From positions 124,001-188,000 of the forward strand of contig NZ_QGGB01000009.1 in the NCBI RefSeq assembly GCF_003150675.1: a stretch of 64,000 nt of DNA, read 5' to 3'. Position numbers and translations under genes: made by a program. The notes under the pieces were generated by a model, which saw only the letters and a program-made list of their open reading frames with translations, was not told where the DNA came from and did not search any database. Below are positions 1 to 64,000 of the stretch, piece by piece; positions within the stretch are counted from its first letter, which is position 1; each line of letters begins with the position of its first letter. This DNA comes from Rhodohalobacter mucosus. Its GTDB lineage: Bacteria > Bacteroidota > Rhodothermia > Balneolales > Balneolaceae.

Positions 1-2072
1 ATCCTGAAAAAGTTGAAGAACAGGTAAGTGAAATGGAAAACGCATTTGAGGATCTGACCGGCAAAGTGGGGTCATTTCTGGATGATGTAGAGGAAGAGCT
101 GTCAGAACAGCCCGAAAAAGCGAAAGCCTCTTTTGAATCACTTCTCGAAGAGATAAGCAATTCGTCTGCAATTGGCGATTTTGAGAAGCTGCTGTCTGAT
201 GCCAGGAGCAAATTTGATGAAACGGTAGAGCGTGCGGAAAACGCCGTGTCAGCCGGCCCGGAAAAGGAGGCTGAGGCAGAAAATGAAGAGAGCGATAAGG
301 AAATGGTACCTGTTGCGGAATCCGAACCTGCTGAGAAGGATTCAGGGAAGAAACCTGAGAATGCGGAATCAGAGGAATCCGCCGGGGAAGTAACGGATGA
401 AGCCCCGGAAGATTACTACAGAAAGCTGGCGGAGAAAGCGGAGGAGATCTCCCAGGTAGATGATTGGGCGTACGTGTCGATGGAGTTCGATATGATCGAA
501 AACCAGTGGCAGGAGGGCCCGGATACGGAAGATGCGGATATCAGTAAATTCCGAGCAACGATAGATGAGCTTCGTGAATCGTTTGAAGAGAAAAAAAGAG
601 CCCACTACGAAGAGCAGAAAAAGCTCAGACTCGCAAATCTTGAGAAGAAAAAGGATCTGCTGCGGCAGCTTTCAGAGATTGTTGACAATAAAGAGTGGAC
701 CAAGACCCGTGAAGTAGGGAAAATACGCGGACGATGGGAACACCTGAAGCCGCTTCCATCAGGTGAAGCCGAAAAACTTCAGCCACGATTTGATACACTG
801 CTGGCCACATTTGATGAACACAAGGTGGATCGCCTCGTGAAACAAAAGCAGCAGGAAGAGGATAACCTGACCGGGAAACTGGTTATCCTGGAAAAAATGG
901 AAGGCTTTGCCGTTGAGCTGGATGAAAAACCGGACTGGAAAGAACTTGATAAAAAATTCAATGATCTGACACGTCAGTTCAGGAAAATTGGCCGTGTTCC
1001 CTCCGATAAGAATCAGGACGTTTGGGACCGTTACCATACGGCACAGGATACCTTTCACTCTCTTCGTTTCAAGCACGATTCAGCGTACAGAAATGAAATA
1101 GAAAAATTTCTTTCCAAGAAGAAAAAACTGATTGACGAGGCCGAAGCCCTGCTCGATTCAGATGACCTTGCTGAAGCAGCACGTAAGGTGAACAAGCTTC
1201 ATCGAAGATGGAAAAAAGTTGGAAACCTTCCGCAGAAAGATGAAAATGAGATGTGGGACCGTTTTAAGGCGGCCACTGATGCATTCAATCAGAAGAAGAC
1301 GGATAATGCAGACCTTCTCAAAGAACAGGAGGAAGAGAATTATCGTGAGAAACTTAAGCTGATTGATGAAGCTGATACGCTGAAAGAGTCGGAAGAGTGG
1401 GATACAGCCCACAAGAAGTTTCAGAAACTGATGGATCGCTGGAAAGAGATTGGTCCGGTACCCAAGCGAAAATCAGGAAAGATCTGGAAGAAGTTCAAGG
1501 GAGCAATGGACTACTTCTATGACCGAAGAAGAGATCATTTTAAAGAGGTTAAGGAAGAGAGAAAAGACAACCTAAAAGAAAAAGAACAAGTTCTCGCCAG
1601 TCTGTCTGAACTTAAGACACATGATGATCCTATTGAAGCTGTTGAACTTGCCAAACCGCTTCAGGAAGAGTTTAAAAAGGCGGGCTATGTACCAATCAAG
1701 CATAAGAACAGATTGTGGAAAGAGTACCGCGAATGCTGCGATGTAATATATGATCGATTCAGGGCTGCAAAAGCAGCTGTGGACGTGGTGGGACGCAAGA
1801 ATCTGGACCAGTTTTCCGCTGATGATATAGCAGGCATTCGGGACAAACAGAATGAAGCGAATAAACTGCGCAAGCAGATCAGCAAGCTGAATGGAGAGCT
1901 CATACAGATGAAGGAATCATTGAGCTACTTCAAGCCTTCCGGAAGCGGCAGCAGTCTGCTTGATGATGTTAAAAAACGAATAGAAAATGCTGAGAAAGAT
2001 CTCAGCGAAAAAGAAACACGGCTGGCAGAACTCGAAACGGAGATTGATAAGCTGAAAAACGAAGTGGAATAG
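1..2072 (+). CDS. DUF349 repeat coiled-coil protein (5' end outside window)
   Basis: The frame is open to the left edge of the window (codons from base 3 read PEKVEEQVSE before the first ATG at 33), so the gene probably starts upstream. The visible part is highly charged. From the Met at 33, residues 1-130 are acidic and coil-forming. At least five DUF349 units follow between about residues 195 and 590, each with the pattern W/F...K...W...G.(V/L)P....W..F, for example DRWKEIGPVPKRKSGKIW. The last 65 residues are a predicted coiled coil. DUF349 proteins are common in Bacteroidota, are probably cytoplasmic and have no agreed function. No signal peptide or membrane segment is visible. The family call is firm; the role is unknown. 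Confidence 0.85.
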   Translation, partial: PEKVEEQVSEMENAFEDLTGKVGSFLDDVEEELSEQPEKAKASFESLLEEISNSSAIGDFEKLLSDARSKFDETVERAENAVSAGPEKEAEAENEESDKEMVPVAESEPAEKDSGKKPENAESEESAGEVTDEAPEDYYRKLAEKAEEISQVDDWAYVSMEFDMIENQWQEGPDTEDADISKFRATIDELRESFEEKKRAHYEEQKKLRLANLEKKKDLLRQLSEIVDNKEWTKTREVGKIRGRWEHLKPLPSGEAEKLQPRFDTLLATFDEHKVDRLVKQKQQEEDNLTGKLVILEKMEGFAVELDEKPDWKELDKKFNDLTRQFRKIGRVPSDKNQDVWDRYHTAQDTFHSLRFKHDSAYRNEIEKFLSKKKKLIDEAEALLDSDDLAEAARKVNKLHRRWKKVGNLPQKDENEMWDRFKAATDAFNQKKTDNADLLKEQEEENYREKLKLIDEADTLKESEEWDTAHKKFQKLMDRWKEIGPVPKRKSGKIWKKFKGAMDYFYDRRRDHFKEVKEERKDNLKEKEQVLASLSELKTHDDPIEAVELAKPLQEEFKKAGYVPIKHKNRLWKEYRECCDVIYDRFRAAKAAVDVVGRKNLDQFSADDIAGIRDKQNEANKLRKQISKLNGELIQMKESLSYFKPSGSGSSLLDDVKKRIENAEKDLSEKETRLAELETEIDKLKNEVE

Positions 2073-2149
2073 ATTCTGCAGTTTATCCGTTCCCTGAATC
2101 TTTTTCGGTAACGAATATCGGGCTGCGCTATCCTAATATAAATTGGGAA

Positions 2150-3394
2150 TTGGATAACGTGTACTCAAATACGACTTACGTACTGGCGGATCAGACGGCT
2201 ATTGACCTGTTGAGGAATCAACTGGGTGCAGTGCGCTCAAAAGTCATTTTTGCCAAAAGCATTCATGAAGTTGACTCCTACCTCATAGGCTCCCAGCCCG
2301 ATTTGATCATTGTTCACGGCTCTTTTCTGTCGGGAAATGCAGAGAAATTTGAGAAGATCTCAAAACACTACATCGGAATTAAATTTATTCCGCTCATCTA
2401 CATCGGTACGATCGATGACCCCGGCTTTTCCGCATTGGTTCATTTCCGACTGATCGACTGTTATGACGGCACGGATTATGAAGAGGTTGTAGAGCGTGCA
2501 AAACAGCACCTCAGCCCCTCCGTGCGGCTCAGGTTCTGGGGCGTGAGGGGCTCCACGCCATGCGCCAACTATGAGAATATTGAGTACGGCGGGAATACAA
2601 GCTGTGTTGAAATTGAATATCCCGGTATGAAGGAGCTCATGATTATGGACAGCGGCACCGGAATCCGTAACCTGGGCAACTATCTGGAAAGAAAGAACCA
2701 GACCGGTTACGAGGGACATATATTTATCACCCACCCGCACTGGGATCATATTCAGGGCTTTCCGTTTTTTAAACCGTTCTACTCCGCAGACAACAGTTTC
2801 AGTATTCATATGCCGGAACAGTACCGCGGGGGCGCACAGGAGATTCTGTCAGGCCATCTTACAAAGACCTTTTTCCCCGTAACACTGAATATGCTTGCCG
2901 CTAAGCTTGACTATGTTACGCAATCCGAGGAGCTGCAATCCTTCTCACACTATAAAATTGAATATCTTGTAGCAAACCACCCGACCAAGACGGCGATATA
3001 CAAGATTCATATCGGTGGGCTGGTCATTGTGTATGCGCCGGATAACGAAATTCCGCTAAAAACATCGCCCATTCGATTTCTGGATAATTTTACCGAGTTT
3101 ATCCGCGATTGCGATCTTCTGATTCATGACGGGCAATTTTCGATGAAGCAGTATGAAGAGCGTATCGGCTGGGGGCACTCCGCATGGGAGCGGGTTGTGG
3201 AGGTTGCAAAACGAGCCGGTGTGAAAAATCTTTTCCTCACACACCACGATCCCGACTCAAACGACGACTACCTTGAAGGTCTGGACGCCAACCTCAGCAA
3301 ATACATCGGTTCGCCATTCGAAATGGCGTGTCTAGCCAAGGAGGGTATGGAAGTGAGAATGCCCGTTACGCTCAATGAACTTGTTGAGAAGTAA
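2150..3394 (+). CDS. Pseudo-receiver plus metallo-beta-lactamase fold hydrolase
   Basis: This 414-residue protein has two parts. Residues 1-125 resemble a response-regulator receiver fold, but the strand that should carry the phospho-acceptor reads DLIIVHGSF, so Asp is replaced. Residues 130-410 are an MBL-fold hydrolase with the GVRGSTP and GGNTSC signature seen in cyclic-phosphate/cAMP phosphodiesterase-like members. The metal motif is THPHWDH, followed by a YAPDNE strand, HDGQ and a late LTHHDPD motif. The metal site therefore looks complete and a phosphodiesterase or related hydrolase activity is likely, with the substrate unknown. The only plausible start is TTG at 2150 (next GTG at 2159), because no in-frame ATG precedes the first conserved strand. 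The gene ends in a hairpin shared with the convergent gene downstream. Confidence 0.82.
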   Translation: MDNVYSNTTYVLADQTAIDLLRNQLGAVRSKVIFAKSIHEVDSYLIGSQPDLIIVHGSFLSGNAEKFEKISKHYIGIKFIPLIYIGTIDDPGFSALVHFRLIDCYDGTDYEEVVERAKQHLSPSVRLRFWGVRGSTPCANYENIEYGGNTSCVEIEYPGMKELMIMDSGTGIRNLGNYLERKNQTGYEGHIFITHPHWDHIQGFPFFKPFYSADNSFSIHMPEQYRGGAQEILSGHLTKTFFPVTLNMLAAKLDYVTQSEELQSFSHYKIEYLVANHPTKTAIYKIHIGGLVIVYAPDNEIPLKTSPIRFLDNFTEFIRDCDLLIHDGQFSMKQYEERIGWGHSAWERVVEVAKRAGVKNLFLTHHDPDSNDDYLEGLDANLSKYIGSPFEMACLAKEGMEVRMPVTLNELVEK

Positions 3395-3416
3395 TCAGGA
3401 CGAAGCGTAAATAGAA

Positions 3417-3446
3417 AAAGCGGGAGTTCACTGAATCCCCCGCTTT
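3417..3446. terminator. Bidirectional hairpin terminator
   Basis: The arms AAAGCGGG (3417-3424) and CCCGCTTT (3439-3446) pair perfectly around a 14-base loop. They lie between the convergent MBL gene (stop at 3394) and the small envelope gene (stop at 3477). A-rich and T-rich flanks make it usable in both directions. Confidence 0.7.
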
Positions 3447-3476
3447 AAATCGAATGTCCTGTCGCTTCCTGCAGTC

Positions 3477-3941
3477 TTACAGAAAGTAGCGTATTCCGAT
3501 TCCTCCGTTTACACCAAATTCCGTTGAAGGTGCAAGGTCTAGAAGCGGAGCCACTTCAAAAAACAGCCCGAGCGGCTGATCCTGAAAAATATACTCCAGC
3601 CCTACAGGAATTCGCGCCCCGAATCGGGCTTCACCGGAAAGAAGGGCTCTTGCACCAAGGCCGTAATATACCGCCATGCTTCCCTTGTCGACTTCAAGCC
3701 AGCTGTGCAGCAGATAATCGGCGTGGATATGGAAAGATTCATCGTTGTCGAATGACCATGCCGCCGCTGCATCAAATGCTGCACGATCAGACTGCCATAC
3801 TTTCAGGCTGATGCCGGTAGGCTCTCCGAGAATAATGCCCAGTTCTGTATCTCCGGGCCGGGATTGTGCTTCAGCCAGGGTTAGAGATCCCATTGTGAGA
3901 ATAAAAGTGAGAGCTATGCCAATGAAGTATCGTTTACTCAT
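3477..3941 (-). CDS. Small exported beta-barrel-like outer membrane protein
   Basis: The protein has 154 residues and a clear signal peptide (a KR start, a hydrophobic stretch, then LAEAQS with probable cleavage after AEA). The mature part is made of alternating hydrophobic/aromatic strands (for example MAVYYGLGARALL and GLFFEVAPLLDL). It ends with GIGIRYFL, close to the terminal aromatic signature of BAM-assembled outer membrane barrels. The length would suit an eight-stranded barrel. I do not recognise a named family. It is transcribed alone, convergent with the MBL gene and divergent from the transferase pair. Envelope localisation is inferred and the function is unknown. Confidence 0.65.
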   Translation of the reverse strand: MSKRYFIGIALTFILTMGSLTLAEAQSRPGDTELGIILGEPTGISLKVWQSDRAAFDAAAAWSFDNDESFHIHADYLLHSWLEVDKGSMAVYYGLGARALLSGEARFGARIPVGLEYIFQDQPLGLFFEVAPLLDLAPSTEFGVNGGIGIRYFL

Positions 3942-4122
3942 AAATGAATTTCGTTATAGGTTGGTTATTGTTTTGATGAATCAGATCTGTAAGTTTGGAT
4001 CCTGTTTCTACAGCGCATTGAAACATTTTGTTTCATTGAATATGATCTGTTCTCATCTCAGCGGATCCTGCTTTTACATCTGCTGAATTTCAGATGGATC
4101 AAATTTTATATGATTGAAGATA

Positions 4123-4725
4123 ATGAATAAGAACCGGCTGATTAATGTGTTTGTAAAAAATCCGCGCATGGGCAGAGTTAAAACCCGTCTTGCCGCAGCG
4201 GTCGGCGATCAGCGTGCGCTGAAGGTATATGATCATTTGCTGAAGCTCACGGCCGCAGCGGCAGTTAACGTGCAGGCCAACCGTATAGTACTGTACTCCG
4301 ATGCCGTCTGCCAAAATGATCATTTTGATGATGCGCTGTTTAAAAAAGAGGTACAGCAGGGAGAAGACCTGGGCGAGCGGATGCTTTATTCTGTTGCAAA
4401 CGGATTCGATTCAGGCTATGAACAGGTGGTGGTAATCGGGAGCGACTGCCCGGACATAACGGGAGAGCTTCTGGAACAGGCGTTCTCCTCATTGAACAAA
4501 GCGGACTCGGTGATCGGGCCATCTGCAGACGGAGGATACTACCTTATTGGAGTCTCTGTGTTTGAACCGGAAGTTTTCAAGGATATCGCCTGGAGCACGC
4601 CGGAGGTTTACCCGGCCACCCTTAGTATACTGAAAAAGAAGGGGCTGTCGGTTGCGGTTCTGGAAGAACTGAATGATATCGATACAGAAGAGGATTTGAA
4701 ACGAAGCCGGCTTAGCAGTGGATGA
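4123..4725 (+). CDS. TIGR04282-type (DUF2064) nucleotidyl/glycosyl transferase
   Basis: This 200-residue protein is a GT-A-like transferase of the rSAM/selenodomain-associated transferase 1 family. The diagnostic start is INVFVKNPRMGRVKTRL (a nucleotide-binding loop resembling that of nucleotidyltransferases), followed by VVVIGSDCPDI and GPSADGGYYLIGV. ATG 4123 is chosen over an in-frame TTG three codons upstream because it sits next to the conserved beta strand. It overlaps the following gene by 8 bases, and the two families (TIGR04282 and TIGR04283) often occur as neighbours. The partner gene is sometimes annotated in arsenosugar biosynthesis, but no arsM or radical-SAM gene is nearby here, so the substrate is unknown. 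Confidence 0.85.
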   Translation: MNKNRLINVFVKNPRMGRVKTRLAAAVGDQRALKVYDHLLKLTAAAAVNVQANRIVLYSDAVCQNDHFDDALFKKEVQQGEDLGERMLYSVANGFDSGYEQVVVIGSDCPDITGELLEQAFSSLNKADSVIGPSADGGYYLIGVSVFEPEVFKDIAWSTPEVYPATLSILKKKGLSVAVLEELNDIDTEEDLKRSRLSSG

Positions 4726-5419
4726 TCAACCCCGCATATCCGTTATCATTCCGGTGATTAACGAGGAGAAGCAAATCGGATTCCTGATTGACCATATCAA
4801 AAGAGCTGAGGGTGGATCCGTATGCGAAATGATTGTGGTTGACGGCGGAAGCAGGGATAGAACAGTTCAGGTTGCGGAAGAGAGAGGGGCGATCGTGATC
4901 ACAGCCAAGAAGAGAGGGCGTGCGCGCCAGATGAATGAGGGAGCTGCAGCGGCGAAGGGAGAACTGCTCTACTTTCTGCACGCTGACACCCTGCCGCCAA
5001 ATCAATTTGACCGGGAGATACTCTCAGCCGTAAAGAAAGGATACGGGGCCGGGTGTTTTCGGCTCAGATTCGATATGGATCACGCACTGCTCAGATTTTA
5101 TGCCTTTTTTACCCGGTTCAAATCAACCCTGCTACGGTTCGGTGACCAAAGCCTGTATGCAGAAAGAGACGTATTTGAGAAAATTGGCGGCTTTGATGAT
5201 TTATTAACGGTGATGGAGGACCAGAAAATTGTACGTGATCTTAGAAAACGGACCCCCTTTTATATCTCTGAAAGGGAAGTGATTACGTCAGCCAGAAGGT
5301 ACAAAGAAAACGGGGTGATCAGGCTGCAGTTGGCCTTTACATTGATTTGGTTTCTGTACTATCTGGGCGTGCCTCAGGCAGGGCTTGTGGAACTCTATAA
5401 TTCGCTGATCAGATCGTAG
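4718..5419 (+). CDS. TIGR04283-type family-2 glycosyltransferase
   Basis: The protein has 233 residues and a GT2/GT-A fold. Visible motifs are ISVIIPVINEEKQI, the nucleotide-sugar loop IVVDGGSRDRT, the metal-binding FLHADT (DXD-equivalent) and GGFDDLLTVMEDQ near the acceptor site. The only sensible start is GTG 4718, overlapping the end of the upstream transferase by 8 bases, so the pair is translationally coupled. Members are called rSAM/selenodomain-associated transferase 2 or arsenosugar glycosyltransferase. A hydrophobic stretch near the C-terminus (LAFTLIWFLYYLG) suggests membrane association. The family is clear; the true acceptor is not. Confidence 0.85.
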   Translation: MDDQPRISVIIPVINEEKQIGFLIDHIKRAEGGSVCEMIVVDGGSRDRTVQVAEERGAIVITAKKRGRARQMNEGAAAAKGELLYFLHADTLPPNQFDREILSAVKKGYGAGCFRLRFDMDHALLRFYAFFTRFKSTLLRFGDQSLYAERDVFEKIGGFDDLLTVMEDQKIVRDLRKRTPFYISEREVITSARRYKENGVIRLQLAFTLIWFLYYLGVPQAGLVELYNSLIRS

Positions 5420-5548
5420 GAAAGCATGGAGTGTTCGAGTGCAATAACATACTGATTATCAATATCCTGAGTACTCTTTTGCAGGGGAGTATTATAATCG
5501 CTTGCCTGCACTGTAATCCTCCCGGATTTTTCAGTAATTTTAAGACGT

Positions 5549-5571
5549 TTTGTTAATAGTCAGTTAACAAA
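5549..5571. promoter_or_regulatory. Perfect inverted repeat upstream of the TonB receptor
   Basis: TTTGTTAA (5549-5556) and TTAACAAA (5564-5571) are exact reverse complements around 7 bases, about 50 bases before the receptor start codon. The symmetry and position suit a dimeric regulator's operator overlapping the promoter. The rest of the 200-base gap (5420-5621) shows only a weak imperfect hairpin around 5471-5495 downstream of the transferase pair. Confidence 0.4.
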
Positions 5572-5621
5572 GGCTTGTTATCATGCGAGCCAATTCAAAA
5601 CCAAATAAAAACGCTTAAATA

Positions 5622-8600
5622 ATGCACTATTTGAAAAGATATATACTACTTCTTGCTACAGTTGCTTTTCTGCCGTTTACAGCGTTCTCTCAGGCAACCA
5701 CAACCGGTTCTATTGAGGGTACGATTACAGATGATGAAGGCGACTTTTTGCCGGGCGCTACGGTTGTAGCCGTTCACCTGCCTACCGGAACGGAATATGG
5801 TACGTCGAGCCGGGCAGACGGGCGATATACAATACGAAACGTCCGTATTGGGGGGCCATATGAGGTTCGTGTTACCTTTATCGGGTTCAATTCCCAGATT
5901 AAGGGAATTACACGCATTGAGCTTGGCGAAAGGGTACTGCTGGATTTCCAGCTCGAACAGGGATCTCTTGAACTGGATGAAATCTCCGTGACCGCTGTCG
6001 CCGATCAGGTTTTCAACTCCGATCGTACGGGCGCCAGAACCAATATTACAAGCGAAGACATCGAAAGAACACCGAGCGTGTTCCGTTCCCTTGGCGACTT
6101 TACAAGGCTTACGCCCCAGGTTACCAGCGGAAACAGTTTCGGTGGTGCCAACGACCGATACAATAACATTCTGGTTGACGGTGCAACACTGAACGATATT
6201 TTTGGGTTGGGTGATGCAACTCCCGGTTCACAGGCCGGCGTTGGTTCTCCCCTCAGTATCGATGCCATCGCGGAATTTAACGTGGACATTGCTCCCTTCG
6301 ACGTCACCAACAACGGTTTTACCGGCGGTCAGGTGAATGCAGTGACGAAGAGCGGAACCAACACCTATACCGGTTCGGTTTACTTTCAGACACGAAACGA
6401 AAACCTTGTAGGTAACTACGTGTTTCAGGAAGGCGGTGAAGATGTGGAATCCGGCGACTTCCCCGACTTTACCGAGCGATATATCGGTCTGAATGTTGGC
6501 GGCCCGATCATCGAAGACAAGCTTTTCTTCTTTGTGAATGCGGAATTTAAGCGTGAAACCAGCCCGATTACCAACGGTATCCTGGGAAGCGGCGCGCCCA
6601 ACGTGATTGACTTTGAGGCGGCCACCTTCGATCAGATCAGCAATATTCTTCAGACAGAGTATGGATATGATCCCGGAGAATACACCTCGCCGCTTGACAG
6701 CGACACCGACAATGACAAGGTGCTGGCCAAGATTGACTGGAACATCAACCAGAATCACAACCTGAGCTTCCGGTACAATTATGTGGATGCGATTGCAAAT
6801 CGTGGAATCAGCCGTGGTAACAACAGCTACACATTCAGCAACCGTCAGTACAACTTCAACAGTACACAGAATTCTGTTGTGGCAGAATTGACCAGCAGCT
6901 TCGGCAACAGCGCCTACAATGAGGCTCGTGTGGTTTATACACGAATTCGTGACTCTCGGGACACTCCATCTCAGCGATTCCCAAGCGTGACGGTTAGTAT
7001 CCCGTACGATTCGGATCGCAGCGGTTTTGGTGCGATCAATGCAGGTGTGGAGCGATTCTCACAGGCGAATGCACTTGATCAGGATCTGCTTGAGTTTACC
7101 AACAACTTTACATTCATCCGCGGTGCGCATGAATTTACGGTGGGTACAAGCAACCAGATCTTCACATTCGACAACCTTTTTGTGCAGGATGCTTTCGGTA
7201 CCTACACATTCTTTGATATTGCAGACCTGGAAGCGGGTGATCCTGTTGAATACAGGCACAGCTACCTTCTTCCCGGCGGAAGCCCTACTGCTAACTTTAC
7301 AGGTATGCAGTTCGGATTCTATGCGCAGGACAAATGGTCCGTTACCAACTACCTGAAAGTAACCTACGGTCTGCGTGTTGACATTCCGGTGTTGCCGGAT
7401 GATCCTTCTTTCAATCCGGACGTTCCGGATGCTTTCCCCGGCTTCTCAACGGATAGAGTTGCTAGCGGTCAGGTTCTCTGGGCGCCACGACTTGGTTTCA
7501 ACTGGGACGCCAGCCGCGGTATGAGAACAACACAGATTCGTGGTGGTATCGGTATCTTTTCCGGAACACCTCCGTTTGTATGGATCTCCAACCAGTACAG
7601 CAACACCGGTGTGGATTACGGACGGGTTGATGAATTCAGCTTTGGCCGATTCGATGGTCTTTTCTCACCAGACCCTGACAACCAGCCAATTCCTGGACAG
7701 GGCAACTCGCTGAATCCCGTTGAAACGACAGAGATTAACCTGCTTGCGGATGACTTTAAGTACCCACAGTCTCTGAAGGTTAACCTTGCCGTTGACCAGG
7801 AGCTGCCATTCGGCTTCCGCGGTACTCTTGAAGGTGTCTATTCAAGCGCCATCAACGACGTGGTATTTGAGAATATAAACGCGGTACGAGAAGGAACCTC
7901 ACCTTACGGCCGTCCGATCTACGGAGATATTTTCTTCAACTCCAGGTTCGGAAATGCCTCGGGACGACTTTCAAGACAGGATCCACGATTTACCAATGCG
8001 CTGCTTCTCAAAAACAGCAACAAAGGGTACCAGTACAGCATCACAGCTGAGCTGGAGAAACGTTTCGACTCAGGTCTCTATACCAAATTTGCCTACACGT
8101 ACAACCGTGCGGAGAACGTGAATAACGGTACATCAAGCCGTGCGATCTCCAACTGGCAGTTCAATGAGAACGTGGATGTGAACAGCCCGGAACTGGGTAC
8201 CGCTGATTTTGAGCGCCGGCACCGGTTTCTCGGTATTGCATCGTATCGCCTCGATTATGGAGATGGCGACCGATTTGCAACATCATTCTCACTCATCTAT
8301 GACGGTCGGTCAGGTGAACCGTTCAGCTGGATCTACAACGGAGATGCCAACGGTGACGGTCGTTTTGATAATGACCTGATTTACGTACCGGCTTCTGAAG
8401 ATGAAGTGGTTATCACAAGCGGAAACTGGAATGAGTTCAACGACTGGATTAACAGTGAGAGCTCTGTGAGCGACTACCGGGGTGATTTTGTGGATCGAAA
8501 CACAGCCCGTGAGCCATGGACCAACTTCCTGGACTTTAAAGTAACTCAGGAAGTACAGACCTTTAACGGTCAGTCGGTAGAGTTCAGCGCAAGTATGATT

Positions 8601-8858
8601 AATGTGCTTAATTTCCTGAATAACGAGTGGGGAGTAAGGGAAGGCGTAAGTTTTAACAACTATCGCGCCTACAACTTCCAGCAGTATGTAGATCAGGATT
8701 TCATCGACGACAATCCCGCTCTTGGGCTCGGTGCAGGCGATATCGGCAAACCGGTAATCAGCTTTGACCCTGATGAAGTTACCGATGAAGAGATCTTCAA
8801 CGTAAGTGACTTCGGTTCAAGATGGCAAATGCAGTTTACTGTTCGGTATAAATTTTAA
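5622..8858 (+). CDS. Oar-like TonB-dependent outer membrane receptor
   Basis: The protein has 1078 residues. A signal peptide ends near AFSQA. A carboxypeptidase regulatory-like beta-sandwich follows (GSIEGTITDDEGDFLPGATV, residues 28-115), then the plug domain (DRYNNILVDGATLND and GGQVNAVTKSGTN) and a large barrel that ends in the terminal aromatic strand MQFTVRYKF. Domain order and length match the Oar-like receptors common in Bacteroidota and Balneolota. No SusD-like partner is adjacent, so this is not a standard polysaccharide-utilisation pair. The next gene is a surface phosphodiesterase, but a strong terminator separates them. Import of a phosphorylated or otherwise large substrate, or an adhesion role, are both possible. 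Confidence 0.9.
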   Translation: MHYLKRYILLLATVAFLPFTAFSQATTTGSIEGTITDDEGDFLPGATVVAVHLPTGTEYGTSSRADGRYTIRNVRIGGPYEVRVTFIGFNSQIKGITRIELGERVLLDFQLEQGSLELDEISVTAVADQVFNSDRTGARTNITSEDIERTPSVFRSLGDFTRLTPQVTSGNSFGGANDRYNNILVDGATLNDIFGLGDATPGSQAGVGSPLSIDAIAEFNVDIAPFDVTNNGFTGGQVNAVTKSGTNTYTGSVYFQTRNENLVGNYVFQEGGEDVESGDFPDFTERYIGLNVGGPIIEDKLFFFVNAEFKRETSPITNGILGSGAPNVIDFEAATFDQISNILQTEYGYDPGEYTSPLDSDTDNDKVLAKIDWNINQNHNLSFRYNYVDAIANRGISRGNNSYTFSNRQYNFNSTQNSVVAELTSSFGNSAYNEARVVYTRIRDSRDTPSQRFPSVTVSIPYDSDRSGFGAINAGVERFSQANALDQDLLEFTNNFTFIRGAHEFTVGTSNQIFTFDNLFVQDAFGTYTFFDIADLEAGDPVEYRHSYLLPGGSPTANFTGMQFGFYAQDKWSVTNYLKVTYGLRVDIPVLPDDPSFNPDVPDAFPGFSTDRVASGQVLWAPRLGFNWDASRGMRTTQIRGGIGIFSGTPPFVWISNQYSNTGVDYGRVDEFSFGRFDGLFSPDPDNQPIPGQGNSLNPVETTEINLLADDFKYPQSLKVNLAVDQELPFGFRGTLEGVYSSAINDVVFENINAVREGTSPYGRPIYGDIFFNSRFGNASGRLSRQDPRFTNALLLKNSNKGYQYSITAELEKRFDSGLYTKFAYTYNRAENVNNGTSSRAISNWQFNENVDVNSPELGTADFERRHRFLGIASYRLDYGDGDRFATSFSLIYDGRSGEPFSWIYNGDANGDGRFDNDLIYVPASEDEVVITSGNWNEFNDWINSESSVSDYRGDFVDRNTAREPWTNFLDFKVTQEVQTFNGQSVEFSASMINVLNFLNNEWGVREGVSFNNYRAYNFQQYVDQDFIDDNPALGLGAGDIGKPVISFDPDEVTDEEIFNVSDFGSRWQMQFTVRYKF

Positions 8859-8887
8859 TATCCTGCGGTAACTGATATAATTCTTAC

Positions 8888-8920
8888 AAAGGAGAAGCGT
8901 TTCGCTTCTCCTTTTTTTTT
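8888..8920 (+). terminator. Rho-independent terminator of the TonB receptor gene
   Basis: The stem GGAGAAGCG (8891-8899) and CGCTTCTCC (8903-8911) is perfect with a TTT loop. It is extended by AAA/TTT and followed by a long T run to 8920. It lies 30 bases after the receptor stop. Confidence 0.95.
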
Positions 8921-9075
8921 GTTCAGATGCTAGGAGTACGGGTTCATAAAAGCCTTCAAGCGGTTATGACGGCTCAGCCAATGGGAAGCAATAAACCGCT
9001 TCTGGGCTGCTGAATCAGTTTTTCATTATCTTGGCATATACGCACCCTATAACATCTTATTTACTTGCTTTCTTT

Positions 9076-10317
9076 ATGAATAAATCACCTGTCAGCCTGT
9101 TTCTGCTCTCTGTTATTACAGGAATCCTTTTCATTCAAGCCTGTACGACACCTGAAAGGCAGGCGTTCGAAGATCAAAAAGTGCTGCTCATCTCCATTGA
9201 CGGTTTTATGCCGGACTACTTCACAGATTTTGATACACCGGCGCTTGACCGCCTGGCTTCCTCCGGCGTTCTTGCAGACCACATGATTCCCGTTTTCCCA
9301 ACCAAAACGTTTCCGAATCACTATTCCATCGTAACCGGCCTCTACACGGAAAATACCGGGGTTATTGCCAATAACATGTACGATCCTGTGATGGATGCCC
9401 GGTTCAGCCTGGGTAACCGTGATGCAGTATCTAACGGTGAGTGGTACGGAGGTGAACCGATCTGGGTAACAGCGGAGACCCAGGGAGTGTCAACGGCTAC
9501 AATGTTCTGGCCGGGCTCTGAGGCCGAGATTAACGGCGTTCGACCTACAAGATGGATGCCGTATGATGATGATATGCCGTACAAGGCGCGCGTGGATACC
9601 ATTGTGTCGTGGCTTCAGGTGGATGACGATACCGAACCCCGGTTTCTCACTCTCTACTTCAGCAAGGTGGATTCATACGGACACCGCTATGGCACGGAGT
9701 CGGACTCGGTTCGGGCCGCGGTTCGTGAAGTTGACGGCCATATCGGGTATTTACTGGATGAGATAGAGCGGATCGGGGCCGATGATGAGCTTAACATTAT
9801 CATCACCTCAGATCATGGAATGGCGGATTTATCGTCCGATCGCGTTATCGTTCTGGACGACATCATCGATATGGATAAAGTAAACGTGATTGACTGGACC
9901 CCGGTGGCCATGATACAGCCTTTAGAAGGGGAAAAGGAAAACGTATATCAACAGCTGAAAGAGGCTGAGAATAACTACAGTGTGTACAAAAAAGAGGAAA
10001 TACCGGCCGTATATCACATAAAAAATAGCATTCGCGTACCGGAAATTATGATGATCGCAGATGTGGGATATACCATCACCACCAATGAGTATATGGTAAC
10101 ACGGGACATAACGGGAGCTACACACGGATATGACCACCGTGCTCCGGAGATGAGAAGCTTTTTCCTGGCTTTCGGGCCCGCACTGAGGCAGGGTTTTGTA
10201 TCAGGCCCATTCCAGAGCATTCACCTGTACGATATGATGGCTCATCTCCTTGATGTGAATCCTGCTCCAAACGATGGGTCACTTGATTCGCTTCGGCATG
10301 TTCTCCGTGAACCCTGA
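9076..10317 (+). CDS. Lipoprotein type I phosphodiesterase / nucleotide pyrophosphatase
   Basis: A 413-residue member of the ENPP/alkaline phosphatase superfamily. The N-terminus is a lipoprotein signal with lipobox FIQAC. The catalytic domain shows the first metal Asp in LLISIDGFMPDY, the nucleophile Thr in PTKTFPNHYS (about residue 77), the metal motif TSDHGM, and the late His motif ATHGYDHR. It should cleave phosphodiester or pyrophosphate bonds of nucleotides or phospholipid head groups outside the cytoplasm. ATG 9076 is chosen because it places the hydrophobic signal at the start; a TTG 15 codons upstream is unlikely. A TATCTTGG promoter-like box lies at 9027-9034. It may supply phosphate or nucleosides. 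Confidence 0.9.
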   Translation: MNKSPVSLFLLSVITGILFIQACTTPERQAFEDQKVLLISIDGFMPDYFTDFDTPALDRLASSGVLADHMIPVFPTKTFPNHYSIVTGLYTENTGVIANNMYDPVMDARFSLGNRDAVSNGEWYGGEPIWVTAETQGVSTATMFWPGSEAEINGVRPTRWMPYDDDMPYKARVDTIVSWLQVDDDTEPRFLTLYFSKVDSYGHRYGTESDSVRAAVREVDGHIGYLLDEIERIGADDELNIIITSDHGMADLSSDRVIVLDDIIDMDKVNVIDWTPVAMIQPLEGEKENVYQQLKEAENNYSVYKKEEIPAVYHIKNSIRVPEIMMIADVGYTITTNEYMVTRDITGATHGYDHRAPEMRSFFLAFGPALRQGFVSGPFQSIHLYDMMAHLLDVNPAPNDGSLDSLRHVLREP

Positions 10318-10452
10318 CAGGTTGAAACGAATCACTTTTAAAATTGATTGAATAATCTGAGGCAATTTGGATTGCATCTTAATCCGTTATGGAATACCAT
10401 TGGTTTTCAGAGCTCGCAAAATTATGCAATCAAAAATTTTTCACTAGATAAC

Positions 10453-10791
10453 ATGGCATACATTGTAACTGAACCCTGTATTAACTGTAAGTACACAAAC
10501 TGTGCTGCTGTATGTCCTGTCGACGCATTTCGGGAGGGCCCCAACTTTCTTACCATCGATCCCATTGAGTGTATCGACTGTGATGCATGCGTTTCTGAAT
10601 GTCCGGTTGAAGCGATCTTTCCTGATGATGAAGTGCCTGAAGAGTGGGAGCACTACATAGAACTGAATGAACGCCTTGCAGAGAAGTGGGAAGACCGTGT
10701 CATCAATGAAACCTTTGATGCACTTCCCGATGCAGACGAGTGGGCGGAAAAAACGGACAAACTGGACTTGCTCCAGGAAGAGTGGGACTGA
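10453..10791 (+). CDS. fdxA: Seven-iron ferredoxin (FdxA type)
   Basis: A 112-residue soluble electron carrier. The first motif, EPCINCKYTNCAAVCPVDAF, and the second, CIDCDACVSECPVEAIF, match the 3Fe-4S/4Fe-4S arrangement of Azotobacter-type FdxA, with EGPNFL between them. About 50 acidic residues follow the clusters. The start ATG at 10453 is set by homology: the conserved MAYIVTEPC begins there, and the in-frame codons before it are not conserved. It stands alone, with a weak hairpin downstream. The redox partner is not evident from the neighbours. Confidence 0.93.
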   Translation: MAYIVTEPCINCKYTNCAAVCPVDAFREGPNFLTIDPIECIDCDACVSECPVEAIFPDDEVPEEWEHYIELNERLAEKWEDRVINETFDALPDADEWAEKTDKLDLLQEEWD

Positions 10792-10840
10792 TTCTGCCTG
10801 ACATCCGACAGGTTTCATAATTTTTCGGGCCGCCATCTTC

Positions 10841-10864
10841 AAACCATCATTTAATGATGGCTTT
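10841..10864 (+). terminator. Weak hairpin after the ferredoxin gene
   Basis: CCATCAT and ATGATGG pair around a TTA loop, with flanking AAA/CTTT. There is no long T run, so termination is only possible. It also lies just ahead of folP and could be a 5' leader hairpin. Confidence 0.4.
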
Positions 10865-10900
10865 ACAACATATACCATTTGCATCTAAAAACGGCTGTTC

Positions 10901-11749
10901 TTGACTGTCAACAGGTCACTTACCGTTAGGAATCGTATCCTTGAATTTGACCGACCAAGGGTGATGGGAATTCTCAATGCCACTCCCGACTCCTTTTCTG
11001 ACGGCGGGGAATATCTGAATATAAACAGGGCTACAGACCGGATCGGCCGTATGCTTGAGGAGGGAGCCGATATCATTGATGTGGGCGGGGAGTCCACCCG
11101 GCCGGGATCAGATCCTGTATCGCTGCAGGAGGAGATGGACCGGGTTCTTCCCATTCTGGAAAAGGCAATCCCGATGTATAGTGATGCTCTTTTTTCGATT
11201 GATACCACCAAATACGAAGTTGCAAAAGCGGCACTGGATACAGGCACGCATATCGTGAATGATGTAAGCGGGCTCAGGAAAGAACCCCGGTTCTCTTCAC
11301 TTTGTGCTGAGTCTGGAGCCGGGTACGTGCTGATGCACTCAAGCGCAGCTCCCAAAACCATGCAACTGAACCCGGAGTATAAAAATGACGATGTAACAGG
11401 AGAGCTGATCCGGTTTTTCGAAGAGGGTATTCACACATTGGAAAGTGACGGAAATGATGCAATAATCATCGATCCGGGAATTGGTTTTGGTAAAACACTG
11501 GCTCATAATTGTACCATTGTTGCAGAGCTTCAAAAATTCAGTAAATTTGGCTACCCCGTTTTGATGGGTGCCTCTCGTAAATCCATGATTGGAGGGTTAT
11601 TAAACGACAGGCCGGTTGACGGTAGGCTTGCAGGAACATTGGCTGTACATTATCATTCACTGATGAACGGAGCAAATATTCTGCGGGTACATGACGTGCA
11701 GGAGGCTGCCGATTCAATCAGTGTATTTACCGCTTTAACGAACAGGTAG
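10901..11749 (+). CDS. folP: Dihydropteroate synthase
   Basis: A 282-residue TIM-barrel enzyme that joins p-aminobenzoate to the pterin pyrophosphate in folate synthesis. Signature segments are VMGILNATPDSFSDGG (pterin/Mg loop), IDVGGESTRPGSDPV (pABA loop), IIIDPGIGFGKT and PVLMGASRKSMIGG, with a final RVHDV. All are intact. The first ATG in frame is inside the first motif, so translation must start earlier; TTG 10901 is the best candidate. The gap to cdaA is 75 bases on the same strand, and folP-cdaA adjacency is seen in other Bacteroidota, so they probably form an operon. Confidence 0.96.
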   Translation: MTVNRSLTVRNRILEFDRPRVMGILNATPDSFSDGGEYLNINRATDRIGRMLEEGADIIDVGGESTRPGSDPVSLQEEMDRVLPILEKAIPMYSDALFSIDTTKYEVAKAALDTGTHIVNDVSGLRKEPRFSSLCAESGAGYVLMHSSAAPKTMQLNPEYKNDDVTGELIRFFEEGIHTLESDGNDAIIIDPGIGFGKTLAHNCTIVAELQKFSKFGYPVLMGASRKSMIGGLLNDRPVDGRLAGTLAVHYHSLMNGANILRVHDVQEAADSISVFTALTNR

Positions 11750-11824
11750 AAAAGGGCACTATACCGGCCATAAACCGGCTGGTTATCTCTGCCGTACTCA
11801 CCGCACATATTCAAACCAGATCCA

Positions 11825-12637
11825 TTGATACCTATAGCATTTTTGGAATACGGCCTTAAGGACCTGCTTGAAACGCTGGTCATTGCCACCATGCTGTACT
11901 ACCTGTACAGGTGGATTCGCGGTACGTTTGCTATTCAGGCTGCCCTGGGACTGGTCTTTATCATTGTGGTGAACGCCGTTGTAAGCCTGCTGGGATTCAC
12001 CACCCTTAACTTTATGCTGCGAAGCGTCGTAGATGTTGGGGTGCTTGCGGTATTTATCATTTTTCAGCCTGAAATCCGGAAGCTTCTCTACAGCCTTGGC
12101 CAGAACACCTCTTTCGACAGGCTTTTTGGGAGAAGCGGCTCGGAAGGAGTTGTGGAAGAGGTGATTGCTGCGGTCAAGAATATGGCACAGACCAAAACCG
12201 GTGCCCTCATCGTCTTTGCACGAAGCTCCTCCCTTCAGGATCTGGTGGATGTCGGCGTTCGCATTGATGCACAGGTGAACGCGCAGCTTATACAGACCAT
12301 ATTTCAAAAAGACACCCCCCTTCATGACGGTGCGATCGTTATTCGAAGCGGACGCATTGTGGCCGCAAGCTGCTATCTGCCCATTTCCCAGAATCCGAAT
12401 ATTTCATCCGTATTCGGAACCCGCCACAGGGCGGCGGTTGGCGTGAGCGAAACAAACAACGTATTTGTGGTGATTGTGTCGGAAGAGACCGGCCGGATAT
12501 CCGTGGCCAAAAACGGCGGACTCACCAGCGGCCTGTCTATTCAAAAGCTGCGTGCGGAGATGGAAAAATCACTCGGTGAGGACAAAGAGGAAGAGATGGG
12601 GTTCAGCGCAGAAAAAGCAGAGCTGGAGATGAACTGA
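11825..12637 (+). CDS. cdaA: Diadenylate cyclase, membrane-bound c-di-AMP synthase
   Basis: A 270-residue CdaA-type protein. Residues 13-85 contain three membrane helices, followed by the DisA_N/DAC domain with both catalytic signatures, LHDGAIVI (DGA) and GTRHRAAVG (RHR). It makes cyclic di-AMP from two ATP at the cytoplasmic face of the inner membrane. c-di-AMP usually controls potassium and osmolyte balance and cell-wall homeostasis. The C-terminal 35 residues are acidic and coil-like. TTG 11825 is the only reasonable start: upstream in-frame codons reach a TAA at 11771 with no ATG, GTG or TTG in between. It follows folP. No cdaR (YbbR) gene follows. Confidence 0.95.
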   Translation: MIPIAFLEYGLKDLLETLVIATMLYYLYRWIRGTFAIQAALGLVFIIVVNAVVSLLGFTTLNFMLRSVVDVGVLAVFIIFQPEIRKLLYSLGQNTSFDRLFGRSGSEGVVEEVIAAVKNMAQTKTGALIVFARSSSLQDLVDVGVRIDAQVNAQLIQTIFQKDTPLHDGAIVIRSGRIVAASCYLPISQNPNISSVFGTRHRAAVGVSETNNVFVVIVSEETGRISVAKNGGLTSGLSIQKLRAEMEKSLGEDKEEEMGFSAEKAELEMN

Positions 12638-12712
12638 AAAACGTCGGGGAAGTTGGGTTTTCAACCGGAAACGACGTTGTGGCAAAATAGGAATCAATCA
12701 GGCAGTAGAAAC

Positions 12713-12857
12713 TCCCCTCCTTTTTAAGGAGGGGCCGGGGGTGGTTTCAGATCGTATAACGGATTAAAAATTTTGAAACTAACTTATTAGCCTTATTGAA
12801 CCACCCCTATATCTCCACCTTGTCCCATTGGGATCCCAACGGGGGAAAAGGAGGGGA
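12713..12857. repeat. Palindromic intergenic element (REP/MITE-like)
   Basis: This 145-base unit lies between convergent cdaA and meaB. The outer arms TCCCCTCCTTTT (12713-12724) and AAAAGGAGGGGA (12846-12857) pair perfectly. The inner arms GGGGGTGGTT (12737-12746) and AACCACCCCT (12799-12808) pair 9 of 10. The left arm also folds on itself (CCCCTCCTT / AAGGAGGGG, 3-base loop), and the right side holds the palindrome TTGGGATCCCAA (12828-12839). The nested structure and GC-rich arms in AT-rich surroundings suggest a dispersed non-autonomous repeat that may also act as a bidirectional terminator. Only one copy is in the window. Confidence 0.6.
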
Positions 12858-12933
12858 TTTATCACGTTGTCAAATTCATCGATTTTATGTCCAACTCAGG
12901 TTTCTTAATAAATCGATCCTGATTACGTACTGT

Positions 12934-14004
12934 TCACGAGCTTTTAAACAGCCGGATCAGGTCGTCTGCGGCCCTGGTGGATGAAATCTCTCCGGAACGC
13001 ACTTTTTCTCTTATTTCCTGAAGAGAAGCCTTCACTTCTTCATTGCCATAGAAGATTTTTTTCAGCTGTTCGTGGATGGTTTCATACATCCAGTGAACCG
13101 ACTGATCGCTTCTGTTTTCTGAGAAAAAGCCCGTTTGCTTAACATATTCCAGGTACTCTTCTATCTGTTCCCAGATTTCCACGATCCCTTTGTTGTTCAG
13201 TGCCGAGCAGGTCATCACTTCCGCACGTTTTCCGGACGGGGGTTCCGGAAAAAGAGACAGCGCATTCTGATAGTCTAGCCGGGCGCGGTTGGCCGCCTGC
13301 CGGTTATCGCCCTCCGATTTATTGATTGCGATCAGGTCGGCCATTTCCATAACCCCGCGTTTAATGCCCTGCAGCTCGTCTCCTGCGCCGGCGATCAGGA
13401 TAAGCAGAAAAAAGTCGGTCATCGAGTGCACCGTAATTTCAGACTGGCCCACACCCACGGTTTCCACAAAGACGGTATCATAGCCGGCCGCTTCACAAAG
13501 AAGCATGGTTTCACGTGTTTGCCGTGCCACGCCCCCCAGAGAACCGGACGAGGGTGATGGCCGGATAAAAGCCTTCTGGCTGGTGGAAAGCACCGGCATT
13601 CTGGTTTTGTCTCCCAGAATGCTGCCTTTCGATCGGCTGCTGCTGGGATCGACGGTCAGAACCGCAAGCCTTTTTCCTTTCTTCTCGATAAGGTGGCGTC
13701 CCAATGATTCGATGAAGGTGCTTTTGCCCGCTCCGGGCACACCGGTAATACCGATTCGCACGGATTTACCTGCGTGCGGCAGGCACGCTTCCAGGATATC
13801 CCGGCCAAGTTCACGGTGCTCGTCGCGCCTGCTTTCGATAAGCGTGATGGCCTGTGAAAGGATGGTGCGGTCGCCGGAGAGAACTCCCTCAACATAATCC
13901 TTCGTTTTCCTGAGAGGTGTACGTTTTGCCCTGAATGACGGATTTACGGACTCATTCTGACTTCCGGGATTGATATGAAGCGAACTGTTTTCCGGGTCAG
14001 ACAT
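12934..14004 (-). CDS. meaB: Methylmalonyl-CoA mutase-associated GTPase MeaB
   Basis: A 356-residue G3E-family GTPase that loads and protects the adenosylcobalamin cofactor of methylmalonyl-CoA mutase. Walker A is GITGVPGAGKSTFIESL (about residues 82-98), followed by LTVDPSSSRSKGSILGDKTR (switch I), ETVGVGQSE (the Walker B/switch segment) and the base-recognition motif AINKSEGDN (NKxxG/D-like). The gene lies 6 bases after mutB on the same strand, so it is the last gene of the mutA-mutB-meaB operon. The N-terminal 30 residues are not conserved. The annotation is secure. Confidence 0.96.
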   Translation of the reverse strand: MSDPENSSLHINPGSQNESVNPSFRAKRTPLRKTKDYVEGVLSGDRTILSQAITLIESRRDEHRELGRDILEACLPHAGKSVRIGITGVPGAGKSTFIESLGRHLIEKKGKRLAVLTVDPSSSRSKGSILGDKTRMPVLSTSQKAFIRPSPSSGSLGGVARQTRETMLLCEAAGYDTVFVETVGVGQSEITVHSMTDFFLLILIAGAGDELQGIKRGVMEMADLIAINKSEGDNRQAANRARLDYQNALSLFPEPPSGKRAEVMTCSALNNKGIVEIWEQIEEYLEYVKQTGFFSENRSDQSVHWMYETIHEQLKKIFYGNEEVKASLQEIREKVRSGEISSTRAADDLIRLFKSS

Positions 14005-14010
14005 AGTTGC

Positions 14011-16152
14011 TCACTCCTTATCGATGAGGATGTGAAGTATTTTCTGGGCAGCTTCGGGGATTACGGTACCCGGACCAAAAACAGCCGCTACTCCGTGTTC
14101 ATACAGAAACGAATAATCCTGGTTGGGGATTACACCTCCGACAATAACCATGATATCTTCCCGTCCGAGCTGTTTGAGTTCGTCAATCACTTTTGGCACG
14201 AGGCTTTTGTGGCCTGCAGCGAGGCTTGACACACCAAGGATGTGTACGTCATTTTCAACCGCCTGTTTGGCAGCCTCTTCCGGAGTCTGAAAGAGCGGGC
14301 CGATGTCTACGTCAAAACCGAGGTCTGCAAAGCTGGTGGCGATTACCTTGGCTCCCCGGTCGTGACCATCCTGCCCCATTTTGGCAACCATGATACGAGG
14401 CCTTCGGCCTTCCTGGCGTTCAAAACGGTCAGCCAGCTCTTTGGCTTTTTCAAACTCTTCATTGTGATCTGATTCGGATGAATACACACCTGATATTGAT
14501 TTTATAGTTGCACGGTACCGCCCGAATGCTTTCTCCATGGCGTCCGAAATTTCACCGAGTGAGGCCCTTTTTCGTGCAGCATCAACGGCCAGCTCCAGCA
14601 GATTGCCTTTGCCGGTTTCCGCACTTACGGTCAGTTTCTGGAGTGCTTCCTGAACGGCTTCGGAATCACGCTCTTTCCGGAGCCTTTCCAGGCGCTCAAT
14701 CTGTGAACGAAGAACCTTTTCGTTGTCCACTTCCAGAATATCAATCGGATCTTCCTTTTCCAACCTGTATTTATTGACACCCACAATGGTTTCCTTTCCG
14801 CTGTCGATACGGGCCTGTTTGCGGGCGGCAGCCTCTTCGATCCGCATTTTAGGAAGTCCCGATTCAATGGCTTTGGCCATCCCTCCCATCTCTTCAACTT
14901 CCTGAATCAGCTTCCAGGCTCGCCGAACCAGGCGATCTGTCAGGTATTCCACGTAATAGGACCCGGCCCAGGGATCGATGGCCTTTGTAATGCCGGTCTC
15001 TTCCTGGAGAAAAATCTGTGTATTGCGTGCAATACGGGCTGAGAAGTCGGTGGGAAGGGCGATCGCTTCATCCAGTGCATTGGTATGAAGAGATTGCGTG
15101 TGACCAAGCGCAGCGGCCATTGCTTCAATACAGGTTCGGGTAACATTATTGAACGGGTCCTGCTCCGTAAGGCTGTAGCCGGAAGTCTGCGAATGCGCTC
15201 TGAGTGAGAGCGACTTCGGGTTTTTAGGATCAAAAGGCTTCATCAGCCTGGCCCAGAGAAGCCTGCCGGCCCGAAGCTTGGCAATTTCCATAAAATGATT
15301 CATACCGATTGCCCAGAAAAAGGAGAGGCGGGGGGCAAACTCATCGATCTTCAGACCCGATTCAATGCCCTGCCGAACGTATTCCAGGCCATCGGCAAGC
15401 GTGTAGGCCAGTTCCAGGTCGGCAGTGGCCCCGGCTTCGTGCATATGGTACCCGCTGATGCTGATGGAGTTGAAGCGCGGCATATATTTTGACGTGTACT
15501 CAAAAATATCACCGATAATTTTCATGGAGGGCTCGGGCGGATAAATGTAGGTGTTGCGAACCATGAACTCTTTCAGAATATCGTTCTGAATGGTACCGCT
15601 CAGTTTTTCAGGCGGAACGCCCTGCTCCTCGGCGGCAACGATATAGAAGGCCATCACCGGGATAACGGCTCCGTTCATGGTCATGGAAACCGACATCTCA
15701 TCCAGCGGAATGCTGTCGAACAGTATTTTCATGTCGAGGATTGAGTCGATTGCCACACCTGCTTTTCCTACATCGCCGGATACCCTGGGGTGATCCGAAT
15801 CGTATCCGCGATGGGTTGCAAGATCGAAGGCTACAGACAGCCCTTTCTGCCCCGCCGCAAGATTTCTTCTGTAAAAAGCATTCGACTCTTCAGCAGTGGA
15901 AAAACCTGCATACTGGCGTATAGTCCAGGGCCGCAGGGTGTACATCGTTGAGTAGGGGCCCCGCAGATAGGGCGGAATTCCTGCTGCAAAATCGAGATGT
16001 TCCGCTTCCTCAATATCATCAGGTGAAAAGACGGGCTTTACATGAATTTTCTCGGGAGTTTCCCAAACGCCGTCAGTGCCTGCATGAGAGCCGTTTGCTC
16101 CGAATGATTGAAAATCAGGTTTAAAGGACGAAAAATCGGGTCGCTTTTTCAT
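14011..16152 (-). CDS. mutB: Methylmalonyl-CoA mutase large (catalytic) subunit
   Basis: A 713-residue adenosylcobalamin-dependent mutase that interconverts (R)-methylmalonyl-CoA and succinyl-CoA. The TIM-barrel part carries [20 protein letters not shown] (substrate channel) and [10 protein letters not shown]. The C-terminal B12-binding domain has the cobalt-ligand motif [10 protein letters not shown], followed by the GGVIP loop. Its ATG overlaps the stop of mutA by 4 bases (ATGA), indicating coupled translation of the heterodimer. The subunit looks full length. It connects propionyl-CoA from branched-chain amino acids or odd-chain fatty acids to the TCA cycle. Confidence 0.97.
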
Positions 16153-18101
16153 GATACGGTGTACTTTTTAAACAGTTCCGACTGCACTTTCCTGAGAAAA
16201 CCGGCTGCGTTCATTCCTGCCCAGATAAATTCATCAATCCCTGCATCCCTGTAAAGGGGTTCATTGGTGCCCGGGTGCCCGGCAACTACAAGAAGAGGGC
16301 GGTCTCCCATTCGCTCACAAAATAGTGGCACCAGATCGGGGTACTCTTTGTCCGATCCGCAAAGAACCACTGCATCAAATTTTTTGTCTTCGAGTTTGTC
16401 AACTGCATCTTCCAGGCTGTCACCCCCATCGGCCATGTTTATTCGGAAGCCGGCACATCCCAGCAGGTTTTGTGCAAAGGACGCACGTGCATTTCGCCAT
16501 TTGAGGTTGCCAACCGGCAGGATAAGCACGTCAGGCTGGATGCCGGTTTTCTCTGCAAGTTCTTCAGTCTCTTTTCGAATGGAGTCGAATATATCGCCCG
16601 CATGAAACTCTTTTATCGATTCGATTGAACTTGTTTCGCGGGGAATCATGCTCAGAATCAGTTCAGGCAATGATTTTCCTTCTTTCAGTAAGTGCTGCAG
16701 TTCTGCGCCTGGATTCTCACTGCCTACCCGGAGCCGGGCTGATGAAGGAGCCAGGGTCTGAACGGGAAACGGATGTCCACCCTCTGATACATCGGGTAAC
16801 TCCTTGCCGGTGTCGGGATAGTTATTTGTGCCCGTCAATACCCGCCTTCTTGTGGCGTACGCGTTTTGTTTCACTGACCGCGACTCCCGGATCTTCTGTT
16901 GAAGGGAGCCGCTCATGAGATCGTGCAACAATCCGCCTCTCGATTCCGATTCGGTAAAGAGTGTCCATGCTTTTTGAGCAATGTCTTGTGTCAGATTTTC
17001 AATGTAGTACGCGCCAGCCGATGGATCTCCCGTTTTGCCCAGATGAGCCTCTTCACCCAGAATGTGGTGCACATTTCCGGCTATGCGCCGTGAAAACGTA
17101 TCCGGTGTGCGGAAAGAAATATCGTAAGGGAAGACGACCAGGGAATCCGCGCCTCCTGTAACCGCAGCCATGGCTTCCGCAGTGGCGCGCAGCATGTTGT
17201 TATGAGGGTCGCTGATCGTCTTGTTTTGAAACGTAGTTTCGGCGTGGATAAAAGCAGGAATGGAGGGATCCATGCCATAGGCATCAAGCAGGTTTTTCCA
17301 CAGAATGCGAAGTGCCCTGAATTTTGCAATTTCCGGAAAATAGAGCGGTCCTGCGGATACGCGTATCAGAAAAGATGCAGCCGCCGATTCCCGGTTTTCC
17401 GGTTCCAGCATCGAGAAGTATTCGCTTGCCAGCGAGATGGCTATGGCGGCCTCTGAAACGATTGTGCATCCGGCTTTGTGGTAAAAGAGTGCGTCAGCAG
17501 CCAGCGAATCTGCACTGCGCACAAAGTTTTTCAGCTGATCCTGCGACGACCAGAGAGTTTTTCCGGCAGCTGCAGATTCGGTTATTGGATCAAATATGAA
17601 TGTGGCTTTACGAAACGGTTTGGGATGGTTTCGGGTCATTGCAGAGAAAACAGGAGCGGAGATGCCTGCATCAACGAACAGAGAGATCTCTTCTGTGTTC
17701 ATCTCCTCAAAAATGCCGTCAAAGGCATCCTGGTCCGGAATGTTGGAGCCGTGCAGGTGAATGTTTTCGGAACCGTTTGCAGGGCGTGGGCGGCTCGTTA
17801 AAAGGAACGTACGTGCTCCACGGGAATAAGCACTTGCAATCGAATCCCTGATCTCTGCCGGATGAAGGCCAAAAACCGGCTCACAGTAAGTCCAGCCTTT
17901 GCCCGAGGGTAATGACGGGGGACTTTGAACGTCTTCGCGCATATAAAACGGAAGTGGCTCAAGCCCCTCCAGCGTTTCCCATTTCAGCTTCTCCGTATAA
18001 TCAGCACCCCCAAGATCGGATGTGATTTTCTCTTCCCATTCCTTTCGGCTGACTGTCGGGAAATCTGAAAACAATTTTTCTTCAGTTTGTATATTCTTCA
18101 C
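16149..18101 (-). CDS. mutA: Methylmalonyl-CoA mutase small subunit
   Basis: A 650-residue partner of the catalytic subunit. The N-terminal barrel is recognisable ([39 protein letters not shown]), and the C-terminal flavodoxin-like domain lacks the DxHxxG cobalt-ligand motif, as expected for the non-catalytic subunit. Translation appears to start at GTG 18101. It is the first gene of the mutA-mutB-meaB operon, and a 244-base region separates it from a divergent acyl-CoA dehydrogenase. The family is clear; the sequence is more diverged than mutB, as usual. Confidence 0.94.
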
Positions 18102-18345
18102 GGTCGTCAGTTTTTTATGCGTTTAACTATATTAAAAATAGCGATGGCCTGAAAACTTCCCTAACTTTGGAGAGTTTAATTTAGACGTAAAAAAGCGCTA
18201 CCATTTGGATATATTCAGGTTTTGTTTATAATCAGCGCGCATGGCCGTTAGTTGGAATATTCGGGCTCTGAAAAGTATTTTCAGGCTCATATGCCGGCAA
18301 TGAAATGTATTTAAAAATTTACTCAGGAATTGAAAAGGAACGATT
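18102..18345. promoter_or_regulatory. Divergent control region, mutA / acyl-CoA dehydrogenase
   Basis: This 244-base gap between two divergent catabolic transcripts contains TAACTTTG at 18162-18169, a perfect match to the Bacteroidota TAnnTTTG -7 element on the plus strand, but without a good TTG at the expected distance. A ribosome-binding AAAAGGA lies just before ATG 18346. The region is AT-rich, and shared regulation of the two halves of the module is plausible. Confidence 0.4.
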
Positions 18346-19515
18346 ATGATAGAAACGACACAAACTATTCCTCCGCTTACACAGCTTACAGAAGACGAAC
18401 AGATGCTGAAGGAAGCAGCAGCGGATTTTGCCGAATCGGCCATCAAGCATAAAGTGCATGAAATGGACGAGGCCGGAAAACTGGACCCGCAGCTGATCCG
18501 GGAGTTCTTTGAAATGGGTTTAATGGGGATCGAAATCCCGGAAAAATACCAGGGGGGTGGCGGATCTTTTATGATGAGCATTGTGGCGATTGAGCAGATA
18601 TCCCGTGTTGATGCCTCCGTCGGAGTATTTATGGATGTTCAGAACACCCTGGTGAACAATGCTTTTCTTAGATGGGGAAGTGATGAGGTTAAAGAGAAGT
18701 TTTTGCCGTTGCTGGCCACCGAAAAAGTTGGTGCATACTGCCTTTCGGAAGCCGGATCAGGAAGCGATGCTTTTGCACTTAAGTGTGCTGCAAAAAAGGA
18801 TGGCGACCACTATGTTTTAAATGGCACCAAGCTTTGGATTACCAATGCGAATGAAGCGGATATTTTTCTTGTCTTTGCCAATATAAATCCGGACGCAGGG
18901 TATAAGGGCATTACTGCATTTATTGTTGAACGCGGTATGGAGGGCTTTTCCGTTTCTAAAAAAGAAAACAAGCTCGGAATCCGGGCAAGTTCCACATGCG
19001 AATTGCTTCTTGAAGATGTTAAGGTACCCGAAGAAAATGTGCTTGGAGAAGTAGGAAAAGGATATAAAGTGGCGATAGAGACACTGAATGAAGGGCGTAT
19101 CGGAATAGGTGCACAGATGATTGGCATCGCACAGGGTGCACTCGATGCCGCAGTAGCTTATACAAAAGAACGCAAGCAGTTTGGCAAAGCTGTTGCAGAT
19201 TTCCAGGGTGTGCAGTTTCAGCTTGCAAAAATGGCAACTGAACTGGAAATGGCCCGTCTTCTGGTGTACAACGCAGCAAGGCTCAAAGAGGCAGGTCAGC
19301 CTTTTTTGAAAGAGGCTGCAATGGCTAAATACTACAGTTCAGAAGTTGCGGAAAATATTAGCTCGAAGGCAATTGACCTGTTTGGCGGTTACGGGTACGT
19401 GAAAGAGTATCCTGTAGAGAAGTTCTACAGAGACTCAAAGATTGGCAAAATCTACGAAGGTACGTCCAATATGCAGCTCCAAACCATCGCCAAAATTCTT
19501 CTTAAGGAAGGATAA
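18346..19515 (+). CDS. Short/branched-chain acyl-CoA dehydrogenase
   Basis: A 389-residue FAD-dependent dehydrogenase closely resembling mitochondrial ACADSB (2-methylbutyryl-CoA dehydrogenase). Matching segments include VGAYCLSEAGSGSDAFALK (FAD/substrate loop), NKLGIRASSTCELL, LNEGRIGIGAQM and the catalytic Glu in KIYEGTSNMQL (about residue 371). Three acyl-CoA dehydrogenase domains are complete. A good ribosome-binding site (AAAAGGA) precedes ATG 18346. Lying divergent from methylmalonyl-CoA mutase, it probably acts in isoleucine/valine breakdown leading to propionyl-CoA. Exact chain preference cannot be read from the sequence. Confidence 0.93.
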   Translation: MIETTQTIPPLTQLTEDEQMLKEAAADFAESAIKHKVHEMDEAGKLDPQLIREFFEMGLMGIEIPEKYQGGGGSFMMSIVAIEQISRVDASVGVFMDVQNTLVNNAFLRWGSDEVKEKFLPLLATEKVGAYCLSEAGSGSDAFALKCAAKKDGDHYVLNGTKLWITNANEADIFLVFANINPDAGYKGITAFIVERGMEGFSVSKKENKLGIRASSTCELLLEDVKVPEENVLGEVGKGYKVAIETLNEGRIGIGAQMIGIAQGALDAAVAYTKERKQFGKAVADFQGVQFQLAKMATELEMARLLVYNAARLKEAGQPFLKEAAMAKYYSSEVAENISSKAIDLFGGYGYVKEYPVEKFYRDSKIGKIYEGTSNMQLQTIAKILLKEG

Positions 19516-19687
19516 TGCGGGTCTGAAGCGCCTGAACGCCATTTTCAATTAATTTGCATAAAATGGAATGCTGAGGGAAGAACTTTGTGTTGAGTCAGGA
19601 TGTTAAGCAGACAAATGTGACCCCAATAATTATATCAAAACCGGAAATGTCTCTTTATCGGGCCGGTACAAGAAAAAAACAGTTGTT

Positions 19688-20944
19688 ATGGACAATATTG
19701 ACGATATCCTGAAAAAATGCTCTAAAGATGAAGAGTCATTCAAGAAATTAAAGACAGTCTTTGGAAATCTTAAGGCCGAAGCCGATCAAAAAGCGATGCA
19801 CCTCGATCTGCTCGAGCGAGCCATCAAGAGTGATTACGATTCCATCATCATAACAACGCTCGATCTCGAAAAACCGGGACCCGTCATTGTCTATGCAAAT
19901 GATGGATTTACACGAATGACCGGATACTCCCGCGAAGAGGTAATAGGGAAGAGCCCTCGCATTCTGCAGGGGCCAAAAACCGATCGCGCTGTTCTTGACA
20001 AATTGCGTGAACGCCTTCGTGAAGGGCAGTCTTTCTTCGGGCACACCGTCAACTACAGAAAGGACGGAACTGAATTTATCAATCAGTGGGACATTCACCC
20101 TCTTACAAATGAAAAGGGTGAGATAACCCACTGGGTATCGTACCAGCACGACATTACCGAGCGTAAACGCTCTGAGCAGATGGTGGTCGACAGCAGTATG
20201 GAGTTCGATGAGCTGGCCGAGGAGAGCAAGAAAACTCTCATTGATGTAGATGAGCAGGGAAATATTGTCACGTCGAATAAAGCATTTCGTGATCTGATCG
20301 GATATGATGACGAAGAGCTGAAGAGAACAAAAGTATGGGACCTTCTCTCAGATGAGTATGTTGAGAGTTTTCGGCACAAATTTGACACATTTAAACCAAG
20401 CGACTTTGATAATCGCTCTTTTGAGCTTGTCTTTATCAATAAAAAAGGTGCTGAGATTGAGGTAAAAGCCAATGCCCGTCTGCTCCAGGCAAGCGGACAG
20501 ACAATTGCCAGGATTGCATTTGAGAATAAGTCTCTCCAGAAACGCATCATGGCCATGCTTTCAAAGCGAAATGCTGAATTTGAACGTGCCTTCGACCGAT
20601 CCAGGGAGTTCAACTACAAAATAAAGACCGATCAATCCGGTGTATATCGCTTTGAATACGTTTCGGAGACCTTTAGCAAAGTTACCGGTATAACGGCTGA
20701 TGAGGCTGTGACTATGAGTATTGAAGATTTTGTACATGAGGACGATCGTAAAAAAGTGACAGAACATTTCGAAACGGTAATGGAAGGTAAGCCCAATACC
20801 GAGCAGTTCAGAATACAAAGCCGCGATGGAGGATACGTAGAGGTTATCGATTACGCCAAGCCGGATTGGGATGCCGATCGCAGCAATGTGGTCGCTATCA
20901 AGGGAGCCGTGTCCACGGAGATTTCTTCAGAACAAAAAGCCTGA
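19688..20944 (+). CDS. Triple PAS sensor protein with Cys-less LOV-like domain
   Basis: This 418-residue cytoplasmic protein consists of PAS domains only. A short coiled coil (residues 5-45) is followed by PAS1 (about 50-158), PAS2 (about 170-290) and PAS3 (about 300-415). PAS1 looks like a LOV domain: PVIVYANDGFTRMTGYSREE, then GKSPRILQGPKTD, NYRKDGTEFIN and the final strand VSYQHDIT. The flavin-contacting Asn and Gln positions are kept, but the photoactive Cys of the GRNCRFLQ motif is Pro here. No kinase, cyclase or DNA-binding output domain is present, so it would have to signal by protein contact. There is no obvious partner next door. Confidence 0.82.
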   Translation: MDNIDDILKKCSKDEESFKKLKTVFGNLKAEADQKAMHLDLLERAIKSDYDSIIITTLDLEKPGPVIVYANDGFTRMTGYSREEVIGKSPRILQGPKTDRAVLDKLRERLREGQSFFGHTVNYRKDGTEFINQWDIHPLTNEKGEITHWVSYQHDITERKRSEQMVVDSSMEFDELAEESKKTLIDVDEQGNIVTSNKAFRDLIGYDDEELKRTKVWDLLSDEYVESFRHKFDTFKPSDFDNRSFELVFINKKGAEIEVKANARLLQASGQTIARIAFENKSLQKRIMAMLSKRNAEFERAFDRSREFNYKIKTDQSGVYRFEYVSETFSKVTGITADEAVTMSIEDFVHEDDRKKVTEHFETVMEGKPNTEQFRIQSRDGGYVEVIDYAKPDWDADRSNVVAIKGAVSTEISSEQKA

Positions 20945-21006
20945 TTACCGACAGAGTCCGGCACAATGTTTTCGGCCTGATTTCGTATGTTTAATGCAGG
21001 CAAGAA

Positions 21007-21468
21007 ATGGCTGATGAATCAGAAAACATGACGATAGACGAAAAACAGCAACGCATAGTCAGGGAATTTGAGCTGCTGGGCGACTGGCCAGAGCGATATA
21101 AGTACATCATCAAGCTCGGTCAAAAACTGGAGCCGCTCGATGAGAAGTACAAAGTGGAGGAGAATATCGTAAGAGGCTGCCAGTCGCAGGTATGGCTTCA
21201 CACAGAAACGGAGGGTGACAAGATTATTTTCAAGGCCGACAGTGATGCTGCAATCACCAAGGGGCTGGTTGCTTTGATGGTTCGTTTTTACTCCGGTGAA
21301 ACTCCCGACACGATTCTCTCTGTGAATCCGGATTTTATAAAAAAAATCGGTATGCAGGATCATCTCTCCCCAACCCGTTCAAACGGCCTCGCCTCCATGG
21401 TAAAACAGATGAAAATTTATGCCATGGCCTACAAAGCCAAAATGGAACAGGAACCGGCAAATAACTGA
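21007..21468 (+). CDS. sufE: Sulfur acceptor protein SufE
   Basis: A 153-residue SufE-family protein that accepts persulfide from the SufS cysteine desulfurase and passes it to the SufBCD scaffold for Fe-S cluster assembly. The key segments are IIKLGQKLEPLDEKYK and the persulfide-carrying Cys58 in IVRGCQSQVWL, then SDAAITKGLVALMV. Length is typical. The other suf genes are not in the window. It is on the same strand as the next three genes, but an 83-base gap with its own promoter-like sequence follows. Confidence 0.95.
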   Translation: MADESENMTIDEKQQRIVREFELLGDWPERYKYIIKLGQKLEPLDEKYKVEENIVRGCQSQVWLHTETEGDKIIFKADSDAAITKGLVALMVRFYSGETPDTILSVNPDFIKKIGMQDHLSPTRSNGLASMVKQMKIYAMAYKAKMEQEPANN

Positions 21469-21472
21469 ACTG

Positions 21473-21506
21473 TTGCCATTTCTATTCATCACAATTCGTA
21501 TCTTTC
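21473..21506 (+). promoter_or_regulatory. Bacteroidota-type promoter for the DsbA-like gene
   Basis: TTG at 21473-21475 and TATCTTTC at 21499-21506 are separated by 23 bases. They match the TTG-N17-23-TAnnTTTG consensus at all but the last base, 45 bases before ATG 21552. Confidence 0.5.
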
Positions 21507-21551
21507 CTGTTTACAAACGCTATCAACCAATGATATTTATCTGAACTGACC

Positions 21552-22166
21552 ATGAATACCAAAACAATCCAGATCATTGCCCTTTGGACTTTCCTCGCAG
21601 TGGGAGGGGTCGCTCTCTATTACGGACTTTCAGGAAATGATGATTCTTCAGAAGCCGTAAACAGAAGTGCAGACCCTCAGCCCGTCAGCATTCTGAAATA
21701 CAGCGACTATCAGTGTCCTGCCTGCAAAGCATATGTGCCTCTTCAAGAACAGCTGAAGGCAGAGTACGGAGATCTTATTAAGATCGAGTACCGGCACTTT
21801 CCGCTTAGCGGACATCAATTCGCCGAACTGGCTTCACGCACAGCTGAAGCGGCTCGAAACCAGGGTAAATACGAGGAGATGCACGATCTCATTTTTGAGT
21901 ACCAGGAGGTATGGTCTCAGGGAGATGCCCGCGATCACTTCATGGATTTTGCCAATCAGCTTGAACTGGATATGGAGCAGTTTGAGGCAGACCTCCAATC
22001 CCAGGAGATCATTGATCTGGTTGAGCGGCAAAGGCAGGAAGGCCTGAGGCGTCAGGTAAACGCCACACCAACGTTTTTCATAAATGGACAGAAACTGCGT
22101 CAGAACCCGCAAAGCTATGAGCAGTTCAAGTCGGTCGTGGAACTCTATATGTATCGCGCAAGCTGA
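21552..22166 (+). CDS. Membrane-anchored DsbA-like thiol-disulfide oxidoreductase
   Basis: A 204-residue thioredoxin-fold protein. Residues 6-26 form one N-terminal membrane anchor or uncleaved signal. The DsbA-type domain follows, with the redox motif CPAC at residues 55-58 in SDYQCPACKAY, an inserted helical region (residues 85-150) and the cis-Pro loop NATPTFFINGQKL. It resembles the DsbA/BdbD-like family and probably oxidises or isomerises disulfides in the periplasm. It is followed after 8 bases by the carbonic anhydrase-like gene, so the two are probably cotranscribed. The redox partner (DsbB or VKOR) is not here. Confidence 0.9.
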   Translation: MNTKTIQIIALWTFLAVGGVALYYGLSGNDDSSEAVNRSADPQPVSILKYSDYQCPACKAYVPLQEQLKAEYGDLIKIEYRHFPLSGHQFAELASRTAEAARNQGKYEEMHDLIFEYQEVWSQGDARDHFMDFANQLELDMEQFEADLQSQEIIDLVERQRQEGLRRQVNATPTFFINGQKLRQNPQSYEQFKSVVELYMYRAS

Positions 22167-22174
22167 TCAACGGC

Positions 22175-22729
22175 ATGATCTATGAATTTCTCAATAAGTC
22201 GCCGCGTTTTGACGATACCGTCTTTGTAGCACCCAGCGCCGATCTAATCGGGGATGTAAAACTAGGAAGTGACAGTTCGGTCTGGTTTAATGCAACAATC
22301 CGCGGCGACGTGAATTGGATTGAAATAGGCGAGAGAAGCAATATTCAGGACAACGCCTCGGTTCATGTTACCCATCAGACCTGTCCCACACGAATAGGAA
22401 ACGAGGTTACGGTGGGGCACAACGCCATGATTCACGGATGCACCATACACGACCGCGTTCTCATCGGAATTCATGCCACCGTACTCGACAGGGCCGTGGT
22501 TGAAAGTGATGTGATTGTTGCGGCGGGCAGCCTGGTCCCGCCGGGCAAACGCCTGGAAAGCGGCTATATGTACATGGGTTCACCGGTAAAAAAGAGCCGA
22601 AAGCTGAGTGAAGAGGAGATTGAATCGATTCGCGCGTATGCGGCCAATTATGTGAAGTATCAGCGCACCTACCGGCAGGTTGATCAGTACGACGAGAACC
22701 CCTTCTATACAGACAATCGAAAGAGCTGA
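22175..22729 (+). CDS. Gamma-carbonic anhydrase-like hexapeptide-repeat protein
   Basis: A 184-residue left-handed beta-helix protein of the gamma-carbonic anhydrase/YrdA family. Hexapeptide repeats run from about residue 18 to 130. Candidate Zn-binding histidines lie in NIQDNASVHVTH and VTVGHNAMIHGC, the usual positions, so a metal site is likely. Members may hydrate CO2 or act as acetyltransferase-like proteins of unknown role. The start ATG is 8 bases after the DsbA-like gene. Whether it is enzymatically active cannot be decided from sequence. Confidence 0.92.
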   Translation: MIYEFLNKSPRFDDTVFVAPSADLIGDVKLGSDSSVWFNATIRGDVNWIEIGERSNIQDNASVHVTHQTCPTRIGNEVTVGHNAMIHGCTIHDRVLIGIHATVLDRAVVESDVIVAAGSLVPPGKRLESGYMYMGSPVKKSRKLSEEEIESIRAYAANYVKYQRTYRQVDQYDENPFYTDNRKS

Positions 22730-22790
22730 GATCGGCAATCAATCCGCCGGCAGTCCGCAGCAGGAAACTGAAACCATCAGAAATTTTGGG

Positions 22791-23930
22791 ATGTCCGGCC
22801 TCTATATCCATATACCGTTTTGTAAGCAGGCTTGCAGCTACTGCGATTTCTATTTTTTGACGCGACAGCAGCTCAGGGAGCCGTTTGTAGATTCATTGGT
22901 CAGGGAAATAGAGAACAGCAGAGGTGAAGGGTATACGGAAGAACCTGTAAAGACTGTCTACATCGGCGGAGGGACGCCCTCGCTCCTCACCGAAAATCAG
23001 CTTTCACGTATTTTTGATGCGCTTCGCCATGTGTTTGACATTCAGGCGGAAGAGGTAACCATGGAGCTGAACCCGGACGATGTAACCATTGATTATCTGC
23101 GGCAGCTGAGAAACCTTGGCATCAACCGCGCAAGCATGGGGGTTCAGTCATTTCATCCGGAGATCCTGCAGTTTATGCATCGGGCCCATACAAGGGAGGA
23201 GGCGATGCGTGCGCTGGATGCTCTTCAAAAAACCGGGTTTTCCACCTATACCGCCGACCTGATTTACGGTAATCCGGGCCAGACTCAGGAAATGCTCCGG
23301 CGCGACATCCGGCAGCTTCTCGAATATAACCCTCCCCACATCTCGGCCTATTCACTGACCGTGGAACCCAACACCCGGCTTGGAAAACAGGTGGACCTGG
23401 GAAGGATCAGCCCGCCAGACGATGAGGAGGTGTCGGTTCATTTTGATATCGTAACGGAAGAACTGGGCAAAGCAGGGCTGAGGCAGTACGAAATCAGCAA
23501 TTTTGCCATTCCGGGCAAAGAGGCGGTTCATAACAGCAACTACTGGCGCCATGAGAACTACATCGGCTTCGGCCCATCGGCCCACTCTTTTCACTGGGAC
23601 GGGCACGGAGCGGTACGATGGAAGAACAAACCCGATCTGAAAGCCTACCTGGAGATGGATTTCAGCGGGATCAGGGAAGATCATGAGGTGCTCGACCTGC
23701 ACTCGCTTGCCGAAGAGCGGCTCATGCTCGGCCTGCGTACGGTGTGGGGCGTGAACCTTGAACGGTTGAAGAGCCGGTACGGATATGAGCTGAACAGCTC
23801 CCAAACAGAGTGGATTGAGATCCAGTCCGGCGCAGGCAATCTGGTGCTCAATAAATACACTCTCACTCTGACGAAACAGGGTTTTAGAATAGCGGACCTT
23901 TTAACGGTCGATTTATTGAGCAGGAATTAA
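22791..23930 (+). CDS. hemW: Radical SAM heme chaperone HemW
   Basis: A 379-residue radical-SAM protein. The cluster motif is HIPFCKQACSYCDFYF (CxxxCxxC, then the HemW-type F), followed by TVYIGGGTPSLL and NPDDVTIDYL. The C-terminal HemW domain includes HNSNYWRHENYIGFGPSAHS. HemW binds heme and delivers it to respiratory proteins; it is often mis-annotated as oxygen-independent coproporphyrinogen oxidase. ATG 22791 is chosen because the conserved protein begins GLYIHIPF; this leaves 61 bases after the carbonic anhydrase-like gene. It is convergent with the T9SS protein, with no clear terminator between them. Confidence 0.95.
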   Translation: MSGLYIHIPFCKQACSYCDFYFLTRQQLREPFVDSLVREIENSRGEGYTEEPVKTVYIGGGTPSLLTENQLSRIFDALRHVFDIQAEEVTMELNPDDVTIDYLRQLRNLGINRASMGVQSFHPEILQFMHRAHTREEAMRALDALQKTGFSTYTADLIYGNPGQTQEMLRRDIRQLLEYNPPHISAYSLTVEPNTRLGKQVDLGRISPPDDEEVSVHFDIVTEELGKAGLRQYEISNFAIPGKEAVHNSNYWRHENYIGFGPSAHSFHWDGHGAVRWKNKPDLKAYLEMDFSGIREDHEVLDLHSLAEERLMLGLRTVWGVNLERLKSRYGYELNSSQTEWIEIQSGAGNLVLNKYTLTLTKQGFRIADLLTVDLLSRN

Positions 23931-24015
23931 ATTGTATCAAACCCGCTCCGTGTTTCCGTGGCTTTCTGAAGCCTTGAACCCTCTCCTGAATCGATCACTT
24001 ATTCGAACCGGGATT

Positions 24016-25803
24016 TCATTTCACCAGGATCATCTTTTTGGAGGAGGCAAAATTGTCTGAGGTGATCCTGTAGAAATAGACGCCTGATGCCAATCCGGAG
24101 GCATTGAAGGGTACCGTGTGATAGCCCGCATTCAGCTGCTCATCGAGCAGTGTTTGAACTCTTCTGCCAAGGGAGTCGTATATATCGAGCTTTACTGTCC
24201 GGCTCTCCGTCAATGCAAAGGTTATGCGTGTGGAGTTATTGAAAGGATTGGGATAGTTTTGAGCAATCAGGTCCTCTTCGGGAGCCGTTGAGGTCATTTC
24301 AAGGGTATAGTTTGCAACCTCATCCGGATTGGTATTTACCACCGCTATGGCAATCCTGTCAAGTTCGTTCCAATTCCATGCAGTCTGGACGGACTGTTCG
24401 GTGGAGACGGGATTCAGTGCAAGCTCCCGGAGTACGGAGCCGTCCCTGAAGTATCCCATTACACCCAACCCTACGCCCGGCCGGGTAGATTCAAGACGGA
24501 AACTGGGCTGTCCATCAGCAAATGAGGCGGGTATGGCGCGAATATACTGTGCGGCATAAGGATTCAGCGTAAATCCTTCAACGATATCCGGCAGAAAGTT
24601 AAGCTCTTCCGAATAGAACGTGGAGTTGGGATAGTCAAAACGCTCTTCAAAACCGAAGTTCACGGCTGAGTTATCGGGTCCGGCGGTCATGTGCCAGGTA
24701 TGGTTTTTGATATGCTCCAGTCCCAGGGAGAGACCGCGGCTGTCCAGCTCATCGGCAACCGCATCCAGAAACGGTTTGGTTCGGTCGGGGATGAACTGCT
24801 CCCACAGCGATACCCAAAAATCGATGCCGAGTGCCTCATAGAAGTAGAGCATCCATGAAACGTGCCAATAGGCTCCGGGAGTGGCTGTACGTGTATTGCC
24901 GAATATTGACTGGGAGCTGGGCTGATCAGAATCAAAATCAAATTTGATGTAGTTATAGTAGTCGTTCACGTTGTCGAATACCACCTCTTCCATCATGGTG
25001 GCATCCATCTCAATCCAGTCGAAACTGCCTGCATCGCCATCCCACCGGTTGGTTTCATACTGTATGGCGTGTTTGATCTCATGGGCGATGGTCACATAGA
25101 GAGAACCGATTCTGTCGCCCTCGGGATGGGCGTTCGGCGGAAAGCCGTCAAAGTTATTGTGAATACGTATAAAGGAAGTGGAGCCGCTGGAGTTGGTAAC
25201 ACCGTAAAAATTGAAGTTCTCAAAATAGATTTCGTAGGGATCGGTTTTGAGGAAATCAACAAATCCTGCCTGTTCAACCTGATACCGATAGGATGAATCG
25301 GCGGCAAAAGCGGCCTGTTCCACATAGTCGGGAATACCGTTTGTGTTCAGGTCATCAGAAGGCACGGCATGAACCCCGTCAGTTTCATAGTAAAAAATGA
25401 AGTTACCCGAATCGGACAGGTAGCTTTGCTGATGATTGGTTTGAGGATAGTTGGTGTACCGTTCAATTTCATCTACCGATGAGGGTGACAACCTGTTCCG
25501 GGTTTTAAGGCGATGGTAATCGAGCTCGAGCGGGAGAAGGCACTTTACCGGAGACCTGCTTTCGGTAACGGTGGGTAGCGTCATTGCGTCCGGATTGAAT
25601 ACATACCGATATTTTTCAAGAAGAGCTTCTTCAGCTGTAATGGTGCCGTATTTTTCAGCCAGTTCAATTTCCGCGAATACCCGATTGGGATCATGCGGGT
25701 GGAGATGAATGCCAGATTGCGACTGTGCAGTTGCCGCAGCCGGGAAAAGGGCCGCTGCAATCAGGCAGAAAGGAAGCAAAAGGCTGTAGAAGAGATCTCT
25801 CAT
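24016..25803 (-). CDS. T9SS-exported metalloprotease-like protein
   Basis: A 595-residue secreted protein. The signal peptide ends near AATAQS. Residues 105-400 form a putative zinc-peptidase region with TIAHEIKHAIQYE (HExxH, about residue 240) and a nearby acidic WIEMDATMMEE segment, as in MXAN_6640-type putative metalloproteases. The C-terminal 85 residues are a type A T9SS sorting domain: IAQNYPNPFNNSTRI, then YDSLGRRVQTLL, SGVYFYRI and SSKKMILVK. After export by the type IX machinery it would be attached to the surface or released. It is transcribed alone. Proteolytic activity is inferred from the motif only. Confidence 0.85.
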   Translation of the reverse strand: MRDLFYSLLLPFCLIAAALFPAAATAQSQSGIHLHPHDPNRVFAEIELAEKYGTITAEEALLEKYRYVFNPDAMTLPTVTESRSPVKCLLPLELDYHRLKTRNRLSPSSVDEIERYTNYPQTNHQQSYLSDSGNFIFYYETDGVHAVPSDDLNTNGIPDYVEQAAFAADSSYRYQVEQAGFVDFLKTDPYEIYFENFNFYGVTNSSGSTSFIRIHNNFDGFPPNAHPEGDRIGSLYVTIAHEIKHAIQYETNRWDGDAGSFDWIEMDATMMEEVVFDNVNDYYNYIKFDFDSDQPSSQSIFGNTRTATPGAYWHVSWMLYFYEALGIDFWVSLWEQFIPDRTKPFLDAVADELDSRGLSLGLEHIKNHTWHMTAGPDNSAVNFGFEERFDYPNSTFYSEELNFLPDIVEGFTLNPYAAQYIRAIPASFADGQPSFRLESTRPGVGLGVMGYFRDGSVLRELALNPVSTEQSVQTAWNWNELDRIAIAVVNTNPDEVANYTLEMTSTAPEEDLIAQNYPNPFNNSTRITFALTESRTVKLDIYDSLGRRVQTLLDEQLNAGYHTVPFNASGLASGVYFYRITSDNFASSKKMILVK

Positions 25804-25994
25804 TGTATGCGGATATCACTATTACATTGATCTGAAAAGATCGTAAATTACAGGTTGATTTGAAAAATACGGGCTCTTTTGGCAAAACAGGGAAAACAAT
25901 CACAAAGGAGTACCCGTTTTCCATCACACGCCAATTGGCCGGAGTATCGTCTCCTGATTTCAAACGCAGAATAACGAAAAATCGCATACCGGGA

Positions 25995-26957
25995 ATGAAT
26001 AACGAAGTCATCCTCTACTATAAATTTTCAGAAATTAAAGATCCTGAAGGGTTTTGCAAGCTTCACAAGGAAAAGCTAAAAGAGCTTGGAGTTCTGGGCA
26101 GGGTGTATATAAGCCGGGAAGGAATTAACGGTACGCTGGGCGGCACTCCCGATCAGATGCAGGCCTATAAAGAGTATCTTCAGGGTATTGAAGGATTTGA
26201 GGAGACAGAGTTTAAAACCGACCTTCATGACGACATTCCGTTTGCAAAGCTAACCTGCAAGGTGCGCGATGAGATTGTGGCACTGCATGTTGACGGACTC
26301 GATCCGAAGGAAGGCGGCTACCATATGCCTCCGGCTGAGTGGCGCAAAACCATGGAATCGGGCGAAGAGTATGTGATGATCGATGTACGAAATGACTATG
26401 AATCCAGGGTTGGCCATTTTGAGGGAGCCCTGAAACCGCCTGTGGAGAACTTTTACGACTTTCCGGAGTGGCTGGAGGAAGCGGAAAAGAAGATCCCCAA
26501 AGACAAAAAAGTACTCATGTACTGTACGGGAGGCATCCGCTGCGAGAAGTTTTCCGTGCTGATGAAAAAGAAGGGCTGGGATGACGTAAACCAGCTTCAC
26601 GGAGGTATTTTGAACTACGCCAGGGAGGAGGAGGGCAAACACTTCAGGGGCAAGTGCTTTGTATTTGACGACCGTCTGGTCGTACCCATTGACAAGGAAA
26701 ACCTGGAGCCGATTGCGCGGTGCGAAATTACGGGTAAACCGGCCGACAGCTACATCAACTGTGCGAATATGGAGTGCAACAAGCTCTTTGTCTGCTCTGA
26801 GGAGGGAGCACGGATGATGAAAGGCTGCTGCAGTGAGGAGTGCGGAAAGAGTGAGTACAAGCGCCCCTTCGATCCTGAAAATGCATTCCGGCCTTTCCGC
26901 AAATGGTATAACTACTTTGATGACGATTTCAAGCAGCGTGAGCTCCAGGAGCAGTAG
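25995..26957 (+). CDS. trhO: tRNA uridine(34) hydroxylase TrhO (rhodanese family)
   Basis: A 320-residue member of the UPF0176/YceA family, which forms 5-hydroxyuridine at the tRNA wobble position. An N-terminal ferredoxin-like domain (ILYYKFSEIKDPEGF to about residue 90) precedes a rhodanese domain (VMIDVRNDYESRVGHFEGA) with the active Cys in LMYCTGGIRCEKFS. A Cys-rich tail (CANMECNKLFVCSEEG, GCCSEECG) probably binds metal. ATG 25995 begins the conserved domain; an in-frame TTG 45 codons upstream is not supported. The pseudouridine synthase frame overlaps its 3' end, so both RNA-modification genes are likely coupled. Confidence 0.93.
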   Translation: MNNEVILYYKFSEIKDPEGFCKLHKEKLKELGVLGRVYISREGINGTLGGTPDQMQAYKEYLQGIEGFEETEFKTDLHDDIPFAKLTCKVRDEIVALHVDGLDPKEGGYHMPPAEWRKTMESGEEYVMIDVRNDYESRVGHFEGALKPPVENFYDFPEWLEEAEKKIPKDKKVLMYCTGGIRCEKFSVLMKKKGWDDVNQLHGGILNYAREEEGKHFRGKCFVFDDRLVVPIDKENLEPIARCEITGKPADSYINCANMECNKLFVCSEEGARMMKGCCSEECGKSEYKRPFDPENAFRPFRKWYNYFDDDFKQRELQEQ

Positions 26958-27831
26958 GGTTATTATCAGGGCTCCCTATGAGCTCACCCGTACGATTACC
27001 GTCAAACCCCGCGAAGCCGGTGAGAGTGCGCTTCATTTCTTCAGAAACCGGTTTCCCTACCTTTCGGAAGAAAAATGGCTTCAGCGGCTGGAGTCGGGGT
27101 GGATTCGCAGTAACGGATTGCCCGTCAGTGCCGGCACTTGCCTCTCCGCACACCAGGTACTTACCCACTATTCACCTGCGGTAAGTGAACCCTCCGTATC
27201 CGGCAATATAACCGTAGTGAAAGAGACAAAGAACTGGCTGATTGTGTGTAAACCGGCACCTCTTCCCATGCATCAGGGCGGACGGTATTACAAAAATACA
27301 CTCGCATACCTTCTTAAAGAGATGGGATACAGCGATCTGAATCCCGTGCACCGCCTGGATGCGGTGACCTCAGGGCTCGTGCTTTTTGCAAAAAATCGCA
27401 AGTGGGCCATTCAAATCCGGAAAGAGTTTGACGAGAACCGTGTGGAGAAGTGGTACCATGCAATAGTAGAGGGGGAGATGACCGGAAATCTGGCTGTGGA
27501 TCAGCCGATTCGCAGAAGAAGGGGATTTGTTTTCGAATGCGGCAACGGATTGGAGAATGCAAAACCGGCATTGACCCGATTCATTCCTGAAAAAGTACTG
27601 CCCGGCGGTAAAACGCTGGTTCGGTGCATCCCGGAAACGGGAAGAACTCATCAGATCCGCCTGCACCTCAGAGAGGCAGGATTTCCTGTTGCAGATGATC
27701 CCATTTATGGGCCAAAAGGCGATGACAGCGGCCAAAAACTACAGAACTCCGCAATCAGCTTGCGGAGTTCCGGTATCGTTATCAAAGCGCTAAGAATAAA
27801 GGGAGTGCTTCCCGTTACAAAAGGCTTTTAA
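26920..27831 (+). CDS. RluA-family RNA pseudouridine synthase
   Basis: About 303 residues. The N-terminal 75 residues resemble an S4-like RNA-binding domain (FLSEEKWLQRLESGWI region). The catalytic domain contains NPVHRLDAVTSGLVLFAK with the nucleophile Asp of HRLD, and the late PETGRTHQIRLHL motif. It isomerises uridine to pseudouridine in rRNA or tRNA; the site is not predictable. The start is uncertain: ATG 26920 overlaps the end of trhO by 38 bases, GTG 26938 by 20. Its stop overlaps the convergent pilX-like gene by 17 bases. Confidence 0.88.
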   Translation: MTISSSVSSRSSRVIIRAPYELTRTITVKPREAGESALHFFRNRFPYLSEEKWLQRLESGWIRSNGLPVSAGTCLSAHQVLTHYSPAVSEPSVSGNITVVKETKNWLIVCKPAPLPMHQGGRYYKNTLAYLLKEMGYSDLNPVHRLDAVTSGLVLFAKNRKWAIQIRKEFDENRVEKWYHAIVEGEMTGNLAVDQPIRRRRGFVFECGNGLENAKPALTRFIPEKVLPGGKTLVRCIPETGRTHQIRLHLREAGFPVADDPIYGPKGDDSGQKLQNSAISLRSSGIVIKALRIKGVLPVTKGF

Positions 27832-28972
27832 CTTTTTCAATCAGGGTCTCGCCTGTGGATCCTGAGGGTGGAATTCGTACGTTTTCGGACGTAACGACTT
27901 GCGTATACTTGTTCTGTTTTACGGCGTTCGCGGCGGCCATTTTAGCATACTGTTCAGCATTACAGTCATACTGAATGGCAATGTTACCGCTCACATCAAT
28001 ATCGACCTGAAGATGATCGGGGTGATCTTCGGTATGTCCCACTAAAATGTTGCCATTAATAGTCGGGGTTCCCCTTCCTGTAAAGTTGTAGGCATTTTCA
28101 AATACAATCAGTCCGTTAAAGGTAAAATTACCCGCAATATCAAGGGTGGCACCATCTTCACCCTCATATTCCATGTAGCCATCAGAACGGATTACGAGAA
28201 TCCCATAACCTTCGGAGATACCACCTGTAAGTCTTGCATTATCTTCCACAAAGAAAACTCCGGGATTTTCCTGGGTTCCCATAGATCCTTTATAGTTTCC
28301 GCTGATATACTGCACTCCATCAGTGCTGGCCAGTCGTGCAATCATTTCATCCGTAGGCTGATAAGACAGATCCGGATTCTCATAAACCATAGGATCGCCT
28401 TGTACACCTTTTTTCCCTTTTGCTTCGGTCACAGAGAAGTTGTCGCCCGATCCGGTCATCGTGGTAATGGCGGGTTTGTTTTCACAACCTGTTGGCCCGT
28501 CACCGTTAATAAAAGAGGAACCACCCATTGTGAAATTAAATTTGTGCGCTTCCGCAGCTACGGTCAGTGCACCCTCAAAATCAGGTACCAGGGAGCTGAA
28601 AGGCTGTTTTAAATAAAGTGTTCGTACTTGAACAAACTCATTCAGATAATCCGCATTCGAATAGAGCCATAGAGAATCCGGGTCCCAGTAATTTGGATTT
28701 TGGTAGTAATCCGTATAAAGGGCGATATCGCGATCCTGAACGGTTATTGTCCATGGATTATTGATGTCGTGATCGTTTGGCCAGTTATTATCCTGGTTGA
28801 TCTCCTGCATCGCCATCTGAATCGCAGTGTGGGCCGCATTCTTGGCCATTGTATATTCAGCGTAGTTCACATTTTTTTCTGTGAGCATCATGCCGGTATT
28901 GGATGTGCTGAGGGCTACAAATCCCAGCGAAATCAATACTCCGGCGCATATAATTAACATTGCTCGTCCCAT
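27815..28972 (-). CDS. PilX-like membrane-anchored protein of a minor-pilin cluster
   Basis: A 385-residue protein. One N-terminal membrane helix (AMLIICAGVLISLGFVAL) is followed by an amphipathic extension with repeated Ala (AKNAAHTAIQMAMQEIN), as in PilX/GspK-like pilin components. The rest is an extracytoplasmic domain rich in beta-strand segments (for example ATLDIAGNFTFNGLIVFEN) that resembles a beta-helix. No canonical prepilin cleavage motif is visible. It is the last of three genes in one operon (30185 to 27815), 37 bases after its neighbour. Function is unknown; assembly or tip structure of a type IV-like filament is an inference. Confidence 0.6.
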   Translation of the reverse strand: MGRAMLIICAGVLISLGFVALSTSNTGMMLTEKNVNYAEYTMAKNAAHTAIQMAMQEINQDNNWPNDHDINNPWTITVQDRDIALYTDYYQNPNYWDPDSLWLYSNADYLNEFVQVRTLYLKQPFSSLVPDFEGALTVAAEAHKFNFTMGGSSFINGDGPTGCENKPAITTMTGSGDNFSVTEAKGKKGVQGDPMVYENPDLSYQPTDEMIARLASTDGVQYISGNYKGSMGTQENPGVFFVEDNARLTGGISEGYGILVIRSDGYMEYEGEDGATLDIAGNFTFNGLIVFENAYNFTGRGTPTINGNILVGHTEDHPDHLQVDIDVSGNIAIQYDCNAEQYAKMAAANAVKQNKYTQVVTSENVRIPPSGSTGETLIEKVKSLL

Positions 28973-29009
28973 AATAGGTACCTGTCAGGTTTGGATTGCT
29001 GTATCTTAT

Positions 29010-29648
29010 TTATTGTAAATTCATGGGTGTAAACCGCTTTTCCCATACTGTACGGACAAACCGTCCGTCTCCCGTTGCCCTCTCAAAAACAGGCTCTCTG
29101 CTTTGTACTTCCATTATAATATATACCTGTTCCACATCCTGCATCTGTGCTGCCGACAGCGGTGTGGCCATGTTGCTGCCCAGTGGCGCGCCAACCGTAT
29201 CGTAGTATCGTATTTCAAAATTGGTGACGCCCACCTGAATGTCATTTTCAACAGGGGTGCCGGTAGACTGAAATTGCACGGATCGTGTCAGGGTCTTGAT
29301 GTCAGGGTTTCCCGTAAAGACGGTATCCTGCTTCAGTTCCCACGTAATAAAATCGGGCGTCCGTGTGGGATCGTCGGTTAAATTCCGAAAAAAACTGATC
29401 TTGGAGGAGTCGGCCTCCACGAGAATACGATTGCCCGTTGATGTGACATCCGCCGTGGTCCGGTCAACATGATAACCCATGTTGGGAATATCATCATTGA
29501 GCAAATCGGTAATATTGACCACATACTCACGAACCATCTGCGAAATGGTCAGCTCCGCACTGCTGTTCTGCACCCGGATGTTCATCATTGCGATCCCGAG
29601 AAGCAGCATGCCTGCGATAACGTAACTGGTAACCATTCCAATGTTCAT
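29010..29648 (-). CDS. PilW-like single-pass membrane protein of a minor-pilin cluster
   Basis: A 212-residue protein with an N-terminal helix (VTSYVIAGMLLLGIAMM), then a domain with ISFFRNLTDDPTRTPDFITW and TNFEIRYYDTVGAPLG, the kind of segments found in PilW/GspJ-type proteins (trans-strand sequence near 'FEIRYYD', then a late EVQSREP strand). A good ribosome-binding GGAG precedes its ATG. It is 21 bases after the first gene of the cluster and 37 bases before the PilX-like gene. The G|FxxxE prepilin site is not evident, so processing by a prepilin peptidase is uncertain. Confidence 0.6.
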   Translation of the reverse strand: MNIGMVTSYVIAGMLLLGIAMMNIRVQNSSAELTISQMVREYVVNITDLLNDDIPNMGYHVDRTTADVTSTGNRILVEADSSKISFFRNLTDDPTRTPDFITWELKQDTVFTGNPDIKTLTRSVQFQSTGTPVENDIQVGVTNFEIRYYDTVGAPLGSNMATPLSAAQMQDVEQVYIIMEVQSREPVFERATGDGRFVRTVWEKRFTPMNLQ

Positions 29649-29669
29649 AATCTTTTCTCCTGCCTGAAG

Positions 29670-30185
29670 TTAGTCGGCGTAATAATTTCGTATAAATTCC
29701 AGAACATACTGTCTGGGTGCATCGTCTTCTCTGAGAAAGGCACTTGTTACAGTAACCTCAATTTTTTTGAATGTAGAGGGTGCTCCAAGCGGCTGAAAGT
29801 TGGTGCCATCCACGTAGAAAACATCCACGCTTATATCAAAATCTCCATGGGTTGTCGTCATGACGGTACTCCAGCCGTCATAATCGTCAAAATCATCGAA
29901 TGCGGTTCGTGTGCCTTCTCCGGAGTCCGCGCCAAGGCTGCCGGCCGCGGTGAATCCTCCCGGAATGATGGCGGGGGGTGCAGAGGAGTTAACCGTAACA
30001 TTATCAAAGCTCTTCGACCGGGCCTCTTCAATTATTTCCTGGCCCAGTGAGATAACCTCCTGTTCAAGCTCCCCGTCGATCTGGAGCATAGAATTGCGGT
30101 GTATCATGCTGTTGGCGCTCAATAGGATCATAGAAAATATGATCATAGCCGCCATGGTCTGTATTACTTCAGAATATCCTATCAT
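29670..30185 (-). CDS. PilV-like single-pass membrane protein of a minor-pilin cluster
   Basis: A 171-residue protein and the first gene of the cluster. The N-terminal membrane helix IQTMAAMIIFSMILLSA is followed by an alpha-helical stem (EQEVISLGQEIIEEARSKSF), then AFDDFDDYDGW, a segment typical of PilV/GspI-like minor pilins, and a C-terminal strand ending EFIRNYYAD. The order V-W-X matches minor pilin and gspI-J-K clusters. A 267-base gap with the mdh terminator precedes it; I see no clear -7 element there. A short inverted repeat GTAAC/GTTAC lies near 30320-30335. Confidence 0.6.
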   Translation of the reverse strand: MIGYSEVIQTMAAMIIFSMILLSANSMIHRNSMLQIDGELEQEVISLGQEIIEEARSKSFDNVTVNSSAPPAIIPGGFTAAGSLGADSGEGTRTAFDDFDDYDGWSTVMTTTHGDFDISVDVFYVDGTNFQPLGAPSTFKKIEVTVTSAFLREDDAPRQYVLEFIRNYYAD

Positions 30186-30364
30186 GGTTCAATTCGTAAT
30201 TGAAAGGATAAAGATGGTGCCTCTCGCTCTATCTTTTATTATTAATTTTGTTGCTAAGCCAGTTGTCAGCTGGTAAAGCTTCCTGGGGTTGACACCTGAC
30301 TCAATAATAAAGACGCTAAACGTAACATATCGTTACATCTTTCTTAATTTGATTTCTCAATATT

Positions 30365-30404
30365 AAAAAACCCCAATCTGGCCCTTTAAAAGGCAGATTG
30401 AGGT
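30365..30404 (-). terminator. Rho-independent terminator of mdh
   Basis: On the minus strand, CCTCAATCTGCC pairs with GGCCAGATTGGGG (one bulge) and is followed by TTTTTT. It lies about 50 bases after the mdh stop. Confidence 0.85.
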
Positions 30405-30452
30405 CTTAAATGCAAGTAGTGAAGAGCCAGGTCTTCTTTATTTGCGGTTTGT

Positions 30453-31409
30453 TTATTTATCCATCAGCTTTTTGAAGTCCTCCAAAGTGGAACGGACTGC
30501 TTTTTCTGATGCTCTTAGAAGTTCGGTTTCTGAATCGTCAAGATCAACTTCAATAATTTCCTTGATGCCGCCCTTGCCGAGCTTCACGGGTACACCTAAA
30601 AACAGGTCATTGATCCCATACTCTCCGTTTAACTGCACGGCGCACGGGAAAATACGATTCTGATCCAGTATTATTGCCTCTACCATTTGTGCGGCCGCTG
30701 CACCGGGTGCATACCATGCGGATGTTCCCATGAGGCCTACAAGTTCGCCCCCTCCTTTCTTGGTACGGTCAACAATGGCGTCAAGTTTATCCGAATCAAT
30801 AAGCTGAGTTACGGGAATTCCGGAAACCGTAGTGTATCGGGGCAGGGGCACCATGGTGTCGCCGTGACCGCCCATCAGCAGCGATTGAATATCCTTGGGT
30901 GATACATTCAGTTCTTCGGCCAGAAAAGCACGGAACCGGGCGGTGTCCAGGATACCCGCCATACCCATAACACGGCTGGAATCGAACCCGCTGGTGGCAT
31001 GAGCTACGTAGGTCATGACGTCGAGCGGATTGGAAACCACTACGATGATGGTATCAGGCGAATACTTTACAAGTTCTTCGGTTACGGTTCGTACAATATT
31101 GCTGTTGATTTCAAGAAGGTCATCACGGCTCATGCCAGGTTTTCTGGGAACGCCGGCTGTAATTACGCATACGTCTGAGCCTTTGGTGTCTTCATAATTT
31201 ACAGTACCTACAAGGCGCGTATCAAAGCCCAAAATGGGAGCCGTTTCCCATTGGTCTAATGCGCGGCCTTTAGAGGGATAAAACGTTTTATCTCCTTCTT
31301 CCTTTTCAATATCGACCATGACTACTTCCTTTGCATAGTCGCGTTCTGCGATGGCGAGGGCCACTGTTGAGCCCACATTTCCACCTGCTCCTACAACGGT
31401 AACTTTCAT
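30453..31409 (-). CDS. mdh: Malate dehydrogenase (LDH-like, NAD-dependent)
   Basis: A 318-residue TCA-cycle enzyme. The Rossmann motif is VTVVGAGGNVGSTVA, and the acidic residue in VMVDIEKEE favours NAD. Substrate residues are the two Arg in TAGVPRKPGMSRDDLL (Arg instead of Gln distinguishes malate from lactate dehydrogenase), and the active-site His is in LMGGHGDTMVPLPRY. The ATG at 31409 fits the family start MKVTVVGAG; an in-frame ATG 15 codons upstream is less likely. It has its own promoter-like box and a strong terminator. Confidence 0.96.
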   Translation of the reverse strand: MKVTVVGAGGNVGSTVALAIAERDYAKEVVMVDIEKEEGDKTFYPSKGRALDQWETAPILGFDTRLVGTVNYEDTKGSDVCVITAGVPRKPGMSRDDLLEINSNIVRTVTEELVKYSPDTIIVVVSNPLDVMTYVAHATSGFDSSRVMGMAGILDTARFRAFLAEELNVSPKDIQSLLMGGHGDTMVPLPRYTTVSGIPVTQLIDSDKLDAIVDRTKKGGGELVGLMGTSAWYAPGAAAAQMVEAIILDQNRIFPCAVQLNGEYGINDLFLGVPVKLGKGGIKEIIEVDLDDSETELLRASEKAVRSTLEDFKKLMDK

Positions 31410-31491
31410 GAATTTGTGGTTTTTAAGTTTGGATTTCGGATGGGTTGCGTGCACAGCTTACAACACGCTGACATCAATTTTTTATATACTC

Positions 31492-31499
31492 TAAAGATA
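31492..31499 (-). promoter_or_regulatory. -7 element of the mdh promoter
   Basis: TATCTTTA on the minus strand matches TAnnTTTG at 7 of 8 positions; a TTTC lies 20 bases upstream where TTTG is expected. It is 83 bases before the mdh start. Confidence 0.45.
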
Positions 31500-31539
31500 G
31501 AGGAAATCTGAGAGGGATTGAAACAGAGTTCGCCGGAAC

Positions 31540-32409
31540 TCAACTCTTTCTGCGATCAAGTCCCCACATCAATTTATTGCGAAGTGTCTCAAAATAATTT
31601 TGACCGGGAAGCTGAATAAGGTGGATGCTGTATTCACTCTGGCTGATGGTTACATTAAGATCCGACTCAACCTGATGCGACATCCCATCGTACGTAAAAA
31701 GCGTATGCTCCGAGGAATTCAGGCTTCTGATTCTGAGCGGCTTGCCGGAGGGCAGAACCAGCGGCCTTGTAGTAAGTGTGTGCGGATTGATGGGTGTAAG
31801 CACCATAACCGGCGTATTGGGCATGATGATTGGCCCGCCCGCTGAGAGATTGTATGCAGTGGATCCGGTGGGTGTGGAAACGATCAGCCCGTCTGCCCAG
31901 TAATTATTAATGAAAACGCCGTCATAATCAGCATGAAGGGTGATCATCGACGAGGTATCTTTCTTTGTAAAAAGAAACTCATTCAGTGCATCATAGCGTT
32001 TGCCTCCCGGAAGTTCAGCTTTTAAAAAGGTTCTGCTATCAAGAGAGTAGTTCTCATCGATAACCTGTCGAAGGCAATATTCAATGTTTTCAGGCTGAAT
32101 ATTGGCCATAAAACCCAGTTTTCCCGTATTAATGCCAAGAACCGGTGTTTGTTTCTTACGGACAAGCTGCGCCGTGTGAAGAATGGTTCCGTCACCTCCT
32201 ATTGCAATTACCACATCGCAGGAATCAACGCACTTTTGTTCCTCCTCAAGTATGTTAACCGATTTGTGGTCAGACATTTCGGGATAGTGGCCGGCAAGTG
32301 TTTCTGACACAAAAACAGAGACACCTTCTGCCCTGCACCATTCCAATACCTGCCTGATGGGTTCTTCCACAGAATATTTATCCGGATTGGCGATAAGGCT
32401 GAATGTCAT
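31540..32409 (-). CDS. nadK: NAD kinase
   Basis: A 289-residue enzyme phosphorylating NAD to NADP. Motifs are IAIGGDGTILHTAQLV (GGDGT), GINTGKLGFMAN and the NAD-binding PTGSTAYNLSAGGPI. Length is normal for bacterial NadK. The gene is 16 bases after the substrate-binding lipoprotein gene and is the last of a ddl-SBP-nadK operon on the minus strand. With pntAB at the right edge of the window, two determinants of the NADPH pool are present, though not linked. Confidence 0.96.
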   Translation of the reverse strand: MTFSLIANPDKYSVEEPIRQVLEWCRAEGVSVFVSETLAGHYPEMSDHKSVNILEEEQKCVDSCDVVIAIGGDGTILHTAQLVRKKQTPVLGINTGKLGFMANIQPENIEYCLRQVIDENYSLDSRTFLKAELPGGKRYDALNEFLFTKKDTSSMITLHADYDGVFINNYWADGLIVSTPTGSTAYNLSAGGPIIMPNTPVMVLTPINPHTLTTRPLVLPSGKPLRIRSLNSSEHTLFTYDGMSHQVESDLNVTISQSEYSIHLIQLPGQNYFETLRNKLMWGLDRRKS

Positions 32410-32425
32410 AAATTCCGTGGTTTTA

Positions 32426-33886
32426 TCAGCGGTTATTCAGTTGAATGCTATCGATGGGCAGAGCCCAGGGAGTGGCAGGTATGTCATCAATCTGTACATT
32501 TTCATGATAGATACCGTACACGGGGGATTCAAATCGCAGCCAGGGGGTCTTGGCCGGGTCAGGTAGATACCTGTCATGGAATGTGTCATGCATGCGGCTG
32601 TAAAAGGATGCCTCGGGTATGGGTACCCGAATATTCAGATAGGCGAGTCCGGCTTCCGGATTCATCCATTCCCGGTTGATTTCCGCAAACAGCCACCTGG
32701 CAAAGGGATTGTCGGTATGGACAACAAGATATCTTGCCGAATCGGCTGCCGCAGAGGTGTCAGGACCCGAAACTGTTAAGCCCTCAATATTAAAATAGGA
32801 GGTTCCTTCCACTGAAAACCGGTATTCCTGAAAAGATGCAATCCGGTCGGAAAGTTCGGCCAAACTGAAATCTGACTCCCGGTTGAGATATATTGAAGTG
32901 ATTCTTGACGCAGGCTGCATAGTCAGGTTGTACTCATCCGCATAAGACTCTCTTAAATCACCGTTCAGTATAATCTGTTCCATCATTTGCGGACCCATTT
33001 CAGGAATCCAGTCTATCCTGTTCCGTGCAAACTCCTGGAATAACTGTCCTTCTGACCTTCCATGAATAAAGTCTATCCGGTTGATCATCTCATCGCGCTG
33101 ATTGTCAGGGTCGTTTAGAGCCAGTACAATCGCGGTGCTGTCAGCAGATCTGAAGGAATAGGGTCCTGTTCCAACCGGTTTTTCCGAAAGAGCCTGCTGC
33201 GGACGCAGAATCGATTCTGAGGGATAGATGGAGAGCAGCGGAGAGGCCAGTTTACTTGTAAATTCATGATCTTTCTCCCGCAGGCTTATTTTGAGTGTTC
33301 GTGCATTTTGCACCTCTATTCCTGTAACACCCTCCAAAACCCGTTTTGCGGGATCAAAAACCTCTCTTTGTTCCATAAAAAAGCTTCTGAAGCCGCGGAT
33401 ATTCTTAAGCAATTCCGCTGCATGCGGAGGTACATTATTCCGGGCAGCCCTTTCGAAGGCCCATTTCACATCTCTTGCATGAAGTTCCCGCCCCACTCCT
33501 GCATTAAAAACTTCGCTGTCATGATAAAATACATCCTCCTTCAGCGTGATGGTGTATTCAAGACTGTCGGGACTTACAGCTGTCTGATCTGCAAGCAGTG
33601 GCTGTACGTCTCCCTCTGGGTCGATGGTATAGAGTGTCTGATAAACGGCGGAAAGAACCCTCATTGTGCTAAGGTCTTGGGCAAACAGGGGGTCCATATT
33701 GGTAACCGGTTCAATCAGGCCGATGGACAGACTGGTGAATGTGTCATCTTCAGCCGTTTCGGTTGTATCCGTACTGCCGGTGCGGGGTGCATCACGAACC
33801 ACCACCACCTCACTGCTTGAACCGCATGCCTGCAGCAGCATCAAAATTGGAATCAGGCTGAGGAGAAATTGTCGGGCAGTGATCAT
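32426..33886 (-). CDS. Orphan family-5 substrate-binding lipoprotein
   Basis: A 486-residue lipoprotein with a signal ending in the lipobox MLLQAC. The fold is that of the DppA/OppA (SBP_bac_5) family: SIGLIEPVTNMDPLFAQD, then LADQTAVSPDSLEYTITLKEDVFYHD, DVKWAFERAARNN and ILRPQQALSEKPVGTGPYSF. It would bind peptides or similar ligands outside the inner membrane. It is shorter than typical OppA (about 540), and no permease or ATPase genes are adjacent. It sits 11 bases after ddl and 16 bases before nadK, suggesting a link to cell-wall peptide metabolism, but that is inference. Confidence 0.85.
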   Translation of the reverse strand: MITARQFLLSLIPILMLLQACGSSSEVVVVRDAPRTGSTDTTETAEDDTFTSLSIGLIEPVTNMDPLFAQDLSTMRVLSAVYQTLYTIDPEGDVQPLLADQTAVSPDSLEYTITLKEDVFYHDSEVFNAGVGRELHARDVKWAFERAARNNVPPHAAELLKNIRGFRSFFMEQREVFDPAKRVLEGVTGIEVQNARTLKISLREKDHEFTSKLASPLLSIYPSESILRPQQALSEKPVGTGPYSFRSADSTAIVLALNDPDNQRDEMINRIDFIHGRSEGQLFQEFARNRIDWIPEMGPQMMEQIILNGDLRESYADEYNLTMQPASRITSIYLNRESDFSLAELSDRIASFQEYRFSVEGTSYFNIEGLTVSGPDTSAAADSARYLVVHTDNPFARWLFAEINREWMNPEAGLAYLNIRVPIPEASFYSRMHDTFHDRYLPDPAKTPWLRFESPVYGIYHENVQIDDIPATPWALPIDSIQLNNR

Positions 33887-33897
33887 GATATCATCAA

Positions 33898-35085
33898 TTA
33901 TTTGCTTGTTTTAAGTCCTTTGATCCCTTTAACGGCTTTCTCGCTCAGTAAGTTTGTTTCGTAGCTCTGAATACGGCCGTTTTTTTGGCTGTGGCGATCC
34001 AGTGCCAGTTTGATCAACTCTTCAAGAAGCTGCGGATATTCTATGCCTGACTCCTTCCAGAGATAAAAAGAGAAAGAGCCGGGGATGGTGTTGATCTCAT
34101 TAAAATAGTAATCACCCGTATTACTGTTCACGAGAAAATCGAGACGAGCCAGTCCGCTGCACCCCAGAAGGCTGAAAATGGTTCTGGATGTTTCCTGAAT
34201 GGCACGGGTGAGGTCATCATCAATATCGGCGGGTATCACCCTGTCTGCCGATGCCATTCCTTTTGAACCTGCTTCATCACGCATGTATTTATCCGTGAAT
34301 GACAGAAGCTCTTCCTTGCCAATCGGCCGCTCACAAACACTTGCCCTGTTTTTATCGGAAGAACCCAGCACAGAACAGTTGACTTCAGTAAGTGGTTTCA
34401 CGGCTTTTTCAATCAGCAGACGGGCATCATACCGAAAGGCCGTTTCAACGGAGCGTATCAGGTCTTCTCTGTGTTCAACCATTTCAACACCAATGGAGCT
34501 ACCCAGGTGAACTGGTTTCACTATCAGGGGGTATCGTATTGATTCGGCTTTCGCAATCAGTGAATCCCTGCTGTCAACCCACTCAGATTCATGAAATCCG
34601 ATCCCGTCCACAACCGGCAGGTCATGGTTTTTGCAAAATTCTTTTGCTCTCAGCTTGTCCATGCCCAATGCAGAAGCCAGTACACCGCTGCCGGTGTAGG
34701 GAATGTGATACAGCTCACAAATTCCCTGAAATGAGCCGTTTTCACCGTCTGATCCGTGAAAAGCAGTCAGAAGTGCGTGGATTGGATGAGCCACTTCTTT
34801 TGAAAACCATCCCTGCCTGAGTTCGAGCAGAACCGGCTGGCCCAGATCATTGTGGGAAAACGTACAGGGAATCGACTCCGAGGCCACTTTTTTAAGGTCT
34901 TTGAAACTTTCAAGTTTCAGTAGTGATTTGCCTGTGAGCCAGTTACCAGATTTGGTTATGTAGAGCGGAATAAGGGTGTAGTGTGATTCTTCAAGAGCGG
35001 CAACAGCCTGTAGAGCCGTAAGAACGGATACCTCATGCTCGGGAGACATACCCCCAAAAGCGACGATCAGATTTTTTTGAGACAT
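33898..35085 (-). CDS. ddl: D-alanine--D-alanine ligase
   Basis: A 395-residue ATP-grasp enzyme that makes the D-Ala-D-Ala end of peptidoglycan precursors. Visible are VAFGGMSPEHEVSVLTA, HGSDGENGSFQG (serine loop), IVKPVHLGSSIGVEMV and the Mg/phosphate site EINTIPGSFSFYLW. It is longer than E. coli Ddl because of an N-terminal insertion and a basic tail (KGIKGLKTSK). The ligand-selecting residues look more like Ddl than the VanA type. It is the first gene of the ddl-SBP-nadK operon. The ATP-grasp family is certain, the D-Ala specificity highly likely. Confidence 0.93.
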   Translation of the reverse strand: MSQKNLIVAFGGMSPEHEVSVLTALQAVAALEESHYTLIPLYITKSGNWLTGKSLLKLESFKDLKKVASESIPCTFSHNDLGQPVLLELRQGWFSKEVAHPIHALLTAFHGSDGENGSFQGICELYHIPYTGSGVLASALGMDKLRAKEFCKNHDLPVVDGIGFHESEWVDSRDSLIAKAESIRYPLIVKPVHLGSSIGVEMVEHREDLIRSVETAFRYDARLLIEKAVKPLTEVNCSVLGSSDKNRASVCERPIGKEELLSFTDKYMRDEAGSKGMASADRVIPADIDDDLTRAIQETSRTIFSLLGCSGLARLDFLVNSNTGDYYFNEINTIPGSFSFYLWKESGIEYPQLLEELIKLALDRHSQKNGRIQSYETNLLSEKAVKGIKGLKTSK

Positions 35086-35252
35086 GACAAATTATTAATT
35101 GTTTACAAGATGATACAAATATCACTTTTTAATTGACAGATCATTGCCGATAAGTAGAGGCAGCTAGCATATTAAATTGAAGGGCCGGTGCTGTGAATCT
35201 CAGATTCCAACAGCATTGAAAGCCCGTTTTCCAATAGGATCCGCATAAATTC

Positions 35253-35636
35253 ATGTCTGCACAGGCAAAGAAAATATTACTTGTTGAAGACGAAGAGATG
35301 ACGGCACGGTTAATTATATACCGGCTGAAATCACTGGGATATGAAGCATTCCATTCAAAAGATGGTGTGAACGGGCTGAAAAAAATCCGTGAATTACAGC
35401 CGGACCTGGTGGTTCTGGATGTAATGCTGCCCGGAAAATCTGGTTTTGAAATTTTACAGGAACTGCAGGAGGATGATTTTATTGACGAAAGGAGCATTAA
35501 AGTGATCATGCTATCGAATAAGAAGCGCGTCGAGGATGTTTCAAGAGGGTTTAATCTGGGAGCCATGGAATATGTTCCCAAGCCGTTTAAGATGGATGAA
35601 TTTCTGCTGCGGTTAAACAGAGTACTTAACCAATAG
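35253..35636 (+). CDS. Single-domain response regulator
   Basis: A 127-residue receiver domain without output domain. The acidic pocket is in LLVEDEE (D13, E14), the phospho-acceptor is Asp56 in VVLDVMLPGKSG, Ser88 occupies the switch position in IMLSNK, and Lys110 is in YVPKPFK. All elements for phosphorylation are present. It is 9 bases before a membrane HEAT-repeat protein and in an operon with a processive glycosyltransferase, so it may gate polysaccharide synthesis or secretion by protein contact. The cognate kinase is not adjacent; the HWE kinase at 57.2 kb is a candidate only by presence. Confidence 0.93.
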   Translation: MSAQAKKILLVEDEEMTARLIIYRLKSLGYEAFHSKDGVNGLKKIRELQPDLVVLDVMLPGKSGFEILQELQEDDFIDERSIKVIMLSNKKRVEDVSRGFNLGAMEYVPKPFKMDEFLLRLNRVLNQ

Positions 35637-35645
35637 GATTTTAGT

Positions 35646-36749
35646 TTGAAGGAAATTCTCCAAATACATTCAGATACCATCGTACTGGGCGTCGTACTCT
35701 TTCTCGGTCTCCTGAGTGCCGTGGTATTTGCAGGTGCCGTTTACAGCCGCTGGCGAATCAATAAGTATGAGAACAGAAAAGTAAACATCCGCCGGGAGCT
35801 CTCAGACAGGCTGATCCGGTATGTGAGCGGAGACCTGAATTTCTCGGGGTTTACATCAGGCCTTTCGGGCAATATGGAGTTTCCCATTCTGCTTGAACTG
35901 GCCGGAGAGCTCGATAAATCACTGGAAGGTGATGAAGAGTCCAGGTTAAAGAAGCTTCTCAATCTGCCTGAAATACGCAGCTATTATGCGGAACGCTTTC
36001 ATTCCCCAAATCCGCTGGAGAAAGCAAAGGCCTGCCTCTACATGGCGAGAAAGGATGTTATAAAGAAATTTGACCTCCCCAGAATCATGAAACTGACCGC
36101 AGATGAGCACCCGATGCTGGCTTATTCTGCATGTCTGGCCATCCTTAAACACGGTAATGACGAACAAGCAGCAACGGCTATCCGGAATGCACTGAAAAAC
36201 CGCGGTCTTTCGAATCAGGCTCTCAATGACATTTTTGTCGCGTTAAGGGAGCGGTCGGAGCAGGAGAGCACGTCTGAGGCAGAGTTTCTCATGGAGCTGA
36301 TCCACTCAGGCTGCTACAATCAAGATCGCAGAGCACTGATGATTCGGACGCTGGGTGAACTTGGATACTATGAGAGCGCAGACTTTCTTCTGAATGAGTT
36401 TTATGCACTCCCCGAAAAAGGTTTCAATGCAGGAGTACTGATCTCACTGATTGAGACACTTGCACAATTTGGAATGACTCAAATTCTGGACAGGCTGCGA
36501 AGCGATTTTATCCTATCTGACAACAGTGATGTGAGGCTTGCAGTGGCCCGCGCAATGGAAAACCTTCGGGAAGAGGAAAATATTCCTTTTTTAAAATGGC
36601 TTATGGCCGATAAGGGGTACTATGTACGCTACTATGCGGCAAAGTCGCTTTCCGGATATTCCGGTGTTGACTTGAAAGATGTACCTGTTCCCACAATGAG
36701 CAGTGAAGAACTGGAAGAGATGATTGGTGAAATTGAAACGGTAAGTTGA
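35646..36749 (+). CDS. Membrane-anchored HEAT-repeat protein
   Basis: A 367-residue protein. An N-terminal membrane helix (VLGVVLFLGLLSAVVFAGAVY) is followed by a cytoplasmic helical solenoid from about residue 50 to 350, with units ending in patterns such as AVARAMENLREEENIPFLKW and YVRYYAAKSLSGYSG, typical of HEAT/PBS-lyase repeats. It starts at TTG 35646, 9 bases after the response regulator, and its stop nearly touches the glycosyltransferase ATG at 36751. HEAT solenoids are protein-binding scaffolds, so it may link the regulator to the glycosyltransferase. I know no named family. Confidence 0.8.
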   Translation: MKEILQIHSDTIVLGVVLFLGLLSAVVFAGAVYSRWRINKYENRKVNIRRELSDRLIRYVSGDLNFSGFTSGLSGNMEFPILLELAGELDKSLEGDEESRLKKLLNLPEIRSYYAERFHSPNPLEKAKACLYMARKDVIKKFDLPRIMKLTADEHPMLAYSACLAILKHGNDEQAATAIRNALKNRGLSNQALNDIFVALRERSEQESTSEAEFLMELIHSGCYNQDRRALMIRTLGELGYYESADFLLNEFYALPEKGFNAGVLISLIETLAQFGMTQILDRLRSDFILSDNSDVRLAVARAMENLREEENIPFLKWLMADKGYYVRYYAAKSLSGYSGVDLKDVPVPTMSSEELEEMIGEIETVS

Positions 36750-36750
36750 T

Positions 36751-38160
36751 ATGGAACAAACAGACTGGATAATTACCGTACTGGTAGGGGTGAATGTGTT
36801 CATCTTCATCTATTTTGTTGTTGTTAACCTTTCGTATATCTCGCTGATAGTGCTTTCCTACATTCAGACACAGCGCTCAAGGAAAGAATCTGAGATATTT
36901 CAGCTGAGCGGACTGTTTGATACAAGGCTTTACAAATCCATCAGCATTCTCGCACCCGCTTATAACGAGGAGAAAACCATAGTTGAATCGACCAGGGCGC
37001 TACTGAACCTTAAGTTTGCGGATTATGAAGTGATCGTTATCAATGACGGTAGCAAGGATGACACCCTGAAAGCTCTGAAAGAAAACTTCGGCCTTAAAAA
37101 AATAGACCGGTATGTGCCGAAGAGTCTGAAAACCGAGGAGATTCGTGCTGTTTACGGAACCAGCCGCTTTCCCAATCTTTTTGTGATCGACAAAGAGAAT
37201 GGCCGGAAAGCAGATGCACTGAATGCGGGGATCAATGTGTCGCGCAAGGATCTTATCTGCGCGGTGGATTCGGATACGCTGCTTGAGCCGGTAGTGCTCC
37301 AGCAAATGCTGATGGCCTTTGTTGCAGATCCGGATACAATAGCCGTGGGTGGCGTTGTGCGTGTAGCCAACGGATGCACATTTAAACTGGGAGAGGTGAA
37401 GGATGTGCATGTTCCCCGGACCACCATCGGGCGTATTCAGGCCGTAGAATATCTCAGGGCATTTCTGTTTGGGCGCACAGGCTGGGACTTTCTTGACAGC
37501 CTGCTCATTATATCCGGGGCATTTGGTGTTTTCGATCGCGAATCCGTGATCAGGGTTGGAGGCTATCTTCATGATACGGTTGGAGAGGATATGGAGCTTG
37601 TGGTGCGGCTTCACCGACATTATCGTGAACGAAAGCAGCGGTACAGAATCCGTTTTCTGCCCGAACCTGTCTGCTGGACGGAAGTGCCTGAATCGTGGAA
37701 AATCCTGGGGCGCCAGCGAAACAGGTGGCACAGGGGTTTGGCCGATACACTCTGGAGACACCGCAGCATGCTGTTCAATCCGAAGTATGGGAGGCTTGGA
37801 TTTACCGCAATGCCGTTCTTCCTTTTTGTTGAGCTTCTATCGCCCGTCATAGAAATTGGAGGGTACCTGCTCTTTGGGATATCACTTTGGCTTGGTGTGA
37901 TCAATATCGGGTTTGCACTTCTCTTTTTAACGGCTGCTGTTTTGCTTGGAATGATCCTTTCTGTTCTATCCATCCTGATGGAGGAGCTGACGTTCAGAAG
38001 ATATTCAGGAATCAGGGATGTGATCATCCTGATTGTGTACGCCTTTGTTGAAAACCTGGGTTTTCGCCAGATACACGCCTGGTGGCGCCTGCGGGGCCTC
38101 ATCGATTTTTTCCGCGGCAATAAATCATGGGGAGAGATGACCAGAACCGGGGCCTTTTAG
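36751..38160 (+). CDS. Processive family-2 glycosyltransferase, membrane
   Basis: A 469-residue membrane GT2 of the PgaC/BcsA/NodC type. An N-terminal helix (VFIFIYFVVVNLSYISLIVLS) is followed by ILAPAYNEEKTIVES, the UDP-binding VINDGSKDD, IDKENGRKADALNAGI, AVDSDTLLEP (DXD), GEDMELVVRLHRH (TED-like base) and RQRNRWHRGL (QxxRW), then four or so C-terminal helices. It should polymerise and extrude a polysaccharide at the inner membrane. It follows a response regulator and a HEAT-repeat anchor protein with almost no spacing, so synthesis is likely post-translationally controlled. No other polysaccharide genes are adjacent. Confidence 0.9.
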   Translation: MEQTDWIITVLVGVNVFIFIYFVVVNLSYISLIVLSYIQTQRSRKESEIFQLSGLFDTRLYKSISILAPAYNEEKTIVESTRALLNLKFADYEVIVINDGSKDDTLKALKENFGLKKIDRYVPKSLKTEEIRAVYGTSRFPNLFVIDKENGRKADALNAGINVSRKDLICAVDSDTLLEPVVLQQMLMAFVADPDTIAVGGVVRVANGCTFKLGEVKDVHVPRTTIGRIQAVEYLRAFLFGRTGWDFLDSLLIISGAFGVFDRESVIRVGGYLHDTVGEDMELVVRLHRHYRERKQRYRIRFLPEPVCWTEVPESWKILGRQRNRWHRGLADTLWRHRSMLFNPKYGRLGFTAMPFFLFVELLSPVIEIGGYLLFGISLWLGVINIGFALLFLTAAVLLGMILSVLSILMEELTFRRYSGIRDVIILIVYAFVENLGFRQIHAWWRLRGLIDFFRGNKSWGEMTRTGAF

Positions 38161-38450
38161 ATGCGGATTGAGCCGCGGATTTAGCAGATGGTGCAGATTT
38201 CGCTGGTGGTTGTTCTTTGGGTAGACGCAGATATGAGATTCGAACGATTGTTCAAAGATTTTCTGTAAGGGGATGCGTTTTTGATGTTCTTACTTATACG
38301 CAAGCGAGAACATGGGATCAAGATTACATCATAGCCATCCAGAAAATTGAAATCCATCCCGCTACGGTAATAATCATTCTATTCATTCCACTTTCCCGCC
38401 ACCTATCAGTGAAATCTGCGTAATCAGTGAAACCTGCTAAACCCGCGTCC
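38161..38450. repeat. Degenerate inverted repeat region between convergent genes
   Basis: The 290 bases between the glycosyltransferase and carB carry a second type of intergenic element. The left part (38170-38210) reads CGCGGATTTAGCAGAT, then GCAGATTTCGCTGGTGG. The right part (38396-38450) contains the reverse-complement relatives CCACC, GTGAAATCTGC and CCTGCTAAACCCGCG. Within the right part, ATCAGTGAAATCTGCGTA is followed directly by the related ATCAGTGAAACCTGCTA, an 18-base tandem pair. The centre (38211-38390) is AT-rich, without a credible gene. It looks like a mobile or recombinogenic repeat that lost its content. Confidence 0.5.
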
Positions 38451-41279
38451 CTATTTAGATAGGTACAGATTCTTAAACTCGTATGGTTTTCTGAAGCGTT
38501 CATCATTGAAATTCTCCATGAAGTAGATACTTTCGCCGGTTGACTTCATCTCCGGGCCAAGTTCTTTCTTCACTTCAGGGAATTTGTCGAATGGAAATAC
38601 GGGCTCTTTAATCGCCCAGTGTTTCAGTTTGGAAGTGAGGTCAAACTCGCTCAGTTTGGCTCCAAGCATAACTTTAACCCCTATTTTAGCCTCCGGACGC
38701 TGTGTCGCTTTTGCCAGGAAAGGAATGGTGCGGGTTGAGCGCGGATTGGCTTCCAATACAAACACATCTTCACCTTTTACCGCGTACTGTACGTTGAGGA
38801 ACCCGACGATTCCCATCTCCTTTGCAATTTTATACTGATAATTTTCAATGGTTTCGATAACTACTTTGCTGAGTGAATAGGGTGGGAGTACGGCTGTTGA
38901 ATCACCTGAGTGAACACCGGCCGGCTCAATATGCTGCATGATTCCCGCAATATGAAGCTGTTCACCGTCATATACTGAGTCTACGTCCACTTCAATGGCT
39001 TTGTCGAGATATTTATCAATCAGGAAGTCGTTTTCCGGATGCGTTTGAAGAATTCGCTCCACATAGACACGGAGTTCCTCCTCTTTCACTGCAATGCGCA
39101 TGCCTTGTCCACCCAGAACATAACTGGGCCTGATTAGAACAGGATATCCCACCCGCTTTGCGATCTCAACCGCGCCTTCTGCATCCCTGGCTGCCCCATA
39201 ATCAGGAAAGGGAATATGGAGGCGTTTCAGAAAGCGGGAAAATTCTCCCCTGTCTTCAGCGAAGTCGATTTTTTCAAATTCAGTGCCGAATATTTTGATG
39301 CCGGCTTCCACGAAACGCTTGCCCAGTTTCAGGGCGGTCTGGCCGCCGACCTGCAGAATCACTCCTTCAGGCTTTTCATGCTCAAAAATATCAATCACCC
39401 TTTCCCAGAATACCGGCTCAAAGTAGAGTTTATCGGCAATGTCGAAATCTGTGGAGACGGTTTCGGGATTACAGTTAACCATAATGGCTTCGTATCCCAT
39501 CTCCTGTGCCGCAATCACCGCATGAACGCAGGAGTAGTCAAATTCGATACCCTGGCCGATCCGGTTTGGCCCGCTGCCCAGAATCATCACTTTTTTGCGG
39601 TCGGTAACTTCACTCTCATTTTCGGTTTCGTATGAGGAGTAGTAATACGGCGTTTCAGCTGGGAATTCGGCCGCGCAGGTGTCAACAAGTTTGAAGCTTG
39701 GCTTCATGTTCCAGTCGAGCCGTTTCTTTCGCACATCCTCCTCGTTTACCTCGGGCCCGCTTCTGCTCAGGAGCCATGCAATCTGCACGTCCGAAAATCC
39801 GGCCTGCTTTAACTCATAAAGATCTTCTTCCGGAATCGTATCAAGCTCCTGACCCTCCGTGCGATTTTCCAGGCTTACCATGTAGCGTATCTGCTGCAGA
39901 AACCATGGATCTACTTTGGTAATGTCCGCAATTTCCTCGACGGAGGCACCCATTTTGAATGCATTGCGTATCTGAAGCGTGCGATCCCAGTATGGACGAA
40001 CCAGTCTCTCCCGAATGGTTTTGCGGTCGGGGTCGTCGTAGCCGTCTGCCCCCAGGCCCGACCGGCCGATCTCGAGCGACTGCCATGCCTTGTTCATCGC
40101 CTCTGGAAAGTTGCGTCCTATTGACATTACTTCCCCGACCGCTTTCATCTGAGTGGTGAGCTCTTCGTCCACTCCTGAAAATTTGTCAAAATTAAATCTC
40201 GGAATCTTAACAACCACATAGTCAATGGATGGCTCAAAACATGCTGAGGAGACCTGTGTAATCGGGTTTGGAAGTTCATCGAGTGTATAACCCACAGCCA
40301 GTTTGGTGGCGATCTTTGCAATCGGGTACCCGGTAGCTTTGGAGGCAAGGGCGGATGAGCGGCTCACCCTGGGATTAATCTCAATGGCAACCAGCCTGTC
40401 GCTGCCCGGCTCAACGGCGAACTGCACATTGCATCCGCCTGCAAAATCACCGATCGAGCGCATCATTTTAATGGCTGCATCCCTCAGGTGCTGATACTGT
40501 TTATCGGTAAGCGTCTGTGTGGGAGCAACGGTAACCGAGTCGCCCGTGTGTACGCCCATCGGATCAAGATTTTCGATCGGGCAGACAATGACCACATTGT
40601 CATTCTTGTCGCGGAGCAGTTCCAGCTCAAACTCTTTCCAGCCAAAAATGCTCTCTTCGATAAGCACCTGGTGGACGGGGCTCATTTCGAGACCGCGCAG
40701 AACCTTGCGTTCAAACTCATCCTCATTCCAGACAATTCCCCCGCCTGTACCCCCAAGCGTAAATGACGGGCGTATCACAATCGGCAAGCCACCCAGCTCT
40801 TCCACAATCTCTTTAGCGTCGAGCAGGGAGTTTGCGGTTCGGCTCCGGCATTGCTCAATACCAATTTTTTCCATCAGGTCTCGGAAGAGCTGCCGGTCTT
40901 CAGTTATATCGACGGCGTCCATATTAACTCCGATGATCTGCATATCGTTATCGCGCCAGTACCCTTCATGCTGAAGATCGCGTGCTAGATTCAGCGCTGT
41001 TTGTCCTCCCATTGTGGGAAGCACAGCGTCTGGCTTCTCTTTTTCCACGATCTCTTTGATGGAATCTGTGGTGAGGGGCTTCAGGTAGATTGCGTCGGCC
41101 ATCATAGGATCAGTCATGATGGTTGCAGGATTGGAATTGATCAGAACCACTTCATATCCCTCCTCTTTCAGAGAGCGGCATGCCTGGGTTCCTGAGTAGT
41201 CAAATTCGCAGGCCTGGCCAATTACAATGGGACCGGAGCCAATGATCAGAATTTTATGAATATCGTCGCGACGGGGCAT
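38451..41279 (-). CDS. carB: Carbamoyl-phosphate synthase large chain, short form
   Basis: A 942-residue synthetase that uses NH3 from CarA, bicarbonate and two ATP to make carbamoyl phosphate for pyrimidines and arginine. Both ATP-grasp halves are present: [20 protein letters not shown] at the start and its copy [19 protein letters not shown] near residue 567, with FTLGGTGGG and YVLGGQGM loops. The usual C-terminal MGS-like allosteric domain (about 130 residues) is missing: the protein ends at [12 protein letters not shown]. Short CarB proteins with a similar end occur in Flavobacteriia, so this is a lineage form, not a truncation. carA lies 45 bases upstream. Confidence 0.96.
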
Positions 41280-41324
41280 TCTATGGATTTAAGATTTGTG
41301 ATTATTGATTGCTAATTGTCGGGA

Positions 41325-42467
41325 TTACCCCTTCATAGAGGGACTTTTTTCCTTGCTGCCTGCACTTTGTTCAACCATCTCCATGAAACTATCGAACAAA
41401 TAGGAAGAATCATGAGGGCCGGGGGAAGCTTCAGGGTGATATTGAACCGACATACCCGGAAAATTTTTGAACCGAAGTCCTTCAATAGTCCGGTCATTCA
41501 GGTTGATGTGGGTTACATCCACTTTGGTATCGTCAATTTTATCTTCATCAACGGCAAAGCCGTGGTTCTGAGTAGAGATCTCAACCAGGCCTGTATTCAG
41601 ATTCATAACTGGCTGGTTGGCCCCCCGGTGACCCACAAACATTTTTTTTACGGGAATATCTTCCGAAAGCGCCATCAGCTGATGGCCAAGGCAGATGCCA
41701 AACAGAGGTTTACCTGATTTTTTTGCAGCTTCCACTACAGGCAGGCCGTACCGTGATGATGCGTTCGGGTCACCGGGCCCATTGCTGAAAAAGTATCCGT
41801 CAGCTTCCCATGCCATAACCTCTTCTGCGGGTGTTTCAGCCGGAAATACCCGAAGGGTGCACCCGCGCTGAACAAAATTATTGATGATATTCTGCTTGAC
41901 TCCGTAGTCCATCATGGCGATGCGATAGGGGCCGTCGGACGGAATTGTTTGCGCCTCAGATCGAGTCACTTTTGTGGCAAGTTCCAGGCCAACCATATTG
42001 TCCCAGTTTTTCGCTTTTTCAACCAATTCATTTCCATCAGTGGTTTCAGAGCTGATTACAGCATTCATGACACCTTTTGTGCGGATGTGTCGAACCAGCA
42101 TGCGTGTATCCACACCCGAAATACCGACAACGTTGTTGCGTTCCAGGTATTCCTGCAGGGAGCCATCAGCGATGGGATTGCTGTAGTCATCAGAAAATGA
42201 TCGTACGATTAATCCGGCAATCATCACCCTTCTGGCTTCATCATCGCGGCTCATGGTTCCGTAATTGCCGATATGAGGATAGGTCATCATCATGAGCTGA
42301 CCGTAATAACTCGGATCGGTAAAAATTTCCTGGTAGCCTGTCATGCTGGTGTTGAAACAGAGTTCGCCGCCGGTTGTACCGGTTATGCCTATTGCGCGGC
42401 CTCGAACCACGGTTCCATCTGAGAGAGCAAGTATGGCTGGCTTATGGTCAGGTGTGGTGGGATTCAT
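41325..42467 (-). CDS. carA: Carbamoyl-phosphate synthase small chain
   Basis: A 380-residue glutamine amidotransferase subunit. The N-terminal domain starts at AILALSDGTVVRGRAIG, and the class I amidotransferase domain has the nucleophile Cys in FGICLGHQLM and the catalytic His in VQYHPEASPGP. It supplies ammonia to CarB, 45 bases downstream. Its start codon is overlapped by the end of a 64-codon leader frame, and a strong terminator-like hairpin lies 100 bases upstream, so expression is probably controlled by attenuation. Enzymatic assignment is certain. Confidence 0.97.
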   Translation of the reverse strand: MNPTTPDHKPAILALSDGTVVRGRAIGITGTTGGELCFNTSMTGYQEIFTDPSYYGQLMMMTYPHIGNYGTMSRDDEARRVMIAGLIVRSFSDDYSNPIADGSLQEYLERNNVVGISGVDTRMLVRHIRTKGVMNAVISSETTDGNELVEKAKNWDNMVGLELATKVTRSEAQTIPSDGPYRIAMMDYGVKQNIINNFVQRGCTLRVFPAETPAEEVMAWEADGYFFSNGPGDPNASSRYGLPVVEAAKKSGKPLFGICLGHQLMALSEDIPVKKMFVGHRGANQPVMNLNTGLVEISTQNHGFAVDEDKIDDTKVDVTHINLNDRTIEGLRFKNFPGMSVQYHPEASPGPHDSSYLFDSFMEMVEQSAGSKEKSPSMKG

Positions 42468-42642
42468 GTAATTGTGAGTCTTGAATTAGCGAAAACATAC
42501 TTTCCCCATGGTCTGCAGTTATATGGTGAACAGAGGCGGGAAAGTGCTGAAAAAAGCCCAAAAAAAATCCGACTACGGAATCCGTGTCGGATGCATGAAG
42601 TGAAATTTCGTAGTTGCAGCAGTTCGGGTAGAACGACTTCAT
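42448..42642 (-). CDS. Possible leader peptide upstream of carA
   Basis: A 64-codon frame starting at ATG 42642 and ending 20 bases inside carA. It begins MKSFYPNCCNYEISLHAS. Codons 17-26 form the terminator hairpin, and the T run is read as FFLGFF. Codons 10-12 (Asn-Tyr-Glu) contain ACTACG, which is complementary to the terminator's right arm. The position, the promoter-like sequence just before it and the overlap with carA fit a leader peptide that governs attenuation. It has no Arg codon. The peptide itself could be noise; I report it because of the structure around it. Confidence 0.35.
   Translation of the reverse strand: MKSFYPNCCNYEISLHASDTDSVVGFFLGFFQHFPASVHHITADHGESMFSLIQDSQLHESHHT
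42550..42614 (-). promoter_or_regulatory. Putative carA attenuator (terminator and antiterminator arms)
   Basis: On the minus strand, TCCGAC-ACGGA and TCCGTAGTCGGA pair (42568-42591, one bulge), followed by eight Ts (42560-42567), GGGC and six Ts (42550-42555): a strong intrinsic terminator about 75-100 bases before carA. The upstream ACTACG (plus-strand 42609-42614) can pair instead with CGTAGT of the terminator's right arm (42572-42577), so two structures compete. It may instead simply end transcription coming from the upstream abgT gene. Confidence 0.55.
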
Positions 42643-42662
42643 CAGCTTGGTTTAAAGTTTCG

Positions 42663-42694
42663 ATAAGTTAAGGACCCCGTGATGAAAAGGCAAA
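42663..42694 (-). promoter_or_regulatory. Possible promoter for the carA leader
   Basis: On the minus strand TTTG (42694-42691) and TAACTTAT (42670-42663) are 20 bases apart, a partial match to the TTTG/TAnnTTTG promoter (6 of 8 at the -7 box). Transcription would begin about 15 bases before the leader ATG at 42642. Confidence 0.3.
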
Positions 42695-42912
42695 GGGCAG
42701 AAGTAAAAAGGCAGAAGTGAAAAGTGATTCGAAGCGAAGCGTAGAACCGCGAAGCGAAAAGGAGGGCTTGAGTCTTGGGAGGGACGACGTCAGACGTCAA
42801 ACAAGCGATCGTCGACTGGCGATGAGTGATTTGAGATTGGCAATCTCAGTAGAATTAACCACCCTGCAGTGTGCTTTTCGCAGTCCCGACCCTTCGGGGC
42901 ACCCAGCACCTG
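42695..42912. repeat. Repeat-rich stretch between abgT and the carA leader
   Basis: This stretch has no credible gene. It holds a near-tandem GGCAGAAGTAAAAA / GGCAGAAGTGAAAA pair (42695-42725), CGAAGCGAAGCG runs, GACGTCAGACGTC, and the hairpin TGAGATT-GGC-AATCTCA (42832-42848). It resembles decayed dispersed-repeat debris. Confidence 0.4.
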
Positions 42913-44607
42913 TCAATTCCCCATCATATAATAGATCTCTTCACCGGGACCTACCGGGATGCCGAGGCCGAATACCATCAGGTAAAAAAGAATTATCCAC
43001 CCGATAAGAAAAAAGATACTGTAGGGCAGCATCATTGCGATAATGGTTCCAATGCCCAGATCTTTATCATATTTGTTGGCAAACGCCAGGATGAGTCCGA
43101 AATAGCTCATCATGGGTGTGATAATGTTGGTAACGGAGTCACCGATTCGGTAGGCCGCCTGAATGACCTCGGGCGTGTAACCGATCAGCATCAGCATCGG
43201 AACAAAAATAGGTGCGGTTACCGCCCACTGTGCGGAAGCCGATCCAAGCATCAGGTTAACCGATCCGGATACGATAATGAAACCTATAAAGATAATCGGC
43301 CCCGTAGCGCCCATGTCCTGCAAAAACTGAGCTCCTTTAACGGCAAAAATCTGCCCCAGGTTACTCCAACCGAAATAGGCCACAAACTGTGCCGCAAAGA
43401 AAACGATGACTATGTAGAGGCCAAGCGTTGACATGGCCTGTGACATGCCTTTGATGACATCCCGGTCGTCTTTCATGGTTCCGACGACACGCCCATATAC
43501 AAAGCCGGGTATCAGAAAACAGATAAAAATGAACGTCACAATTCCCCTTAGGAATGGGGAATCTTTCCAGTCGCCTGTTTCGGGATTTCGAAGAATCCCA
43601 TTTTCAGGCACGATTGTTAACGCCAGTATACCGAACATGATGAGTATGGAAACCCCGGTGATCTTGAGTGCTCTCTTCTCCTTATCCGTAAGCGGCTCCA
43701 TGGACGTTTCATCGGACAAGTCTTCCATTGCCATGTTTTCATCGTATGCGCCAAGTTTGGGTTCCACAATCCGTAACGTAACAAATGCGCCCATTGCCGT
43801 GATGAGAAATGTGCTGGCAAACATGAAGTAGTAATTTGCCGTTGCCACCACCTCGTAATTGGGATCGATCAGCTGTGCGGCTTCCTGAGTGAGCCCTGCA
43901 AGAAGCGGATCGATGGTTCCGAGCAGCAGATTGGCACTGTACCCTCCTGAAACACAGGCAAAAGCACAAGCCAGGCCTGCCAGCGGGTGCCGCCCCATGG
44001 AATGAAAGATAACGGCAGCCAGGGGCACCAACACCACATATCCCATTTCGGAAGCAGTATTGGATATCACAGCGGAAAAACAGATGGCAATGGTGACCAG
44101 GTTTTTTGGAGTCAGAATGAAGTTGATCATTCGGCGCGGAATAGCAGCCAGGCCGGAAGCCGAGCTCTCTTTTGGCTGGAAGGAAGCGGCTTTTAAAACT
44201 ATACCGCGTATTACGGCGCTTATAAGTCCCGAGTGTTCCGCAACTCCCACGCCAAGGAGTGCAACAAGAACCACTCCCAGTGGTGCAAAGCTTGTAAAAT
44301 TGCTAACCATATTCTGAACGATCATGCGCAGGCCCTCCGCATTAAGAAGGCTTATCGGGCGGATGATACCGTCCGGTGCACGTCCGCGCGACCCCTCCGG
44401 ACGCGGATCGGGAGCGCTCCAGTCAAGCCACTCAGCCAAACCGCTTAGCAGAACCACGCCAAAGGCAAACAGGGCGAAAAGGGTTACCGGGTGGGGGAGA
44501 AGGTTGCCCAGCCACTCTACGAAGTCAAGAAATCGCGTAAAGAGGCTCTTCTTTTTGCCCGTTTGCCCGGGCACCTTGGGATCGTCGGTTTTTGGATATT
44601 CGCTCAT
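42913..44607 (-). CDS. AbgT-family transporter
   Basis: A 564-residue inner membrane protein with about 11-13 helices, beginning with FVEWLGNLLPHPVTLFALFAF, the AbgT family start. Other family segments are SFAPLGVVLVALLGVGVAEHSGL, FSAVISNTASEMGYVVLVPL and GSASAQWAVTAPIFVPML. Members import p-aminobenzoyl-glutamate (AbgT) or export antimetabolites such as sulfonamides (MtrF); which direction applies here is unknown. No abgA/abgB hydrolases are adjacent. It follows a small membrane protein gene by 47 bases, so the two may form an operon. With folP at 10.9 kb the folate link is only suggestive. Confidence 0.92.
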   Translation of the reverse strand: MSEYPKTDDPKVPGQTGKKKSLFTRFLDFVEWLGNLLPHPVTLFALFAFGVVLLSGLAEWLDWSAPDPRPEGSRGRAPDGIIRPISLLNAEGLRMIVQNMVSNFTSFAPLGVVLVALLGVGVAEHSGLISAVIRGIVLKAASFQPKESSASGLAAIPRRMINFILTPKNLVTIAICFSAVISNTASEMGYVVLVPLAAVIFHSMGRHPLAGLACAFACVSGGYSANLLLGTIDPLLAGLTQEAAQLIDPNYEVVATANYYFMFASTFLITAMGAFVTLRIVEPKLGAYDENMAMEDLSDETSMEPLTDKEKRALKITGVSILIMFGILALTIVPENGILRNPETGDWKDSPFLRGIVTFIFICFLIPGFVYGRVVGTMKDDRDVIKGMSQAMSTLGLYIVIVFFAAQFVAYFGWSNLGQIFAVKGAQFLQDMGATGPIIFIGFIIVSGSVNLMLGSASAQWAVTAPIFVPMLMLIGYTPEVIQAAYRIGDSVTNIITPMMSYFGLILAFANKYDKDLGIGTIIAMMLPYSIFFLIGWIILFYLMVFGLGIPVGPGEEIYYMMGN

Positions 44608-44654
44608 AGATCAGGTTGTGATAGGTACTGCTGGCTTAATGTTGTCTGTTTTTA

Positions 44655-45014
44655 TCAGGATTTGGATCCCGGCGATGCGGACCGAAAAATGGTGCGAAAC
44701 TGGTATCCGACCAAAGTTCCGGTACCGCTGACAAGCCCGCCGATAACAAATGTGAGAAGCAGAACGAGTATCGGAGAACCGATCTGCATGACGTCTGCGA
44801 TGCGGCTTGTCAAAATACCGTCGTTTGCTATATGTACATACAATGCCTGAATCAGCCAGGCGGCGCCTCCCGCTGCAAGCCCTGTGAAAAAGGCTTTGGA
44901 TGCACTATTGAGCATCCACATTCCAACAGCAAGGGCAGGCAGAAGGGCCGACCACCAGGGCATAAAAAGGTTCAGAAACCAGGTCAGGATAAGAATGACT
45001 GAAAAGGGTCTCAT
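44655..45014 (-). CDS. Small four-helix membrane protein
   Basis: A 119-residue hydrophobic protein with about four membrane helices (VILILTWFLNLFMPWWSALLP, GMWMLNSASKAFFTGLAAG, QALYVH region and ILVLLLTFVIGGLVSGTGTLVGYQF) and a short basic tail. I do not recognise a named family, although similar small proteins precede transporters in related genomes. It ends 47 bases before abgT on the same strand, so it could be an accessory subunit or a coexpressed unrelated protein. Confidence 0.6.
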   Translation of the reverse strand: MRPFSVILILTWFLNLFMPWWSALLPALAVGMWMLNSASKAFFTGLAAGGAAWLIQALYVHIANDGILTSRIADVMQIGSPILVLLLTFVIGGLVSGTGTLVGYQFRTIFRSASPGSKS

Positions 45015-45328
45015 CAGATATACCGATCGTGTGAATCATGAATATTGAATGGTAGTGAGTATAGTGTTTTGACGGAAAAACCGAAATAGCACAAATTGAG
45101 TACATCTGCACCTCTGCAAAAAGTGAATGATTTATGAGGGAGTCAGCAATGCAGCAGGTCCAGGGCACAGAATAACTGGAAGCGGTTTTCGATTGGAATG
45201 CCGCCACTTTGGATGCGTTGAAGTTGCAGGGTGCATTTTGATCTGATACCGATTATTCTGATCTTTGGAGTCCGGCAAAATACCGTGTAAAACCATATTC
45301 AAAACCAGAAAGATCAGCGTATATCAGC
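45015..45328. other. Divergent intergenic region without gene
   Basis: This 314-base gap lies between the divergent small membrane protein gene and the E2 gene. I see no gene, repeat or strong hairpin. GATCTTTG at 45260-45267 matches the -7 consensus TAnnTTTG at 7 of 8 positions and could serve the E2 gene 60 bases downstream. Confidence 0.4.
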
Positions 45329-47140
45329 ATGGCAAAGGTTGAAGTAGTGATGCCCCAAATGGGCGAATCCGTGATGGAAGGTACCGTTATTGAGTGGGCC
45401 AAAAGTGTTGGCGATAAAGTGGAAGTAGACGAAACCCTTCTTGAAATTGCCACGGATAAGGTCGATACCGAAGTACCCTCCCCCGAAGCCGGCGTTCTTG
45501 TGGAAATACTTGTAGAAGCCGATGAAACCGTAGAGGTGGGGCAGCCCATTGCCATCATTGATACCGATGGAGAGGCTTCTGCTCCTTCAGATGATTCATC
45601 CGGGTCGGAGAGCGAGAGCGAAAGTGACGGTGATAAAGAAAATGGTGAAGAGGAAGAGCAGGGCGGGTCCGAATCTGAAGAAAAACAAGCTGAGGAAACG
45701 ACCGAATCCCAATCGTCAGACCAGGGCGGCGATGACGCCGACGGTGAAAAGATTGAGGTTGTAATGCCTCAGATGGGTGAATCGGTGATGGAAGGCGAAG
45801 TTCTGGAGTGGCTGAAGAGCGTTGGCGACACGGTTGAAGTGGACGAGCCCCTGCTCGAAATTGCCACCGATAAGGTAGATACGGAGGTGCCGTCCCCGGA
45901 AGGCGGAACGCTCATTGAAATTTTGGTTGAAGCCGGCGAAACAGTTGAGGTGGGCCAGCCGATTGCGGTGATTGCTACAGGCAAGGCAGCGTCAGGCGAG
46001 TCAGCCGGCAAAAAAACCAAAGAAGCATCTGAAGAGAAAACCGGGAAATCTGCCAAGGACACATCCGGTAACGGAAAAGAAGAGAAAACGAAAGAACCCG
46101 CTGAAGCAGCTTCTTCAGGAAGTGAACCGCAGCGAATGGGCAGTGACGGCAGATTTTATTCACCGCTTGTGCGTTCAATCGCCAAAGAAGAAGGAATCAG
46201 CCAGGAAGAGCTTGAAACAATTGAAGGCAGCGGCAAAGAGGGCCGCGTATCAAAAAGCGACATACTCCAGTATGTTGAGGATCGCAAGTCAGGGAAAGTT
46301 AGTAAGCCGGCGGCCAGATCAGAAGGCAGTGGGCTAACCAAGCCTACCTCCGAGCCGAAGCAAAAAGGCGGCGAGCAGGGCAAAATCTCTGCAGGCGAGC
46401 TGAATGTGAAGCGTCCGCACGAGAATGTGGAAATCATCAAAATGGACCGCATGCGCAAGATGATCGCCGAGCATATGGTGCGTTCAAAGCAGACATCCGC
46501 GCACGTAAGCACCTTCAGCGAGGTAGATGTAACCAATATCGTGAACTGGCGAAATGCCAATAAGAAAAAGTTCGAGGAACAAACCGGTATTCGTCTCACC
46601 TTTACGCCAATCTTTATTGAAGCATTCATCAAAGCGATTGGAGAATTTCCGCTCATCAACAGTTCCGTTGACGGCGATGAGATTATTCTGAAAAAAGATA
46701 TCAACTTCGGCCTGGCCGTGGCGCTCGGCGAGGGCGGCAAGGGCGGTCTCATTGTGCCCGTTATTAAGCAGGCACAGGACAAGAACCTGATAGGACTGGC
46801 CAAATCGGTTGCTGAGCTGGCTCATAAAGCACGCAATAAGGAGCTGAGCCCCGATGACCTGGTAGGCGGAACCATAACCCTTACAAATTACGGTAGTGTG
46901 GGCAACCTGATGGGCACTCCGATCATCAACCAGCCGCAGGTAGCCATCCTGGGAACCGGTGTGATAGAGAAACGCCCCGTTGTGATGGAGACCGAACAGG
47001 GCGATGTGATTGCAATCCGTCATATCATGTATCTCACCATGAGTTATGACCACAGGATTATCGATGGAGCGCACGGCGGTGCATTTACCAGCCGCGTGAA
47101 GGAACTTCTCGAAAATTTTGATCCGAAACGGGCATTCTGA
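45329..47140 (+). CDS. 2-oxo acid dehydrogenase E2 (two lipoyl domains)
   Basis: A 603-residue dihydrolipoamide acyltransferase. Two nearly identical lipoyl domains (residues 1-78 and about 144-220) each begin with VVMPQMGESVMEG and carry the lipoylated Lys in EIATDKVDTEVPSPE. They are joined by acidic Ser/Glu-rich and Lys/Ala-rich linkers. A peripheral-subunit-binding domain (SPLVRSIAKEEGISQEELE) and the catalytic domain follow, with the active-site motif MSYDHRIIDGAHGG. It is either the 2-oxoglutarate or the branched-chain 2-oxo acid dehydrogenase E2; the sequence alone does not decide, and neither E1 nor E3 is adjacent. Given the branched-chain catabolic genes at 13-19 kb, the latter is possible. 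Confidence 0.93.
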   Translation: MAKVEVVMPQMGESVMEGTVIEWAKSVGDKVEVDETLLEIATDKVDTEVPSPEAGVLVEILVEADETVEVGQPIAIIDTDGEASAPSDDSSGSESESESDGDKENGEEEEQGGSESEEKQAEETTESQSSDQGGDDADGEKIEVVMPQMGESVMEGEVLEWLKSVGDTVEVDEPLLEIATDKVDTEVPSPEGGTLIEILVEAGETVEVGQPIAVIATGKAASGESAGKKTKEASEEKTGKSAKDTSGNGKEEKTKEPAEAASSGSEPQRMGSDGRFYSPLVRSIAKEEGISQEELETIEGSGKEGRVSKSDILQYVEDRKSGKVSKPAARSEGSGLTKPTSEPKQKGGEQGKISAGELNVKRPHENVEIIKMDRMRKMIAEHMVRSKQTSAHVSTFSEVDVTNIVNWRNANKKKFEEQTGIRLTFTPIFIEAFIKAIGEFPLINSSVDGDEIILKKDINFGLAVALGEGGKGGLIVPVIKQAQDKNLIGLAKSVAELAHKARNKELSPDDLVGGTITLTNYGSVGNLMGTPIINQPQVAILGTGVIEKRPVVMETEQGDVIAIRHIMYLTMSYDHRIIDGAHGGAFTSRVKELLENFDPKRAF

Positions 47141-47243
47141 ATCAGCAAGGATCGCAACCGGGAGCATTCATTCAATCACCATTAGCGGCACTACAACCTT
47201 TTGCCGCTTCTCTCATAAGGGGACAGATAAATAAGGGGCTGTC

Positions 47244-48092
47244 ATGATCGTCTGCAGAACGATTCAGGAAATCCGAAAAGAAACGGGGAAGCAAAAACAG
47301 GAGGGAAAAACCATCTCTTTTGTACCCACCATGGGTGCACTCCACGAAGGTCACCTCTCCCTGATACGCGAGGCAAAAAAGCACGCCGACCTGGTGGTTG
47401 TCTCGATTTTTGTGAACCCCGAGCAGTTTGGCCCGAACGAGGATTTTGATACCTATCCCCGCGAAACGGAATCCGATCTTCAAAAATGCAGGGAAGAGGG
47501 TGTTTCCATCGTTTTTCTGCCCGATCGCAGGGAGCTGTACCCCGAAGAGAAGTTTCTCAGAATTGAAATTGACGACCTGAACAGGCATATGTGCGGTGCA
47601 AGCCGTCCGGGATTTTTTGAGGGTATACTGCTTGTGGTAAACAAACTGTTCAATATCGTGGAACCGGATGCAGCCCTTTTTGGACAGAAAGACATACAGC
47701 AGTTTCTGATTTTAAGCCGGATGGTAAAAGAGTTCAACCATGATATAAAGATGGTAATGGTGCCCATCTCAAGAGCCAATGATGGTCTGGCACTCAGTTC
47801 CCGGAATGCCTACCTGAGCCCAGAGGAACGTGAAGCCGCTCCGTCACTGTACAGAAGCCTGCAGTATATCGAAAGGCAGATTCGTGAAGGAGTTGATACC
47901 CCCGGTCTGCTGATTGAACATCAGAAAAGTGAGCTTGAGGCAAAAGGGTTGAAAATTGATTATCTTAATGTGTTTTCGCGAAAAACGCTGGCACCCGTAG
48001 AAACGTTATCCAATAGCGGGCAATATATTCTTGCTGGTGCTGCCTGGCTGGGCAAAACCCGGCTGATTGATAATATTTTGATTGACTACTAA
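47244..48092 (+). CDS. panC: Pantothenate synthetase
   Basis: A 282-residue enzyme joining pantoate and beta-alanine with ATP. Motifs are VPTMGALHEGHLSLI (HxGH), VSIFVNPEQFGPNEDF, ALFGQKDIQQ and ISRANDGLALSSRNAYLSP (KMSKS-like loop region). Length is normal. It lies 19 bases before panD, and together they supply pantothenate for coenzyme A, which the CoA-ester catabolism genes in this window consume. A 103-base gap separates it from the E2 gene. Confidence 0.97.
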   Translation: MIVCRTIQEIRKETGKQKQEGKTISFVPTMGALHEGHLSLIREAKKHADLVVVSIFVNPEQFGPNEDFDTYPRETESDLQKCREEGVSIVFLPDRRELYPEEKFLRIEIDDLNRHMCGASRPGFFEGILLVVNKLFNIVEPDAALFGQKDIQQFLILSRMVKEFNHDIKMVMVPISRANDGLALSSRNAYLSPEEREAAPSLYRSLQYIERQIREGVDTPGLLIEHQKSELEAKGLKIDYLNVFSRKTLAPVETLSNSGQYILAGAAWLGKTRLIDNILIDY

Positions 48093-48111
48093 GATTTTTG
48101 ATTGAATTGAT

Positions 48112-48528
48112 ATGAAACTCGAGATGTTTAAATCCAAACTTCATCAGATGCGGGTTACGGAAGCAAACCTGATGTATGAGGGAAGCATTACCATTGATGA
48201 GGATCTGCTTGACATGGCCAATATTCTGCCCTACGAAAAGGTGCAGGTTGTGAATATCACAAACGGTTCACGGCTCGAAACCTATACCATTCCGGGAGAG
48301 AGGGGCAGCCGTGTATGTTGCCTGAACGGTGCCGCTGCGCGCCTTACACAAGTCGACGACCGCGTTATTGTGATGGCTTATGCGCACATGGATGCTGAAG
48401 AAGCCCGAAATTACAAGCCCACCGTAGTTATCGTGGATGAGAATAATGAGCCCAAGGATATTCTGGATGAGGTAACCCACGGAAAAAAATACGGACTGGA
48501 GAACGGATTGATCGAGAACCCCGATTAA
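48112..48528 (+). CDS. panD: Aspartate 1-decarboxylase (pyruvoyl enzyme)
   Basis: A 138-residue proenzyme making beta-alanine from aspartate. The self-cleavage site is Gly-Ser in [14 protein letters not shown], where Ser25 becomes the pyruvoyl group. Further family segments are [36 protein letters not shown] and [12 protein letters not shown]-like sequence ([12 protein letters not shown]). It is cotranscribed with panC 19 bases upstream. Slightly longer than E. coli PanD through a short C-terminal tail. Confidence 0.97.
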
Positions 48529-48565
48529 TCGAAAGAGATAGGGTCAGGGTTGCTCAGACCCGGCC

Positions 48566-48722
48566 GGGCAGTTGGCAGGATCGTAATTCCGGATCCGGGA
48601 AAAAAATTACAGAAGGCAGTGCCGGGTTACTTGATACAGTTTAGTCTCACCCTCCGGCGCTTAATGTACATCTCCCTGCCAATCAATCACTCCTCCCGGC
48701 CGCAGAGCAACGCCAACTGCCC
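48566..48722. repeat. Spaced inverted repeats between panD and the dipeptidase
   Basis: GGGCAGTTGGC (48566-48576) and GCCAACTGCCC (48712-48722) are perfect 11-base inverted repeats 135 bases apart. Further short complementary pairs (GTTGCTC / GAGCAAC, CCCGGCCGGG / CCCGGCCG) lie close to them. They sit between convergent genes and may be a transcript-ending structure or a repeat remnant. Confidence 0.4.
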
Positions 48723-48723
48723 G

Positions 48724-50097
48724 CTACTCTACAAAATCCGGCAGCAGTTCCATAAACCGTGCGGACGTCTTGATGCCCCGGTGAAAATCCTTCAGTGAGA
48801 AGCTTTCATTTGGGGAGTGCAGTGCGTCGCGTGTAAGCCCGAAGCCCATCAGGATAGAATTTACTCCTAGCACCTTCTTGAAATCAGCAACAATCGGGAT
48901 GGATCCGCCTTCGCGGGAAAAAAGCACATCTTTTTCGTACACGTCCCTGAATGCCTGTGCCGCTGCTTTCAGCCCGTAAAAATCAAGATCAATAACTATC
49001 GGGTACCCACCGTGGTGCGCTTTCACTTCCACTGTTACCGTATCAGGTGCAAGTGACTGGACGTAATCAGTGAAAAGTTCAGCAATTTTGTCGGGTTCCT
49101 GGTCCGGAACGAGGCGCATGCTAACTTTTGCTCCTGCTGCTGCGGGAAGCACGGTTTTGGCACCCTCTCCCTGGTATCCGCTCCAGAGTCCGTTTACATC
49201 AAGTGTGGGGCGGGCTGATGATCTTTCAAGTGTCGTGTATCCTTTCTCACCGTCCAGCTCCTTCAGGTCCAGGCCGCTTTTGTACTCTTCCTCATTAAAT
49301 GGAAGCTCTTTATAGGCATCGCGCATCTCTGCTGTAAGCGGCTGAACGGCGTCATAAAAGCCCGGAATTTGAATCACACCGTTGGAATCCTTCAATTTAG
49401 CTATGATCTCACAAAGCACATTGGCAGGATTCTCAACCGTTCCACCGTAGACCCCGCTATGCAAATCACGGTTGGGTCCCACGATGTTGATTTCCATGTA
49501 GGCAAGCCCGCGCAGGCCATAGGTTATGGAAGGCTGATCTTCACCGAACATCGCGGTATCCGAAATGAGAACCATGTCGCAGGCTAAAAGATCCTTGTGT
49601 TTTTTGATAAACGGGATCAGATGCGGCGAACCGATCTCCTCTTCACCTTCCAGTATGAACTTGACGTTGACAGGCAGCTCGGTGTCGGTTTTCAAATACG
49701 ACTCCACCGCTTTGATATGTGTGAAGGACTGGCCTTTATCATCGCTTGCCCCCCTTGCATAGACCCGTCCGTCTTTTACTGTAGGCTCGAATGGAGGTGT
49801 GTTCCACAGATCATCCGGATCGGACGGCTGTACATCGTAGTGGCCGTAAACCAAAACGGTTGGCCGATCTTCGTAGGGACATTTTTCGGCAGTGACAATC
49901 GGGTGGCCGCCTGTTTCATGAAGGGTCACTTTTTCAAGCCCTGCGTTTTCGAGCTGGTGAATCAGAAATTTGGCGGCATTCATCACATATCCCTTATGCC
50001 GTGAATCGGTGCTTACACTTGGAATTCGCAAAAATTCAAAAAGCTGATCCTGAAATGTGTTTATATGCTGGTCGATATAGCTCTGTGGTGCGCTCAT
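48724..50097 (-). CDS. M20-family dipeptidase
   Basis: A 457-residue zinc peptidase of the M20/carnosinase-like group. Metal and catalytic motifs are VYGHYDVQPSDP (His and catalytic Asp), RGASDDKGQ (bridging Asp), EGEEEIGSP (general base Glu, then metal Glu) and the late HSPNESF His. The dimerisation lid is present. It cleaves dipeptides or short peptides in the cytoplasm. A strong promoter-like TATCTTTG lies 83 bases upstream. It is transcribed alone. Confidence 0.93.
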   Translation of the reverse strand: MSAPQSYIDQHINTFQDQLFEFLRIPSVSTDSRHKGYVMNAAKFLIHQLENAGLEKVTLHETGGHPIVTAEKCPYEDRPTVLVYGHYDVQPSDPDDLWNTPPFEPTVKDGRVYARGASDDKGQSFTHIKAVESYLKTDTELPVNVKFILEGEEEIGSPHLIPFIKKHKDLLACDMVLISDTAMFGEDQPSITYGLRGLAYMEINIVGPNRDLHSGVYGGTVENPANVLCEIIAKLKDSNGVIQIPGFYDAVQPLTAEMRDAYKELPFNEEEYKSGLDLKELDGEKGYTTLERSSARPTLDVNGLWSGYQGEGAKTVLPAAAGAKVSMRLVPDQEPDKIAELFTDYVQSLAPDTVTVEVKAHHGGYPIVIDLDFYGLKAAAQAFRDVYEKDVLFSREGGSIPIVADFKKVLGVNSILMGFGLTRDALHSPNESFSLKDFHRGIKTSARFMELLPDFVE

Positions 50098-50162
50098 GCA
50101 GACTGTAGGTTTGTTTTTTGGTCATGCCCCCGTAAAATGTTCAGTTGGCACGTACCCCTTGT

Positions 50163-50187
50163 GATATTTTAATATCCTCCAAAGATA
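50163..50187 (-). promoter_or_regulatory. Promoter -7 box and palindrome before the dipeptidase
   Basis: On the minus strand TATCTTTG (50187-50180) matches the TAnnTTTG consensus perfectly. The palindrome GATATT-TT-AATATC (50163-50176) lies directly downstream, where transcription should start, and could be an operator. A TTG 14 bases upstream of the box is closer than usual. Confidence 0.5.
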
Positions 50188-50250
50188 GAATATTAAGGGT
50201 TCAATATCATTCCTGGTCGCGGAATCATAATTGACTGCAGGTCCGGGCTA

Positions 50251-51009
50251 TCAAAATACCTTCATGGACTCGGTTTGTAGCCAGCCATACATTCCGTTTT
50301 CAAGCCGTACATAGCTCCACCCTTCCGTGCTTTCACTTTCGGCCAGGTCCACTCTCATTACGTAGCCCTCATAGGCGGTGCTTACTGTTGCGGTATCCGT
50401 GTTTGGTGCCTGATATACGGGCTGTTCCCTTTCAATAATCACACCGGTTCCATAACGGGTCTCAAGATAATCCGTGTAGAAAGCTGCGGCAAAAACGAGT
50501 CCGGAAGAAATCAGCATTCCCGTCCATAGATATTTCAAAAGGGTACTCCTGACAGGATAGAACCAGCCGGCTATGATTCCTGCGGTGCCGCCATACAGCA
50601 GTATAAATGCAAAGGTGAAAAGAAGTCCGGTTCCAAGGCGGTTTGCAAGAAAATTGAAAAAACGGTCCCAGGGCAGTTGCGGAAGCACAGCAGAACGACG
50701 CTCAAACCGCTCATTGACATAGGCAAGAGCTTCAGACGCTGCAGATTCTGTTTCATCCAGGTTTTCGGCCTGCAGGAAGTAGTATTTTGCCATGCCAAGG
50801 GAGTCGAGTGCGGTATAGGCAATTCCCATATTGAGCCAAAGACTCCCCGACTGAAATCCGTCATCTGCAATCGTTTTGTAGATATCCAGCGCTTTGCGGT
50901 ATTCATTTTGCTCAAGCAGAAAAGTTGCTTCATCAAATCGCGCTTGTTGTGAATAGAGTGCGGCAGGAACGAGCCAGAGGAGCAGAGCAAGTTTGAAGAA
51001 GTGTTTCAT
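50251..51009 (-). CDS. batE: BatE-like TPR/SH3 membrane protein
   Basis: A 252-residue protein. A signal peptide ends near ALYSQQ. TPR-like helices (EYRKALDIYKTIADDGFQSG, about residues 30-100) are followed by two membrane helices (GLLFTFAFILLYGGTAGIIAGW and a second near 165-185) and a C-terminal SH3-like domain ending GMYGWLQTESMKVF. This architecture matches BatE of Bacteroides aerotolerance loci. It begins 3 bases after batD. It probably works at the inner membrane/periplasm with BatD. The molecular activity is unknown in the family. Confidence 0.82.
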   Translation of the reverse strand: MKHFFKLALLLWLVPAALYSQQARFDEATFLLEQNEYRKALDIYKTIADDGFQSGSLWLNMGIAYTALDSLGMAKYYFLQAENLDETESAASEALAYVNERFERRSAVLPQLPWDRFFNFLANRLGTGLLFTFAFILLYGGTAGIIAGWFYPVRSTLLKYLWTGMLISSGLVFAAAFYTDYLETRYGTGVIIEREQPVYQAPNTDTATVSTAYEGYVMRVDLAESESTEGWSYVRLENGMYGWLQTESMKVF

Positions 51010-51012
51010 TTC

Positions 51013-52809
51013 CTAAAGCTTTTTTTTCAGTTCCAGCAGCAGCTGCTCTGTTTTTTCAATATCAGCGAGCTGATCATCGCTGTCAGAAATAGGCGCATAA
51101 CTGATGGTAGCGCACTTTTCAAGCATGGTATGCAGCGATCTGGCCAGCTGGCGGTCATCGGTTGTTTCCCTTACGTTCTCTATAAGCTCTTTATCTGAGA
51201 GTCCTGCTTCGGGGAGGGCAAGCTTGTCGGAGATGAAACCGGCGAGTGCATGGCGCTGCAGGTTGTAGCACTCTTTTACTTCATTCTTTTGAACTGCATT
51301 TTTAGCTGAATCAATTCGGTCAAGCGCAGTATCATATGCGCTCTGCGACCGTGCGAATGAGCGGTCGGACTGTAGACGGTGATAGTATTTTTTTTGCCTG
51401 AGGCCAATCAGAATAGCTGCTGCCGGTATAAGAAGGAGAATCCAGAAAACCGGCGTGAGGTAAAATACCCCGGAAGATTGCCTCTGCCATACGGCGAGCC
51501 CCTGTACCGGACGAAGATCCGGCATGCGCTGCCCGCTCGACGCTATAGGTGAACCGGAAGCCGGCTGCACTTCAAAAGAGAGGGAGGGAAGCGTTGTATA
51601 GCGATAAAGATCCCTGTTGGGGTCGTACACAGCGATCCGTTCTTCTGGAAGTTCAAAACGGCCTGGAGCACGCGGAACCAGCAGTTCGGTGTAGGTTTTG
51701 GTTCCCCTGATGCTGAGCCCGCGTCTCTGAATGTCGGTGGTTTCCTGCGGTGTATAAAGGTCGAACCCGTCGGGCAAGCTGTATTCAGGCCGCCTGATCA
51801 GCGGGATATTCCCTGTGCCTTCAATCGTTGTAATCAGCTCCAGGGTTTCACCCGTTTCAACAGTTGATCTGTTGATGCGCCGCTCAACAGTAAGATCACC
51901 CACTGCATTTATTGACAGCCCGGAAGCCGGTGATGCCAGAGGATCTACGGTTATGGTTACCGGTTCGGATTCAATGGATATTCTGCGCTGATTCCCACCG
52001 GAACCGAAAAAGCTGCCAAAAGGATCGTTACGTGAAGGCTGTGTGCGGATTCCCACATTCAGCGGGAATGCTGAGAGCGTCAGCTCACCGCTGCGGCTGG
52101 GGAAGAGCGCGTATCGCAGCAGGGTTGCCTTTCTGTAGCGCACACCGTTCAGGATCACGGATTCTGCCTGCGGCTGACGTATGTTTTCAAGCTCTTCTTT
52201 CCAGAAACCATCCGTTCGCCAGCCGGATGAGGGCTGAAAAGATGTGATCTCCACACCCTGCTTAAAATAGAGTACCAGGCTGGCAACCATCTGCTGGCCG
52301 GGAACGGGGTTTGTTACATCGGGTTCCACCTCCAGGAAGATATCAGGCAATTGTCGGCCACCCTCTTCTGTTAAATCGCCCCGTTCCAGTATATCGAACG
52401 GAATCGGATCGGTTTGGTAGGTTTCACCGTCAATATCAATTGAAATGGGCGGTACCGTGTAACTGCCCTCGCTGCGTGCCACAAACGAAAACGTATACGT
52501 GGTGCTTGTTGTGGTGCGCCCGTTTACAATCGTCACGCTGGTGCTCCTGGAAGGTGTGGCAGATAAAAGGCCCACGCCATCCATTTCCGGTATCCGGGGA
52601 AGGGATACTCCGCGCATGGATGAGCCGCCTATTTGTACGCTTACCGTGAACTGCTCTCCGATAAAGATCTTGTTCTCAGATATGGTGGCTTCCAGGGTAA
52701 AATCATTATCCTGCGCAAATAACGTTCCGGCCGCGTAAAAAAGGGCGAGTATCAGCAGGGGTATTTGGCGATAACCGAAGGATGAAATGGATCTACCAGT
52801 CTTTCTCAT
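51013..52809 (-). CDS. batD: BatD-like envelope protein
   Basis: A 598-residue protein. The signal peptide (QIPLLILALFYAAGTLFAQD) is followed by a large periplasmic region of beta-sandwich domains. The first contains FTLEATISENKIFIGEQFTVSVQI, the BatD/oxygen-tolerance (PF13584) start. A membrane helix (VFWILLLIPAAAILIGL, about residue 460-480) and a cytoplasmic helical tail follow. ATG 52809 is chosen since it places the signal peptide properly; it overlaps the end of the upstream TPR gene by 17 bases. Bat proteins are linked to oxidative or envelope stress. Function remains undefined in the family. Confidence 0.88.
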   Translation of the reverse strand: MRKTGRSISSFGYRQIPLLILALFYAAGTLFAQDNDFTLEATISENKIFIGEQFTVSVQIGGSSMRGVSLPRIPEMDGVGLLSATPSRSTSVTIVNGRTTTSTTYTFSFVARSEGSYTVPPISIDIDGETYQTDPIPFDILERGDLTEEGGRQLPDIFLEVEPDVTNPVPGQQMVASLVLYFKQGVEITSFQPSSGWRTDGFWKEELENIRQPQAESVILNGVRYRKATLLRYALFPSRSGELTLSAFPLNVGIRTQPSRNDPFGSFFGSGGNQRRISIESEPVTITVDPLASPASGLSINAVGDLTVERRINRSTVETGETLELITTIEGTGNIPLIRRPEYSLPDGFDLYTPQETTDIQRRGLSIRGTKTYTELLVPRAPGRFELPEERIAVYDPNRDLYRYTTLPSLSFEVQPASGSPIASSGQRMPDLRPVQGLAVWQRQSSGVFYLTPVFWILLLIPAAAILIGLRQKKYYHRLQSDRSFARSQSAYDTALDRIDSAKNAVQKNEVKECYNLQRHALAGFISDKLALPEAGLSDKELIENVRETTDDRQLARSLHTMLEKCATISYAPISDSDDQLADIEKTEQLLLELKKKL

Positions 52810-53509
52810 TTCGGGTATTGCTTTGACTTGATTCCTTTTTCTGATTCTCAAGCAGATCGCGTTCGAGCTCTTCAAGGGCATCGAGCAGGTTTTCAGCCTC
52901 CTCGCGGGTTAGTTCTTCGGGTCGCTGTTGTTGCTGCTGATCCCGTTGCTGTTCCTGATCCTGGTTTGGATTGTTCTGCTGTTGCTCGTTTTGCTGCTGA
53001 TCCTGTTGCTGTTCCTGATTGTTTTGCTGTTGCTGCTGATCCTGCTGCTGATCGTCATTTTGCTGATTCTGCTCCTGATTCTGCTGCTCTTGCTGCTGCT
53101 GTTCCATTTTCTTTCTGGCCAGCTCGTAGTTATAGCGGGCGTCCTCGTCATCGGGATTCTTTTTAAGGGCTTCCCTGAAATAGTTCAGTGCCTCATCGAA
53201 ATTTTCGGTATCGGTAAGCATTCGTCCCTGATTGTAGTCGGCAAGCGACTCCTGTGCTGCATCCTCGGTCATGCTGCGGTACTGATCATATGCACGGGCA
53301 GCCTCATCAACATCTCCCGACTGTGCCAGCGCATTACCCAGATTGTAATAAAGGCGTGGATTGTCGGGATCCTGTTCAATCGCGCTTCTGTAGAGTTCAG
53401 CGGCTTCTGCATAGTCTCCCCTCTCATATGCCTCATTGGCCTTGCGGGCGTCATTGGGCGCAAAACCTATAAGCCAAAAAGAAAGAAAGATAAGGACCGG
53501 AATTCTCAT
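52793..53509 (-). CDS. batC: BatC-like TPR protein with Gln-rich region
   Basis: A 238-residue protein. A short signal peptide (PVLIFLSFWLIGFA) precedes four TPR helical pairs (for example RKANEAYERGDYAEAAELYR and NPRLYYNLGNALAQSG, residues 20-145). Residues 145-208 are almost only Gln, Asn, Asp and Glu. The last 30 residues are charged (EELTREEAENLLDALEELER). TPR plus position before batD and batE identify a BatC-type protein. The Q/N tract is built of CAG/CAA and AAC/AAT codons and is likely disordered. batA, batB and moxR are not upstream; yebC is. Confidence 0.8.
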   Translation of the reverse strand: MRIPVLIFLSFWLIGFAPNDARKANEAYERGDYAEAAELYRSAIEQDPDNPRLYYNLGNALAQSGDVDEAARAYDQYRSMTEDAAQESLADYNQGRMLTDTENFDEALNYFREALKKNPDDEDARYNYELARKKMEQQQQEQQNQEQNQQNDDQQQDQQQQQNNQEQQQDQQQNEQQQNNPNQDQEQQRDQQQQQRPEELTREEAENLLDALEELERDLLENQKKESSQSNTRNEKDW

Positions 53510-53602
53510 GTCAGGCTAAGTATGAATTTGTTTGAGATGAACAGGATGAGTAACGGACGGAACCCGCAGAGCGTATGTTTGTGGTGTTATTATGTACAGA
53601 AC

Positions 53603-54364
53603 TCAGTCATTGTCATTCAGCAATGCGAGTGTCTCATCATCAAGTTTCATATTGGTGAAAATATTGGATACATCATCATTCTCGTCAAATTTATCCATCA
53701 TTTTAAGATTTGTACGCGCGGTACCCGGGTCAGCGGCAATTTCAGTCGAGGGGATTCTGACCAGTTCGGCACTTTCAATATCAAAACCGGCCGACTCAAG
53801 ATTCTTTCTGACGGAAATAAGATTTTCGCGTGTCGTAATAACCTCTAAAAAATCCTCTTCATTCACCACATCCTCGGCACCTGCATCAATCGCAGCGAGC
53901 ATAAATTCCTCATCATCCAGTCCGTCTGATTTGACTTTGATAGAGCCTTTTTGCTCAAAGAGGTAGCCAACAGACCCGTCGGTACCCAGGTTTCCGCCGT
54001 GCTTTGTAAAAATATGTCGTATTTCTCCCACAGTGCGGTTCAGATTATTGCTGGTTGCCTCAATGAAATAGGCAATGCCGCCCGGCCCGTATCCTTCGTA
54101 GGTTACCTCTTCATAATTTCCGGATCCGTCATCGAGCTCTCCGGTACCCTTTTTGATGGCGCGCTCAATATTATCCTTGGGTAAATTAACCGATTTGGCG
54201 TTTTCGATGGCGAGAGACAACCTGGGATTTGAGTCTGGATCTCCTCCGCCCTCCCGGGCTGCCACTGTAATTTCCCGGATATGCTTGGTGAAAGCTTTGG
54301 CTCGCTTTGCGTCCTCACGGGCTTTTTTATGCTTGATATTGGCCCATTTCGAATGTCCTGCCAT
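53603..54364 (-). CDS. yebC: YebC/PmpR-family regulatory or translation factor
   Basis: A 253-residue three-domain protein starting MAGHSKWANIKHKKAREDAK, diagnostic for the family, with the central EVTYEGYGPGGIAYFIEATSNN segment. YebC-type proteins were described as transcriptional regulators, and more recently as factors relieving ribosome stalling at proline-rich motifs. It lies 93 bases before batC on the same strand, and a Bacteroidota-type start region precedes the divergent bshA. Assignment to the family is secure; the exact role in this organism is not. Confidence 0.95.
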   Translation of the reverse strand: MAGHSKWANIKHKKAREDAKRAKAFTKHIREITVAAREGGGDPDSNPRLSLAIENAKSVNLPKDNIERAIKKGTGELDDGSGNYEEVTYEGYGPGGIAYFIEATSNNLNRTVGEIRHIFTKHGGNLGTDGSVGYLFEQKGSIKVKSDGLDDEEFMLAAIDAGAEDVVNEEDFLEVITTRENLISVRKNLESAGFDIESAELVRIPSTEIAADPGTARTNLKMMDKFDENDDVSNIFTNMKLDDETLALLNDND

Positions 54365-54542
54365 AACGTCGGGGAAAAATAAAATTAATAGTGTTTCAAC
54401 AGGCCATAAATATAACGGAAAAGCGAAATTTCACCTAATCCGGGGCGTATTTCTGATTAAAACGATGAACCCGGCAGGGAGTGAATGAACGGGAAGAAAG
54501 GTTCACAGGTTGTCAGAGTGGAGACATCCCGGATCAGTTTTG

Positions 54543-54550
54543 TATATTTG
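54543..54550 (+). promoter_or_regulatory. -7 element upstream of bshA
   Basis: TATATTTG is a perfect TAnnTTTG match. It ends 20 bases before the bshA ATG at 54571 (11 before ATG 54562), implying a very short or absent 5' leader. No good -33 TTTG lies at the usual distance. Confidence 0.5.
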
Positions 54551-54570
54551 GCAAAAATCAGATGAATAAA

Positions 54571-55719
54571 ATGAATATCGGTATTGTTTGTTACCCCACG
54601 TTTGGCGGAAGTGGCGTGGTAGCCACAGAGCTTGCCAAAGGACTTGCAGACCGCGGCCACAATCTTCACATATTAAGTTACTCGCGCCCTGCACGGCTTG
54701 ATTCATTTCGGACCGATATTACGTTTCATGAAGTGGATTTGAGCTCCTACCCGTTGTTTGAGTATCCGCCTTACGACCTGGCGCTCGCAAATTTGATGGT
54801 GAATCTGATACACTATGAGAAGCTGGATGTGCTTCATGTGCACTATGCCATTCCCCATGCTACAAGCGCTTATCTTGCAAAAAGAATTTTGAAGGATGAA
54901 GCTTCGCATGTGCCGGTAATAACCACTCTCCACGGTACAGACATCACACTTATTGGCAGTGATCCCAGTTATAAACAGGTGGTCGATTTCTCTATTAATC
55001 AGAGTGACGGGGTAACAGCGGTGTCAGAATATCTGAAGAAGGAGACCTACCGGCACTTTGATATCAAAAAGGATATCAAAGTGATTCCCAACTTTATCGA
55101 TCTGAATCGTTTCAAGAAATCCAAAAAAGAGCATTTTAAAAAGGCAATCTGTCCGGAAGGCGAGAAAGTGGTTACCCATGTGTCCAATTTCAGGGAAGTG
55201 AAGCGCGTACCCGATGTCATTTCCGCATTCAGCCAGGTTCTGCAGAGCGGAGTAAAGGCAAAGCTGCTCATGGTGGGTGATGGCCCCGACCGACCCCGTG
55301 CAGAGCAGAAATGCAGGGAACTGGGTACCTGCGACCATGTCCGGTTTCTGGGTAAACAGGAGCAGGTTGAGGAGGTACTCTCCATTTCAGACCTGTTTAT
55401 GATCCCATCTGGCAGTGAAACGTTCGGTTTGGCCGCGCTGGAGGCAATGAGCTGCAGTGTGCCTGTGGTAAGCTCCAATATCGGAGGCTTGCCGGAAGTC
55501 AACGTACATGATGAAACCGGATATCTTTGCGAATTGGGTGATGTGGACTGCCTGGGCCGCCGTGCCACAGCCATACTTAAAGATGAAGAGCTGCATGGCA
55601 GAATGGCTCAGGCAGCCAGAAAGCGGGCTGAAATGTTTTCGATGGACAAAATTGTGAGCAGCTATGAGGACTATTACAAAGAGGTGAAGGCGGGGCTTAA
55701 TACAAGCGGTACAAGCTGA
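54571..55719 (+). CDS. bshA: N-acetyl-alpha-D-glucosaminyl L-malate synthase BshA
   Basis: A 382-residue GT4 glycosyltransferase, first enzyme of bacillithiol synthesis (UDP-GlcNAc plus L-malate). The start MNIGIVCYPTFGGSGVVATELA is the typical BshA signature. TTLHGTDITLIGSDPSY and the C-terminal EALEAMSCSVPVVSSNIGG (E-x7-E nucleotide-sugar motif region, as in SETFGLAALEAM) are also visible. ATG 54571 fits the family start; ATG 54562 is equally possible. bshB and bshC are not in the window. The organism therefore probably uses bacillithiol as its low-molecular-weight thiol. Confidence 0.95.
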   Translation: MNIGIVCYPTFGGSGVVATELAKGLADRGHNLHILSYSRPARLDSFRTDITFHEVDLSSYPLFEYPPYDLALANLMVNLIHYEKLDVLHVHYAIPHATSAYLAKRILKDEASHVPVITTLHGTDITLIGSDPSYKQVVDFSINQSDGVTAVSEYLKKETYRHFDIKKDIKVIPNFIDLNRFKKSKKEHFKKAICPEGEKVVTHVSNFREVKRVPDVISAFSQVLQSGVKAKLLMVGDGPDRPRAEQKCRELGTCDHVRFLGKQEQVEEVLSISDLFMIPSGSETFGLAALEAMSCSVPVVSSNIGGLPEVNVHDETGYLCELGDVDCLGRRATAILKDEELHGRMAQAARKRAEMFSMDKIVSSYEDYYKEVKAGLNTSGTS

Positions 55720-55720
55720 T

Positions 55721-56968
55721 ATGAGCCCGAAATATACCCTGTCATTATGGATCTGCTGCTGCACGTTGTTCATCTCGTGCAGTGCCAATCAGCCTTCAGA
55801 AGAGCGGTCGGATTACCCTGAGGCCGATTCACTGATACAGGCAGCGCTTTCCGAGGATCTTTTTACAGGAGCTGTTCTGTTAATTGCAGAGTCCGGTGAA
55901 ATTGTTCACCATAAAGCGTACGGGTACGCAACCCTGTACGATGAGAGCCTGAGGGTGGTACCCAGTCCGGACAGCACGACTACCCGGCATCTGTTTGACC
56001 TGGCTTCACTGACCAAGGTTTTTGCGACAACGTATGCTTTTATGGCACTGCACACAGACGGTAAGATCAATCCGGATGCCCCTGTATCGCAGTATCTGCC
56101 TGATTTCAATACTCCGCAACACCGCACAATCACTGTCAGGCAGCTCCTTAATCACACGTCCGGGCTGATGCCCTGGTATCCGCTCTACTACAGAGCTGCC
56201 GGTTCAGACGATCTTATAAAGGAGATTCTTTCGTTGCCCCTCTCCGGGGTACCGGGTGAAGCAAGGCGATATAGCGATCTGGGCTTTATTGTGCTGGCTG
56301 AAATTGCAGAATCGATTACCGGCATGAGCTTTGATGAGTATCTGTATGACAGAGTCTACAGCCGGATTGGACTTGAAAAAACCGTTTACAATCCTCTTGA
56401 TAAAGGAATGGAAGATCTCGTTTCTACCTCGCACGGGAACCCCTTTGAGCGCAAAATGGTGTACGAGCCTGATTTTGGATATCGGATTGATGTGGATCCG
56501 GATTCATGGAGAAATTGGAGGACGTATACTTTGCGCGGTGAAGTGAGTGACGGGAATGCATGGCACGCTGCCGGCGGAATGGCCGGCCATGCGGGGCTTT
56601 TTTCCACTGCCGAAGATCTACTGCTTCTGCTTCAAGCGGTCATTAACCCGGTTTCGGGATCGAATGACCCGATTTTTGAGGAAGAAACCATCCGTATGTT
56701 TACAGAACCTGACGAATTTGGTAATGGACTGGGGTGGGCAATGGAACCTTCCGCACTGCATGCAGAAACCCTTCCGCAAGGGGCAATCGGCCATACCGGG
56801 TTCACGGGGACCAATTTTGTAGCGGATCCCAATCCTGATGGCGGGCGTATTTATATCCTTCTCACCAACCGACAGCACGTTGGCGTAGACGGCGCCGGTT
56901 TGTATCCGGATTTACGTGAATTGAGGGAAAAAATGGCTAAATTGGTATTCGGAGAACAGCTTAGATGA
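55721..56968 (+). CDS. Serine beta-lactamase-fold hydrolase lipoprotein
   Basis: A 415-residue protein with lipoprotein signal (LFISC lipobox). The class C beta-lactamase/esterase fold has the nucleophile Ser in FDLASLTKVFAT (SxxK), the Tyr motif in RRYSDLGFIVLAE (YSD in place of YxN) and a late GHTGFTGTNF (HTG, in place of KTG). It is likely a carboxypeptidase- or esterase-like hydrolase at the envelope, not necessarily antibiotic-active. It begins 1 base after the bshA stop, so it is cotranscribed. No relation to bacillithiol is obvious. Confidence 0.9.
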   Translation: MSPKYTLSLWICCCTLFISCSANQPSEERSDYPEADSLIQAALSEDLFTGAVLLIAESGEIVHHKAYGYATLYDESLRVVPSPDSTTTRHLFDLASLTKVFATTYAFMALHTDGKINPDAPVSQYLPDFNTPQHRTITVRQLLNHTSGLMPWYPLYYRAAGSDDLIKEILSLPLSGVPGEARRYSDLGFIVLAEIAESITGMSFDEYLYDRVYSRIGLEKTVYNPLDKGMEDLVSTSHGNPFERKMVYEPDFGYRIDVDPDSWRNWRTYTLRGEVSDGNAWHAAGGMAGHAGLFSTAEDLLLLLQAVINPVSGSNDPIFEEETIRMFTEPDEFGNGLGWAMEPSALHAETLPQGAIGHTGFTGTNFVADPNPDGGRIYILLTNRQHVGVDGAGLYPDLRELREKMAKLVFGEQLR

Positions 56969-57216
56969 TCATTTGATGGGCGATTATGAGAAAATTTTCA
57001 TCAACCATTTTTTAGGTTTGCTCATAATTAATTTTATATTAAAACACTTGATTGGCCTGTCGGTCAGGCACATAGAAATATTCATTAAATAGAGAATTGA
57101 ACTGTCCGATAGTGCGTAGCACGCGACTGTTGTATGAAGCAGAGTGCACAGCGCGTCAATAAACGGCATGGTAGTTTCGAGAGACGTAAGAGAATGATTG
57201 CCATGCGGGGTAAATA

Positions 57217-57224
57217 TAGCTTTG
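57217..57224 (+). promoter_or_regulatory. -7 element upstream of the histidine kinase
   Basis: TAGCTTTG is a perfect TAnnTTTG match 18 bases before ATG 57243, with TTG (57198-57200) 16 bases upstream. The rest of the 274-base gap holds short inverted pieces (GGCATGG / CCATGC) but no gene. Confidence 0.5.
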
Positions 57225-57242
57225 TATAAGTTGGCTAACTAA

Positions 57243-58979
57243 ATGATACGATTGAAGGATAGGAGTAGCAGGCATACGCTGGCGCTGATTCTTCTATTCA
57301 TCATTGCGGCGCTGTTATTACTTGTGCTCAATGATGTTGGAAGTCGTCTGCATTCCGGCGTACGCGCATACACTGCCGGTGAAAGCCAGTGGACCAAGGC
57401 TCAGAAAGAGGCTGCGCTTGCATTGGTGAACTATGCTTCGAGCGGCGATTTAGATGCATATCAGGCCTATCTGAACCATCTTGAGGTTATTGAAGGAGCC
57501 CGGATGGCCCGTACAGAACTGAATGCTCAGAACCCTGACTACGGCCTCATAAGAAACAGTTTTCTGAGAGCCGGGAATGAGCCGGAAAATATCAGGCATC
57601 TTATCTGGTTCTATGAAAATTACACCACCTTCCCTCAGTTTCAAAGAGCCGTTGATTACTGGATAGAAGGTGATGTGGTGATCGGGTTTCTGAATCAAAC
57701 CGGTGAAGAACTATTTCAGCTAATCTCGTCAGATGATCTGACGGAACCCATGCGGCAGCGCTATATCAGCCGGATATATGAGATCGACGAAAGCCTTTCT
57801 GCCGCGGAAACGGGTTTTGCAGCCTCAATCCACAATTCAGCGGAATGGACGAGTACCCGAATATACTGGGTCAATTTCTTTGCAGTAATTCTGGCTTTCC
57901 TCGTTACAGGCAGCTATACCACCGTTCGTCTCGTTCAAATGGCCCGACGGAACAGGAAGCTGAATGCGTCCAAAAAACGTTACAGCAATGTACTGAGCCA
58001 TTCCAGGGATATTATTTATCAGCTCGATATTAAAACGGGTAAATACAGGTATATGACCCCATCGGCCAAAAGCATATTGGGGTACGATGTTCAGAAGGTG
58101 AAAAACGGAGGAGTGGCCTTTATTATGAGCCTGATACACCCTGAAGATCAGGAGCGGGTCAGAGAGGATATTATTACTTACGGTGAAGAAAATGCTGAAG
58201 ATAAGCTTAAAACGGATATTCAATTCAGACTTCGGAAAAAGAGTGGTGAATATATCTGGGTGAACAACAGGCGTGCACTTCTTAAATCATCAGAAGGCAA
58301 GCCAATTGCGATTGTAGGAAATGTGCGGGATATATCTGATGATAAAAACAGAATTGACTCATTGAATGAGTCGCTCAAAGAGAAAGAGACGCTTCTTTCC
58401 GAAATCCATCACAGAGTAAAAAATAACCTTTCGATCGTTTCAAGCCTTGTAGAGCTGCAGAAGAATTCGCCGGATGCAGGTTCTGAAAAAAGCTTCGATG
58501 AGATCCAGGCGAGAATTAAATCCATCGCGCTCGTACACGAAAAACTCTATGAGAATGAGACATTTTCCGAGGTGGATTTGTCGGATTACCTGGACGACTT
58601 GCTGAACATGATTCATTTCACATTCGATTCCGGCCACAAACAGGTCAACATTGACCGGGACCTGGATTCACTCTCAGTGAATATCAAACGAGCGGTTCCC
58701 ATCGGCCTGATCTGTAACGAAATGATCAATAACTGTTATAAGTATGCTTTTGAAGGCAGAGATGACGGAAATATTAATGTAGTATTCAGGGTTAACGGAG
58801 AAAAAGCTGCTTTGACGGTTGAGGACGATGGAATCGGCCTGCCGGAAAATTTTGAGGAGATGAAGCAGCAGTCACTGGGAATGACGCTGATTGAGGTGCT
58901 CACGAAACAGGTTGAGGGAGAGCTTCACTATGAGAGCAATGAAGGCTCAAGCTTTACGGTTGAGTTTGGAATAAATTAG
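57243..58979 (+). CDS. PAS-containing HWE/HisKA_2 sensor histidine kinase
   Basis: A 578-residue inner membrane kinase. TM1 (LALILLFIIAALLLLVL, residues 14-31) and TM2 (IYWVNFFAVILAFLVTGSY, about 203-222) enclose a roughly 170-residue helical periplasmic sensor. A PAS/PAC domain (about 245-365; YMTPSAKSILGYDVQKV and GEYIWVNNRRALL) follows. The phospho-acceptor His is in LLSEIHHRVKNNLSIVSSL (HisKA_2 type). The ATPase domain has N-box CNEMINNCYKYAFEG and VEDDGIGLP. No response regulator gene is adjacent, so it is an orphan. The stop precedes a bidirectional terminator. Confidence 0.92.
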   Translation: MIRLKDRSSRHTLALILLFIIAALLLLVLNDVGSRLHSGVRAYTAGESQWTKAQKEAALALVNYASSGDLDAYQAYLNHLEVIEGARMARTELNAQNPDYGLIRNSFLRAGNEPENIRHLIWFYENYTTFPQFQRAVDYWIEGDVVIGFLNQTGEELFQLISSDDLTEPMRQRYISRIYEIDESLSAAETGFAASIHNSAEWTSTRIYWVNFFAVILAFLVTGSYTTVRLVQMARRNRKLNASKKRYSNVLSHSRDIIYQLDIKTGKYRYMTPSAKSILGYDVQKVKNGGVAFIMSLIHPEDQERVREDIITYGEENAEDKLKTDIQFRLRKKSGEYIWVNNRRALLKSSEGKPIAIVGNVRDISDDKNRIDSLNESLKEKETLLSEIHHRVKNNLSIVSSLVELQKNSPDAGSEKSFDEIQARIKSIALVHEKLYENETFSEVDLSDYLDDLLNMIHFTFDSGHKQVNIDRDLDSLSVNIKRAVPIGLICNEMINNCYKYAFEGRDDGNINVVFRVNGEKAALTVEDDGIGLPENFEEMKQQSLGMTLIEVLTKQVEGELHYESNEGSSFTVEFGIN

Positions 58980-59092
58980 GGTACGGCTTCTGTTCGCGGG
59001 TTCTGTATGAAGGCGGGAGACAGAATCGAAGAAATTAAACATCCACTTCGTCCGGTGTTCGGTGGTCGTGGTCAGGCAAGTGAGAAATATAA

Positions 59093-59118
59093 AAAGCCCC
59101 GGTATTGATCGGGGCTTT
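59093..59118. terminator. Bidirectional terminator, kinase / sucC
   Basis: AAAGCCCCG (59093-59101) and CGGGGCTTT (59110-59118) pair perfectly around 8 bases, with A and T flanks. It lies between the convergent kinase and sucC genes. Confidence 0.9.
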
Positions 59119-59173
59119 GTTGTTTTCTGAAGCCGTTGGTTTGGTTCAATTTTTTGGGTGTGCCGCTACCCGG

Positions 59174-59200
59174 CGGGTACATATTAGAGTATTGTACCCG
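59174..59200 (-). terminator. Hairpin after sucC
   Basis: CGGGTACA (59174-59181) and TGTACCCG (59193-59200) are perfect inverted repeats around 11 bases, 20 bases past the sucC stop. There is no T run, so it may protect the 3' end rather than terminate. Confidence 0.4.
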
Positions 59201-59220
59201 TGCGAGGTTAGGCTCCCCTG

Positions 59221-60429
59221 TCAGGCTGCAAGCACTTTGGAGACCTCTTCCGCTGCTTCCTTGAGCAGTACGGCTGATATTACATTCAGGTCGCTGTTGT
59301 CAATAATCTCTTTGGCCTCTTCAGCGTTGGTTCCCTGCAGTCGCACAATAATGGGAACGTCTTCCACTTTTTTGGCTATTTCAGGATCTTTGATTGCTTC
59401 AATCACGCCATTGGCTACCCGATCGCAGCGAACAATGCCGCCGAAAATATTGATAAGTATCGCTTGCACGTTGGGATCTTCGAGGATAATCCGGAATCCG
59501 TTCTTTACGGTTTCCACATTGGCCCCACCGCCAACATCGAGGAAGTTTGCAGGCTCGCCGCCTGATAGCTTGATGATATCCATGGTAGCCATTGCCAGTC
59601 CGGCGCCGTTCACCATGCAACCAACATTCCCGTCAAGTTTGATGTAGTTCAGGTCATATTTGGAGGCTTCCAGTTCTATCGGATTTTCTTCGGATGTATC
59701 GCGCAGCTCCTGAATATCCTTGTGGCGATAGGTCGCATTGCCGTCGAAGGTAACTTTGGCGTCCAGTGCCAGTACGTCTCCTTGGGGTGTTAAGACGAGA
59801 GGGTTAATCTCCACCATGTCGGCATCCTTTTCAACATAAAAATTGTAGAGCTTGTTGATAAACTTTACGGCCTTTTTGAAAGCATCTCCCTCAAAGCCAA
59901 GGGCGAATGCCAGCCTGCGCGCCTGGTTTGGTGCCAGATCCATTCCCGGCTCCACCCACTCTTTTACGATCTTCTCGGGTGTTTCCTCTGCAACGGTCTC
60001 AATTTCAACACCGCCTTCGGTGGATACCATAATCACATTCTGGCTTTTTGCGCGATCGAGCAGAATTCCAAGATAAAACTCTTTCTCAATGTCCACTCCA
60101 TCCGTTACATAGAGGGTTTTCACCTCCTGACCCTCTTCCCCGGTTTGTATAGTTACCAGGGTATCTCCCAGCAGCGATTCAGCGGCATCTTGTACTTCTT
60201 CAATGGTTTTACAAAGAATGACGCCCTTTGCATTGCTCTTTTTGGTGCGGCCCTTTCCCCGGCCGCCGGCATGAATCTGGGCTTTTACAACAAACAGGTC
60301 CGTACCGCTTTCTTTCATTTCGCGGGCTGCTTCCACAGCCTCTTCAACTGAAGTGGCGGCTACACCATCGGGTACAGCAACTCCATACTCTTTAAAAAGC
60401 TCTTTGGCTTGGTACTCATGAATTTTCAT
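59221..60429 (-). CDS. sucC: Succinyl-CoA ligase subunit beta
   Basis: A 402-residue ATP-grasp subunit. It begins with the standard KIHEYQAKELFKEYGV. Other motifs are VVKAQIHAGGRGKG and the phosphate-binding/CoA ligase segment VNGAGLAMATMDIIKLSGG, with NIFGGIVRCDRVANGV near the C-terminus. Nucleotide specificity (ATP or GTP) is not readable. It converts succinyl-CoA, including that from methylmalonyl-CoA mutase, to succinate. sucD is not adjacent, so the alpha subunit is encoded elsewhere. Length is slightly over the usual 388-390 because of short insertions. Confidence 0.96.
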   Translation of the reverse strand: MKIHEYQAKELFKEYGVAVPDGVAATSVEEAVEAAREMKESGTDLFVVKAQIHAGGRGKGRTKKSNAKGVILCKTIEEVQDAAESLLGDTLVTIQTGEEGQEVKTLYVTDGVDIEKEFYLGILLDRAKSQNVIMVSTEGGVEIETVAEETPEKIVKEWVEPGMDLAPNQARRLAFALGFEGDAFKKAVKFINKLYNFYVEKDADMVEINPLVLTPQGDVLALDAKVTFDGNATYRHKDIQELRDTSEENPIELEASKYDLNYIKLDGNVGCMVNGAGLAMATMDIIKLSGGEPANFLDVGGGANVETVKNGFRIILEDPNVQAILINIFGGIVRCDRVANGVIEAIKDPEIAKKVEDVPIIVRLQGTNAEEAKEIIDNSDLNVISAVLLKEAAEEVSKVLAA

Positions 60430-60576
60430 AATGATAAATCAGGTTCTGTCAGCGTGTTCAGGTTAGAGTAAATTCGGGTCAATAATACCCAAATCGGGAA
60501 GTAAATAAAAGTTCGCCGGATCATTCATTGTAAGGGATTGGGGTTTTTTGATTCTTACAACAAAGAGGAATAAAAA

Positions 60577-61131
60577 ATGAGAGGGATCATGAAACGAAGA
60601 CGAAGACAGAAGGACATATGGTATAGTGAAATGAGAACGGCACGCGAAGTGCCCCTGTTTGTTCAGCCTGTAATTGCAGAAAAGTTGATCTCGGGTCTTA
60701 AGTGGAGCTGTGAAAACCGCGGACTTCGGATATACGACTATGCCATTCTGCCCGACCGGCTGTTAATTATCGGCAATACCGCATGGGGTAACCTAAGCGA
60801 TGTGCTCGATTCATTCATGGAGTTTTCATCCAAAGCTGTGATGCTGATGCTTAAAAATGGGAATCCGAATCTTCAATCTTCATGGATGGTGTCGCTTATG
60901 ATGGATGATAAACCCGGAGGAAAGCTTTCGGGGTCAGGAATCTGGCACAAGGAGGTGCTGAGGAATCACCTGTTCAGACAGGACGGCATTGATAGCGCAT
61001 CGCAGCGAATACAGAACGCACCCGTGGCCATGGGTTGGGTCGTTAAAGCGGAGCATTACCGTTACAGCAGTGCATGCCCGGCAAATCCGCTGGAAGGGTG
61101 GATTGTGGAAGCGGTGGATCCCTGGAGCTGA
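60577..61131 (+). CDS. RAYT/Y1-transposase-like protein lacking catalytic residues
   Basis: A 184-residue protein with the outline of REP-associated tyrosine transposases: the helix VIAEKLISGLKWSCENRGLR, a strand at YAILPDRLLIIG, IWHKEVLRNHLFR, and QNAPVAMGWVVKAEHYRYSS. In active members the second segment reads (M/L)PxHxH (HUH) and the last contains a catalytic Tyr in YI.NNPV.AG. Here the HUH histidines are Arg and Leu, and the Tyr position is Gln/Arg. A ribosome-binding site (AGAGGA) precedes ATG 60577. The open frame is intact over the full domain, so it is a conserved or recently inactivated relative, not an obvious pseudogene. Confidence 0.7.
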   Translation: MRGIMKRRRRQKDIWYSEMRTAREVPLFVQPVIAEKLISGLKWSCENRGLRIYDYAILPDRLLIIGNTAWGNLSDVLDSFMEFSSKAVMLMLKNGNPNLQSSWMVSLMMDDKPGGKLSGSGIWHKEVLRNHLFRQDGIDSASQRIQNAPVAMGWVVKAEHYRYSSACPANPLEGWIVEAVDPWS

Positions 61132-61168
61132 ACGCTTCAGTAAACCAAAGACCGCCGGAATGTGCTGT

Positions 61169-62584
61169 TTAATCCAGCTCTTTTATGGCAACCGCAAGGT
61201 CCTGAAGCGACTTCTTCGCATCCCCAAAAAACATCTGGTTCTTATCGCTGTAGAAGAGTTCGTTTTCAATACCTGCGTATCCCGGGTTCATACTTCTTTT
61301 AAACACAATCGTTCTCTTTGCCTCATCCACATCCAGAATAGGCATTCCGTAGATTGGACTGCCCGGATTTGTTTTTGCGGCAGGGTTTACCACATCATTG
61401 GCCCCGATGATCAAAACCACGTCGGTAGATTTGAATTCCGGATTTATATCGTCCATATCATAAAGCTGATCGTAGGGCACATCGGCTTCAGCAAGGAGTA
61501 CGTTCATGTGTCCCGGCATGCGTCCCGCAACCGGATGAATGCCATACTTCACGGTAACACCCTTTTCCTCAAGCAGGTTGGCTACCTCTTTCAGGATATG
61601 CTGTGCCTGTGCCACCGCAAGACCATAGCCGGGTACAACAATTACCTTGTTGGCATAGGAGCACTGAATGGCGACATCGTCTGCAAAGGTCTGTTGAACG
61701 GATTTATCGCCGAGGTCCTGGCCGGGCCCGCCCTCATCACCACCAAACGCTCCGAACAGAACATTGAAGAGCGTGCGGTTCATGGCCTGGCACATAATGT
61801 TGGTAAGAATCAGTCCTGCAGCACCAACCAGCGCACCGCTGATAATGAGCAGGTTGTTTCCGAGAACAAAACCTGCCATGGACGCAGCAATACCGGAATA
61901 TGAGTTCAGCAGTGAAATGACAACCGGCATATCCGCGCCTCCAATCGGCAATACGGTAAGAACCCCGATAAGCAGTGCGAGGCCGAACAGGCTCCAGAAA
62001 ACCAGCTGATATTCCGGATCAACCGTAAACCATCCCACAAGGGCCAGGGCCGCTGCAGTCAACACAAGATTGATAATATTCTGACCGGGAAGAGCAATGC
62101 GTCCGCCGCCGATGAACCCTTTCAGCTTACCGAATGCAATAAAGGAGCCGGTAAATGTAATGGAGCCGATCAGGATACTGAGACCGGTTGTAATCAGTGC
62201 CTGCACTTCGAAAGACCCCGTTTCGAGCCTGCTAAACTCACCCCAGGCAACCAGTGCGGATGCACCGCCTCCAAATCCGTTGAAAACGGCCACCATTTCG
62301 GGCATCGCGGTCATTTTTACTTTTTTTGCAGCAAATGCTCCCAGAAGGGCTCCCAGTATGACGCCTGCTATAATGAACTCAAAAGAGATAATATCACGGT
62401 CGAACAGGGTTACGAATACCCCGATGAACATACCGATTGAGGCAAGCTGGTTTCCTGATCGTGCCGTTGCAGGCGACCCCAGACGTCTGATCCCTACAAT
62501 AAAGAAACCGGTAGCAATAAGATAGATCAGCTGTATGCTGTTGGGAATATAGCTTTGAATAAAATCGGGAAGAAACTGACTCAT
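61169..62584 (-). CDS. pntB: NAD(P) transhydrogenase subunit beta
   Basis: A 471-residue subunit of the proton-translocating transhydrogenase. About eight or nine N-terminal membrane helices are followed by the NADP-binding domain III with VIVVPGYGLAVAQAQHIL and, later, NDVVNPAAKTNPGSPIYGMP, both typical. Its start overlaps the stop of the preceding small subunit by 4 bases. It couples the proton motive force to NADPH production from NADH. Complete. Confidence 0.96.
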   Translation of the reverse strand: MSQFLPDFIQSYIPNSIQLIYLIATGFFIVGIRRLGSPATARSGNQLASIGMFIGVFVTLFDRDIISFEFIIAGVILGALLGAFAAKKVKMTAMPEMVAVFNGFGGGASALVAWGEFSRLETGSFEVQALITTGLSILIGSITFTGSFIAFGKLKGFIGGGRIALPGQNIINLVLTAAALALVGWFTVDPEYQLVFWSLFGLALLIGVLTVLPIGGADMPVVISLLNSYSGIAASMAGFVLGNNLLIISGALVGAAGLILTNIMCQAMNRTLFNVLFGAFGGDEGGPGQDLGDKSVQQTFADDVAIQCSYANKVIVVPGYGLAVAQAQHILKEVANLLEEKGVTVKYGIHPVAGRMPGHMNVLLAEADVPYDQLYDMDDINPEFKSTDVVLIIGANDVVNPAAKTNPGSPIYGMPILDVDEAKRTIVFKRSMNPGYAGIENELFYSDKNQMFFGDAKKSLQDLAVAIKELD

Positions 62585-62871
62585 TTGTCATCCTCCTTTT
62601 TTTTGAACATCTCCAGCATGCGGTCTGTGACCATAAATCCGCCCACAACGTTAATGGTGGCGAAAACAATGGCCACAAATCCAATCCACTGTGCGTAGAC
62701 GCTTTCTGATCCGCCGGCAATGATGAGAGCACCGATAAGCGTGATGCCGGAGATGGCGTTTGCGCCCGACATCAGAGGCGTATGCAGAGTGGGGGGTACC
62801 TTGGAGATCAGTTCAAAGCCTACAAAGGAGGCCAGAACAAAAATGAACAGGTTAAAAATGAGATCTTCCAT
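62581..62871 (-). CDS. NAD(P) transhydrogenase alpha, membrane part (split PntA)
   Basis: A 96-residue three-helix membrane subunit equivalent to the C-terminal part of E. coli PntA: LFIFVLASFVGFELISKVPP, TPLMSGANAISGITLIGALI and WIGFVAIVFATINVVGGFMVTDRMLEMFKKK. It is a separate gene, as in many bacteria with three-subunit enzymes (PntAA, PntAB, PntB). It starts 71 bases after the upstream pntA gene and overlaps pntB by 4 bases. Confidence 0.94.
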   Translation of the reverse strand: MEDLIFNLFIFVLASFVGFELISKVPPTLHTPLMSGANAISGITLIGALIIAGGSESVYAQWIGFVAIVFATINVVGGFMVTDRMLEMFKKKEDDK

Positions 62872-62942
62872 GCGGTTCGGTTTCTATCTTATTCAGTATT
62901 GATCAGTTGCCGGGTTTTATCTGCCGGCAGACTGCTAATGAG

Positions 62943-64000
62943 TTAGTTTAAATTATCTTTCACAAACGGGGAAACCAGTTCACCCTGATGTGTGACGGTC
63001 GCGTTGACGATGATTTGGTCCTCAAAGTTATATTCCGGTTTACCTTCCTTGATGAGAAGACTCAAAAGAGACATAAGGTTTTTTGAGTAAAGCTTGCTTG
63101 CATGAAAGGCCAGTGAACTGGGTATGTTAAATGGGGCCACGATCCTGACGCCTTGATGGACAATCGTCTCACCGGGTTTGGTTACTTCGCAATTTCCGCC
63201 CTGTTCGGCAGCTATATCGACGATAACCGAGCCGGGGCTCATGTCTTCAACCATGGCTTTGGTGACCAGTAAAGGTGCCGGCCTTCCCGGAATAAGAGCT
63301 GTTGTGATAACAATATCGGATTTGCGGACATGATCATGAATAACTTCGCGCTGCTTCTGTTTGTTTTTTTCCGATAGTTCTTTTGCGTATCCGCCTTCAG
63401 TTTCTGATGCTTCCTCGAGCGGAACATCGACAAATTTAGCCCCAAGACTTTCCACCTGCTCCTTGACGGCCGGGCGAATATCGAAAGCCTCTACAACGGC
63501 ACCCAGCCTTTTGGCTGTTGCAATTGCCTGCAAACCGGCAACGCCGGCGCCCAGTACCAATACCTTGGCCGGGGGTATGGTTCCGGCAGCGGTCATCATC
63601 ATGGGCAGATATCTATCAAGTTGATTTGCACCCATCAGGGCAGCCTTGTATCCCGCAATGTTGCTCATGGATGAGAGCGCATCCATCGACTGAGCGCGAC
63701 TGATGCGGGGAATGGTATCCATGGCCAGTGCCGTAATGTTTTGAAGTTTTAAAAGCTCCACATATGTTTCATTTTGAAGCGGCCAGATAAACGATACCAG
63801 TGTGGCGCCTGCTTTCATTTTCCGTATAACGGGCTCGGCAGGTGCCTGAACTGCCAGCAGAATATCGCACCCTGATATAAGGGAGTCCCTGCTGTTCGAA
63901 AGAGTGGCCCCGGCTTCTGTGTACATCTGATCGGTGTAGCTCGAGGCTGTGCCCGCGCCGCTTTCGACGTGTACTTCCACTCCAAGCTTCACCAGGGCTG
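62943..64000 (-). CDS. pntA: NAD(P) transhydrogenase alpha, NAD-binding part (5' end outside window)
   Basis: The soluble NAD(H)-binding domain I subunit. It is cut by the right edge: the frame reads ALVKLGVEVHVESGAG from the edge, and about 25 N-terminal residues are missing. The Rossmann motif KVLVLGAGVAGLQAIATAKRLG is followed by VEAFDIRPAVKEQVESLGAKF, VVDIAAEQGGNCEVT and VAPFNIPSSLAFHAS. The 349 residues visible from GTG 63992 end with VSPFVKDNLN. It is the first gene of the pntA-pntA2-pntB operon. Confidence 0.95.
   Translation of the reverse strand, partial: ALVKLGVEVHVESGAGTASSYTDQMYTEAGATLSNSRDSLISGCDILLAVQAPAEPVIRKMKAGATLVSFIWPLQNETYVELLKLQNITALAMDTIPRISRAQSMDALSSMSNIAGYKAALMGANQLDRYLPMMMTAAGTIPPAKVLVLGAGVAGLQAIATAKRLGAVVEAFDIRPAVKEQVESLGAKFVDVPLEEASETEGGYAKELSEKNKQKQREVIHDHVRKSDIVITTALIPGRPAPLLVTKAMVEDMSPGSVIVDIAAEQGGNCEVTKPGETIVHQGVRIVAPFNIPSSLAFHASKLYSKNLMSLLSLLIKEGKPEYNFEDQIIVNATVTHQGELVSPFVKDNLN

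Follow-up and report, generated by a model that had tools for sequence, protein, structure and literature searches.

A catalytically dead RAYT homologue beside sucC

The window, by which we mean the whole stretch of 64,000 nucleotides of Rhodohalobacter mucosus DNA that was analysed, contains a gene encoding a homologue of the REP-associated tyrosine transposases (RAYTs, or TnpA-REP proteins) that is divergently oriented with respect to sucC. RAYTs are textbook examples of domesticated prokaryotic transposases and, to our knowledge, those described so far all keep their catalytic site. The locus comprises the following features.

59221 to 60429, minus strand: sucC, the divergent and constant neighbour (28/28 dead loci)
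60529 to 60558, plus strand: ECF-promoter-like element TGTAAGG-N17-TCTTAC, ahead of the dead RAYT gene
60577 to 61131, plus strand: catalytically dead RAYT/TnpA-REP homologue; open frame of 184 aa from its ATG, or 180 aa from an alternative start at 60592
60592 to 60621, plus strand: basic N-terminus MKRRRRQKDI, also basic in orthologues by comparison
60754 to 60765, plus strand: lost HUH motif, D-R-L-L codons replacing the N-H-u-H of active relatives
61006 to 61008, plus strand: Arg codon at the alignment position of the catalytic tyrosine
61096 to 61128, plus strand: C-terminal tail GWIVEAVDPWS, with WIVEATDPWS as the conserved consensus of the dead family

A GAGG sequence at 60565–60568 lies upstream of the first ATG. 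Since orthologue starts align with the second ATG at 60592, the product may be the 180-residue form that begins M-K-R-R-R-R. The NCBIfam model for REP-associated tyrosine transposases (NF047646) matches residues 7–164 with an E-value of 2.2e-7, at a score of 30.9 bits that lies below the curated cut-off of 80, and matches all 24 aligned members of the dead family at E ≤ 0.01. A Pfam search gave no family match for the window protein.

Profile searches of 128 genomes of the order recovered 28 strong loci scoring 233–313 bits, after which the next matches fall to 104 bits. These loci are distributed over 27 genomes, of which 22 belong to the genus of the window, identified through named records as Rhodohalobacter and represented by 28 genomes in all, and five represent three sister genera; the named records of the family come from Rhodohalobacter, other Balneolaceae and two MAGs labelled Chitinophagaceae and Bacteroidetes. 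By this distribution, the dead form is common to most of Rhodohalobacter and to three sister genera. Six of the 28 genus genomes have no copy, four of which carry sucC with other neighbours, and the gene is therefore dispensable. One MAG (G024) contains two different pairs of sucC and dead RAYT on contigs C88 and C95 and is probably a mixed bin. No relative was found in viral contigs.

When the 28 dead rows were aligned with 37 intact relatives, all of which possess both histidines, the tyrosine and the asparagine that follows it, the column of the first histidine was found to hold Arg in 25 rows and Lys in three, and that of the second a hydrophobic residue in every row. The tyrosine column contains ten different residues but never Tyr, and the subsequent Asn is missing in 28/28. 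Neither HUH histidine is retained at any dead locus and, being common to 28 loci, the loss is no sequencing error. The initial annotation had noted in the window both the missing histidines and tyrosine and an intact frame with a ribosome-binding site, from which it argued against simple decay; each of these points holds, the first for the family as a whole.

The frame is open at all 28 loci, and identity to the window copy ranges from 33 to 56% among the 24 aligned members. Silent sites are saturated in most pairs, so estimates of dN/dS are given for the four least saturated distinct pairs (dS 0.14–0.73) among the nearest 25 of 300, where the ratios are 0.049, 0.142, 0.080 and 0.048. Together, the 28 open loci and ratios of 0.05–0.14 indicate that purifying selection maintains the frame. 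The absence of active-site residues is what a decaying transposase remnant with a frame left open by chance would display, but the number of open frames, their divergence and the dN/dS values refute this explanation, to which we attach a negligible probability.

Origin of the dead family and loss of flanking hairpins

Adjacency to sucC was observed in 25 of 25 loci in the neighbour comparison, with two more loci added subsequently and the second G024 copy assigned by coordinates. The opposite flank varies, since the largest group of homologous neighbours encompasses eight loci (among 23 named loci and the window). In other genera the upstream neighbours of sucC differ, with pyrR/pyrB-like genes (named by eye) as an example. 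A catalytically intact RAYT (L042), from a genome of another genus (G038), occupies the same sucC-adjacent spot. In a tree of 64 rows, a branch with 100/100 support sets the 27 distinct dead rows apart from all others, and one with 97/89 support separates the dead rows, L042 and a further intact protein, L039, from the other 35 intact rows, the placement of L039 being unsure owing to its long branch. Because the intact L042 shares the site and this branch joins it and L039 to the dead clade, the RAYT most likely inserted next to sucC before catalysis was lost.

The intact and dead genes also differ in their surroundings. Hairpins with a stem of at least six within 200 nt on both sides were present at 28 of 37 active RAYTs and at none of the 28 dead genes (the L018 and L160 loci each entered this count with a short flank); shuffled flanks reach the same criterion in 2.5–3.8% of cases. 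A stem 5-mer common to both sides was seen in 22/37 active genes compared with 0/28 dead genes. Fisher p-values for these two differences, uncorrected for relatedness, are 7.6e-11 and 9.5e-8, respectively. L042 is flanked by a hairpin pair with stems of 9 and 10, and one-sided hairpins of at least eight are left beside three dead genes (L020, L037 and L192). Comparison with the intact relatives thus indicates that a RAYT beside sucC lost the hairpins on its flanks as well as the HUH/Tyr active site.

The nearest described group is TnpA-REP/RAYT subclass 2.6 (Quentin et al., 2018; PMC6006769), with which the dead family shares the Y1 fold, a length of about 180 aa, a Trp near the final core strand and SS(A) after the helix of the tyrosine. 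The subclass signatures NH(LIV)H, WQ and YIHxNP are present in L042. By comparison with the subclass, the dead family is without both HUH histidines, the tyrosine, the N of the NP motif and flanking hairpins, and carries in addition the conserved C-terminal tail, before the position of which L042 ends.

Palindromic intergenic elements had been put forward as possible targets of the protein. The repeat at 12711–12857 is a REP-like palindrome (ACTCCCCTCCTTNNNAAGGAGGGG-CGGGGGTGGT), and the search for further copies that had been suggested yielded 44 BLAST matches in its own genome, several of them spaced at about 100 nt around 255,300–255,760 of contig C10. The proposal that it is the target of the dead RAYT was rejected: the exact 12713–12857 form occurs in only 10 of the 28 genus genomes, is absent from many carriers of the dead gene and has no copy beside that gene within the window.

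A promoter-like element common to the dead RAYT and to genes of DNA uptake and repair

In 27/27 intergenic rows (26 dead genes and L042), TGTAAGG is followed by TC(A/T)TA at an identical gap, and as the remaining two dead loci also have this element it accompanies all 28 dead genes and the intact, sucC-linked L042. Conversely, where the dead gene is missing, it was found upstream of sucC in 0/56 regions, after two of 58 had been dropped as too short. TGTAAGG-N17-TC(A/T)TA, which we take to resemble an ECF-type promoter, occurs at 37 sites in the genome of the window, and the reversed pattern, used as a control, at none. Because the pattern was learnt from the 27 rows, independently of com genes, this count reflects a pattern fitted to sucC-linked genes. 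A longer version ending CTCATAC, with a variable gap, had no matches in the same genome, and the fixed-gap form was adopted instead. With the final C included, all 28 genus genomes contain the element, at 3–31 sites each, compared with 0–3 for the control.

Seven of the 37 sites precede comEC, comEA-like, comM, ssb, recA, recQ and radC genes, seven precede Y1 genes (the dead RAYT and six others) and a further seven precede 23S_rRNA_IVP four-helix genes. Five are located ahead of nuclease-like genes (three PDDEXK_3, one DUF559 and one GIY-YIG) and two ahead of tyrosine integrases, with single sites at genes for a TPR protein and an HTH protein, both matched below threshold, and an LTD protein. 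No convincing gene was found at the remaining six (L196, L213, L217, L222, L225 and L226). In two other genomes, 15 of the 20 sites examined, from 26 listed, precede the same families. The core competence gene dprA (L286), tested as a positive, failed, there being no element in the upstream stretch examined; it may be part of an operon. On this evidence the set is apparently a competence/DNA-processing sigma regulon.

Among active RAYTs, the exact element lies within 300 nt of 16/37 and 21 are without the exact form, about seven of which have, by eye, TGTAAGG with another -10 form. It is absent from five of the 11 distinct Pfam Y1 frames in the window's genome. Five low-copy IS200-like Y1 proteins (L002–L006) all have the element; they recall subclass 1.2, which is described as generally without typical IS200 ends (PMC6006769). 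At four loci (L134, L135, L138 and L141), a GxxExxY-like gene directly follows the dead RAYT in the same orientation, and other GxxExxY genes have the element. A comM/YifB-like gene with the element (L224; G000 contig C9:189866) is located approximately 1.9 kb past the end of the window. The window itself holds a second exact copy at 38264–38293 (plus strand), between glycosyltransferase-like and carB-like genes (named by eye); no ORF of at least 40 aa starts within 200 nt of it, and it is perhaps a relic of a lost regulon gene.

A candidate for the cognate sigma factor is encoded between radC and a TPR gene. The protein is ECF-like, matching TIGR02989 (E 1.4e-9) and TIGR02937 (E 5.2e-7) at scores below the cut-offs, and its fold match is weak (model pTM 0.49; best Foldseek match sigmaE, E 1.8e-3). 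Amongst 30 such clusters, 22 have the element before radC, 22 before the TPR gene and 29 before one or both; five of the 30 have no radC match, in some cases from the locus ending short. From this position and the shared motif we infer that the element is the promoter of the radC-linked ECF sigma factor, which would thus be autoregulated.

In the late-competence regulons of streptococci, SigX/ComX regulon members include comEA/comEC, ssb, recA and radC types, and comEC, comEA-like, ssb and recA each have the element here. Those regulons resemble the arrangement proposed here in placing late competence genes under an alternative sigma factor; they differ in that the present candidate is ECF-like and sits in a radC-sigma-TPR cluster, and in that the present set has Y1 transposases, four-helix and GxxExxY proteins and no dprA. 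The shared element also implicates a sigma factor as a possible regulator of natural transformation in Balneolaceae, and it links Y1 transposases with DNA uptake.

Predicted fold and possible roles of the dead RAYT

The structure predicted from the alignment of 24 rows (pLDDT 81.7) has as its top structural match E. coli TnpA-REP 4er8 (Z 15.4, with an rmsd of 2.2 across 130 residues and 15% identity), so the RAYT outline recognised in the initial annotation extends to a Y1 fold that is predicted to be retained. The 4er8 entry is titled as a transposase bound to a REP hairpin and its family, unlike the dead RAYT, has an intact catalytic centre. IS200/IS605 TnpA proteins also have the Y1 fold in common with the model (Z 9.6–12), from which the dead RAYT differs in having neither catalytic residues nor flanking hairpins and in being a single copy beside sucC. 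Sequence searches of the PDB, with the single sequence or a profile, gave nothing relevant; a profile match to 3i2n (E 0.0018) was rejected because this is a WD-repeat protein.

With catalysis gone, the frame under selection and the Y1 fold predicted to be kept, a retained nucleic-acid-binding role is plausible. Since the active site and hairpins were lost, the gene was kept intact and the element is shared with uptake and repair genes, the dead RAYT has probably taken on a new function in DNA handling that involves no cutting. The reading that we favour, and hold with some confidence, is that of a REP-less, non-cleaving single-stranded DNA-binding protein exapted into an ECF-sigma/DNA-processing regulon. 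The radC-linked sigma factor would recognise TGTAAGG-N17-TC(A/T)TA as a promoter, the dead RAYT would be made while a DNA-uptake and recombination programme is on and, as a non-cleaving binder of single-stranded (hairpin) DNA, it might handle or shield incoming or exposed single strands. An accessory function of this kind is suggested by the fold, the absent active site, the basic N-terminus, the conserved tail and the element shared with uptake and recombination genes; the preference for single-stranded DNA in particular is drawn from fold and ancestry. Known TnpA-REP enzymes bind REP hairpins folded from single-stranded DNA and cut next to them (PMC8266576).

The constant presence of sucC, with a variable opposite flank, would suit a local regulator that occupies the shared intergenic region to control sucC, its own gene or both, as divergently encoded regulators do. 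However, the conserved sucC-side block AATAATACCCAAAT..AGGTAAATAAAAG persists with little change in three genomes that have no copy of the gene (L073–L075) and consequently looks like the leader of sucC itself, so that a sucC operator was rejected; besides this block, the only conserved one seen is the promoter-like element, copies of which occur far from sucC. We therefore regard local regulation as unlikely. Slightly better, though still rather doubtful, are the prospects of a dominant-negative modulator that pairs with the active Y1 transposases sharing the element, or competes with them for hairpins, keeping them in check for as long as the regulon is active. Some Y1 enzymes form dimers, which an inactive subunit could poison, and six other Y1 genes in the same genome carry the element; yet identity to other RAYTs is only about 17–28%, and several genomes with the dead gene (e.g. 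G007, G010, G017 and G020) contain no second RAYT match at E ≤ 1e-6.

Least favoured of these three is a function off DNA, for example with an RNA or protein partner, in which the C-terminal tail would be the working part. This tail is well conserved and absent from the intact sucC-linked relative, and tRNA-binding folds of the Thg1 type are among the weaker structural matches (Z 6–8), but these stand at a level that the tool calls common and were set aside, and the element ties the gene to DNA processing; we consider such a role quite improbable.

Extending the favoured reading of a non-cleaving single-stranded DNA-binding protein, we tentatively propose that a TnpA-REP stripped of catalysis and REPs became a protein dedicated to ssDNA handling or to the restraint of transposition in an ECF-sigma natural-transformation programme into which active Y1 transposases are also wired, a possibility that we hold with less conviction. 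We found no report of a dead RAYT family or of such a regulon in a literature search that left subscription papers largely outside its reach, and an earlier description is possible. The loci form an ordered series, from an intact, hairpin-flanked, sucC-linked RAYT with the element to a REP-less dead family under strong purifying selection, which makes RAYT function apart from cleavage directly testable.
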